The translations under genes and the position numbers were made by a program. A stretch of DNA of 36,314 nucleotides, taken from the IMG/VR virus record IMGVR_UViG_3300034117_001053, positions 1 through 36,314 of that record; one strand, written 5' to 3'. Every line of letters starts with the position of its first letter. The stretch's first letter is position 1. The DNA comes from a virus. Shown piece by piece: positions 1 to 36,314 of the stretch. The notes beneath the pieces were generated by a model. It was given only the letters and a program-made list of their open reading frames with translations, made no database searches and was not told the origin of the DNA.

Positions 1-196
1 CCGAACGATGATACCAACTTATTGCGTATTGATCTTGCAATAAACAGTTAGTTACTTCGCCATTAATGTTAATGCCAGGATAACGCTTCTCGCCATCGTA
101 GTAAAACTCAGCAAGTCCAAACGCCTTATTAGGTGTTAATGGTAACGCTGCGATAATAGCGTTGTCAATTTCGGTTATTACTTGCTTAAGATTCAT
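1..196 (-). CDS. Tail completion/terminator-like protein, N-terminal part (cut by window edge)
   Basis: This is the first 65 codons of the gene found complete at 32893-33444. It starts at ATG 196 and overlaps the last 4 bases (ATGA) of the preceding 151-aa gene. The break is only the edge of the window, not a biological truncation. See the complete copy for the description. Confidence 0.85.
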   Translation of the reverse strand, partial: MNLKQVITEIDNAIIAALPLTPNKAFGLAEFYYDGEKRYPGININGEVTNCLLQDQYAISWYHRS

Positions 197-648
197 TTGT
201 TCATTATTAATAAAGCGGTTTCTTGCGCAACGATTTGAGTCATTTCAAGCTCACGTTCTGACAATGCCCAAATTTCACCATATTTCTCAGTTAAATATTC
301 TGTTTTTGTTTTACTATCGTTTTCTATTGTGTTACCTAAATTATCAATTGTGTAACCTTTCTCAGTTGCTTTTAATGTATAAGCACCCTCTAACTGCCTT
401 GTCAACGATGCAATAACAGTACTATCCGCAGTTCGATTGTATTGTGATTGTCTTATCTTTAAATAGCTATTGCTATACGTTCCTATCTTACTACCATCCG
501 TTTTTTTACCGCTTGTATGAATGCGATAATGCAACTCAGGCAGCACCGCAATAGCCGCAGCCCTTGAAACCGTTTCGGGGTTTCCAAGTTCTCGAAACTT
601 AGCAAGTATATTGCCAATCACAAATGGTATGTTAGAGGTTATATCCAT
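193..648 (-). CDS. Virion morphogenesis / tail completion-like protein (HK97 gp10-type), 151 aa
   Basis: The size, the basic centre with a 'HTSGKKTDGSKIGTYS' segment (about residues 44-59) and the place between capsid/connector and tail-tube genes fit the head-tail joining or tail-completion proteins of the gp10/phage virion morphogenesis type. The C-terminal half is helical and acidic ('EKYGEIWALSERE', about 122-134). The start codon overlaps the stop of the 340-aa gene upstream in a TAATG arrangement, which suggests translational coupling. The 3' end overlaps the next gene by ATGA. The assignment is by position and general pattern; no catalytic motif is expected. A second identical copy lies at 33441-33896. 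Confidence 0.55.
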   Translation of the reverse strand: MDITSNIPFVIGNILAKFRELGNPETVSRAAAIAVLPELHYRIHTSGKKTDGSKIGTYSNSYLKIRQSQYNRTADSTVIASLTRQLEGAYTLKATEKGYTIDNLGNTIENDSKTKTEYLTEKYGEIWALSERELEMTQIVAQETALLIMNK

Positions 649-1670
649 TAAGGTAGCTGAGTAAACACTTGTATTTGACTATTGCACTCTAAACATGCAT
701 CACATTCTAATTTAATGCCGCCTAATGCATTCTTAATTGCCTCCTCATAACGTGTTGTGTATAATGCTAACAACTCGTTAGCCTCCTCACGTTTAACCGT
801 TGTGTAGAAGTTTGTTCTTTCCGAATATAAACGCTCAGTCATAAACTCGATGCCTAATGCATACCAATAAGCTTCAGCAAACAGCATTCTATTTGAACAA
901 ACCGCAGAATCATAACTGCATCCAAGTGTTAATAGTACTTGTAATGAGTCAGCAATAGTGTTGTATGTTAGTGTTCCGTTTGCACTTGAATTTGATGAAA
1001 CAAAACCATTGATTTGACCGCATGTTCCGCAGTCATAATAAGCGCTAAAACAACTGGCAAAAAACGTATCTGAATCGGTGGTCGAATAGGTAACACCGTT
1101 AATGTTTGTGTCTAAAAAACCGATGGCTAAAATAGCGCAATCAAATTGTTTTAGTATAGAGAATTCATTCCAACCATTAACCATATTTGCAACGGTTAAA
1201 GTCTTAGTGAATAGTACTTCCTTAGATAAGTAATTAAAAAACTTTACATCAATTGTCGTTGCAGTTGTGGTGCTTGACTTGTAAAATCTTATTTTGTCAA
1301 CCGTTGTTGTTTGCAATGGGCTAATCTTCCAATTGTCAACAAGTGTGTAAGCCGAATTTATAACGATGCCCTTGAATAAATTGTTACTTGTTGAGGGTAA
1401 CTCATCATCGCCAAACACATCGACTGTCCTACGCACTCTTTTGATATCGTAACGGGTTGACATGTACGATATAATTTGATTCTTCATTCGCGCCTCAGCA
1501 CGTTCATTGATAGCATTCCATACGCCGATGTAATTTTGTTGCTCACTATTGGCTACTTGCTCAAATGATTTTAATGAAATGCCTGGCAGGCTGTTTAAAG
1601 AATAAACAGCCTGCGGCACCTCTGTAATTGAGCAACCGTTGAGTTTTACGATTCCGTCAAAACAACTCAT
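648..1670 (-). CDS. Putative head-tail connector with an inserted beta-rich domain, 340 aa
   Basis: The gene lies 3 bp downstream of the major capsid gene and ends coupled (TAATG) to the tail-completion-like gene, the usual place of a head-tail adaptor. The N-terminal part (about residues 35-75) and the C-terminal part (about 262-320) look strongly helical with many charged residues, as in adaptor proteins. Between them, about residues 95-230, lies a Thr/Ser/Val-rich beta-type stretch that looks like an inserted sandwich domain, perhaps exposed on the virion surface. Cysteines cluster near 216-219 ('CGTCG') and at the C-terminus ('CDACLEC'). I do not recognise the family by name; connector is inferred from place and secondary-structure impression. 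An identical copy is at 33896-34918. Confidence 0.5.
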   Translation of the reverse strand: MSCFDGIVKLNGCSITEVPQAVYSLNSLPGISLKSFEQVANSEQQNYIGVWNAINERAEARMKNQIISYMSTRYDIKRVRRTVDVFGDDELPSTSNNLFKGIVINSAYTLVDNWKISPLQTTTVDKIRFYKSSTTTATTIDVKFFNYLSKEVLFTKTLTVANMVNGWNEFSILKQFDCAILAIGFLDTNINGVTYSTTDSDTFFASCFSAYYDCGTCGQINGFVSSNSSANGTLTYNTIADSLQVLLTLGCSYDSAVCSNRMLFAEAYWYALGIEFMTERLYSERTNFYTTVKREEANELLALYTTRYEEAIKNALGGIKLECDACLECNSQIQVFTQLP

Positions 1671-1673
1671 TTA

Positions 1674-2786
1674 TTAAGAGTTAGTTGCGGTGTAACGTAA
1701 ACTTCCATTGTTGCCAGTTAATCTGTCAGATGCTAAGTAAGCATCACTTGGCACTTGCCATAATGCAAATCTCTTAGACATAATCAAAGAATATCCTGCT
1801 CCAAGCGTTGCAGATTCGTAACCAACTGTGGTTTCAGTAGGGCAGTCAATCTCTCTTAATTGGAAATCGATGTTTAACATACCTAAAGTTCCCTCACTTC
1901 CTGGCATTTCAAATGGCATTGCCATGTTCCAGAATGTAGATAAACCAAGTTGTTGTGCTCTGAATCCTTTGTAACGGTCTAATTCAACAATACCAAAAGT
2001 TCCAGGCATCAATACTGCAAACTGATTTGACCCCCAAGATGTACCTGAATAGATATCGTGGTAGTAATCAATGTTACCAGCAGCGGCCGCGTTGTTTAAC
2101 GTAGCGTATTGAGTCATTGCAGGATTCAAAGATTGAACGTAAGCAGAATCAACCAAACCACTTCCAACAACGATTGGTCTACCTTGACCCTCATTGCTTC
2201 TGTAATCGGTTAACACTTTTGTCCAACCCTCTGTAAAATCATTTACAGTTGAATCGTTGTTGAAGTTAACGGTAACCGCAGTATTGTTTCCAGTTACTAC
2301 GTTTGTACCCCATGTAACTTGACCTAACAATGTTTGGTCAATCTTACCAACGAAGCCATTCATAGCAGCCATTAAGCCTGCTAAGTGTTCTTGCATAAAT
2401 GGAGTTGGTGCACCACCGATTGATACAGTTGCAGAAGCCTCATCGCAGTAACGTGCGATAGTTGCTTGGTCAAAGTGTAATCCGAATTTTACGATTGAAG
2501 TTGTATCAATTGTAATTTCATCATACGCTTGTACTAAGTCAATATCACAGTTGTCAGCGGTTGACATTTGTGCTGGTGTTGTACGTTGGTAGTATTTCAA
2601 TCTTAAATCTTTAATGTGGCCTGCAGTGTTTGCAAGTTGCAAAGAGTCAGCGATTGGTGTTGCGTTTGCGCCTTTCTCTAAAGCAGCGCGTAAAAATCCC
2701 GTAGGAGTAATCTTATGTTCTGGTGCGTTTTGTCCAATTATGAATTTCATATGTTGGAGCATCGCGGGGCAATAACCTAATGCCAT
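1674..2786 (-). CDS. Major capsid protein, 370 aa
   Basis: The protein follows a scaffold-like gene directly and precedes connector-type genes, the standard place of a major capsid protein. The composition is typical: soluble, Ala/Gly/Thr/Asn-rich, without signal peptide or membrane segment. It has a helical middle ('HLAGLMAAMNGFVGKIDQTL', about residues 134-153) like a capsid spine helix, then beta-rich stretches such as 'FAVLMPGTFGIVELDRYKG'. The length suits an HK97-fold capsid subunit that uses a separate scaffold. I saw no protease domain. The start is ATG 2786 with an A-rich leader. The exact fold is inferred; the role is well supported by context. An identical copy is at 34922-36034. 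Confidence 0.8.
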   Translation of the reverse strand: MALGYCPAMLQHMKFIIGQNAPEHKITPTGFLRAALEKGANATPIADSLQLANTAGHIKDLRLKYYQRTTPAQMSTADNCDIDLVQAYDEITIDTTSIVKFGLHFDQATIARYCDEASATVSIGGAPTPFMQEHLAGLMAAMNGFVGKIDQTLLGQVTWGTNVVTGNNTAVTVNFNNDSTVNDFTEGWTKVLTDYRSNEGQGRPIVVGSGLVDSAYVQSLNPAMTQYATLNNAAAAGNIDYYHDIYSGTSWGSNQFAVLMPGTFGIVELDRYKGFRAQQLGLSTFWNMAMPFEMPGSEGTLGMLNIDFQLREIDCPTETTVGYESATLGAGYSLIMSKRFALWQVPSDAYLASDRLTGNNGSLRYTATNS

Positions 2787-2799
2787 GATATTTTAGTGT

Positions 2800-3678
2800 T
2801 TATTTCTGCCCGAAACCTTGCAATGCGATGTCTAAGTCGCTTAAAGCGTTGGCTGCCGCGGCAGATGGTTTAGATGAGCTTTGTTGGCTCTGTGTCGACT
2901 TTGGTGGCATACCGCCTCCATTGTCAGATACTTTCAAAAACTTGTTGTCGGCCAAGGCCATATCTGTGAGAGTGTCAAGGTCGAGTTCCTTTCCGTTGTC
3001 AAAGATAAGCATTTTATCATCATCTTTTGCAACTAATTTTAACTTACCATCAATTTTTTTTATTGCCGCACTTTTTTCAGCAAGTTTTTTATTTAAAAAC
3101 TCACGCGCAATCTTAGATTCGACATCCAAACCAAACTGACCAGGCAACTTCTTAGATGAAATGATGCGGTTAATCTCCATCTCTGTAAACTCGCCATCAT
3201 ACTTAGCAACAATTGCATCGATAGCACTTTGCTTTTCAAATGCGGCATCGGTTGCGGCCTTAGAAAGTTGTGCGCTTAGTTCGTTAATCTTACGTTCAAG
3301 TTCTGCCTTATCGCCTTTGCCATCAATTTGCTTTGATTTCAATTCAGCAATCTTTTTTATTGCTACCTCAACTTTATTGTAGGTGTTTGGGTCATCGGTA
3401 ATCAGTTTGATAGTATCATCATCGGCGCCATTGTCCTTTAACCACGTTGAAACTTTATTATTGAACGGATCTAATGCCTCGGCTTTAAAATGTTTCTTAA
3501 TGTCGATGTTATTCTTTGCCTCATTTGCACTCATAAGAGTAGTCAATGATTGGTCAACCTCATCAGGTATCTCAGCAACCAGTTCTTTGATGCCTATAAG
3601 TTGTCTGTATGTTTCAGAGTTAAGGTCGAAACCCGCTTTGGTAAGTAATTTTTTAATTGTATCAGCTAATATTGCCAT
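2800..3678 (-). CDS. Capsid scaffolding protein, 292 aa
   Basis: This is a highly charged Lys/Glu/Asp/Ala-rich protein encoded just upstream of the capsid gene. Residues about 105-165 are a heptad-like coiled coil ('DKAELERKINELSAQLSKA'), followed by a helical region to about 210. The C-terminus is a Ser/Gln/Lys-rich linker (about 255-275) ending in a short amphipathic helix ('ANALSDLDIALQGFGQK'), the usual form of a scaffold with a capsid-binding C-terminal helix. It resembles DUF4355/GP20-type scaffolds in plan. The start ATG 3678 follows the stop of an 18-codon microgene by 23 bp. A truncated copy is at the right end of the window (36048-36314). Confidence 0.75.
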   Translation of the reverse strand: MAILADTIKKLLTKAGFDLNSETYRQLIGIKELVAEIPDEVDQSLTTLMSANEAKNNIDIKKHFKAEALDPFNNKVSTWLKDNGADDDTIKLITDDPNTYNKVEVAIKKIAELKSKQIDGKGDKAELERKINELSAQLSKAATDAAFEKQSAIDAIVAKYDGEFTEMEINRIISSKKLPGQFGLDVESKIAREFLNKKLAEKSAAIKKIDGKLKLVAKDDDKMLIFDNGKELDLDTLTDMALADNKFLKVSDNGGGMPPKSTQSQQSSSKPSAAAANALSDLDIALQGFGQK

Positions 3679-3701
3679 TTTGTTTATGTTTTAAATTATA
3701 A

Positions 3702-3758
3702 TTAACGTGAGCCACCGCATCCTTTGCAGCCGCCTTTAGGTTTAGTTTGCTTTGCCAT
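3702..3758 (-). CDS. Cys/Gly-rich microprotein, 18 aa
   Basis: The short reading frame encodes MAKQTKPKGGCKGCGGSR. Its ATG overlaps the stop of the 114-aa gene upstream in the sequence TAATG, the same coupled arrangement used by confirmed neighbours here (for example at 648, 5037 and 8746). It fills an otherwise non-coding gap of about 80 bp before the scaffold gene. The CxxC with flanking Gly and Lys could bind a metal or nucleic acid, but that is inference. It recalls the CGCGG segment of the 66-aa protein at 14013-14213. A chance frame is possible because of the small size. Confidence 0.45.
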   Translation of the reverse strand: MAKQTKPKGGCKGCGGSR

Positions 3759-4102
3759 TATTTCTTTGGTTTAGTGGTTTCGTTTTTAGCCTCTAACATC
3801 TCCATTAACTTAGCATTTTGCGCAATAAGCATCTCCATGATGTTTGTGTTTGCTGCATTAGGTTGCCCTTTGCGTGTCGGTGGGTAAAGAATAGCGTGTG
3901 CTTCTGCAACACCTAACTCTGCGGCTTGCTCGGTTGTTAATTCAACTTCCTCAACTTTGTATTTCTCGCGTTTTTCATTGCTCAAAGAACGCTTATAAGT
4001 TTCATGAAATTGTTTGTTAGTGCGGTTTAGTGGGAAGTAATTAACTTCGTTTCGCACGTTGGTAATCTTTAGTAATTTAAATAGTGTCGGATTTGTTTCC
4101 AT
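3758..4102 (-). CDS. Small protein in the head module, 114 aa, function unknown
   Basis: The gene sits between the head morphogenesis gene (17 bp upstream) and the Cys/Gly microgene and scaffold, so it is probably co-expressed with head genes. The N-terminal half (about residues 1-60) is basic and mixed ('NVRNEVNYFPLNRTNKQFHE'). The C-terminal third (about 83-112) is a predicted helix rich in Met/Glu/Lys ('NIMEMLIAQNAKLMEMLEAK'), likely a short coiled coil. No transmembrane segment or known motif was seen. It could be a minor head or assembly factor; I do not recognise the family. Confidence 0.7.
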   Translation of the reverse strand: METNPTLFKLLKITNVRNEVNYFPLNRTNKQFHETYKRSLSNEKREKYKVEEVELTTEQAAELGVAEAHAILYPPTRKGQPNAANTNIMEMLIAQNAKLMEMLEAKNETTKPKK

Positions 4103-4119
4103 TTTATTATTGGGTTTAA

Positions 4120-5037
4120 TTATTTATTTGCAAATGTAGCAATTATATTCTTAGGTACAAGCGAAGCGGGTATCGGATATGCTTGGTGCCCGCAGTTATA
4201 ACCGCCTCGATAAGTTTGGAAGTTACTTGGGTTAGTATCCTCAATCATTCCTTGCGGTAAGTCAGTGCGTGGATTGATTTGTCCTTGCATTTCTTTAAAT
4301 TCTGCAAAGTTGCCTTTGATAATCTTTGGCAGTTCGCTTCTGTGGTAGTATTGCTTTTGCGTTAATGCCTTACAAAACGTTCGTGTTGTCTTTATATTAC
4401 TGCCGACATATCGAAACCAATCCCAACCCAAATCCGCGCTTATAGCTTGGTTAACGGTGGCGTTGTATTGATTGATTGAATCAGTTGCAATCTGTTTTGT
4501 GTACTTAACTAATGCGCCATCAATCGTTGGTGTGCCATTGATGTAGTTGTTTAGTTCCTTAGATAGCTTAGAGTAACTTCCACCCGTAGTTACATATGTG
4601 TTAATCATTTCGCGCACTGGAGTGATGAGGTTTTGATTCAATCCCGATTCGGTTAACCCCTCCAACGTAACCGATATTGATTGTTGCCTGATTGCCTCAA
4701 CTACTTTAGGCGGTTTGAATTTCTTTTCAAGTGCTTTGTAGTAAGAAAAATTAAGCGCGTTTACCTTATCGTAAAGCTTTGCAAACTTCGTTACACTTTC
4801 GCCATAATCGGAATCATCTAAAATGATTGTTTCTAAGTCGCTCTTAAGACTGGATAATAGTTTGATATTCTTAACTGAATTTGTTATCGTATCGCCTTGA
4901 ACACCTAACTCACGTTGGAATTGTAATAGCCTACGATAGATTTGTTCTTGAATTTTTGGCATTGCCTCATTCCAAGTAATCAAACCATTGTCAATGGCGT
5001 TTAATGTTGATTGTATTTCTTTACTTCCAACCGCCAT
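4120..5037 (-). CDS. Phage head morphogenesis protein (SPP1 gp7 / Mu gpF-like), 305 aa
   Basis: The protein follows the portal gene directly (TAATG overlap at 5037), as minor head proteins of the Mu F/SPP1 gp7 family do. The long N-terminal region is helical. The C-terminal signature is recognisable: 'VGSNIKTTRTFCKAL' (about residues 211-225), corresponding to the family's R-x-x-x-C/H element, and 'RGGYNCGHQAYPI' (about 277-289), corresponding to its N-C-x-H/C-x(2-4)-P ending. Family members occur in few copies inside the head and act in DNA injection or head assembly. The family call is from motif and synteny. Confidence 0.75.
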   Translation of the reverse strand: MAVGSKEIQSTLNAIDNGLITWNEAMPKIQEQIYRRLLQFQRELGVQGDTITNSVKNIKLLSSLKSDLETIILDDSDYGESVTKFAKLYDKVNALNFSYYKALEKKFKPPKVVEAIRQQSISVTLEGLTESGLNQNLITPVREMINTYVTTGGSYSKLSKELNNYINGTPTIDGALVKYTKQIATDSINQYNATVNQAISADLGWDWFRYVGSNIKTTRTFCKALTQKQYYHRSELPKIIKGNFAEFKEMQGQINPRTDLPQGMIEDTNPSNFQTYRGGYNCGHQAYPIPASLVPKNIIATFANK

Positions 5038-6986
5038 TAAGTTAATTTTGTTATCTTATCCAACTGCGCTTCCGTTGTTACAATTTGCGGTGTTCCTAAT
5101 TGCGCCTTAGCTTGTTCATAAGTTAATCCAAATCTATCCATAACCATTTCAATAGCTGCGTCTAAATCGTACACACCACTACTTACTGCTTTAACGATTT
5201 CAATAATACCCGATAAACCACCGACTGAGTATTTCAAATTTGCAGGAGATGGCCCACCAGTTGTTGATTGTGCTTCGTTTATATTGAATATCTGATTAAA
5301 CAATATGTCCTTAGTGTTTATTTCTTTTAACTTCTCAACTGCAAATCCATTCAATACCGCTTGTTGCCTTGACTTATCTAAGCGGTTAAATTCAGGATTC
5401 TCAGCGTATGCACGTTGCACGAAATCTTGAATGTATGTGCTTATAACCGCATCAGTTTTAGATAGCATCTTATTGCTTACCAACAACGCTTTCTCCTCTT
5501 GCGTTTTACCACTTGCGGGGTCAAGGTTGAATGCATCGCGTAACATATCTTGCATTGCGATGTCATTCGGAAATCTTTTAACGATATATTCTAACTCTTG
5601 CGCACTTAATACCGCATCGTTTAAACCGCTATCCTTAGCCGCTTTAATTTCCTCAAGTATTAGTTGACTGCCTAAGATGTCAAACTGATTTGGCACAACG
5701 CAAACTGGCACCATTGACTTAATGGTTGCCACATCGTATATTTCTTTATATCGCCACATTGCACATAACTCCGCAATGTTTGTCATTATCGTTCCTAAGT
5801 CAACTGCAACACCATAAAAAGTGTTGTTTGTTTCATCTCTGTCATATGCCTTTGCAACACCACTTTGAGCCGCTGGTTGTGCCTCTAAAAACTGCATATT
5901 GATGGCAGCTAACGAACGATAACGCATTTCGTTTATGCGTTTATCCTGCAACTCAGCAATCTCGGTTTGTTTTTGTATGTAGCCCATCGGTGGAGTTGGT
6001 GCTGGCACTTCTCCCATCGATGTTTTAGCAGGTCTTACACGTATAGTTTCGTATGGCGATGTCGGAATCTGCCCATCCTTACACTTGCTATTAGTACAAG
6101 GAACACGCTCTTGCTCTTTTGTAAAAGTAAAGCCTTGACCGTTGCAACTTTTACATTGCTCATCTTGGTAAATCCAAACCGTTGAATGAATGTGCTGCGT
6201 AATCTCAGCACGTAAATCACTAAACTCAACCGTAGCCACGTTAAGCCATGGTAACATTGCTTTTAATCTGCTTTGATACTCGCGGCCAAGTTCTTCTTCT
6301 TCTTCAACAACACCACCGATTGTAAAGCCAGGGAATACACCTAAGCCATGGAATGTTTCCTCAACTAAATCAAACCCGTTGCCTTTCTTTTTCTTGCGCC
6401 ACTTGGACCAACTAATCTTATCAATCGAATAATATACATTACCATTGTCATCATCCTTGTAAACGATGCTATTGCCCTCGTAATGGTAAACAATGCTACT
6501 TGAATTGATTACGTAAGGTTTCGGCTTCTTATATTCAGTTGGCTCAGCTTGTTCAGCCCACACAATAATAACACCGTTAGCATCGATTGTATATTGTTTT
6601 AAGCCCACTTGAAAAGCCCAATTCATTAACGATTTGGAAGCGGTAAAGTTTTTAGTAAGGTATGTTTTTAAGTCCTCATCTTTGGCAATTCTTGGATATT
6701 GCGTGTCGGGAAACTTTAAAAAGAATCCATCCGCACGTTGTATTTTATTTAGTGCATTTAAAACGCGATCATAAACTTCGCTAAACACCGCCTCATAAGT
6801 TTTCTTACGATATTCCTTAACGATTATGTGCTCGTTAGGTCTTACCTCATCGATTAATTTACGTGGATATTCTCCATCGGAATAGTATTGGAAGTTAACA
6901 TATTCCTCATCTTCTATATGTGGATTACGTGCGACATCGGCAACGATATCGGCATCAATAATAATGTATTTGTTTTCGGTTTCCAT
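5037..6986 (-). CDS. Portal protein with a zinc-ribbon-like insertion, 649 aa
   Basis: The length, the place ahead of the head morphogenesis, scaffold and capsid genes, and the plan (mixed N-terminal domain, helical stem near residues 340-440, helical C-terminus with 'LTYEQAKAQLGTP' near 630) fit a large portal protein. The portal forms the twelve-fold ring through which TerL pumps DNA. An unusual feature is the DnaJ-like cysteine cluster 'CKSCNGQGF' (C278, C281) followed by 'CTNSKCKDG' (about 296-304), two paired-cysteine knuckles expected to bind one zinc. A Lys/Arg-rich patch 'WRKKKKGNG' lies near 197-205. The ATG at 6986 directly follows the TAA of the glycosyltransferase gene. I am confident of the role by context, less so of the zinc site. 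Confidence 0.75.
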   Translation of the reverse strand: METENKYIIIDADIVADVARNPHIEDEEYVNFQYYSDGEYPRKLIDEVRPNEHIIVKEYRKKTYEAVFSEVYDRVLNALNKIQRADGFFLKFPDTQYPRIAKDEDLKTYLTKNFTASKSLMNWAFQVGLKQYTIDANGVIIVWAEQAEPTEYKKPKPYVINSSSIVYHYEGNSIVYKDDDNGNVYYSIDKISWSKWRKKKKGNGFDLVEETFHGLGVFPGFTIGGVVEEEEELGREYQSRLKAMLPWLNVATVEFSDLRAEITQHIHSTVWIYQDEQCKSCNGQGFTFTKEQERVPCTNSKCKDGQIPTSPYETIRVRPAKTSMGEVPAPTPPMGYIQKQTEIAELQDKRINEMRYRSLAAINMQFLEAQPAAQSGVAKAYDRDETNNTFYGVAVDLGTIMTNIAELCAMWRYKEIYDVATIKSMVPVCVVPNQFDILGSQLILEEIKAAKDSGLNDAVLSAQELEYIVKRFPNDIAMQDMLRDAFNLDPASGKTQEEKALLVSNKMLSKTDAVISTYIQDFVQRAYAENPEFNRLDKSRQQAVLNGFAVEKLKEINTKDILFNQIFNINEAQSTTGGPSPANLKYSVGGLSGIIEIVKAVSSGVYDLDAAIEMVMDRFGLTYEQAKAQLGTPQIVTTEAQLDKITKLT

Positions 6987-7856
6987 TTAGTAAGTATGGC
7001 GTTCTGGAGCCCATCTTCTTTTAGGCTGTTGTAAAAATTTATATCGCATATTCATTCTTAATGCATGAATTTGCACAAGGTTGTTATATATTGTTAATTG
7101 CACTTCACTTATTCTGTTACCTCCAATAGATACACCACAATAGTCATCTGTTAAATCCTTTAATCGCATCGTTTTAGTTGAATCCATTGGCCAAAAAGTA
7201 GGGTGATACATTTCTTGATGGCAGTCAACACCTAACTGGCACATTGCAATCCATAACGGTAACTCATCGGGTATGCATCCTGCAAACTCAATATTCTTTA
7301 CACGTATGTTTTCAAAGTTTTCTACCCACTTAGCAAACAAAGGATGTCCTTTTTTCCACCATATAAACTCGCTATGCACATTCCAAATCTTTTCAGTTGT
7401 GAATCCGAACGCTTCTTTTACTTCTAATAAGTTAGCCCATTGCTTTGAATCGGCAGTAATCTCATCATTATCATAGTTTTTAAACCCGCTATTTTTTACC
7501 GCGAAATCAATTCCTTTTAGTGATTCGATTACTTCATTTATTTTGTGGTTGTTAATCATTATCACATCGGCATCAATAAACAACGTATACTCATAAGGTG
7601 TTAACTCATCCATGTGCGCCTTTGCTTTGATGTAACAAGTTTCGTTATCGTTTAACGTGTAACAATGTGGCGGGATTTCTTTTATCTCGGTAAACAATGC
7701 TTTGTAGTCTTCATCTAAACGCGTGATAGTATCGGCTTGCGTTACTAATGTTATAGGTAAGTCACAACCGTTTGCACGCAATGACATCGCAAGGTTTGCA
7801 GCCATGCACCCATAGTTTTTATGGCCGATTCCGATTAAGAGTATTCCAGTTGTCAT
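6987..7856 (-). CDS. GT-A-type glycosyltransferase-like protein, 289 aa
   Basis: The N-terminus has a beta-strand/helix start ('TGILLIGIGHKNYGCMAANL') and the segment 'EYTLFIDADVIMI' (about residues 89-101), with D95-x-D97 as the candidate metal- and nucleotide-sugar-binding DxD motif of GT-A folds. A downstream 'VHSEFIWWKKGHPLF' (about 160-174) resembles the acceptor-side region of the family. No membrane segment is seen, so it is probably cytosolic. It starts with ATGA overlap on the distal-tail-like gene upstream and abuts the portal gene downstream, so it lies inside the structural operon. It may glycosylate a virion or host surface component; substrate unknown. Confidence 0.65.
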   Translation of the reverse strand: MTTGILLIGIGHKNYGCMAANLAMSLRANGCDLPITLVTQADTITRLDEDYKALFTEIKEIPPHCYTLNDNETCYIKAKAHMDELTPYEYTLFIDADVIMINNHKINEVIESLKGIDFAVKNSGFKNYDNDEITADSKQWANLLEVKEAFGFTTEKIWNVHSEFIWWKKGHPLFAKWVENFENIRVKNIEFAGCIPDELPLWIAMCQLGVDCHQEMYHPTFWPMDSTKTMRLKDLTDDYCGVSIGGNRISEVQLTIYNNLVQIHALRMNMRYKFLQQPKRRWAPERHTY

Positions 7857-8746
7857 TCGCAGTTAGAATTAAAGTTGTTAAATGGCGTTTCAAAGATAGT
7901 AAAATCTGAGCTCCAAATGTTTACGTTCTGCATTATTTCGGGATAATTATTGTTATACTCATCCTCAAATCGTGCTTGTATTTGAGTTGTAAAGTTTTCG
8001 GGTGTGAAGTAAATGCCATCATGATTCAATGCAATTACTAAGTTTTGATGCACTTCCTCTGGCACCTCATCGACATAACCTTTATAACGCTTTGCCAATC
8101 GTGCCGATAATAATTGGCGGCTTCCATCAGGTCGAACGTAAACAGTTTTGTCGCTGCTAATGTTTGGCTCTTTAAAGTATAATGGTAAGCGGATATAGTT
8201 AGTTGTCGGTATAAGCAAAGGTGGTGCAGGAGGTGGATTAATAACAACAACCGCAGTCCTATAATAAAAACCAAATGCGTTACTTGTGTTTGTGTATGCA
8301 AGTTTAGTGGTTAAGCATTTATCATTAACTTTTTTAAAACATTGATTCGATACAAAAAAACTTGGCTCCGAAACACCACACGCAAACGCTAACTGAAAAC
8401 AATCTCCATCAAAAGTATTATCAAGTAAATTAGATAACACAAACGAAAAATAAATATTGTAAATCGGCACTCCGCTTTGAGTTCCATTAGTTACAATGCT
8501 TGTTATTACATCGTTCAAAATTATACCAGTGCCGCTTGTCGGCACTTTATAAACTGTCACGCTACTTATTACCTCACTCGATACTATTTGCGTTTGAAAA
8601 GCCACATCGCCAACCTCATATATCGGTAAGCAAAAGTCTTTTTGAATTCCGCACTCAGTATCGGTTACATATTCGGGTATGCCTAAGTCATTGCTTAGGT
8701 TGTAAAAGGTTACAAAACTATTTGGTATGTTTAATATCGCTGCCAT
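7853..8746 (-). CDS. Distal tail / baseplate-like structural protein, 297 aa
   Basis: The gene is coupled to the large tail protein upstream (TAATG at 8746) and overlaps the glycosyltransferase downstream by ATGA. The protein is Asn/Thr/Val-rich and beta-type with several cysteines in the first 150 residues. A Pro-rich hinge ('INPPPAPPLLIP', about 170-181) leads to a C-terminal domain with 'DKTVYVRPDGSRQLLSARLA'. The composition and place, third after the tape measure, suggest a distal tail or baseplate component. I know this kind of protein from Bacteroidota phages only as uncharacterised tail proteins, so the precise role is inference. Confidence 0.55.
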   Translation of the reverse strand: MAAILNIPNSFVTFYNLSNDLGIPEYVTDTECGIQKDFCLPIYEVGDVAFQTQIVSSEVISSVTVYKVPTSGTGIILNDVITSIVTNGTQSGVPIYNIYFSFVLSNLLDNTFDGDCFQLAFACGVSEPSFFVSNQCFKKVNDKCLTTKLAYTNTSNAFGFYYRTAVVVINPPPAPPLLIPTTNYIRLPLYFKEPNISSDKTVYVRPDGSRQLLSARLAKRYKGYVDEVPEEVHQNLVIALNHDGIYFTPENFTTQIQARFEDEYNNNYPEIMQNVNIWSSDFTIFETPFNNFNSNCE

Positions 8747-10974
8747 TATCTTCTAATTAAAAGTTTAAATTCTGCTAATCCCTCGTTCGGATCGTGATTA
8801 ATTTCAACAATGTTACCAATGTAGTAAGTGTCTGAGCATCTGAAACGAATTGCACCATAAGGATTTACTTTAACATCTTCAAAATCTGCCATCGAAAATG
8901 GTGCGGTAAAGGTTACGTATTCAGTCTTCCAAATCGGTGTGATGTAATAGTCATTGTCGAAGTTGCTCACATCGATAGTTTCCTTTTCAGATAATGTGCT
9001 GCCCTCAATAGGGCAATAAGTAGTCATTTGCCCTTGCGCAATGTAGTTACCGGTGCCGCTTGTGAATATAAAGTTTTCATTAGCAACAGTTGGTTGCGCT
9101 GCGGCAATGGATTTAAACCAACGCATCAATGAACGCGCAGGAGTTAACGCATAATTCATTCGTGTGTTAGGTGAATAAACGTTATCAGGGTTAGCATCGA
9201 TGCCTCTGTAAGCATATAAGTTAGCATCCTCAACAATAGCATGCACAATAAACAAGTCATCATCATAACGCCAATCACTTGTTCCCGTTCTTGCTTGGTT
9301 TTTTCTGCGTGTTATTTCAATCGTATATCCTGCACTTATGATGTCAGACATTAGGTCTAACTCGGTTGGATTTGAGTCGATGTTTCTGCGATATTGTCGC
9401 TCGGTATTCATCTCATCAAGCCCGTTATACTCTTCGGCTTCCCATTTGTTATAGCCAACCATTATCGTTCCGTAAATCAAATCTTTTGCGGTTGTGAATA
9501 TAGCTTTGTCAACTAATCCGACATCGACAACAATTGTTGATTTATAAAACTCTTCAATACGTGCAATCTTTAATTCGGTTTCGTTGTTGTCAAACCCCCA
9601 ACCGATGTTAAATATTTTGCGGCATTGCTCAAATAAATACTCGTATGATACAAATAATTTTGGAACACTTGGCTCAGTTACTTGGCGAATAAATGAGCCC
9701 TTAGTTATTTGATAAAAATCTAAACATTGATTCAACTCCTCTTCCATAACTACCGATGGGCAATCCTCATCCATGTATGCAGTCGGTAAGAACTCTAACA
9801 ACTCGGGCAAATAAACTGATGTGGCAACTGATGGCTCGCAGTTTGAATTGAGTGTCATCTCTACTTTAGAGGTGTTATCGTAATCAATGCTAATAATTAA
9901 TTTACGTACAAATAAAGTATTCCAAACATTGGGCTCAAAAAAACATTCCCAATAAAGAAACAAATAATCAGCATCTGAGTATGATGGCGTGCCTGAATAT
10001 GTAAAATTAAATGCTACTGATTGAGGAACTGCAGTTGGGCAAGTTATTACTGGAATAAAACCAACATCGGTAATAGGAGTAAATATACCATCAGTGCTAT
10101 TGTATTTTGCTAATTTTAAAATTGGAATTACTTCTCCATCATAAGTTCCTCCTGCGGGCTCTGTTGTATATTCAACATTAAAAGTCCCTTTACAAATTAT
10201 ATCAATTTGTGCATCATTATCTATGCAATTTAATGGGTCAGATGTGCGCTCCCAAATAGTTAAAAATTTACCAAAAGTTTCAAATGCATCAACATGGTCT
10301 GTTATAAATCGTGAAAGTGGTGGTAGGTCACCACTTGTAGTAGGAATAAGCGTTGCACCATTCATATTAAATGTTCCAATCTCTTCCATATTTCTTTCAG
10401 GAAGTGTCATGCAAAAGTTTAAATATAAAAAACCATTAGCACCAAACGGAAAATAGGTAAATCCAACGGTTGTCCCATCATTAAACGCTTTATTCTGCAA
10501 AAAGATATCTTGCCCCTCAATGTTTAATACCCTTAACAATGGTGGTGTTATTGCCTGCCCATCAAAGTTAGTTGTTGCCTCAATGTCAACATCTTGACCC
10601 ATTCTACTCATAAACACATCGGTGCACTTAGATGCGGTTACGCTAATTTTAATAAAGCAATAGTCAGCACATTGCCTTTCAAATGTATTAAAATCAAATG
10701 CACCAATAAAGTAGTTAGTATAGCCATCGCCCTCGGCACATTCGTAATCGATTTGCACTTGGTATTGACCATTGGCGCCATTCGTTTGATACTCTGTGTA
10801 TAACAAATCGTAAGCTTCACCAACCCACTCAAATGAATCAGTTGAGATGTTTATATTAATGCCATGATGCACAATGTTACGCGTTAAGTTGCCACCAATA
10901 CCATTCCACCCAACTGGCGATTCAACAACGGTTGAAACACTTGAACTGTCTATTAATGTGAACTTCCAATTCAT
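8746..10974 (-). CDS. Large tail tip / baseplate hub-like protein, 742 aa
   Basis: It is the gene immediately after the tape measure (ATGA overlap at 10971-10974), where siphoviruses encode the distal tail and hub proteins. The N-terminus 'MNWKFTLIDSSSVSTVVESP' and the beta-rich, Asn/Thr/aromatic-rich body without signal or membrane segments fit an extracellular structural protein. About residues 440-650 contain a more mixed alpha/beta stretch, and the last 40 residues ('YYIGNIVEINHDPNEGLAEF') read like a beta-barrel OB-type end. Large hub proteins often bind fibres. No peptidase or lyase motif was noticed. The role is inferred from order and composition. Confidence 0.6.
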   Translation of the reverse strand: MNWKFTLIDSSSVSTVVESPVGWNGIGGNLTRNIVHHGININISTDSFEWVGEAYDLLYTEYQTNGANGQYQVQIDYECAEGDGYTNYFIGAFDFNTFERQCADYCFIKISVTASKCTDVFMSRMGQDVDIEATTNFDGQAITPPLLRVLNIEGQDIFLQNKAFNDGTTVGFTYFPFGANGFLYLNFCMTLPERNMEEIGTFNMNGATLIPTTSGDLPPLSRFITDHVDAFETFGKFLTIWERTSDPLNCIDNDAQIDIICKGTFNVEYTTEPAGGTYDGEVIPILKLAKYNSTDGIFTPITDVGFIPVITCPTAVPQSVAFNFTYSGTPSYSDADYLFLYWECFFEPNVWNTLFVRKLIISIDYDNTSKVEMTLNSNCEPSVATSVYLPELLEFLPTAYMDEDCPSVVMEEELNQCLDFYQITKGSFIRQVTEPSVPKLFVSYEYLFEQCRKIFNIGWGFDNNETELKIARIEEFYKSTIVVDVGLVDKAIFTTAKDLIYGTIMVGYNKWEAEEYNGLDEMNTERQYRRNIDSNPTELDLMSDIISAGYTIEITRRKNQARTGTSDWRYDDDLFIVHAIVEDANLYAYRGIDANPDNVYSPNTRMNYALTPARSLMRWFKSIAAAQPTVANENFIFTSGTGNYIAQGQMTTYCPIEGSTLSEKETIDVSNFDNDYYITPIWKTEYVTFTAPFSMADFEDVKVNPYGAIRFRCSDTYYIGNIVEINHDPNEGLAEFKLLIRR

Positions 10975-13340
10975 GCTTTGTATCTCATTTTTTTGTTTCT
11001 AAATTCAACGCGGCTATTTTCTTTGAGCAAAAAAGTTGTTAATCCTTGCTCATCAATATTGACATTAAGATTCGATTTGTGCTTTGCCATAATGCGGTCT
11101 AACTTATCGTAGTTAATTCCATCACTACTTGCACTTTGTTTGGTTTGAAATTGTGCGGCAAGGTCGAATGTTCCGTTGGCTAATGCAGTTAAGATATTGT
11201 TTGCAAATGTAGGCTCAACCTCGCCGCTATTAAGCACTTTTAACGATGGCAAATAATCGGATGTAGATTGTCTATTGATTACGTATTCGCCTCGTTCAGC
11301 CTCTATCAATGTGCCTCCACTTGAATGCAATTGACCGCCTACCATACCACCATCGGCAAACTTTGGCGGTTGTGCGTTTTCAATGATTGCGATTTGTGCG
11401 CCCGTTGCTATAGCCGCGGCTGCTAACGATGCTATGGTTGCAGGATTTAATGGCCCGCCTGGAACTGTTGCAAGTATGTTACCAATTGTTAAAGCTCCAT
11501 TGATTATCGCTTGCATTATTGCCGCTTGTTTCTGTCCCTCCCAAGCGCGTGTTTTGATTTCGGCTTCTTGTTGTGCGTATCTTTCCTCAATCTGTAATCG
11601 TTGTGCATCTGTTAGATTCTTATTTGCCAACTCGGCATCTTTACGCTCACTAAGTGACTCTAATATCGATGCGGTTTCGGCATCTCTATTTTGTTGGTTG
11701 ATTGTGAATATTGTGTTTGAAAGAGTTTGCGCTGAAGATAACGCTAATTGAGTATATTCCTTAATTTTTTCTTTATCATATGCGGCTTTCTTATCTGCCG
11801 CTTCTTTTGCTGCATCTAATTTTGCTTGTTCTGCCGCTGCCCATGCTTCTAAATCTGCATCGTAATAGTCATCTTGCGCGTATTTTTTATCCACCAACAT
11901 CCTAACAAATGCATCATATTCTTTGTCAAACTGCTCATTCTTTAATATTAATTCGCTATCAGTTAAATCGCCAGTTAACCTTACTTGGTCTTTTTTTAAT
12001 TCAGTTATTTTTTTAAAGTAAAATGCTTGGTCATCAATTGATGTGGAAGATTCCAAAGCTATTTGATTAGCTGCTATTTCCTCACGCAATCTGCGTTCTT
12101 CCTCTTTTATTGTGTTATCTACTTCCTCTTTTTTATTTTTTACAACTGCTTTACTTGTATCTTTTTCTTTTTGCAATTTAGCATCAGCAGCCGCCTTGTT
12201 AATATCTGCTATATCATCATTATAAGATTTTTCGGCAAGTTTAAAATCTTTAACATATTGGTTGTATATTCTTAAACGTTCGGCTTGATATGTTTTATTT
12301 GTTCTAATTTGATCACTAATGTCTAATGCATTAAATTCATCATCAAGTGTTTTTATATCTTTACGCATTTCTCTTTCAAACTGCATTTGAGATTTATTCC
12401 TTGAAATTAAAGCATCTACACGCATTTTTGTTTCATCGGATAATCCTTTTCGTAATAACTCAATTCTTGTTTTTACCACTGCAAGGCTGCCCTCATCTCT
12501 ACCTATTTCAGCTATTTTTTTATTAAAGTTTTCTACACCATCATCTGCTGTATCATTTAGATAAGAAACAAGCGCAACCAAACCAATAACTAACAAACTA
12601 ACGCCAGCAGTTGCCATCGCAGTTGATGCCGCTATGCTTGTGCCCATAACTCTCGCACTAACCGCAGCCGCCTTTTGTGCGCCATCCAACACATAGGTTC
12701 TCAATGCACTCTCAGTTGTGGCTATGCTTGCTAACTCTTGAACACCTTGCAATAATGCCATTGCACCTTGGGCTTGCGCTAATGTTTTAGTTAACTTTTC
12801 ATTCTCGCCTCCAAATAATGCCGCAGCACCCGCAGCAACCGAAGCCGCTGCCGCTATACCTTTAAACGCAGTCACAACCGCATCAATTCGCTTTGTGTCG
12901 CTTGCTAATGCCTTAACCTTATCGTTGACATCTCCAAGTTCATCGGTTAACTCTGCCGCGCGTTTTGTGGCTTCTTTCATTTCTTTTGCACCTAATGAAC
13001 CACTTGCAATCTGCGCTTTTAATTCTTTCAATTCGGCTTTCATTGACTTGAAGCCACCACCCGCTTGCTTGGTTTCTTTCGTTACCTCAGCTAAATGGTC
13101 AGCAAATCCCTCCATAACACCCCCTTGAATCTCGGCCATAAGCCCATCGACTTCGTTGGACAATTTGCCCATTTCGGTGGTGGATTTATTTAAGTTTTGG
13201 ATAAATTCCTTTTGCTCATTGTTGACCTGAGCAAATGCAGCAGCATCTTCTTTGCTTATCTTACCAAGTAACTCTAATTGCTTAATCGCGGGCTCAAGTC
13301 CTGATGTGTCTGCAACGAATTTAATTATTACATTTTCCAA
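10971..13340 (-). CDS. Tape measure protein, 789 aa (TTG start)
   Basis: The protein is long, helical and Ala/Lys/Glu-rich, with hydrophobic stretches near residues 158-178, 240-261 and 625-655, and extended coiled coil about 270-580. This is the typical plan of a siphovirus tape measure, which sets tail length and enters the host membrane during DNA injection. 'VIIKFVADTSGLEPAIKQL' at the N-terminus is characteristic of the family. No in-frame ATG occurs before residue 57. The TTG at 13340 begins two codons after the TAA that ends the frameshifted chaperone frame, and in the same frame, so coupled re-initiation is likely. At 789 aa it predicts a tail of roughly 115-120 nm using the usual 1.5 Angstrom per residue rule. 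Confidence 0.85.
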   Translation of the reverse strand: MENVIIKFVADTSGLEPAIKQLELLGKISKEDAAAFAQVNNEQKEFIQNLNKSTTEMGKLSNEVDGLMAEIQGGVMEGFADHLAEVTKETKQAGGGFKSMKAELKELKAQIASGSLGAKEMKEATKRAAELTDELGDVNDKVKALASDTKRIDAVVTAFKGIAAAASVAAGAAALFGGENEKLTKTLAQAQGAMALLQGVQELASIATTESALRTYVLDGAQKAAAVSARVMGTSIAASTAMATAGVSLLVIGLVALVSYLNDTADDGVENFNKKIAEIGRDEGSLAVVKTRIELLRKGLSDETKMRVDALISRNKSQMQFEREMRKDIKTLDDEFNALDISDQIRTNKTYQAERLRIYNQYVKDFKLAEKSYNDDIADINKAAADAKLQKEKDTSKAVVKNKKEEVDNTIKEEERRLREEIAANQIALESSTSIDDQAFYFKKITELKKDQVRLTGDLTDSELILKNEQFDKEYDAFVRMLVDKKYAQDDYYDADLEAWAAAEQAKLDAAKEAADKKAAYDKEKIKEYTQLALSSAQTLSNTIFTINQQNRDAETASILESLSERKDAELANKNLTDAQRLQIEERYAQQEAEIKTRAWEGQKQAAIMQAIINGALTIGNILATVPGGPLNPATIASLAAAAIATGAQIAIIENAQPPKFADGGMVGGQLHSSGGTLIEAERGEYVINRQSTSDYLPSLKVLNSGEVEPTFANNILTALANGTFDLAAQFQTKQSASSDGINYDKLDRIMAKHKSNLNVNIDEQGLTTFLLKENSRVEFRNKKMRYKA

Positions 13341-13346
13341 CTGCCA

Positions 13347-14056
13347 TTACTTTTTAGGCGTTTTTGGTTGTGGCTTCTTTGCCTCATTAGCAAAGAAAAA
13401 GAAATCCCACAAATTTAGTAAATTAATTTGATAATTCGCGGGTAAATATTTTAATACGGTAATCTTTAATCTTTCTCGGCTTGCAATTCCATCCCTAATG
13501 TCTGTAACGAAAGAATATCCCGTTGAATCTGCTCTACCTTTTCCACTATCGCCAAATACGTCAGGGAAGTGTCGCCTGACTTCGCTAAAAACGGAATTAA
13601 TTTCTTTATTGGCATTGACAAAAAAAAACTATCGCCTGCATTCTCTTTCCAGTTCTTAATCTTTTTTTCGTTGGCCTTAAAATCATAACGTGTCAATGGC
13701 TCACTTTTATCCACAAATGCAACCGAAGCGACCTTATAGATAATATCCTTGCTTATAATGAAGTTACAACGCTCCTCGAATCGCATTTGCAGTTTTATTA
13801 TCTCGTTGAGGTTTATTTTCTTTGGATCACTTAACAACTTGCTCATTGCCGCGTTGTAATTCTTAATGTAATCGTTAGTGACTCCGTTTTGCATTTCTTG
13901 GTAGAATGTTAACGCTTCTAACCCACGTTCGTAAGGTAGGTTGTTTTTATCGACAAACTCAAAGTAGTCAACGCCTCCGCACTTGAACGCGAATTCAAGC
14001 GGGAATTCAGATTTATAAGTTGGTGGTAATTTCTTGAATAGGTTTCGGAAGTTCAT
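13347..14056 (-). CDS. Tail assembly chaperone, -1 frameshift extension product (G-GT type), about 236 aa
   Basis: Translation begins at ATG 14056 in the frame of the 196-aa product. At the T9 run read on the minus strand (plus-strand A9 at 13620-13628) a -1 slip gives an open frame of 90 further codons to TAA at 13347-13349. I translated this frame base by base and found no stop. It encodes protein-like sequence such as 'INSVFSEVRRHFPDVFG' and 'INLLNLWDFFFFANE' and ends with a Lys/Pro-rich tail. It has no start of its own, ends 6 bp before the tape measure start, and matches the known lambda G/GT arrangement, where the extension recruits tail-tube subunits to the tape measure. A sequencing error in the homopolymer is the alternative. 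Confidence 0.7.
13466..14056 (-). CDS. Tail assembly chaperone, unshifted product (G-like), 196 aa
   Basis: This is the in-frame product of the chaperone gene just upstream of the tape measure. The N-terminal half contains 'FAFKCGGVDYFEFVDKNNLP' and 'YERGLEALTFYQEM' (about residues 23-56), a pattern I associate with the first tail-assembly gene in Bacteroidota phages. The rest is helical. The last 50 codons overlap, in a different frame, the -1 extension described separately, so the DNA at 13466-13619 codes in two frames. The start ATG lies inside the end of the 66-aa gene upstream (44-bp overlap). It is expected to be made in excess over the frameshifted form. Confidence 0.7.
   Translation of the reverse strand: MNFRNLFKKLPPTYKSEFPLEFAFKCGGVDYFEFVDKNNLPYERGLEALTFYQEMQNGVTNDYIKNYNAAMSKLLSDPKKINLNEIIKLQMRFEERCNFIISKDIIYKVASVAFVDKSEPLTRYDFKANEKKIKNWKENAGDSFFLSMPIKKLIPFLAKSGDTSLTYLAIVEKVEQIQRDILSLQTLGMELQAEKD
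13620..13628 (-). promoter_or_regulatory. Putative -1 ribosomal slippery site (T9 run)
   Basis: On the minus strand the codons AGT TTT TTT TTG are read at 13630-13619, so a tRNA-Phe pair can re-pair perfectly on TTT TTT after slipping one base. This leads into the 90-codon extension that ends at 13347. The site falls at codons 143-146 of the chaperone, within its C-terminal half, as in other tail chaperone genes. I did not establish a downstream stimulatory hairpin or pseudoknot. Confidence 0.6.
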
Positions 14057-14213
14057 TGTTGTGTGTATAGTGTTTAGTTCTTAAGTTAATTATTATTTTA
14101 TTGTCTGTTTTATTATACGTGCGCTTCTTTGCGCTACCTCCACACCCGCACGTTTGACCAGTGTAAGTGTAGCCAAGTGATAGTAGAAATTTATGTGCAT
14201 CTTCAATCTCCAT
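14013..14213 (-). CDS. Small CGCGG-motif protein, 66 aa, function unknown
   Basis: The protein has an N-terminal helix ('MEIEDAHKFLLSLGYTY') followed by 'GQTCGCGGSAKKRTY' (about residues 19-33) and a basic, Asn/Lys/Thr-rich remainder. A C-G-C-G-G turn with following Lys/Arg is a recurrent feature of small proteins in late operons of Bacteroidota phages; the function is not known to me. It overlaps the membrane protein gene upstream by 11 bp and the chaperone gene downstream by 44 bp, so it is part of the same transcript. Confidence 0.65.
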   Translation of the reverse strand: MEIEDAHKFLLSLGYTYTGQTCGCGGSAKKRTYNKTDNKIIINLRTKHYTHNNELPKPIQEITTNL

Positions 14214-14493
14214 GATAATACATTTTAGATGTTAACGCGTTTAATCCACATAAAATAAGTAAGTAAGGTAGCAAGTGCAAGTCGGTTACAAAATATAACC
14301 AACCGATTAAACCCCACACCGAAGCCATGCAAGGCGGGCAATCAAACAATGGTTTGCTCCAAAATTCGCCAACGTAATGGCGGATATAGTTTGCTGCTTG
14401 CTCGAATAACATACCCTCACGCGTTAGGCAGTGAACACCTAAACAACCGAGGCTATTCAGGACAAGGACAAGGGATAATGGCAATAGTATCAT
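14203..14493 (-). CDS. Small membrane protein with CPPCMASVWG motif, 96 aa
   Basis: Hydrophobic segments near residues 2-20 and about 56-88 (one or two helices) make this an integral inner-membrane protein. Between them lies 'KPLFDCPPCMASVWGLIGW' (about 47-65), a conserved-looking C-x-x-C motif at the membrane surface that I associate with small phage membrane proteins of the DUF1360-like kind. It overlaps the 119-aa gene by 41 bp and the CGCGG gene by 11 bp. It may act in host takeover or membrane modification; no specific function is supported. Confidence 0.6.
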   Translation of the reverse strand: MILLPLSLVLVLNSLGCLGVHCLTREGMLFEQAANYIRHYVGEFWSKPLFDCPPCMASVWGLIGWLYFVTDLHLLPYLLILCGLNALTSKMYYHGD

Positions 14494-14812
14494 CTTCAGT
14501 TATGTTTATGAAGTTAAGTGTAATTGATGAATAAACAGTGCCGCAAATATCAAAGGTTGTGACATTGCAGCCATTTAGTATTTCAACTTTTACGGGGCCA
14601 GTTCCAATGTTCCAGAATCCGTTATTGTTCATTTCAATTACTGCATCGTATAGTCCGCTTGTTACATCTTTTTTAAGCACCCATCCATTTGAATAGGTAA
14701 ACTTAATTACGTAGTTAGTATCGTTTGTAAATGTGGGTGAACTAAATTCTAATACCTCAGCGCAGCCGCTAATGTCTTGGGTGTAGCTTGTTAGGCAGTT
14801 AAGTATTGGCAT
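14453..14812 (-). CDS. Beta-rich hypothetical protein upstream of the chaperone block, 119 aa
   Basis: The protein is beta-type and Asn/Thr/Ile-rich without signal or membrane segments. It has cysteines at about residues 5, 17, 79 and 89 and a C-terminal 'AIIPCPCPE'. Its composition is like that of the virion proteins elsewhere in this genome, so a minor structural role is plausible. It begins 4 bp after the DUF616-like gene ends and overlaps the membrane protein gene by 41 bp. I do not recognise a family. Confidence 0.6.
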   Translation of the reverse strand: MPILNCLTSYTQDISGCAEVLEFSSPTFTNDTNYVIKFTYSNGWVLKKDVTSGLYDAVIEMNNNGFWNIGTGPVKVEILNGCNVTTFDICGTVYSSITLNFINITEDDTIAIIPCPCPE

Positions 14813-14816
14813 GGTT

Positions 14817-15470
14817 TTAATTATAATTCATTAATTCTGTATTCAATAGATCAAAGTCAAAGGTAATATATTTTGTTTTAAACTTATGTAATAAATATGG
14901 TAAACTTAATTGGTCTTGAACTGAATAAATGTTATTGTGAAAAAACCATTCTTTTAATAAATTATATTCAGTATTTTCAACTAACTTACTTGAATAAATA
15001 AAACAACCAGCAGCAAATAACTTATCATCTACAAATGTTTTATCGGTTAAATAATCCTCCACTTGTTTATCCATGTGTTCGCCAACGTATCTGCTATTTA
15101 AATAATGGTTACCCTCTTTAATTAAAATGTTTACAAACTCTAATTCGGTTTGTATGCTACCTCTATGTGAATGATTAAACAAACCTATTTCAGCATCGCC
15201 TAATTGATTAATAAGTGTTTGAATTATACCGTTATTTAATGTAAACTTTGAGTCAACCCAAATGTAATAATCATAACCAGGTGCCGAAATCCATTCTAAC
15301 ATTTTAGGTATTTTACCCTTTAACCTTGGATGCATGCTCAATAACCTTGATGGTGTGTTTGAGTCATTGTATATTTTAATATCAACACTTAAACTATTAA
15401 TCTCTTCTTGATTGTTAATAATAAGACTTTGATTATCTCCAAAGTTGCATGATGTAAGTCTTATTTTCAT
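14817..15470 (-). CDS. DUF616 (TOD1/MUCI70)-like glycosyltransferase, 217 aa
   Basis: The motif order fits the TOD1/MUCI70 (DUF616) glycosyltransferase-like family: 'HPRLKGKIPKMLEW' (residues 47-60), corresponding to the family's K-x-x-P basic element, then 'YDYYIWVDSKFTL' (about 66-78), the strand with a W-x-D in place of the usual DxD, and later an acidic/aromatic region 'KTFVDDKLFAAGCF'. No membrane segment is present. The start ATG 15470 overlaps the stop of a 32-codon membrane microgene (TAATG). It is the second of two glycosyltransferase-like genes between TerL and the tail chaperones. The sugar and acceptor are unknown. Confidence 0.6.
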   Translation of the reverse strand: MKIRLTSCNFGDNQSLIINNQEEINSLSVDIKIYNDSNTPSRLLSMHPRLKGKIPKMLEWISAPGYDYYIWVDSKFTLNNGIIQTLINQLGDAEIGLFNHSHRGSIQTELEFVNILIKEGNHYLNSRYVGEHMDKQVEDYLTDKTFVDDKLFAAGCFIYSSKLVENTEYNLLKEWFFHNNIYSVQDQLSLPYLLHKFKTKYITFDFDLLNTELMNYN

Positions 15471-15568
15471 TACTTTTGATTTATTAGTAAATAAACTCCG
15501 TAGCTAAACATTAGTAGGTTTAACGTATTCAATGTAATTATAACAACTAATAGTTTAATGTTTTGCAT
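15470..15568 (-). CDS. Single-pass membrane microprotein, 32 aa
   Basis: The frame starts with ATG 15568 inside the end of the GT2-like gene and ends with a TAA that overlaps the ATG of the next gene (TAATG at 15470), so it bridges an otherwise empty 84-bp gap. The product begins MQNIKLLVVIITLNTLNLL and ends 'YLLINQK'. It is almost entirely hydrophobic, about one transmembrane helix, with a short basic end on each side. It could anchor or regulate the neighbouring glycosyltransferases. It is too short to be certain. Confidence 0.5.
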   Translation of the reverse strand: MQNIKLLVVIITLNTLNLLMFSYGVYLLINQK

Positions 15569-16169
15569 ACTTTGTTTTATAAATTTCGTTATCATTCAAT
15601 TGAATCATTCCAAATTCAGGCAGTTGTGATGTGGTGCTAATCTCGGATTGAATCGATAACCCATGCAACTCGTAAGGTCTTGAATTTTGAGCCAACCAAT
15701 CATCGCCATTTGCAATCAATAAGTCTTCGGGTATAGCAACGTATTTTGATTTATGCATCAACATCATACACCCCCATCCGTAAGGGCGTTGCTTCATTGC
15801 TTTAAGATGGATGTTAGCATCCTTTTTTAGTTGGTAGTTTTCAAATGCCATACCGATAACGCCTAAGTAGTTTAATGAGCCATCATCGTAAAACTTTAAG
15901 AACGATGGGTCAAAGTTTATATCATCGTTGCATATCAATATGTTATCATACTTAGCGCGCTCAACTCCGTAATTCCACGCGGGATTTACATAGATGTTTT
16001 CAGCCATTAAGTGTATGTCATACTTAGCGCTTAGAGGCAAAGGTCTATATTCGGTTGTATCGTTGTCAATTATAATAATCTCACCGACAAATTCGCAAGC
16101 ACAAAGGTCTTCAACAAGCTTTATGATGCGTGGACTTCTCCACATCGTAGGTATAATTACGCTAAACAT
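15555..16169 (-). CDS. GT2-like glycosyltransferase, 204 aa
   Basis: The start 'MFSVIIPTMWRSPRI' is the classic first strand of GT-A family 2 enzymes. It is followed by 'EIIIIDNDT' (about residues 30-38) and 'DNILICNDDINFD' (about 75-87), where N81-D82-D83 occupies the place of the DxD motif. 'VNPAWNYGVERAKYD' (about 61-75) is the nucleotide-sugar-side helix. At 204 aa it is a minimal catalytic domain without membrane segments. It overlaps the end of TerL by 8 bp. A Bacteroidota -7 box, TATATTTG, lies 4 bp before the ATG, so the gene may have its own, possibly leaderless, start. Confidence 0.7.
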   Translation of the reverse strand: MFSVIIPTMWRSPRIIKLVEDLCACEFVGEIIIIDNDTTEYRPLPLSAKYDIHLMAENIYVNPAWNYGVERAKYDNILICNDDINFDPSFLKFYDDGSLNYLGVIGMAFENYQLKKDANIHLKAMKQRPYGWGCMMLMHKSKYVAIPEDLLIANGDDWLAQNSRPYELHGLSIQSEISTTSQLPEFGMIQLNDNEIYKTKYAKH

Positions 16170-17472
16170 TTGACAAATATATGAAATTTTTTAGATAAGT
16201 GTTACATGCATATCGAAAAGTGTCTAATGCATCGGCTTGCTGAGTCGGATCGTTTCGGTCTGTTTTCTTTATTGTCCCATCGGGCAACACTGCCACGTTT
16301 TCCAAATCGAATTGCAAGCCTTTAGTAAACTGCGGGTCAAGTTCTACATTGCCACGCGCAAGAAGTGAGTTGACAAGCATTCGGTTGTCTTCAAGCGATG
16401 GGTTTACACTTGGAACTAACATTTGATTGTTAGATAGGTTAAACTTCTGTCGAATCACAACATAATAGTTGAGGTTATCTTGCACTAATGCACTCGATGA
16501 CTTGCCTGAAGCATCTCCAGTTACTTGGTAAAGTGCATTGCCATACTTGCTTTTAATAACATCGCATAGTTGATAGATGTCGCTATTGGCTAACTTAATG
16601 GTTTCCTTAACTCTTATCGTTGATGGCGGCATAACTTGAAGCACCGAGCAACATATTGGATTGCGGTTAAAATCGAAACTAAGTATGATGGGCAGTTGTT
16701 TATTAAGTTCAACGGGCTTAAGGTGTTTAGTCGAATCGTAAGCGTAAGCCCAACGATTGCCATCCATATCGAAGTTGGTCCAATCGCCGCCAATAAACTG
16801 CCGCCTATAACGCTCATCCATACGTGACCACACCTTACGTTGCTCCTCGGTTACGAATGCATTGTCATCGGGCAAAGCAAGTTGATAGTAAAACTCTGGC
16901 CCCAATTCGCCTTTAAGATACGGAATATGTATCTCATCTTTAATCCACGTTTGCGTTGGGTTAAAGGTTGCTAATATCAATGGGGTTGGCATCTTATCAA
17001 TATACCACGAGCCAACGCGTGAGCTGCCAATATTCCATAACTTCTTGCTCAGTTCCTCAATCTGCTCAAAGTATATACCATTTGTTTCGAGTCCTAAGAA
17101 AGCATTCAACTCGGGGTCATGGCTTATGTTCTCAGCCATAAAAAATATCTTTGATTTGGTCTTAGTATTCTCTAAGAAGTAGTTTGACTTATCGCGACTC
17201 CATCTAAAGTGTGGTGAGCCATCGATTATCTTTTCAAAGGTGGGTATGATTGTCTTTACTAACTTTGGAAAGTCAGAACGGATAACATGCCACTTACTAT
17301 TTGGATACATTGAGGCCAAACGCAAACAGATCGTGGCGCAAATGAAAGACTTGCCACCACGAATTGCGCCGCCGTAAAGTAAGTTGCGCTTCTCTGTCGC
17401 GCCTTGTGCCGCTGCCATTGCTTGAATATAGAAATCATATTGCTTTGGGTTGGCTTGTAAATCGACATTCAT
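16162..17472 (-). CDS. terL: Terminase large subunit, 436 aa
   Basis: The N-terminal ATPase has Walker A 'YGGAIRGGKS' (residues 33-42), a Walker B-like strand 'GIYFEQIEEL' (132-141; here F-E precedes Q-I-E-E rather than the common D-E) and coupling motif 'LATFNPT' (167-173). The C-terminal RNase H-like nuclease has 'ILSFDFNRNP' (D267), 'VTGDASG' (D320) and 'QQADALDTFRYA' (D414/D417) as metal ligands. It cuts and pumps concatemeric DNA through the portal. The ATG at 17472 overlaps the TAA of the small-subunit candidate. Packaging mode cannot be read from the sequence alone, although the circular map suits headful packaging. Confidence 0.92.
   Translation of the reverse strand: MNVDLQANPKQYDFYIQAMAAAQGATEKRNLLYGGAIRGGKSFICATICLRLASMYPNSKWHVIRSDFPKLVKTIIPTFEKIIDGSPHFRWSRDKSNYFLENTKTKSKIFFMAENISHDPELNAFLGLETNGIYFEQIEELSKKLWNIGSSRVGSWYIDKMPTPLILATFNPTQTWIKDEIHIPYLKGELGPEFYYQLALPDDNAFVTEEQRKVWSRMDERYRRQFIGGDWTNFDMDGNRWAYAYDSTKHLKPVELNKQLPIILSFDFNRNPICCSVLQVMPPSTIRVKETIKLANSDIYQLCDVIKSKYGNALYQVTGDASGKSSSALVQDNLNYYVVIRQKFNLSNNQMLVPSVNPSLEDNRMLVNSLLARGNVELDPQFTKGLQFDLENVAVLPDGTIKKTDRNDPTQQADALDTFRYACNTYLKNFIYLSNV
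16174..16181 (-). promoter_or_regulatory. Possible Bacteroidota -7 box TATATTTG before the GT2-like gene
   Basis: TATATTTG is a perfect TAnnTTTG match, placed so that only TCAA separates it from the ATG at 16169. Transcription would start at or next to the ATG and give a leaderless message. No clear upstream TTTG box is present at the right distance, which weakens the call. Confidence 0.35.
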
Positions 17473-17831
17473 TAAATTTCAATCTTAGTACCATCAGGCA
17501 TCGTGACAGTTGATGGTGGTCGCGTGTCTGTGATGGTTGTTTCGGTTTTAGTTATTTGCTCCTCAATTCCGTTATTCAATGTGTCAATTGCCTTAGCATT
17601 GCCCATCTTAGCGTTGTTAAATAAACTATCGACATACTCTTCCAGGTTGTTGGCGCCCGTTAACTTTTCGATAATCTTTTGAGTCAGCAATCTTTCAGCG
17701 CGCCTTGCCTCCCATCCTTTGCTCTTAGCTTCGGGTGTTGGTTGGTTGGTAGTTGTAAATGGTGTCCCATCAACTGCTCCTTTAAACGGTTTTAATGGAC
17801 GTTTTTTGGGCGTTTTGTCATCGGCTTTCAT
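17472..17831 (-). CDS. Terminase small subunit candidate, 119 aa
   Basis: This short, charged protein is encoded directly before terL with a TAATG overlap. The N-terminus is Lys/Pro-rich; 'SKGWEARRAERLLTQKIIEKLTG' sits in the helical centre (about residues 37-59), and 'NAKMGNAKAIDTLNNGI' (about 72-88) resembles a repeated helix-turn-helix region. The C-terminus is Thr/Pro-rich and beta-like. Small terminase subunits bind the packaging site and regulate TerL; this call is by synteny and size, not by a firm motif. Confidence 0.55.
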   Translation of the reverse strand: MKADDKTPKKRPLKPFKGAVDGTPFTTTNQPTPEAKSKGWEARRAERLLTQKIIEKLTGANNLEEYVDSLFNNAKMGNAKAIDTLNNGIEEQITKTETTITDTRPPSTVTMPDGTKIEI

Positions 17832-17835
17832 AGCA

Positions 17836-17843
17836 CAAAGATA
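17836..17843 (-). promoter_or_regulatory. Possible Bacteroidota -7 box TATCTTTG before the terminase genes
   Basis: TATCTTTG matches TAnnTTTG and is separated from the ATG at 17831 by four bases (TGCT), the same spacing as at the GT2-like gene. The upstream region lacks a clear TTTG. It may be a weak late promoter giving a leaderless message, or chance in AT-rich DNA. Confidence 0.3.
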
Positions 17844-17847
17844 AGAA

Positions 17848-18378
17848 TTATTTTAATAAGTTTAGTATTTCAGTTTGCAGTTGCTCAAACGATGTAGCTA
17901 CTATGTAATTACCTCCATCGGATTCAATTGCTTCTTTGCGTTTAAGTTGTGCTTCGCTTATCTTATCCGTTGGGGATTTTACCTCTATGGCAAACAATCG
18001 ACCTCTCAATATACATTGTATGTCCTCCATGCCTTTGTTAAGCCCTGCAATGTAACCGATACCTTTTCTATATCTGCCCTCGCTACTTATGCGCCTTGCA
18101 CTATTGCAGCTATGTACTGCTTTAAGGTAGGCAATAATAAGGTCAGTAAACTTATTGGTATTGAAAGCATCTTTGGTTTCTTTATGCTGCAGGATATTGT
18201 TTACCGGTAAGTCTAAATGGTTTGTCGTGAGCTCCGCTTTGCGCTTCTTAACCACTTTCTTTTTATTCAGGTTAAATCGCTCAATCGGTAAGGTGTTCCA
18301 AAACGCTTGATTCATGTTTGACCGTTTGTATTGATTGTGGTAATAAAGTTCAAATTCTGGGATTGTGTAGATTGTCAT
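17848..18378 (-). CDS. VRR-NUC-type nuclease, 176 aa
   Basis: The C-terminal half carries the PD-(D/E)XK elements in the VRR-NUC order: 'NKGMEDIQCIL' (residues 114-124, with D119), 'RLFAIEVKSPTDKISEAQ' (about 127-144, with E132-x-K134 and Q144) and 'GGNYIVATSFEQL' (about 155-167). VRR-NUC proteins are phage and repair nucleases that may cut branched DNA; here it precedes the terminase genes, so clearing junctions before packaging is a plausible role. The N-terminal 75 residues are basic and without a known motif. The start ATG 18378 lies at the edge of the ATTACT-rich non-coding region. Confidence 0.75.
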   Translation of the reverse strand: MTIYTIPEFELYYHNQYKRSNMNQAFWNTLPIERFNLNKKKVVKKRKAELTTNHLDLPVNNILQHKETKDAFNTNKFTDLIIAYLKAVHSCNSARRISSEGRYRKGIGYIAGLNKGMEDIQCILRGRLFAIEVKSPTDKISEAQLKRKEAIESDGGNYIVATSFEQLQTEILNLLK

Positions 18379-18623
18379 ATTAATTACTATTACTTATTAA
18401 TTACTTAAAAATTACCAAAAAATTACCAAGCGTATGCCTTACTACCATTGCTCTATATTATTATTATTATTAAAAAGTAATAAAGTAATAGAGAAATACA
18501 ACATTTATACGTTTTTTGTTTTTGATATGTTTTTGCCATAGCTTTTGGATTATTACCGATATTTATTACTTTGTTGATTTTCAGCATATTAAATAGTAAT
18601 TAGTAATTTTAGTAATATTACTA
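18379..18623. repeat. Non-coding cluster of ATTACT/AGTAAT motifs, possible replication origin
   Basis: Ten exact copies of ATTACT or its complement AGTAAT lie at 18383, 18389, 18400, 18476, 18484, 18565, 18595, 18602, 18611 and 18617, with three ATTACC variants at 18411, 18422 and 18552. The right end is a perfect 14-bp palindrome, TAGTAATATTACTA (18610-18623), which includes the stop codon of the helicase gene. It also holds a short ATT repeat near 18456-18471. It is the largest wholly non-coding gap in the minus-strand block and adjoins the primase-helicase genes, so an iteron-like origin or an operator array is likely. Confidence 0.5.
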
Positions 18624-20216
18624 CGCAAACCTTGGCATCTCTTCATTATAGTCATCAACTGAATCGTTTTGTTTATTAACTACTTTATTTTTAATATGAT
18701 ACGGATTTTTAAATAGAAAAGGAAGTCCAGTTTTGCTCACTTGTGGATAGTTCTCATTTGGAAATCCTTTATACTTTTTATTTTTTAAACATAAGATTTT
18801 CATTTCATCATTTATAACTTTACGAATATAAGACATTGTAATTTGATTATTAGTATTAAACCATTTTTCCTTAACATCCCTCGCAGTTACTTCAATAAAT
18901 TCTATGCCATCATTATTCATAAAGAAATCCTCAAAATTCATTTCTATTTCTTTTCTCAATGTTGATTTGCTTTCCTCCATTACAACGTGCAATGATTCGG
19001 TTAATATTTCATCCTTGGTAAAAACCATACGCGATTTGCTAAAGTCTATTGCAGGCAATTGTATAAGATATTTAAGAAACTTTGGAATCTCATTAAACAA
19101 ATCGTTTTCAATGTTAGTATTCTTTTTGCCTTTAATAAGTTTAATTTTGCGCACCCAAAAACGAATTTCCTCTTCATCAATTCTCATAAAGTCTGATTCT
19201 TTGTTGGTGCAAAAAATAACTTTGCCAAAAAATGGCACACTATAATGACTAACAAACTTTTGTGAAACCGACATTGTTTTGGCAGTTGCAATTGATTTTA
19301 ACTTTTCAATTGCGTGTTGTTTATCGATGGTCGTTTCATCAATCATAATAATGTTTTTTGTCGCGTAAGCATCATTAAAATTGCTTGTAAGGTCACTTGG
19401 GTTAATAAGTGTAGTATTTTCTCCAAACAACATTTGAATCCAATTAAGAAAAGTTGTTTTACCCGTTTCGCGCTCGGTAGAAACAAGTGCTAATACTGGC
19501 AATATTTGGCGCGGATATTCGTATAGGATTTTCATATACTTCAAACCAAGCTCCCATTGCTCACCAAATATGTGGTGTATCAATCCCATAGTTACTGGTA
19601 TATCGTTTTGGTTAACCTCATCAATAACAAATTTATGCGAAAACTTTGCGTAAAGGTTATAACAGTTGTTAAGCACTGGAGTATATTCAACATTGTCGGG
19701 GTAAATAGTAAAGTCATCAAACTTATAAATCATTCCAAGTAATTGTTTGCCATGGTCTTGCTTTATTTCATCTTTTTTCCAAGGTTTAAGAAGTGTGTTT
19801 TCAGATTTGTATCTGTCTTTTTTAGCTATAACTTTAAAGTAATCAGTTCCAACACGAATGTAAGGTATATCGGATTTCATTATTTCAAAATTAACATAAG
19901 ACATTGCAGCAAATGAATCGCCTTGGAATTTAACTGCGGCTAAAACCATAAATTTAGAAACCTTGGCGCCAACACCGAGTCGGTAACTATTTTTTTTCAT
20001 CACATCAATAGTGTTTAACTTATTGAGAATAAAAGTCGGTTTGTTAAGTTCTTGTGGATCTAAACTATCGGGATTCAATAGGCATACTTCCGTTTCTGAT
20101 TTTACATTGCATTGTTTTATGCCCTCAAATATTGACACAAATGAGCCAAAGAAGTTAAAATAATCCACCGCGTTTAAAAGCGGGTTTGATTCAGGTTTTT
20201 TAAATTTGTCGCTCAT
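18621..20216 (-). CDS. SF3/D5-like replicative helicase, 531 aa
   Basis: The central ATPase has Walker A 'STERETGKTTF' (residues 246-256), Walker B 'NIIMIDE' (288-294) and motif C 'KVIFCTN' (332-338), the order of superfamily 3 / phage D5-type (DUF5906-like) helicases. An arginine-bearing 'EIRFWVRKIKL' (about 348-358) follows as in that group. The N-terminal 200 residues lack a recognisable primase motif, but the next gene upstream is a primase-like protein with ATGA overlap, so together they form a split primase-helicase. The C-terminal 100 residues are basic and probably a winged-helix DNA-binding part. The stop is TAG. Confidence 0.8.
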   Translation of the reverse strand: MSDKFKKPESNPLLNAVDYFNFFGSFVSIFEGIKQCNVKSETEVCLLNPDSLDPQELNKPTFILNKLNTIDVMKKNSYRLGVGAKVSKFMVLAAVKFQGDSFAAMSYVNFEIMKSDIPYIRVGTDYFKVIAKKDRYKSENTLLKPWKKDEIKQDHGKQLLGMIYKFDDFTIYPDNVEYTPVLNNCYNLYAKFSHKFVIDEVNQNDIPVTMGLIHHIFGEQWELGLKYMKILYEYPRQILPVLALVSTERETGKTTFLNWIQMLFGENTTLINPSDLTSNFNDAYATKNIIMIDETTIDKQHAIEKLKSIATAKTMSVSQKFVSHYSVPFFGKVIFCTNKESDFMRIDEEEIRFWVRKIKLIKGKKNTNIENDLFNEIPKFLKYLIQLPAIDFSKSRMVFTKDEILTESLHVVMEESKSTLRKEIEMNFEDFFMNNDGIEFIEVTARDVKEKWFNTNNQITMSYIRKVINDEMKILCLKNKKYKGFPNENYPQVSKTGLPFLFKNPYHIKNKVVNKQNDSVDDYNEEMPRFA

Positions 20217-21094
20217 AATTTTGTCAGATAAGTTGGTTGTGTAGTTCCTTTGTTAATCATTTCTTTACTTGTTTGCTTGTATATTGATGCTTTTTGCGAT
20301 AGATAACCGTTGCCATCAATCATTTTCTGCAACACATCAATAGCATGTTGTTGGTCAATATAACCAGCACCAACATAACCACCCATTAAGTAAGCTGCGG
20401 CCCTCAATTGGGGATGACCATTGTCAACAATTACGTTTATTTTTTTTGCAATAATACGTTCAATTGTTGAAGTTTTGTCATCAATTATGTATTGTTTTGT
20501 GGCAGGACTTACAATTTCAATGTGCTTTGTTGACCAAGTTTGAGCATCGTTTCTGTGTAGGATGTCGGCATCGTAACTGATAAACATCGGTAGGATGCAG
20601 TTCTTTGGCGCTGTGTCAAAACCATTATAACAGTTAAGGTGTCGCTCGATGCCTGCATAATAGTGTTTAAATTCATCTACTGAAGTGCAAATCGGAATCT
20701 TAACTAAAGCCCTAACACCATGCCTTGAAGCCGAAAGCCACGCGGTAATGATGCACTTATATTCATTGAATAAATACTCTTTAAATTCAACCGCCACATC
20801 ACTTGCTAAATGGTCGAAATCCAAAACAAGTAAGCCAGTCCAATGTTGAATATTGGAATACTTACGCGGCCCGTTAACATAAACACATGGAGTAAACGAG
20901 TATAGTTTTGACTTTAAAGCTTGTTTTTTGGCCATGTCTTTATTTTCCTCTGCAATACGTATCTCCTCAAATACATTGCGGATGTCTTTTTTAGGTGTTC
21001 TAATAGCGTTAATTAGATATTCAAGAGTAACACTACCAAGTGGAGTGCTACGTTTGATATCGGCCTCGTAGTAGTTGAATGTTATTGGTTGCAT
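20213..21094 (-). CDS. BT4734/VirE N-terminal-like primase (AEP-type), 293 aa
   Basis: The segment 'KLYSFTPCVYVNGPRK' (about residues 63-78), then 'WTGLLVLDFDHL' (85-96; D92-F-D94 as metal ligands) and 'SASRHGVRALVKIP' (121-134) match the order seen in the BT4734-like N-terminal domain, related to archaeo-eukaryotic primases and found next to helicases in Bacteroidota elements. The C-terminal 90 residues are helical ('AAAYLMGGYVGAGYID'), like PriCT-type domains. It overlaps the helicase by ATGA and the PD-(D/E)XK gene by 13 bp. It probably primes phage DNA replication. Confidence 0.75.
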   Translation of the reverse strand: MQPITFNYYEADIKRSTPLGSVTLEYLINAIRTPKKDIRNVFEEIRIAEENKDMAKKQALKSKLYSFTPCVYVNGPRKYSNIQHWTGLLVLDFDHLASDVAVEFKEYLFNEYKCIITAWLSASRHGVRALVKIPICTSVDEFKHYYAGIERHLNCYNGFDTAPKNCILPMFISYDADILHRNDAQTWSTKHIEIVSPATKQYIIDDKTSTIERIIAKKINVIVDNGHPQLRAAAYLMGGYVGAGYIDQQHAIDVLQKMIDGNGYLSQKASIYKQTSKEMINKGTTQPTYLTKL

Positions 21095-21639
21095 AGTTTA
21101 TCCATCATAAACTCATAATTGGCTATGTGAACATTTGTATAATCAATACCGTTTGGATGTATCTTATGCTCAAATACTGGTTTATTGTTAATACTAAACT
21201 GATAGCCTAATGGTTTCTTTCGCACTTCACCAATGTTGAACACACCAAGAAAACCGTTAAAAGAATGGTGATCATGTAGCTCCTCATGTCTATCGATGTG
21301 CAATTCTACTCCATCAATAATTGTTGATTGCTCATTTAAAATAAAATAGCTATAAGATAAAGGTGGGCAAATTAAAACAATAGCTTTAACAAATTCGCCT
21401 GGTTTATATTCCCATTCTGCGGTTGTGTATCTTTCGGCTTGTTTAATGTACTTGCCTATTTCCTCGCCTCTTTTTTTGTCGGGTATTTTACATTCAATTG
21501 CAAAGTGATATTTGCCATCAATAGTTAAAAGCAAATCAATTCTATTTTTCTTGCACTTGCTTACTACTTCTCTTTGAACTTCAAAATACTTTTTAAATTT
21601 TAATTCAAGTTTGTTTACAAATTCTTTTTCTGTTTTCAT
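21082..21639 (-). CDS. PD-(D/E)XK family nuclease, 185 aa
   Basis: The active-site pattern is visible: 'KNRIDLLLTIDGKYHFAIEC' followed by K51 (D35, then E49-C-K51), and 'EEIGKYIKQAERY' (about residues 59-71), whose Q66 often completes this fold. The protein lacks signal or membrane segments. It lies in the replication block, between a 49-aa microgene and the primase (13-bp overlap). A role in recombination, DNA end processing or degradation of host DNA is possible. It differs in motif spacing from the VRR-NUC protein at 17848-18378, so the phage has two separate nucleases of this fold. Confidence 0.65.
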   Translation of the reverse strand: MKTEKEFVNKLELKFKKYFEVQREVVSKCKKNRIDLLLTIDGKYHFAIECKIPDKKRGEEIGKYIKQAERYTTAEWEYKPGEFVKAIVLICPPLSYSYFILNEQSTIIDGVELHIDRHEELHDHHSFNGFLGVFNIGEVRKKPLGYQFSINNKPVFEHKIHPNGIDYTNVHIANYEFMMDKLCNQ

Positions 21640-21640
21640 G

Positions 21641-21790
21641 TTATTTTTTTTTAGGGTTTAGTTTATTGTACTCGGTTTGATTGTAATTAAAGCCATCGAC
21701 AACCATTGCTTTTTGGATAGCGTGATAAATTGTTTCGGCCCATGTTGGAAGGATTTTCCCGCTTGGGGATTTTACTAAAAATATTTTCAT
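21641..21790 (-). CDS. Small hypothetical protein, 49 aa
   Basis: The frame from ATG 21790 to TAA 21641 encodes a protein beginning MKIFLVKSPSGKILPTWAE and ending in KLNPKKK. It has good coding character (WAETIYHAIQKAM looks like an amphipathic helix), starts 14 bp after the U-run of a hairpin, and ends 2 bp before the nuclease ATG. The K-run at its end is an A9 homopolymer, where an indel would change the end. No family is recognised. Confidence 0.6.
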   Translation of the reverse strand: MKIFLVKSPSGKILPTWAETIYHAIQKAMVVDGFNYNQTEYNKLNPKKK

Positions 21791-21803
21791 ACTTATAAGA
21801 ATT

Positions 21804-21860
21804 AAAAAAGCCCGCTAAACTTTGCATAGGATTCCACTTCTATACTCGGTTAAACGGGCC
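21804..21860 (-). terminator. Rho-independent terminator-like hairpin between recombination and replication genes
   Basis: On the minus strand GCCCGTTTAAC (21859-21849) pairs with GTTTAGCGGGC (21821-21811) over 11 positions with one G-T wobble and one mismatch. An inner GTATAG/CTATGC helix extends it, and TTTTTT follows at 21809-21804. It lies after the gp157 gene and before the 49-aa gene. An upstream GATTCCAC (21882-21889) is complementary to GTGGAATC within the hairpin, so an alternative anti-terminator fold is possible and the element could be an attenuator. Confidence 0.65.
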
Positions 21861-21918
21861 AATATTATTATGTTTCTATAATGTGGAATCGAAACAACTT
21901 GGTAAATATAAGTAATAA

Positions 21919-22413
21919 TTACTTAATCTGCAAATTACGATGTGTTGCTATACTGCAACCAGCAACATCAACACCATCCTTTAATGCTGCCTTAATTGCA
22001 GCCTTATCGGCTTGTTCGGTTACCTTAACCACCTTGTAAAGTGATGGTAGTGCATTGACATCATCAACCTCAACTGTTTCAGATTTGCGAAAGTTAATCT
22101 TTACCAATGGTGTCTTTATTTCTTCAATCTGGAATAAATCCATTGCGTGTTTTATGCGGTCTTTTAGATAGTCCGATGCTTTCTCGCGTTGTTTCTTTGC
22201 TGCCTGCAATCGTTTAATTTCAGCATCAATAATGTCAACATCAGCATCCATTTGCTTAATAACAAAAGAATAGGCAACAGATTTATTCTGTAGCTGCTCT
22301 TCGGTGATTGCTAAAGCTTCAGACAATTCGGGGGTTATTTCACCCCCGTTGTCGATTAATTCCTCTGCTAATTGGTTATAGGTTTGTTCGATTTGATAGA
22401 TTGTTAGTTTCAT
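21919..22413 (-). CDS. Gp157-family protein, 164 aa
   Basis: The plan is that of Siphovirus Gp157 proteins: a short N-terminal helix ('LTIYQIEQTYNQLAEEL'), a long coiled coil about residues 45-95 ('IDAEIKRLQAAKKQREKA'), then 'IKTPLVKINFRKSETVEVDD' and 'ALPSLYKVVKV', and a C-terminal 'KAAIKAALKDGVDVAGCSI' with the typical late glycine. The family is linked to phage recombination operons and, in Streptococcus thermophilus, to phage resistance. Here it follows the RecT-associated-type gene with a TAATG overlap. The biochemical role is unclear. Confidence 0.8.
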   Translation of the reverse strand: MKLTIYQIEQTYNQLAEELIDNGGEITPELSEALAITEEQLQNKSVAYSFVIKQMDADVDIIDAEIKRLQAAKKQREKASDYLKDRIKHAMDLFQIEEIKTPLVKINFRKSETVEVDDVNALPSLYKVVKVTEQADKAAIKAALKDGVDVAGCSIATHRNLQIK

Positions 22414-23108
22414 TATGATTCGGTTTTAGATGTTAATGAAATAGTTGTTAATTTAGCTTTCATATCATCCTTTGCAGCCAACACTCTTAAGTCAAGTTTA
22501 ATGTCTTTAGGAACTGCTTTCCAAATAGCTTGTAATTCATTTAACGAAACACACACTTGAATGTCATTAATTATCTCATCAATAGTTGTGTCAACTTCGA
22601 TGTGTGTTGCCTCTTCAGTTGTCACCACTTGCATTTCCTCTGGCACATAAACTGGACCGCTAAAAATGTCGGGGCAATACCATTTAACACCATTACTGAT
22701 TGCTCTGGCGAATAGCATATTCTTTGGAAATTTATCAATGTTCTTGGTTAGTGCTTTCCTTGCATCCTCAATAGTGAATGTGCTATTACCAATCTTTGTG
22801 TTACCTTGATAAAAGTCAATGCTGCAAACCTTTTCTGATGCCTCAACAACACGATAATCATACTTGCCACTACCTTTAAGTCTTGATGCAATAAGACCTG
22901 CACCAATGGTCGGCTTTCCTTGTATAATGTGAATGCCAGTCATTGAGGCAAATGGAGGTATTCCGATTTCTTGCCCTGCGGATATTTTGACCATAGCCTG
23001 CGCAACACTTTTGATGTCGGTAAACATTCCTGATTCGTAAAATGCTTTACTGATATTCATTATATCAGTAGTGTTAATTGTTGTTACTGTTGTTACTTGT
23101 GTGTTCAT
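22413..23108 (-). CDS. Phage recombination-block protein (often annotated RecT-like/associated), 231 aa
   Basis: The central segment 'GIPPFASMTGIHIIQGKPT' (about residues 54-72), 'GLIASRLKGSGKYDYRVVE' and 'FPKNMLFARAISNGVKWYCP' is a well-marked pattern in phage proteins found beside SSB and Gp157 genes; they are commonly called hypothetical or RecT-like. Single-strand annealing or handling is inferred, not shown. The last 60 residues are variable and helical. The gene lies 22 bp after the SSB gene and is coupled to gp157. Confidence 0.55.
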   Translation of the reverse strand: MNTQVTTVTTINTTDIMNISKAFYESGMFTDIKSVAQAMVKISAGQEIGIPPFASMTGIHIIQGKPTIGAGLIASRLKGSGKYDYRVVEASEKVCSIDFYQGNTKIGNSTFTIEDARKALTKNIDKFPKNMLFARAISNGVKWYCPDIFSGPVYVPEEMQVVTTEEATHIEVDTTIDEIINDIQVCVSLNELQAIWKAVPKDIKLDLRVLAAKDDMKAKLTTISLTSKTES

Positions 23109-23130
23109 TGTTATTATGTATTAAGGGTTA

Positions 23131-23472
23131 TTAAAATAAATCATCGTTTGAAATTGGCTTTGCATAGCTTGCTTGCGGATCTTCAGTCTGTGTAAACGGA
23201 TTCGCATCAATTTTCCAACACGCAATCGTGTTAAACACCTTAACTTCACCTTGTGGCGATGTCCACTCACGACCTCTGATGTTAATGTGTGCCTCAATGT
23301 CCTGCCCTACTGAAAGCGAATCTGCAAGTGAGCAGGCTTTCTGTTGTAGTTCAACTGATACTATCTGTGGATACTGGTCAGCAGTAGTAAGTACTAATTC
23401 CCTTTTTGAGAACTTTCCATCACTAACTGATACTGTTGCGCCTATGCGCTTTACTGTGCCTTTGATTGTCAT
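23131..23472 (-). CDS. ssb: DUF3127-type single-stranded DNA-binding protein, 113 aa
   Basis: The protein begins with 'TIKGTVKRIGATVSVSDGKF', then 'KRELVLTTADQYPQIVSVEL' and 'VGQDIEAHINIRGREW', the strand order of the small OB-fold DUF3127 proteins that serve as SSB in Bacteroidota and their phages. The C-terminus ends in the acidic-hydrophobic tail 'SNDDLF', which resembles the SSB tip that binds partner proteins. The context (recombination protein and Gp157 next, replication genes after) supports the role. Confidence 0.75.
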   Translation of the reverse strand: MTIKGTVKRIGATVSVSDGKFSKRELVLTTADQYPQIVSVELQQKACSLADSLSVGQDIEAHINIRGREWTSPQGEVKVFNTIACWKIDANPFTQTEDPQASYAKPISNDDLF

Positions 23473-23482
23473 AATTGTTTTT

Positions 23483-23773
23483 TTATTTGTTTTTGTGTAA
23501 GAAATCTGTTAATACCATTGATAAGAATGAGGTGTGCGGAATGTAATCGTTGAATTGCAAGTTAATTTCGTGCTTATCGTTAGATACTGCAAGGTCACAT
23601 AGTTGCATAGTCCAGAACGCATCTTTACGGTCAATAGAAGCGGTTATTTCGTTGTCTTTATTCCACACGTAGAATGTTTCATTGTCGCTTTCATATTCGA
23701 TGCGCTCTTTAGAATTTTCAATTTGCCACGTTGTTGTGGTTGATACTTTTGTGATGACGTTGATTGTGTTCAT
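23483..23773 (-). CDS. Hypothetical protein heading the recombination operon, 96 aa
   Basis: It is the first gene after a near-consensus Bacteroidota promoter (23811-23839) and precedes ssb by 10 bp. The protein is soluble, Asn/Thr/Asp-rich, with an 'FYVWNKDNEITASIDRKDAF' stretch in the middle and a hydrophobic helix at the end ('FLSMVLTDFLHKNK'). Small proteins of this kind lead recombination operons in other Bacteroidota phages, but I cannot name the family. Confidence 0.65.
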   Translation of the reverse strand: MNTINVITKVSTTTTWQIENSKERIEYESDNETFYVWNKDNEITASIDRKDAFWTMQLCDLAVSNDKHEINLQFNDYIPHTSFLSMVLTDFLHKNK

Positions 23774-23810
23774 GTTAGTTTGTTTTTATTGGGTTAGTAA
23801 TTATGAGTGC

Positions 23811-23839
23811 AAATATAGTTTTAATTAGTTTACCTCAAA
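23811..23839 (-). promoter_or_regulatory. Bacteroidota-type promoter for the recombination operon
   Basis: Read on the minus strand, TTTG (23839-23836) is followed after about 17 bp by TATATTTG (23818-23811), matching the -33/-7 plan TTTG...TAnnTTTG of the Bacteroidota primary sigma factor. Transcription would begin about 30 bp before the ATG at 23773, with an A-rich leader. Confidence 0.7.
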
Positions 23840-23865
23840 ATAATATTTTTAACTAAAGTGTTAAT

Positions 23866-24114
23866 TTATGTTAAATATGCTTTAAGAAAATCATAAATCA
23901 TAAAATGTTGAGGCTTCCAACGGTCAACTTTGCCATTCATTAACCGAGCAATACCTGGTCGAGTGTAGCCAAATTGTTTAGCGGCTTCGGTTATCGGGTT
24001 GCATTTCGCTGGTCGGGATCCGTTATGTTCGACAAGTGCCAACATCTGTTTGTATTCTTGTTTAAGTTGGGTGTTGCTTGGTTTGATTCTTGGTTGTTCT
24101 GCGGTTATGTTCAT
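23866..24114 (-). CDS. Small HTH-type DNA-binding protein candidate, 82 aa
   Basis: Residues about 40-65 ('NPITEAAKQFGYTRPGIARL', then 'MNGKVDRW') have the spacing of a helix-turn-helix: an Ala-rich first helix, the G-Y turn, and a recognition helix. The N-terminal 30 residues are Gln/Lys-rich and probably flexible. It overlaps the 125-aa gene by ATGA and lies just upstream of the promoter of the recombination operon, so it could regulate that promoter or the divergent region at 25 kb. It is not CI-like. Confidence 0.6.
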   Translation of the reverse strand: MNITAEQPRIKPSNTQLKQEYKQMLALVEHNGSRPAKCNPITEAAKQFGYTRPGIARLMNGKVDRWKPQHFMIYDFLKAYLT

Positions 24115-24488
24115 ACTTCTGACATTATTAATAACTGATTTGTATTTGTTTTCCTTGCCACCTTATAAGCAGCGTGTAGCTTGGCCCTTATCTTATCGCG
24201 AAATAGTTGCCCATCTATCCAAACACGAAACTCTTGTGTCCATTCTTTTTCGATAATTTTTGGTTTGTATTTCAAGAGCTCCACAACCGTTGCAAGTATC
24301 TGCACAACTTCATACTTTTTTACGTGAAATAGCATTGCGATTTCAACTTGGGTTAGTCCTGCATTATGCTTTAGCCACATATCCCAGTGCTTCGGGTCAA
24401 TTGCTTCAGGTCTTATGATGTTAACGTAAGCATCACTAATGTAGCGGCTTATCTTACGGTTGCGTGTCTTAATTGATTTTTTCGGCAT
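24111..24488 (-). CDS. HTH-containing hypothetical protein, 125 aa
   Basis: The central segment 'HNAGLTQVEIAMLFHVKKYE' (about residues 41-60) looks like a sigma-70 region 4 or MarR-like helix-turn-helix ('LTQVEIAMLFHVKKYEVVQIL'). The ends are strongly basic ('MPKKSIKTRNRKISRYI' and 'RDKIRAKLHAAYKVARKTN'). It is likely to bind DNA. It is encoded between two small genes and overlaps the 55-aa gene upstream by 20 bp and the 82-aa HTH gene downstream by ATGA. The role as regulator is inference. Confidence 0.55.
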   Translation of the reverse strand: MPKKSIKTRNRKISRYISDAYVNIIRPEAIDPKHWDMWLKHNAGLTQVEIAMLFHVKKYEVVQILATVVELLKYKPKIIEKEWTQEFRVWIDGQLFRDKIRAKLHAAYKVARKTNTNQLLIMSEV

Positions 24489-24636
24489 TGCGTATATTAT
24501 ATTGCATTAATACCAGTGCAGAATGTATGGCCTCTGCATTGCCACCTTTGTACGTTAATTTTGCGCCTCCTTTGGGGGTGTAGGCATCGGGGTTGTTTCG
24601 GTAACCGAATAGTAAGCGTTGGATAAGTTGTTTCAT
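24469..24636 (-). CDS. Small hypothetical protein, 55 aa
   Basis: The frame from ATG 24636 to TAA 24469 encodes a protein beginning MKQLIQRLLFGYRNNPDAY, with 'TPKGGAKLTYKGGNAEAI' in the middle and a helical end. It fills the space between the 106-aa gene and the HTH gene and overlaps the latter by 20 bp. It is preceded by an A-rich leader (AACAAAATG), like its neighbours. No family is recognised; its coding character and fit in the operon support it. Confidence 0.6.
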   Translation of the reverse strand: MKQLIQRLLFGYRNNPDAYTPKGGAKLTYKGGNAEAIHSALVLMQYNIRNAEKIN

Positions 24637-24660
24637 TTTGTTAGTTTTTAAAAGTTTATA

Positions 24661-24981
24661 TTACATTTCTTCGTATTGCGTTATCGGTTTCATAATTTTA
24701 TAACCCAAAGATTTTAAAAGATTAATAGCATCCTCCGTATTTGTATTTTTTTCGCTTTTAAATAATTTAGGAATAAATACTTTAGGCTCGTTTTCAATTG
24801 TGTTTTTTTTCCAAACTCTTCTGCTTCCACATTGTTCGGCATAATAACGTAAAAAATCAGAAATACCTCCGTTGTTTACAAAGCTTTTTGGAATCCCTTT
24901 TTTTTGTGCAAGTTTACTAAATTGATTTGATGAAAAAATGACTGGCATTTTTTCTAATGTTTCTAAAAGTAATTGTTTCAT
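24661..24981 (-). CDS. Putative winged-helix-like early protein, 106 aa
   Basis: This is the first minus-strand gene of the divergent region at 25 kb. The segment 'SSNQFSKLAQKKGIPKSFVN' (about residues 17-36), followed by 'ISDFLRYYAEQCGSRRVWKK', resembles a helix-turn-helix with a wing-like 'RRVWKK' and could bind DNA. The C-terminal 40 residues are Lys/Asn-rich. It may be an early regulator, but no family can be named with confidence. Confidence 0.5.
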   Translation of the reverse strand: MKQLLLETLEKMPVIFSSNQFSKLAQKKGIPKSFVNNGGISDFLRYYAEQCGSRRVWKKNTIENEPKVFIPKLFKSEKNTNTEDAINLLKSLGYKIMKPITQYEEM

Positions 24982-25022
24982 TGTGTTTTGTTTTTAGTTG
25001 TTAGTATTAATTATTTCGACCG

Positions 25023-25030
25023 CAAACCTA
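25023..25030 (-). promoter_or_regulatory. Leftward early promoter, -7 box TAGGTTTG
   Basis: TAGGTTTG on the minus strand matches TAnnTTTG and lies 42 bp before the ATG at 24981. Its -33 region would fall in the AT-rich stretch near 25049-25053, where I see no good TTTG, so strength may depend on a regulator. It faces the rightward promoter, and the two boxes lie within about 60 bp. Confidence 0.45.
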
Positions 25031-25054
25031 CTAATAATATTTTTAAAAATAAAA

Positions 25055-25085
25055 TTTGTATTTAATTATTTTTATTTTATATTTG
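25055..25085 (+). promoter_or_regulatory. Rightward Bacteroidota-type promoter
   Basis: TTTG at 25055-25058 and TATATTTG at 25078-25085 are 19 bp apart, an excellent match to the Bacteroidota TTTG/TAnnTTTG promoter. The first gene starts at 25107 behind an A-rich leader. This is the only strong rightward promoter seen ahead of the plus-strand block, so it probably drives the accessory and lysis genes. Confidence 0.75.
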
Positions 25086-25106
25086 CCAAAATTTAAAAAT
25101 AACATT

Positions 25107-25280
25107 ATGACAACAACACTAACATTGACATTGCACTTTGATTACGAGAATGATGACCGCGAAAACAACATTCGTGGTGGCTGGGTGCTTACCGACATCA
25201 CAAATGGAAAAACATCAGTACATTTAAGCCCTAAATTAGAACAACTTTTAAACGAAGAATTAGATCCCGAAAACTTTTAA
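25107..25280 (+). CDS. Small hypothetical protein, first gene of the plus-strand block, 57 aa
   Basis: The ATG at 25107 is preferred over the longer frame from 25056, because the promoter -7 box lies between them. The product begins MTTTLTLTLHFDYENDDRE, a Thr/Leu beta strand followed by an acidic turn, then 'GGWVLTDITNGKTSVHLSP' and an acidic C-terminus. It is soluble and small; no family is recognised. It heads the rightward transcript. Confidence 0.65.
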   Translation: MTTTLTLTLHFDYENDDRENNIRGGWVLTDITNGKTSVHLSPKLEQLLNEELDPENF

Positions 25281-25283
25281 ACT

Positions 25284-25475
25284 ATGAAAACAAAACCATC
25301 ACTTATCCTTTGGGCATTATCAGCCCTATTTATGTCCTTTTGGGCAGTTAAATTCGCAATGACTGGGGTTTTCTTTGGCAATTCCGAGTTACTTACATTT
25401 ACACTATCCTTTTGCGCCTCGCTAACAAGTGCGGTATGTGGCGCAGGGTTTATGCAACAATGGCTTAAGAAATGA
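25284..25475 (+). CDS. Two-TM small membrane protein, 63 aa
   Basis: Hydrophobic segments at about residues 6-28 ('SLILWALSALFMSFWAVKFA') and 35-58 make this a two-helix membrane hairpin with a basic C-terminus ('QQWLKK'). It overlaps the next gene by ATGA and follows the first gene by 3 bp. Its size and plan would suit an accessory membrane or superinfection-exclusion type protein, but the lysis genes are further downstream. Function unknown. Confidence 0.6.
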   Translation: MKTKPSLILWALSALFMSFWAVKFAMTGVFFGNSELLTFTLSFCASLTSAVCGAGFMQQWLKK

Positions 25476-25888
25476 AACTACTTTGGAAACCAACAAAGTT
25501 AACCTGCGAATTTATTGTGCCAGACATCGACAAGTCCGAAGGTGTGCAAAAGGTCATAGGCTTCAGCAAAGGTTGGCATCACTACAATAGCATTAGGCTT
25601 GGCATCCGAAAAGAGGAAGATTATTGTGTGTTATATTTTTATGCGTATATTAAAGGCCAGCGTATAATTCAGAGGTTAGGCAGATATCAAATTGGTGAAC
25701 TTGTTAAATGTAGATTGCACTGGGGCTATTACATCGAGTGTAAGGCTAACGATGGTTACGCATTTAGAGTAGCACCGAAGTGTTCTTTTCCTATTGGCTA
25801 TTTGCTTGGAAATTATGCTGAAAAAGATGGTGTAGAGGGTGTGCAAGTGCCTATTGAGATACAGATAAATAATTTGAAAATAAAATAA
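25472..25888 (+). CDS. Hypothetical protein, 138 aa
   Basis: This soluble protein of mixed alpha/beta composition contains several aromatic strands ('DYCVLYFYAYIKGQRIIQRL', 'LHWGYYIECKANDGYAFRV') that read like a small beta-barrel or lipocalin-like fold. It overlaps the two-TM gene by ATGA and is followed after 1 bp by the first AVEWL gene. No motif points to a function. Confidence 0.65.
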   Translation: MKLLWKPTKLTCEFIVPDIDKSEGVQKVIGFSKGWHHYNSIRLGIRKEEDYCVLYFYAYIKGQRIIQRLGRYQIGELVKCRLHWGYYIECKANDGYAFRVAPKCSFPIGYLLGNYAEKDGVEGVQVPIEIQINNLKIK

Positions 25889-25889
25889 G

Positions 25890-26087
25890 ATGCCCACAAA
25901 ACAAATAAGCGCAGTTGAATGGTTAGCGAATGAGTTAGCCATTCCAAAAGAGTTGCTAAAATTAGCGAAAGAAATCGAAAAGCAAAACATAATCAATGGC
26001 TACCACGTTGGCTATTCAAGGGCTATAATGCCCAAGGATTACAATGCGCAGGAGTATTATAACGAAAACTTTAATAAACAAGACTAA
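25890..26087 (+). CDS. AVEWL-family small protein, copy 1, 65 aa
   Basis: The protein has the plan shared with two others in this block: 'KQISAVEWLANEL' near the start, a central 'AKEIEKQNIINGYHVGY' and a terminal 'YYNENFNKQD'. It is helical, soluble and acidic at the end. Such short proteins occur in multiple divergent copies in Bacteroidota phages; their function is unknown to me. It overlaps the next start by one base (TAATG). Confidence 0.7.
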   Translation: MPTKQISAVEWLANELAIPKELLKLAKEIEKQNIINGYHVGYSRAIMPKDYNAQEYYNENFNKQD

Positions 26088-26308
26088 TGGAAGCAAAAGA
26101 AAAAGCAGAAGAATTATTTAACAAATACAAGCCAATTTGCGCTGGTTACAATGGTGGTCAATCAAATAAATACTTTTCAAAACAAGCAGCATTGATAGTA
26201 GTTGATGAGGTATTAGAATGCTATCCCGCTCAATGTCCTAAAGAAAGCTATGAAATGGAACAACACATTTACTGGCAACAAGTTAAAACCGAAATAAACA
26301 ACCTATGA
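26087..26308 (+). CDS. Small helical protein alternating with the AVEWL genes, 73 aa
   Basis: It begins 'EAKEKAEELFNKYKPICAGY', continues with 'FSKQAALIVVDEVLECYP' and ends 'IYWQQVKTEINNL'. This KA-ELF...KQ-ALI-VDE...YW-QVK-EI pattern is a recognisable small-protein family in Bacteroidota phages, of unknown function. It sits between AVEWL copies 1 and 2 and overlaps the latter by ATGA. Confidence 0.65.
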   Translation: MEAKEKAEELFNKYKPICAGYNGGQSNKYFSKQAALIVVDEVLECYPAQCPKESYEMEQHIYWQQVKTEINNL

Positions 26309-26493
26309 AACAAGTCACAGCAGTAGAATGGATAGTTGAACAACTTGCTCCATCTGTATCTTTACAACAAAAGTACATTGATGAATTACTTGAACAAGCC
26401 AAAGCAATGGAAAAGGAGCAGATAAAATCAGCATATGAAAGAGCAATAATTAATTATGGAATGCCACCATTAGAAACTTTTAAACAGGATTAA
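26305..26493 (+). CDS. AVEWL-family small protein, copy 2, 62 aa
   Basis: It shares 'KQVTAVEWIVEQL' near the start, 'EQAKAMEKEQIKSAYERA' in the middle and a terminal 'FKQD' with copies 1 and 3. The fold is expected to be two or three helices. The central QAKAMEK-QI segment is nearly identical to copy 3, including at DNA level (gccaaagcaatggaaaag at 26398 and 26820), which points to duplication followed by divergence. Confidence 0.7.
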   Translation: MKQVTAVEWIVEQLAPSVSLQQKYIDELLEQAKAMEKEQIKSAYERAIINYGMPPLETFKQD

Positions 26494-26494
26494 T

Positions 26495-26722
26495 ATGGAA
26501 AAAGAAACACTTGAAGAAAGAGCAGCTAGATATGATAATATAAAATTGCCAATACCTTATGGTTATGTTGGTGCAGCAAATGATTTTATTAATGGTGCTG
26601 AGTGGCAACAAGAACAAATACTACAATTTCTTTATTCAGAAATAACTGAACGTAGACCTTACTCATCATCTAGAATGTGTGAAGAAGTAATTAAATTTAT
26701 TGAACAATTTAAAAAGAAATAA
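26495..26722 (+). CDS. Small acidic protein in the AVEWL array, 75 aa
   Basis: This is a helical protein with 'LEERAARYDNIKLPIPYGYV', then 'NDFINGAEWQQEQILQFLY' and a basic end ('KFIEQFKKK'). The F-x-x-G-A-x-W-Q-x-E-Q segment recalls the core of the AVEWL relatives, so it may be a more distant family member. It starts 1 bp after copy 2 and ends 1 bp before copy 3. Confidence 0.6.
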   Translation: MEKETLEERAARYDNIKLPIPYGYVGAANDFINGAEWQQEQILQFLYSEITERRPYSSSRMCEEVIKFIEQFKKK

Positions 26723-26723
26723 T

Positions 26724-26966
26724 ATGAGCAAACAAACAGCAGTTGAATGGTTAATGGAACATCTTACGGAAATAAAAAAAGATTGTAGACTTTCAGAGAT
26801 AAGTTCATTATTTAACCAAGCCAAAGCAATGGAAAAGGATCAGATAATATATTCAAATTATAATGGTCAAAGTATTGGTAAAAAATTAATAGATATTGAT
26901 GTACATCAAATGAAAATAAAAGCAGAACAATACTACAACGAACAATTTAAACAAGATAATCTATGA
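26724..26966 (+). CDS. AVEWL-family small protein, copy 3, 80 aa
   Basis: The ATG at 26724 (MSKQTAVEWLMEHL) is chosen rather than the in-frame ATG at 26700, because it follows the upstream stop by one base and aligns with copies 1 and 2. 'NQAKAMEKDQIIYSNYNGQ' and 'AEQYYNEQFKQDN' complete the family pattern. It is the longest copy, with an extra charged stretch before the C-terminal motif, and overlaps the endolysin gene by ATGA. Confidence 0.7.
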   Translation: MSKQTAVEWLMEHLTEIKKDCRLSEISSLFNQAKAMEKDQIIYSNYNGQSIGKKLIDIDVHQMKIKAEQYYNEQFKQDNL

Positions 26967-27385
26967 AACCAAAAGATGAAAGTAAGCCATACGAATCGAG
27001 ATTAATCGAGGACTTACACCCAACATTAGCCAACGCTTATAAGAAAGCCGAAGCCCAGTTTAATGCTGCTCACAACGATGTTCACGTTATCATTGTATGC
27101 ACTTATCGTAATAATGCAATGCAGGAAGTTTATTATCATAAGCGACCAAAGATAACCCAAGCGAGAGCGGGCCAGTCACCGCATAATTATTACCCATCAA
27201 GAGCATTCGACATAGCATTTGTAAAAGTTGGAAAACGTGAACTTGACTACTCCGCAAAGCATTTTAAAGAGTTTTGGGAGATGTTGCAATCGGCATCTAA
27301 TAAGCTAACTTGGGGTGGTAATTTTAAGAACTTTTCAGACCAACCGCACTATGAACTTACCAACTGGAAAATGACTATAATATGA
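26963..27385 (+). CDS. Endolysin, peptidase M15 (L-alanyl-D-glutamate/VanY-like), 140 aa
   Basis: The zinc-peptidase pattern of the M15_4/CwlK-type endolysins is visible: 'VCTYRNNAMQ' (R49), 'GQSPHNYYPSRAFDIAF' (H74 and D83 as zinc ligands) and 'WGGNFKNFSDQPHYEL' (H129, with D126 nearby). These enzymes cut the peptide stem of peptidoglycan at the end of infection. The protein is a single domain without signal peptide, so release should depend on a holin, as expected from the two-TM gene downstream. Confidence 0.88.
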   Translation: MKPKDESKPYESRLIEDLHPTLANAYKKAEAQFNAAHNDVHVIIVCTYRNNAMQEVYYHKRPKITQARAGQSPHNYYPSRAFDIAFVKVGKRELDYSAKHFKEFWEMLQSASNKLTWGGNFKNFSDQPHYELTNWKMTII

Positions 27386-27567
27386 CAAGAGGAACACGCT
27401 ACACTAATGGCAAGGAGGTTATAACCTTTGTCAAAATAGATTTCATTGTAATCGGTGGTCGAAAGATAGACCACGTTTATTTTAGGAGAAAAGATAAAAA
27501 CGATTTGATTATGCCTTTGTTAGAATGGAATTTAAAGGGTAAATTTGAATGGGAAATAATTAATTGA
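27382..27567 (+). CDS. Small hypothetical protein in the lysis block, 61 aa
   Basis: This basic beta-type protein ('NGKEVITFVKIDFIVIGGRK', 'DHVYFRRKDKNDLI') without membrane segments overlaps the endolysin gene by ATGA. It is probably cytosolic; no family is recognised, and its place suggests only co-expression with the lysis genes. Confidence 0.55.
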   Translation: MTRGTRYTNGKEVITFVKIDFIVIGGRKIDHVYFRRKDKNDLIMPLLEWNLKGKFEWEIIN

Positions 27568-27568
27568 A

Positions 27569-27778
27569 ATGATGCAAGAAGAATTAAAATCGAATTATCG
27601 TTATAGATTTAAAATAACCAGTAAGCAAAACGATTCTACTTTAGGCACTGGATTTTTTAAAGTTAGCAAAAAGATGACAAAAGAAGAACAAATTATTTTT
27701 TTACATCAATACAATAATGGGCGTTACTTGGATAAAGAATCATTTATAACTATTGACATTGTTGAAGCTAACGAATAA
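27569..27778 (+). CDS. Small hypothetical protein in the lysis block, 69 aa
   Basis: The start is one of two adjacent ATG codons (27569 or 27572). The protein reads 'SNYRYRFKITSKQND' then 'KVSKKMTKEEQIIFLHQYN' and ends acidic. It looks like a small strand-helix-strand protein. It lies between the 61-aa gene and the holin-like gene. Function unknown. Confidence 0.55.
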   Translation: MMQEELKSNYRYRFKITSKQNDSTLGTGFFKVSKKMTKEEQIIFLHQYNNGRYLDKESFITIDIVEANE

Positions 27779-27791
27779 ACATCAAACAACT

Positions 27792-28046
27792 ATGAATCTA
27801 AAACAAAAATACCGCAGCCCAGACAACCGCCAGTTAAAAAAGATTGCAGACTATTTAATCTACGTTTTGCTGCCATTTATTCAGACATCGTTAGCACTCG
27901 CAGAAACGCAAGGATTAATCAGTTTACGACAAGCGTTTTGGGGCGGATTGGCAGCGACATTTTTATTGATTAACACTAAATTCTTAACCAAATTTACAAC
28001 TGAAAAACCTACCAAAACTGCTATAATTGATGGTGATGGGTGCTAA
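27792..28046 (+). CDS. Holin-like two-TM protein, 84 aa
   Basis: The ATG at 27792 (MNLKQKYRSPDNRQLKKIAD) is preferred over the longer frame from 27753, which would overlap the previous gene. Residues about 20-40 ('YLIYVLLPFIQTSLALAE') and about 50-66 ('FWGGLAATFLLINTKFL') are two membrane helices; the ends are charged. Size, topology and place just after the endolysin and before a spanin-like gene fit a class II holin, although holins are hard to prove from sequence. Confidence 0.6.
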   Translation: MNLKQKYRSPDNRQLKKIADYLIYVLLPFIQTSLALAETQGLISLRQAFWGGLAATFLLINTKFLTKFTTEKPTKTAIIDGDGC

Positions 28047-28062
28047 TAATAACAATATAAAT

Positions 28063-28188
28063 AGTGAGGTGGCGGAATGGTAGACGCATGAATAAAGGTT
28101 AATAGTAAAGATAACGTAGAGTAACCTTGAGACACCCGTAAAGTTCAGCTCATAAGTTATCATACAAGTTCGAATCTTGTCCTCACTA
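28063..28188 (+). tRNA. tRNA-like gene (class II, Leu/Ser-like arms) with about 42-nt insertion
   Basis: The ends pair as a 7-bp acceptor stem, AGTGAGG (28063-28069) with CCTCACT (28181-28187), followed by A and no encoded CCA. Next come T8 and G9, a 3-bp D-stem GCG/CGC (28072-28074 and 28085-28087; G71 is position 9) with loop GAATGGTAGA, much like tRNA-Leu. The T arm is ideal: ACAAG-TTCGAAT-CTTGT (28164-28180). TGAAT (28089-28093) can pair with GTTCA (28143-28147) as an anticodon stem, but 49 nt lie between them instead of 7. That insert forms its own 7-bp hairpin, AAGGTTA/TAACCTT. No loop with U33 and a clear anticodon can be assigned; CCGTAAA before the 3' stem half is the nearest. Total length is 126 nt. 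Confidence 0.6.
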
Positions 28189-28202
28189 CTAAAAATAACA
28201 AT

Positions 28203-28769
28203 ATGAAACCACAACACCAACTTATTACATTCGCAGCCCTATGTTTACTGCTAATTATCGGTTTAAATCATTGCGCCAAAGACAACCCAAAGCCTATCCC
28301 ATTTGACTACAAATTAGAAGCGGAAATGATTAAAAAGCAGTTTGGCATTGAGCAGGCAATATTGCTGAATCAACTGGAAGCAGCTACCCGAAGATTGCAA
28401 GTTGCCAATAACGCAAAAGATAGCATTAGACAACGTGAAATATCATTAACCAACACTAACATAGCTTTGATGAAGAAAATGCGCCAAACGCTTCCAAAAG
28501 AGTGTGATACGGTGTTTGTTTTATGTGATGAAATAATCAATGTTAAGGATTCAAGTTATGCTGCGTTATTTACTGCGTTTCAACTTTGCGCTGATGGAAG
28601 CACAATTAAAGATAGTTTGATTACCAACTACAAAGCGGAGAATATCACAGATAGCACATTATTAGTGATCAGTAAGCAAGAAACGAAACAACAACGCAAA
28701 GGCAAGGTAGCTGCGTGGTGTGTTGGTGGTGCAATGTTTTTAATTTGGCTTGTTGTTGGTTTGAAATAA
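28203..28769 (+). CDS. Unimolecular-spanin-like lipoprotein/membrane protein, 188 aa
   Basis: The N-terminus has a hydrophobic segment ending at a cysteine ('LITFAALCLLLIIGLNHC', C24) followed by AKDN, a relaxed Bacteroidota lipoprotein signal. The middle (about residues 45-95) is a Gln/Leu-rich coiled coil ('IEQAILLNQLEAATRRLQ'). The C-terminus is a membrane helix ('VGGAMFLIWLVVGLK'). A lipidated N-terminus in the outer membrane linked to a C-terminal inner-membrane helix is the plan of a u-spanin (T1 gp11 type), which disrupts the outer membrane at lysis. Context with endolysin and holin-like genes agrees. The lipobox is poor, so an N-terminal TM anchor is the alternative. Confidence 0.55.
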   Translation: MKPQHQLITFAALCLLLIIGLNHCAKDNPKPIPFDYKLEAEMIKKQFGIEQAILLNQLEAATRRLQVANNAKDSIRQREISLTNTNIALMKKMRQTLPKECDTVFVLCDEIINVKDSSYAALFTAFQLCADGSTIKDSLITNYKAENITDSTLLVISKQETKQQRKGKVAAWCVGGAMFLIWLVVGLK

Positions 28770-28782
28770 ATTATTATATTTG
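28753..28782 (+). promoter_or_regulatory. Bacteroidota-type promoter before a short hairpin transcript
   Basis: TTG at 28753-28755 and TATATTTG at 28775-28782 are spaced 19 bp apart on the plus strand. No gene follows on this strand: the next genes are convergent. A hairpin with a U-rich tail lies 25 bp downstream. The -33 box overlaps the end of the spanin-like gene. Confidence 0.5.
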
Positions 28783-28787
28783 CAGCG

Positions 28788-28840
28788 TTCAATGTTAGTT
28801 AGTTCATAGCCCTTGCAGAAATGTGAGGGCTTTGTTATTT
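28788..28840 (+). ncRNA. Possible small RNA of about 50 nt ending in a GAAA-loop hairpin
   Basis: If the TATATTTG box at 28775 is active, transcription would begin near 28788 and stop after the hairpin at 28808-28831. Only a 5-codon frame (ATG 28792) is present, so the product would be non-coding. It lies in the narrow convergent gap between the plus-strand block and the minus-strand genes. The hairpin alone may simply be the terminator of the lysis block. Confidence 0.35.
28808..28840 (+). terminator. Intrinsic terminator of the plus-strand block
   Basis: AGCCCTTGCA (28808-28817) pairs with TGTGAGGGCT (28822-28831) over 10 positions, two of them G-U in RNA, closed by a GAAA tetraloop and followed by TTGTTATTT. 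In the reverse direction the hairpin is not followed by a T run, so it serves the plus strand. Confidence 0.7.
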
Positions 28841-29011
28841 GTCATCTATGATACCCAGAGTAACTAACAACGCAACAACACCCATTTTAAACGATGTTGC
28901 TACATAATTTATTTGCTGCCTATACTGATATAGCATAAGCAATATAAAGGCTATCACAATGGCTGCAATTGTTATTAATGGAGGTATATTAGCAGCCTCT
29001 TCATTACTCAT
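28835..29011 (-). CDS. Small two-TM membrane protein, 58 aa
   Basis: ATG 29011 (MSNEEAANIPPLITIAAIVI) is preferred to the upstream non-ATG start at 29032, which would lie deeper in the preceding gene. Two hydrophobic segments (about residues 9-28 and 40-54, 'MGVVALLVTLGIIDDK') flank a polar turn. It overlaps the end of the 68-aa membrane gene by 8 bp. It may be a second holin-like or pinholin-like protein, or unrelated to lysis; it is the last gene of the minus-strand late block. Confidence 0.5.
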   Translation of the reverse strand: MSNEEAANIPPLITIAAIVIAFILLMLYQYRQQINYVATSFKMGVVALLVTLGIIDDK

Positions 29012-29210
29012 TCTTGTTTTTCTTGGCAACACGATAAGAAGCCCACATTGATACTATTAATGCACCAAGTTTGGCAAAGTCATAAATGGTATCGTAAATA
29101 CCAGTTAGATTCATATTACCGAACCAGTCTGATGTCCATACCCCTGCTTGAATGATGACCGATGTAATTATTACTAATATGCTATTGTCGGGATGATGTG
29201 GATGAATCAT
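29004..29210 (-). CDS. Small two-TM membrane protein, 68 aa
   Basis: Hydrophobic stretches at about residues 10-26 ('SILVIITSVIIQAGVW') and 45-60 ('KLGALIVSMWASYRVAK') with a basic Lys-rich C-terminus suggest a two-helix membrane protein, holin-like in plan. It lies 5 bp after the 78-aa gene and overlaps the next membrane gene by 8 bp. It is on the opposite strand from the endolysin, so a lysis role is only possible. Confidence 0.55.
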   Translation of the reverse strand: MIHPHHPDNSILVIITSVIIQAGVWTSDWFGNMNLTGIYDTIYDFAKLGALIVSMWASYRVAKKNKNE

Positions 29211-29215
29211 AAAAT

Positions 29216-29452
29216 TTAATTTTGTTTAGGAGTATAAGGTATCAAAGGTAAATCTTTTACCCACATAAATTCTGGTGCTATTGTTTGTTCAATTTCTTCA
29301 ACTGAAATTACCCAATCATCGTTAAAATCTTGTATAGGATTATAATATGAATATGGAGCATATAACTGCCCGACTAATTCATCTTTTTGCAATTCCGTAA
29401 GCAAGCCTACATAAAGTAGTTTTTCTTCTTTTGTTAGTTCTGTTAGCTTCAT
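29216..29452 (-). CDS. Small tail-fibre-associated protein, 78 aa
   Basis: The protein has a helical N-terminus ('LTELTKEEKLLYVGLLTELQ') and the segment 'YNPIQDFNDDWVISVEEIEQ', which looks like an EF-hand-type acidic loop (D-x-N-D-D-W-V-I-S-x-E-E), and ends in 'MWVKDLPLIPYTPKQN'. Small proteins of this kind follow fibre genes in Bacteroidota phages and might act as fibre chaperones or minor parts. It overlaps the LamG-like fibre gene by ATGA. Confidence 0.55.
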   Translation of the reverse strand: MKLTELTKEEKLLYVGLLTELQKDELVGQLYAPYSYYNPIQDFNDDWVISVEEIEQTIAPEFMWVKDLPLIPYTPKQN

Positions 29453-30252
29453 ACTTGGCGAGATAAAGATGTGTTTAATGCTTGTATCATAGTGTATAAT
29501 TGACCTCTTTTAGTTAAATTTAATCCCAATCCTACTGTAACTCCTGCACATTCTTTATTGTCAAATTGGACAGTTGTTGTTAGTGCTGAAATTATTAGAT
29601 TTGAAGATTGATAATTATTGGTAGTTATAATTACTGTATTTGCACCTATTTGAGAACCGTTTCTGTCGAGTGTTAAACCACCTATTGCTGTTGATGTTTT
29701 GTTGTTTAGGTAAAACCCGTTTGAATTTGCATTTGTTACCCTTACATATTGAGTAAGAGTAGCTGACGAATTAAAAGCCGTTGCAAAACCTGCGGCTATT
29801 CTTGTTTGTATTGCAAGATAAGGAGCAGAGCCATTTCCTCCACCTATTGATGCTCTGTCGGCTGCTGCGGCATTTGTTCTTGAATAAAAACTAACGTGAG
29901 TGTTATTCTGTGTTAAAACACTGTCCATATTCAACCCTGTATTAGCATAAGCATTTGTCCCATTTGGCAAAGCCCCAGTTGATGCGTGTGTCCATCCTCC
30001 CGTAAATGTTAGCTGATACAACGAAGTGTTCATAAAGTTGTATGAATGTTTAGTGCTGCTGCCTCCAACCATAGGATAATAGGCTATTAAATCACTGCTC
30101 ATACTATTTGCAATAAGTGAAGCCTCAAAAGTATTTAAAGCATTTAAAATAGTTGTGCTTGATTCCGATGTTGCTGCTATCCACGCAGTTGTTAATGGTA
30201 GATAGCCTTGTTTCTTACCCATTATTCCGATTATGTTTGCAGGTAGTCCCAT
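29449..30252 (-). CDS. Fibre / receptor-binding protein with concanavalin-like domain, 267 aa
   Basis: ATG 30252 (MGLPANIIGIMGKKQGYLPL) is chosen because it overlaps the TAA of the preceding fibre gene (TAATG). The body is Ser/Thr/Asn-rich and beta-type; 'LIAYYPMVGGSSTKHSYNFM' leads into a stretch with the order and spacing of a LamG/concanavalin-like sandwich. Such domains bind sugars and often sit at the end of tail fibres. It probably joins the 472-aa fibre to contact the host surface. Confidence 0.6.
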   Translation of the reverse strand: MGLPANIIGIMGKKQGYLPLTTAWIAATSESSTTILNALNTFEASLIANSMSSDLIAYYPMVGGSSTKHSYNFMNTSLYQLTFTGGWTHASTGALPNGTNAYANTGLNMDSVLTQNNTHVSFYSRTNAAAADRASIGGGNGSAPYLAIQTRIAAGFATAFNSSATLTQYVRVTNANSNGFYLNNKTSTAIGGLTLDRNGSQIGANTVIITTNNYQSSNLIISALTTTVQFDNKECAGVTVGLGLNLTKRGQLYTMIQALNTSLSRQV

Positions 30253-31670
30253 TATGCTACACCCACGCACCTCCATACGCTTGTTGCTTCATTCCAAATA
30301 AATGCAACATCTAACCTTGTGCTTATTACTGTTGTTGTTGGCAATGCTATTGTTGATGCTTCAAAACTTGCGCCCCACGCTATTGCCCTTGCAGTTCCAT
30401 TGTCTTTAATTGAAATCCACAATGTTTGACCTATTGTTGGCGTGCCGCTTAAATTAGTTGTAAATGATGTAATTGCTGCTGCTAAAGCGGTTATTGAATA
30501 ATAATCAACATTGTCAGTATTAATCGTTGGTGTTGCCGCACTTGCAACTGTTCCCGTTCTTGCAGTTATGCGCTTGTTTGTTAATGTGTTTGTATCTGTT
30601 GTTCCTACAACTTGACTGCCTACACCACTTAAATAACCTAATTCCGTTGGTGTTGCTCCATTTATATTTTGAGCAGTTGTAATGTTTCCATTGGCACGAT
30701 TAATAGCTATTGGGCTATCTATATAAGCTCCTGCATCATTATATCTTCTTAATTGAAAATCACCCCCACTATTTGCCCCACTTTCTATGCCATCAACACG
30801 TAATGCCCATCGTTGAAGATCATCAGTTCTAAAAGACAAAATTCTATTAACTCCATTATCTGCATCAATTTTTACTCGTGTAGTTGTAGCCCCCCCATCA
30901 ATATGCAATTTTTCAGCACCAGCGGCAACACCTATTCCTATTGTGTCAGCAGTTAATGAATGAATTCCTAAATCTACATCGGCAGTTGCACCAGTATAAG
31001 GAACACCACCAGTAACATCACTCAACATCGCAAATGTTTGCGGGCTTGTTGGCTTATCGGGCAGTTTTGCAACATAACTTGCAGTAACCAACGATGCATC
31101 AATAATTACATCCCCAATGTTGCCCGTTGCTATTTGTATTTCACCATTGCCTATATCGGTATAATTGCCTGCCCCATCATCTGATAACAACCTATTTGTT
31201 GTTGTAAATCCTACATCAGTTACTTGTTGGAGGTCGGGTGTGCCACTAACTACTATAGGTGTAAATACATCAGTTGTTATATCATATGTTCCTTGCTCAC
31301 CCGTTGTAATGTCTGTGCCTATTGAATATAAATTTATATTGCTTTCGGCAATAACCAACAATGTTATAGTTGATCCAACTGCATCATTTATTCTGTAAAA
31401 CTTACCACCAACCGCTAAGTTAGCAGTTAAGTCACTAATTAAATCGGCTCTTGAAATCTCTTCATCGTAATAACTTGAAAACATTTCATTGTTTGCATCG
31501 GTAGACACATAGCCATTTGCTTGACTTGCATCCGATAATATATTTGGGCTGCTATCAAGCAAGTTTACAAACCTATCTTGCGCGTTTTGGCCCGTTATAA
31601 AGTTTATTAAATTGTTGTAGATATTACTTACAATATCTGTGAGCATGTTTGCCCTATTCTTTTGTGCCAT
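30252..31670 (-). CDS. Tail fibre protein, 472 aa
   Basis: The N-terminus ('NRANMLTDIVSNIYNNLINF') is helical and likely binds the tail. Then come Thr/Gly/Asn-rich beta repeats, including 'PYTGATADVDLGIHSLTAD' (about residues 226-244), a repeat type of phage fibres and tailspike-like shafts. The C-terminal 110 residues ('TDTNTLTNKRITARTGT', then 'ITALAAAITSFTTNLSGTP') are a known fibre C-terminal pattern, often the knob or trimerisation domain. It begins 2 bp after the second tail-tube-like gene. No enzymatic motif was noticed. Confidence 0.75.
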   Translation of the reverse strand: MAQKNRANMLTDIVSNIYNNLINFITGQNAQDRFVNLLDSSPNILSDASQANGYVSTDANNEMFSSYYDEEISRADLISDLTANLAVGGKFYRINDAVGSTITLLVIAESNINLYSIGTDITTGEQGTYDITTDVFTPIVVSGTPDLQQVTDVGFTTTNRLLSDDGAGNYTDIGNGEIQIATGNIGDVIIDASLVTASYVAKLPDKPTSPQTFAMLSDVTGGVPYTGATADVDLGIHSLTADTIGIGVAAGAEKLHIDGGATTTRVKIDADNGVNRILSFRTDDLQRWALRVDGIESGANSGGDFQLRRYNDAGAYIDSPIAINRANGNITTAQNINGATPTELGYLSGVGSQVVGTTDTNTLTNKRITARTGTVASAATPTINTDNVDYYSITALAAAITSFTTNLSGTPTIGQTLWISIKDNGTARAIAWGASFEASTIALPTTTVISTRLDVAFIWNEATSVWRCVGVA

Positions 31671-31672
31671 AT

Positions 31673-32287
31673 CTAAGGTATATCAAATGATTCATCAAAA
31701 CTATTGTCAAAACTTGCACCATAAACAACTGATGGAGCGCAAACAAATACACCATCTGGAATGCTAAACTCCAATGGCATCTTATCGTGTATCCATTTGT
31801 AATTTAATACAAAGTTTACCTCATCCTTTAATGAATTTGCAACGGGATTACTTGCTATTAATGTGCCTGGTCTTTGTGATATTCTCATCAATGTTTCCGA
31901 GCAAAACGCTAAGTAAAAGTTTCTACTTCCCGTTATTGAATTGTAATGCGGTAAATTAGAAACGTAATCGGGGTCTTTATAATTTACTTCAAAATTATAG
32001 GCAATCAATGTTTCATCTGACCAACCAAAACCACGCCCAACAATAGGACTGCCACCATTATACTCACCATGTGTCTGTGGCAAAACGATAATCATTCCCG
32101 CAGTGATGCCCGTTTGCCAAATCAAAGTTGATTCTGGGTCAGTCATTAACTGTTGGTAAAATGTTTTGTGAATCAATGCTACCGAACGAACTCGTGCAAG
32201 CTCGATGCTTGTGCATTCACCGCTTCCGCTTAAGCCGCAAGCAAAATGACTTTCAATAGTATTACAATTTGATGGATAGAATGCCAT
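31673..32287 (-). CDS. Second tail-tube-like protein, paralogue of the upstream gene, 204 aa
   Basis: It aligns along its length with the 180-aa protein encoded just upstream: 'MAFYPSNC' against 'MAYYPSGC', 'IELARVRSVALIHKTFY' against 'VELSRVRGTAFINKSYY', 'HYNSITGSRNFYLAF' against 'HYNSVKGSRNFHVAF', and 'NPVANSLK' against 'NPIANDLK'. The product adds a 20-residue C-terminus with near-repeats ('ASFDNSFDESFDIP'). It may be a tail-tip initiator ring or minor tube protein. It is separated from its paralogue by a hairpin with a U-rich tail. Confidence 0.65.
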   Translation of the reverse strand: MAFYPSNCNTIESHFACGLSGSGECTSIELARVRSVALIHKTFYQQLMTDPESTLIWQTGITAGMIIVLPQTHGEYNGGSPIVGRGFGWSDETLIAYNFEVNYKDPDYVSNLPHYNSITGSRNFYLAFCSETLMRISQRPGTLIASNPVANSLKDEVNFVLNYKWIHDKMPLEFSIPDGVFVCAPSVVYGASFDNSFDESFDIP

Positions 32288-32304
32288 TATTTTAAAGTAT
32301 TAAA

Positions 32305-32332
32305 GGCGGCCACCTTACGGGGTGTTACCGCC
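32305..32332 (-). terminator. Hairpin after the major tail tube gene (partial terminator)
   Basis: On the minus strand GGCGG (32332-32328) pairs with CCGCC (32309-32305), and an inner CACC/GGTG helix closes on CCGTAA; TTTAATACTTT follows. Placed between two paralogous tail genes in one operon, it would lower read-through after the abundant tube protein, or protect its message from decay. Confidence 0.6.
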
Positions 32333-32337
32333 AATGA

Positions 32338-32880
32338 TTAAACTACGTAACAAGTAAACAAGTTAGCAGGAATAGCGCTTTCCTCTGGGAAATTATCGCT
32401 GGTCCACTTAACTTCTACATCCCAAGTGCGCTCAACTTTTAAGTCGTTAGCGATTGGATTCTTTGGTACGATTGTGCAAGGCTCATCACTGATGGCAAGC
32501 ACTGTTTCACTTCTAAAAGCTACGTGAAAATTACGTGAGCCTTTAACGCTATTGTAATGGTTTCTATTGCCTACATAGTTAGGGTCTTTGAATGACAATA
32601 AGAAAGTGTAAGAATTTAAACTCTCTTCAGTATCGCCATAACCTTGGCCCATGTTAGGTGTTCCACCATCAAATTCGCCTTGTGTTTCAGGATAAACAAT
32701 GATTGCGCCTGATGCTATTCCCGCATTCCACAATGCTTCATCTTCGAAGTCAGTAGATAGTGTAGGGTAATAGCTTTTATTTATGAATGCAGTTCCTCTA
32801 ACGCGAGATAACTCAACGCCGCAAGTACCACAACTGTGGGCGGTAATGTTTTCATCACAACCCGATGGATAATATGCCAT
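32338..32880 (-). CDS. Major tail tube protein, 180 aa
   Basis: The size, the place after the tail-completion gene, and the composition (soluble, beta-rich, single domain) fit the major tail tube protein. Landmarks are 'CGTCGVELSRVRGTAFINKS' (about residues 17-36), 'IIVYPETQGEFDGGTPNMGQ' and 'YNSVKGSRNFHVAFRSE'. A weak terminator follows, as is common after the most abundant virion genes. A longer paralogue comes next. Its distance from the tape measure gene on the map (about half the circle) is unusual. Confidence 0.65.
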   Translation of the reverse strand: MAYYPSGCDENITAHSCGTCGVELSRVRGTAFINKSYYPTLSTDFEDEALWNAGIASGAIIVYPETQGEFDGGTPNMGQGYGDTEESLNSYTFLLSFKDPNYVGNRNHYNSVKGSRNFHVAFRSETVLAISDEPCTIVPKNPIANDLKVERTWDVEVKWTSDNFPEESAIPANLFTCYVV

Positions 32881-32892
32881 GATTATTTGTTT

Positions 32893-33444
32893 TTAGCATT
32901 CGCAAATGACTGTGCAGCCTCTGCGATATGTTTGTTTGATTTCGTATCGAACTGCTAACAGTCCATGGTTAAGACCGACTCTCACATCGGGTATTGAACA
33001 TTCCTCTTTAAACACTAAAGTTGAATTCATTTCGGTTTCCGTTAACTCGAATGTGCAATCAAATACGTTAATGCTCTCACACACTAATTTACTTAATACA
33101 CTTGGAATAGCCGAAACAAATATATCCTTAATTGTTTGCGATGTTAATGTTTTATTTGCATAAATGACAAGTGTAACGGGTGTTGTTTCCTCCACCTTAT
33201 CCATCTTGTCACCAAAATTATTTTCAATTACTGTTAAACGTGATGACTCCGAACGATGATACCAACTTATTGCGTATTGATCTTGCAATAAACAGTTAGT
33301 TACTTCGCCATTAATGTTAATGCCAGGATAACGCTTCTCGCCATCGTAGTAAAACTCAGCAAGTCCAAACGCCTTATTAGGTGTTAATGGTAACGCTGCG
33401 ATAATAGCGTTGTCAATTTCGGTTATTACTTGCTTAAGATTCAT
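32893..33444 (-). CDS. Tail completion/terminator-like protein, 183 aa
   Basis: This complete copy spans the left edge of the terminal repeat. The protein has an N-terminal helix ('LKQVITEIDNAIIAALP'), strands in the centre ('TTPVTLVIYANKTLTSQTIK') and a Cys-containing C-terminus ('YRRGCTVICEC'). Its place between the gp10-like gene (ATGA overlap at 33441) and the major tail tube gene fits a tail terminator or completion protein. No name can be given from motif alone. The first 196 bp also appear at the left end of the window. Confidence 0.5.
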   Translation of the reverse strand: MNLKQVITEIDNAIIAALPLTPNKAFGLAEFYYDGEKRYPGININGEVTNCLLQDQYAISWYHRSESSRLTVIENNFGDKMDKVEETTPVTLVIYANKTLTSQTIKDIFVSAIPSVLSKLVCESINVFDCTFELTETEMNSTLVFKEECSIPDVRVGLNHGLLAVRYEIKQTYRRGCTVICEC

Positions 33445-33896
33445 TTGTTCATTATTAATAAAGCGGTTTCTTGCGCAACGATTTGAGTCATTTCAAGCTC
33501 ACGTTCTGACAATGCCCAAATTTCACCATATTTCTCAGTTAAATATTCTGTTTTTGTTTTACTATCGTTTTCTATTGTGTTACCTAAATTATCAATTGTG
33601 TAACCTTTCTCAGTTGCTTTTAATGTATAAGCACCCTCTAACTGCCTTGTCAACGATGCAATAACAGTACTATCCGCAGTTCGATTGTATTGTGATTGTC
33701 TTATCTTTAAATAGCTATTGCTATACGTTCCTATCTTACTACCATCCGTTTTTTTACCGCTTGTATGAATGCGATAATGCAACTCAGGCAGCACCGCAAT
33801 AGCCGCAGCCCTTGAAACCGTTTCGGGGTTTCCAAGTTCTCGAAACTTAGCAAGTATATTGCCAATCACAAATGGTATGTTAGAGGTTATATCCAT
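33441..33896 (-). CDS. Virion morphogenesis / tail completion-like protein, second copy, 151 aa
   Basis: The translation is identical to the gene at 193-648. This copy shows the true downstream junction, with ATGA overlap on the complete tail-completion gene at 33444. It is the same physical gene if the map is circular. Confidence 0.55.
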   Translation of the reverse strand: MDITSNIPFVIGNILAKFRELGNPETVSRAAAIAVLPELHYRIHTSGKKTDGSKIGTYSNSYLKIRQSQYNRTADSTVIASLTRQLEGAYTLKATEKGYTIDNLGNTIENDSKTKTEYLTEKYGEIWALSERELEMTQIVAQETALLIMNK

Positions 33897-34918
33897 TAAG
33901 GTAGCTGAGTAAACACTTGTATTTGACTATTGCACTCTAAACATGCATCACATTCTAATTTAATGCCGCCTAATGCATTCTTAATTGCCTCCTCATAACG
34001 TGTTGTGTATAATGCTAACAACTCGTTAGCCTCCTCACGTTTAACCGTTGTGTAGAAGTTTGTTCTTTCCGAATATAAACGCTCAGTCATAAACTCGATG
34101 CCTAATGCATACCAATAAGCTTCAGCAAACAGCATTCTATTTGAACAAACCGCAGAATCATAACTGCATCCAAGTGTTAATAGTACTTGTAATGAGTCAG
34201 CAATAGTGTTGTATGTTAGTGTTCCGTTTGCACTTGAATTTGATGAAACAAAACCATTGATTTGACCGCATGTTCCGCAGTCATAATAAGCGCTAAAACA
34301 ACTGGCAAAAAACGTATCTGAATCGGTGGTCGAATAGGTAACACCGTTAATGTTTGTGTCTAAAAAACCGATGGCTAAAATAGCGCAATCAAATTGTTTT
34401 AGTATAGAGAATTCATTCCAACCATTAACCATATTTGCAACGGTTAAAGTCTTAGTGAATAGTACTTCCTTAGATAAGTAATTAAAAAACTTTACATCAA
34501 TTGTCGTTGCAGTTGTGGTGCTTGACTTGTAAAATCTTATTTTGTCAACCGTTGTTGTTTGCAATGGGCTAATCTTCCAATTGTCAACAAGTGTGTAAGC
34601 CGAATTTATAACGATGCCCTTGAATAAATTGTTACTTGTTGAGGGTAACTCATCATCGCCAAACACATCGACTGTCCTACGCACTCTTTTGATATCGTAA
34701 CGGGTTGACATGTACGATATAATTTGATTCTTCATTCGCGCCTCAGCACGTTCATTGATAGCATTCCATACGCCGATGTAATTTTGTTGCTCACTATTGG
34801 CTACTTGCTCAAATGATTTTAATGAAATGCCTGGCAGGCTGTTTAAAGAATAAACAGCCTGCGGCACCTCTGTAATTGAGCAACCGTTGAGTTTTACGAT
34901 TCCGTCAAAACAACTCAT
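33896..34918 (-). CDS. Putative head-tail connector, second copy, 340 aa
   Basis: The translation is identical to the gene at 648-1670, including the beta-rich inserted region and the C-terminal cysteines. No differences were seen, so nothing suggests independent evolution of the two copies. Confidence 0.5.
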   Translation of the reverse strand: MSCFDGIVKLNGCSITEVPQAVYSLNSLPGISLKSFEQVANSEQQNYIGVWNAINERAEARMKNQIISYMSTRYDIKRVRRTVDVFGDDELPSTSNNLFKGIVINSAYTLVDNWKISPLQTTTVDKIRFYKSSTTTATTIDVKFFNYLSKEVLFTKTLTVANMVNGWNEFSILKQFDCAILAIGFLDTNINGVTYSTTDSDTFFASCFSAYYDCGTCGQINGFVSSNSSANGTLTYNTIADSLQVLLTLGCSYDSAVCSNRMLFAEAYWYALGIEFMTERLYSERTNFYTTVKREEANELLALYTTRYEEAIKNALGGIKLECDACLECNSQIQVFTQLP

Positions 34919-34921
34919 TTA

Positions 34922-36034
34922 TTAAGAGTTAGTTGCGGTGTAACGTAAACTTCCATTGTTGCCAGTTAATCTGTCAGATGCTAAGTAAGCATCACTTGGC
35001 ACTTGCCATAATGCAAATCTCTTAGACATAATCAAAGAATATCCTGCTCCAAGCGTTGCAGATTCGTAACCAACTGTGGTTTCAGTAGGGCAGTCAATCT
35101 CTCTTAATTGGAAATCGATGTTTAACATACCTAAAGTTCCCTCACTTCCTGGCATTTCAAATGGCATTGCCATGTTCCAGAATGTAGATAAACCAAGTTG
35201 TTGTGCTCTGAATCCTTTGTAACGGTCTAATTCAACAATACCAAAAGTTCCAGGCATCAATACTGCAAACTGATTTGACCCCCAAGATGTACCTGAATAG
35301 ATATCGTGGTAGTAATCAATGTTACCAGCAGCGGCCGCGTTGTTTAACGTAGCGTATTGAGTCATTGCAGGATTCAAAGATTGAACGTAAGCAGAATCAA
35401 CCAAACCACTTCCAACAACGATTGGTCTACCTTGACCCTCATTGCTTCTGTAATCGGTTAACACTTTTGTCCAACCCTCTGTAAAATCATTTACAGTTGA
35501 ATCGTTGTTGAAGTTAACGGTAACCGCAGTATTGTTTCCAGTTACTACGTTTGTACCCCATGTAACTTGACCTAACAATGTTTGGTCAATCTTACCAACG
35601 AAGCCATTCATAGCAGCCATTAAGCCTGCTAAGTGTTCTTGCATAAATGGAGTTGGTGCACCACCGATTGATACAGTTGCAGAAGCCTCATCGCAGTAAC
35701 GTGCGATAGTTGCTTGGTCAAAGTGTAATCCGAATTTTACGATTGAAGTTGTATCAATTGTAATTTCATCATACGCTTGTACTAAGTCAATATCACAGTT
35801 GTCAGCGGTTGACATTTGTGCTGGTGTTGTACGTTGGTAGTATTTCAATCTTAAATCTTTAATGTGGCCTGCAGTGTTTGCAAGTTGCAAAGAGTCAGCG
35901 ATTGGTGTTGCGTTTGCGCCTTTCTCTAAAGCAGCGCGTAAAAATCCCGTAGGAGTAATCTTATGTTCTGGTGCGTTTTGTCCAATTATGAATTTCATAT
36001 GTTGGAGCATCGCGGGGCAATAACCTAATGCCAT
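34922..36034 (-). CDS. Major capsid protein, second copy, 370 aa
   Basis: The translation is identical to the gene at 1674-2786. Two identical capsid genes within one virion genome would be redundant, which supports reading the repeat as overlap of a circular or permuted map. Confidence 0.8.
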   Translation of the reverse strand: MALGYCPAMLQHMKFIIGQNAPEHKITPTGFLRAALEKGANATPIADSLQLANTAGHIKDLRLKYYQRTTPAQMSTADNCDIDLVQAYDEITIDTTSIVKFGLHFDQATIARYCDEASATVSIGGAPTPFMQEHLAGLMAAMNGFVGKIDQTLLGQVTWGTNVVTGNNTAVTVNFNNDSTVNDFTEGWTKVLTDYRSNEGQGRPIVVGSGLVDSAYVQSLNPAMTQYATLNNAAAAGNIDYYHDIYSGTSWGSNQFAVLMPGTFGIVELDRYKGFRAQQLGLSTFWNMAMPFEMPGSEGTLGMLNIDFQLREIDCPTETTVGYESATLGAGYSLIMSKRFALWQVPSDAYLASDRLTGNNGSLRYTATNS

Positions 36035-36047
36035 GATATTTTAGTGT

Positions 36048-36314
36048 TTATTTCTGCCCGAAACCTTGCAATGCGATGTCTAAGTCGCTTAAAGCGTTGG
36101 CTGCCGCGGCAGATGGTTTAGATGAGCTTTGTTGGCTCTGTGTCGACTTTGGTGGCATACCGCCTCCATTGTCAGATACTTTCAAAAACTTGTTGTCGGC
36201 CAAGGCCATATCTGTGAGAGTGTCAAGGTCGAGTTCCTTTCCGTTGTCAAAGATAAGCATTTTATCATCATCTTTTGCAACTAATTTTAACTTACCATCA
36301 ATTTTTTTTATTGC
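36048..36314 (-). CDS. Scaffold protein, C-terminal part (cut by window edge)
   Basis: This is the last 88 codons of the scaffold gene, identical to 2800-3066. The apparent ATG at 36260 is internal; the frame is open to the end of the window. The cut is the end of the contig, not a biological truncation. Confidence 0.85.
   Translation of the reverse strand, partial: AIKKIDGKLKLVAKDDDKMLIFDNGKELDLDTLTDMALADNKFLKVSDNGGGMPPKSTQSQQSSSKPSAAAANALSDLDIALQGFGQK

Follow-up and report, generated by a model that had tools for sequence, protein, structure and literature searches.

Positions 1–3066 of the window, which here means the whole analysed stretch of 36,314 nucleotides of IMG/VR virus record IMGVR_UViG_3300034117_001053, are an exact repeat of positions 33249–36314 (offset 33,248), and the terminally redundant contig is one circle of 33,248 bases read beyond its own start. 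A tRNA-framed element lies on its plus strand between two open reading frames (ORFs), and the features of the locus are as follows.

27792..28046, plus strand: upstream ORF of the ORF list, small membrane protein, named holin-like from its position alone, no PHROGs match
28063..28188, plus strand: whole tRNA-framed element from the acceptor 5' end to A73, 126 nt, Rfam tRNA score 38.6 bits, 29 distinct relatives
28063..28069, plus strand: acceptor stem 5' strand AGTGAGG, 7/7 pairs with 28181–28187
28072..28087, plus strand: Leu-type D arm GCGGAATGGTAGACGC, including A14, A15 (28077) and G18G19, recognised from the sequence and the Rfam tRNA match
28088..28163, plus strand: 76-nt core (insert) replacing the anticodon arm and the variable arm, its last base T being U48
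28095..28101, plus strand: P1 5' strand AAGGTTA, pairing with 28122–28128
28110..28115, plus strand: P2 5' strand GATAAC, inside the P1 loop (pseudoknot)
28122..28128, plus strand: P1 3' strand TAACCTT, pairing with 28095–28101
28156..28161, plus strand: P2 3' strand GTTATC, ending 2 nt 5' of the T stem, where tRNA-Leu has the 3' strand of its variable arm
28164..28180, plus strand: T arm ACAAG-TTCGAAT-CTTGT
28181..28188, plus strand: acceptor stem 3' strand CCTCACT (28181–28187) and discriminator A73 (28188)
28203..28769, plus strand: downstream ORF, named spanin-like from position and hydropathy alone, no PHROGs match

The initial annotation had recognised the 7-bp acceptor stem, the Leu-type D arm, the T arm, the AAGGTTA/TAACCTT hairpin and the GATAAC/GTTATC pairing, and all of them are present where it placed them. 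It also took the neighbouring genes as holin-like and spanin-like; these names stand as descriptions of place (and of hydropathy for the second), and the endolysin at 26963–27385 is the only neighbour supported by a PHROGs match. Short repeats AATAACAATAT flank the element at 28044–28062 and 28189–28202.

The Rfam tRNA model, with a gathering score of 29, matches positions 28063–28188 under permissive filters and leaves the element's central part unaligned; the fast-filter search missed it. ARAGORN found no tRNA there in the default run. With an intron allowed, as the initial annotation had advised, it does report a tRNA-Leu, but the predicted anticodon differs between settings. The tmRNA model RF00023 and the Rfam group I intron model gave no match in the window up to E=10, and the 76-nt core is too short for such an intron, in agreement with the earlier opinion that the insert is not a usual group I intron. 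The nested minimum free energy of the whole element is ordinary (z −1.05), so the case for the element rests on comparison and not on energy.

The core of the window was found in 38 DNA stretches, on contigs of 4 kb to 271 kb. Among 27 aligned relatives of the element, every P2 cell is paired (100%), and the sole double change is GGTAAC/GTTACC in locus L142. P1 is paired in 92.6% of cells and is essentially invariant; P1 and most P2 pairs show no variation among the relatives of this core. One double change was seen in the D stem, three T-stem pairs carry double changes in the family, and the fourth acceptor base pair is C-G, G-C or A-U. Over the whole structure of the 27 relatives, nine pairs have a double change, compared with 2.2 in shuffles and 0–4 in slid controls. 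P1 is conserved without covariation. Judged from these alignments, GATAAC/GTTATC is P2 of the window-core family, and because P1 and P2 cross, this family is pseudoknotted. The pairing TGAAT/GTTCA, earlier taken for an anticodon stem, does exist in the sequence but is coincidental, as it is complete in 3 of the 27 relatives and has one to four of five pairs in the rest.

The window element occurs in 20 contig groups with unrelated flanks at a mean identity of 88%, and in L241 its core sits inside a different tRNA-like frame; the core thus has the character of a module. Since relatives sit in tRNA arrays as well as in these unrelated surroundings, the position among lysis genes, to which the initial annotation had attached a possible meaning, is incidental. 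The ATG and stop codons of the core are not kept in every relative, and no conserved reading frame was found. Antisense pairing of the window core to its own phage genome was not significant (4 of 60 shuffles were equally good).

By means of the downstream gene (28203..28769), 64 related loci were fetched. The element is at the same place in eight relatives with enough upstream sequence (L002, L003, L029, L030, L036, L043, L045, and L047); in L035 and L037, an element is present farther 5' and its core is unrelated. The other related loci have a plain short spacer or a different sequence at the site, often an apparent protein gene. As the site varies in this way among close relatives, the element is an optional cassette. 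In relatives without it, a stretch similar to the flank, AACAATAT, lies 5' of the downstream gene.

The wider family was searched for in IMG/VR with a pattern in which the D arm and the T loop were fixed and 60–90 bases between them were free, and conservation of the D arm and T loop is therefore not independent evidence. With a relaxed definition (core of at least 46 nt), the fetched loci hold at least 263 distinct Leu-type elements, with AGTCAGG by far the commonest acceptor; a stricter, earlier set comprised 203 distinct cores in 138 sequence clusters among the matches listed. A search for long tRNA-like frames in general gave 273 in the fetched loci and 0 in reversed sequences. With 29 distinct relatives and a tRNA-like frame in hundreds of phage contigs, the element of the window is more than a chance resemblance. 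The following counts refer to the matches listed. Of 240 elements collected without a pairing filter, 212 have a 7/7 paired acceptor, compared with 0 of 239 in a control taken 25 nt downstream; divergent acceptors such as TCCATAG/CTATGGA, GTCAAGG/CCTTGAC, and GAACGGG/CCCGTTC are still paired. The discriminator is A73 in 227 of 263 distinct elements and G73 in 22, and position 48, the last base of the core, is T in 249 of 263 (95%). In the Levitt pair 15–48, A15 goes with T48 in 239 of 251 elements and G15 with C48 in 8 of 8, a covariation with Fisher p 3.7e-13 on distinct cores, uncorrected for relatedness.

Cores are mostly 46–119 nt long, while those of ordinary tRNA-Leu in the same loci are 31–36 nt. 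Most loci carry one element, 52 of the fetched loci carry two to six, and several different cores can occur in one phage. Phages with at least 20 ordinary tRNAs, including tRNA-Leu(taa) and tRNA-Leu(tag), also carry elements. Ordinary tRNAs within 1.5 kb of an element are on the same strand in 443 cases and on the opposite strand in none. In 12 contigs, the AGTCAGG frame has a class-I D arm instead. L122, L282, and L361, and likewise L153 and L207, have other long tRNA-like frames whose bodies are unrelated and whose recurrent cores, of 104–105 nt and 151–156 nt, are their own. A recurrent small hairpin, for example CTTGGAAAGACAAG or CTCGGAAAGACGAG, stands directly 5' of the elements in L225, L395, L398, and L219, and the element copies in L139, L151, and L315 are truncated.

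When the elements were compared with a decoding tRNA, the covariance model score, acceptor and T stems, D arm, and 15–48 pair were all found, but not an anticodon arm with a 7-nt loop. An arm of 5 bp and a 7-nt loop adjoining the D stem is present in 2.9% of cores and in 2.0% of shuffled ones, whereas 36 of 41 ordinary Leu-like genes in the same loci have it. A helix of at least six Watson–Crick pairs ending 2 nt 5' of the T stem is formed by 22% of unrelated cores and by 1% of shuffled ones, and a helix ending 3 nt 5' of it is likewise far commoner than in shuffles. Because the variable arm of tRNA-Leu has its 3' strand at this position, P2 is read as the counterpart of that arm. A crossing helix of P1 type reached p<0.05 in only 8% of cores across the family, not clearly above chance, and support for the pseudoknot is confined to the window family and a small number of further ones. 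The idea that cores are spacers acquired from the DNA of other phages, or pair with it in antisense, was rejected: the 3.6 Mb of fetched loci gave few weak matches, in numbers similar to those for shuffled cores. The strong core matches in these loci are other elements, partly degraded.

By comparison of sequences, then, the element keeps the acceptor, D arm, T arm, A73, and 15–48 pair of a tRNA-Leu and has a pseudoknotted core in place of the anticodon arm. Its frame is common to a large phage family in which the cores are mostly unrelated and have moved between phages and, once, between frames. This agrees with the proposal of the initial annotation that the RNA is a tRNA mimic with a role other than decoding, as the tRNA frame and the pseudoknot pairing are kept and an anticodon arm is missing.

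Among 84,980 species of bacteria and archaea, three contigs match, and a similar pattern is matched by 2 of 395 Bacteroidota genomes, one of them L410. No element was found by blastn in INPHARED isolates (50,697 phage records). Not found in the isolate records and rare in bacterial genomes, the family is mainly one of uncultured phages. A Bacteroidota host is likely for it. The promoter-like motif TAnnTTTG stands upstream of 18 elements, with 5.3 expected, and L408 and L409 lie in Bacteroidota genomes; L406 is labelled Neisseriaceae and L407 Paenibacillus. On the minus strand of the locus, L410 has an otherwise ordinary-looking tRNA-Leu(UAG)-like gene with what seems to be an extra hairpin of 26 nt, CTAAGCTTCGAGAAAGCGGAGTTTAG, in its anticodon loop. 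Other structured RNAs were met in the phage tRNA arrays. L273 has an RNase P class A-like match inside such an array (4928–5162, minus strand, 49.7 bits, gathering score 100), and L276 a freshwater-1 RNA match between phage tRNAs (2749–2811, 70.1 bits, gathering score 72).

More probably than not, the element is a scaffold matured like a tRNA, probably leucylatable and non-decoding, that carries a cargo RNA; the kept leucine identity elements and the precedent of engineered scaffolds lead to this proposal. RNase P and RNase Z would trim the transcript and CCA would be added as for a tRNA, and by such maturation the frame would act as a scaffold for stability and processing. Charging by LeuRS is probable, as the RNA retains the leucine identity elements of bacteria and charging does not require an anticodon arm. 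In E. coli, the identity of tRNA-Leu lies in A73, the A15-U48 pair, G18G19, and D–T loop contacts, variants that lack both the anticodon arm and the variable arm can still be leucylated, and for LeuRS the G73 of tRNA-Ser acts as an antideterminant (PMC9976931). The elements possess A73, A15-U48, G18G19, and the D–T contacts, of which G18G19 and the T loop are partly fixed by the pattern; given the antideterminant of tRNA-Ser, the 22 of 263 listed elements with G73 count against a leucylatable RNA. The RNA would be unable to read a codon. A constant tRNA frame around an exchangeable insert, as expected of a scaffold, was found, and the core would be the working part, its presumed partner being a protein or RNA from the host or a rival; cores would be swapped because their targets differ or escape. 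We also put forward, tentatively, that the tRNA frame may be a general phage platform for rapidly exchanged RNA effectors, one that is leucylatable, protects its cargo, and presents cargoes against different factors of hosts or rivals.

The chief rival to this cargo scaffold, rather unlikely in our view, holds that the tRNA frame is the active part and works as a decoy or sponge, occupying LeuRS, EF-Tu, RNase P, the CCA-adding enzyme, or a tRNA-cutting defence enzyme; the core would only stand in for the anticodon arm and thereby prevent decoding, or cleavage at that place. The constancy of the frame with its leucine identity elements fits a decoy, as does the variable insertion site among the relatives of the window, and phage-borne tRNAs blunt tRNA-cutting defences, for example retron-Eco7 and PrrC (PMC11555353). 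A decoy would, however, not need a long conserved core, such as the one that is so alike in 20 unrelated contexts, and the several different cores per phage point to core-specific jobs. That one core is strongly conserved in unrelated phages, and that a single phage can have several different cores, favours cargo over decoy.

Decaying or selfish copies of tRNA-Leu that lost the anticodon arm, took up random inserts, and spread by recombination would explain the three truncated copies, the presence or absence of the element among close relatives, and its transfer between unrelated phages. This is improbable, since decay would break what is kept here: acceptor complementarity through many sequences, 15–48 covariation, P2 at a fixed place, and the strongly conserved core of the window. 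The 3' ends of tRNAs are common attachment sites, and the element might accordingly be an attachment or recombination site in DNA, the RNA being unimportant; the short flanking repeats would suit such a site. That is very improbable, as it is the structure and not the DNA sequence that is conserved, the strand bias with nearby tRNAs is complete, and no integrase was recognised by eye among the ORFs of the window. Least probable is the tRNA-Leu gene with a small removable, intron-like insert that the initial annotation had offered as one choice; apart from the ARAGORN report with an intron allowed, it was rejected because the anticodon shifts with the settings, the flanking TGAAT/GTTCA stem is not kept and no anticodon arm restored above chance level in the family, the Rfam group I model gave no match, the inserts share neither boundaries nor sequence, and ordinary tRNA-Leu genes often co-occur with the elements.

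Among known systems, bacterial tRNA-Leu shares with the elements the D arm, T arm, A73, A15-U48, G18G19, and the helix 2 nt 5' of the T stem (variable arm), but the elements have no anticodon arm and longer cores. Like tmRNA, they have tRNA-like ends and other structure, pseudoknots included, instead of an anticodon arm; unlike tmRNA, which is about 350 nt long, the element of the window is about 126 nt, has a D stem, and lacks both a match to RF00023 and a conserved reading frame. In MHV-68 tRNA-miRNA RNAs, a virus expresses another RNA by way of a tRNA frame, but the cargo follows the 3' end of the tRNA and is removed by cleavage, whereas here it would be inside the frame. We know of no variable insert in tRNAOther of Bacillus cereus. 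This pseudo-tRNA resembles the elements as a tRNA-like RNA working outside translation, but it keeps a Trp anticodon and is a single chromosomal gene (PMC3399842). GOLLD and ROOL are also phage-borne structured RNAs near tRNA arrays, of unknown function (PMC12286853), but they are unrelated and far larger; L279 has GOLLD at 4866–5283 (262 bits) and a tmRNA at 1075–1566 (64.5 bits), both in a phage tRNA array that bears elements as well, and GOLLD is a separate gene there.

The closest likeness is to the engineered tRNA scaffold of Ponchon and Dardel, in which the acceptor stem, D arm, and T arm are kept, the inserted RNA replaces the anticodon stem-loop, and the RNA is processed and protected (PMC3753655). 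That scaffold is man-made, with for example a tRNA-Lys frame, while the elements are natural, phage-borne, Leu-type, and have many inserts; by analogy, they may gain a similar stability. In Rfam 15, the elements are matched by the general tRNA family alone, and no description of anticodon-less phage tRNAs with inserts was found in the full texts under CC licences. The elements look like a large unlisted family and, by analogy, like a natural version of the engineered scaffold.

Codon supply, or the replacement of tRNAs cut by defence systems, is the usual explanation for tRNA genes in phages. The same arrays also hold several tRNA-Leu-like genes that would be unable to decode. If these RNAs are made, they would constitute a large unlisted class of phage RNA and a natural precedent for the tRNA scaffold of biotechnology, and their conserved modules would allow a direct search for targets.
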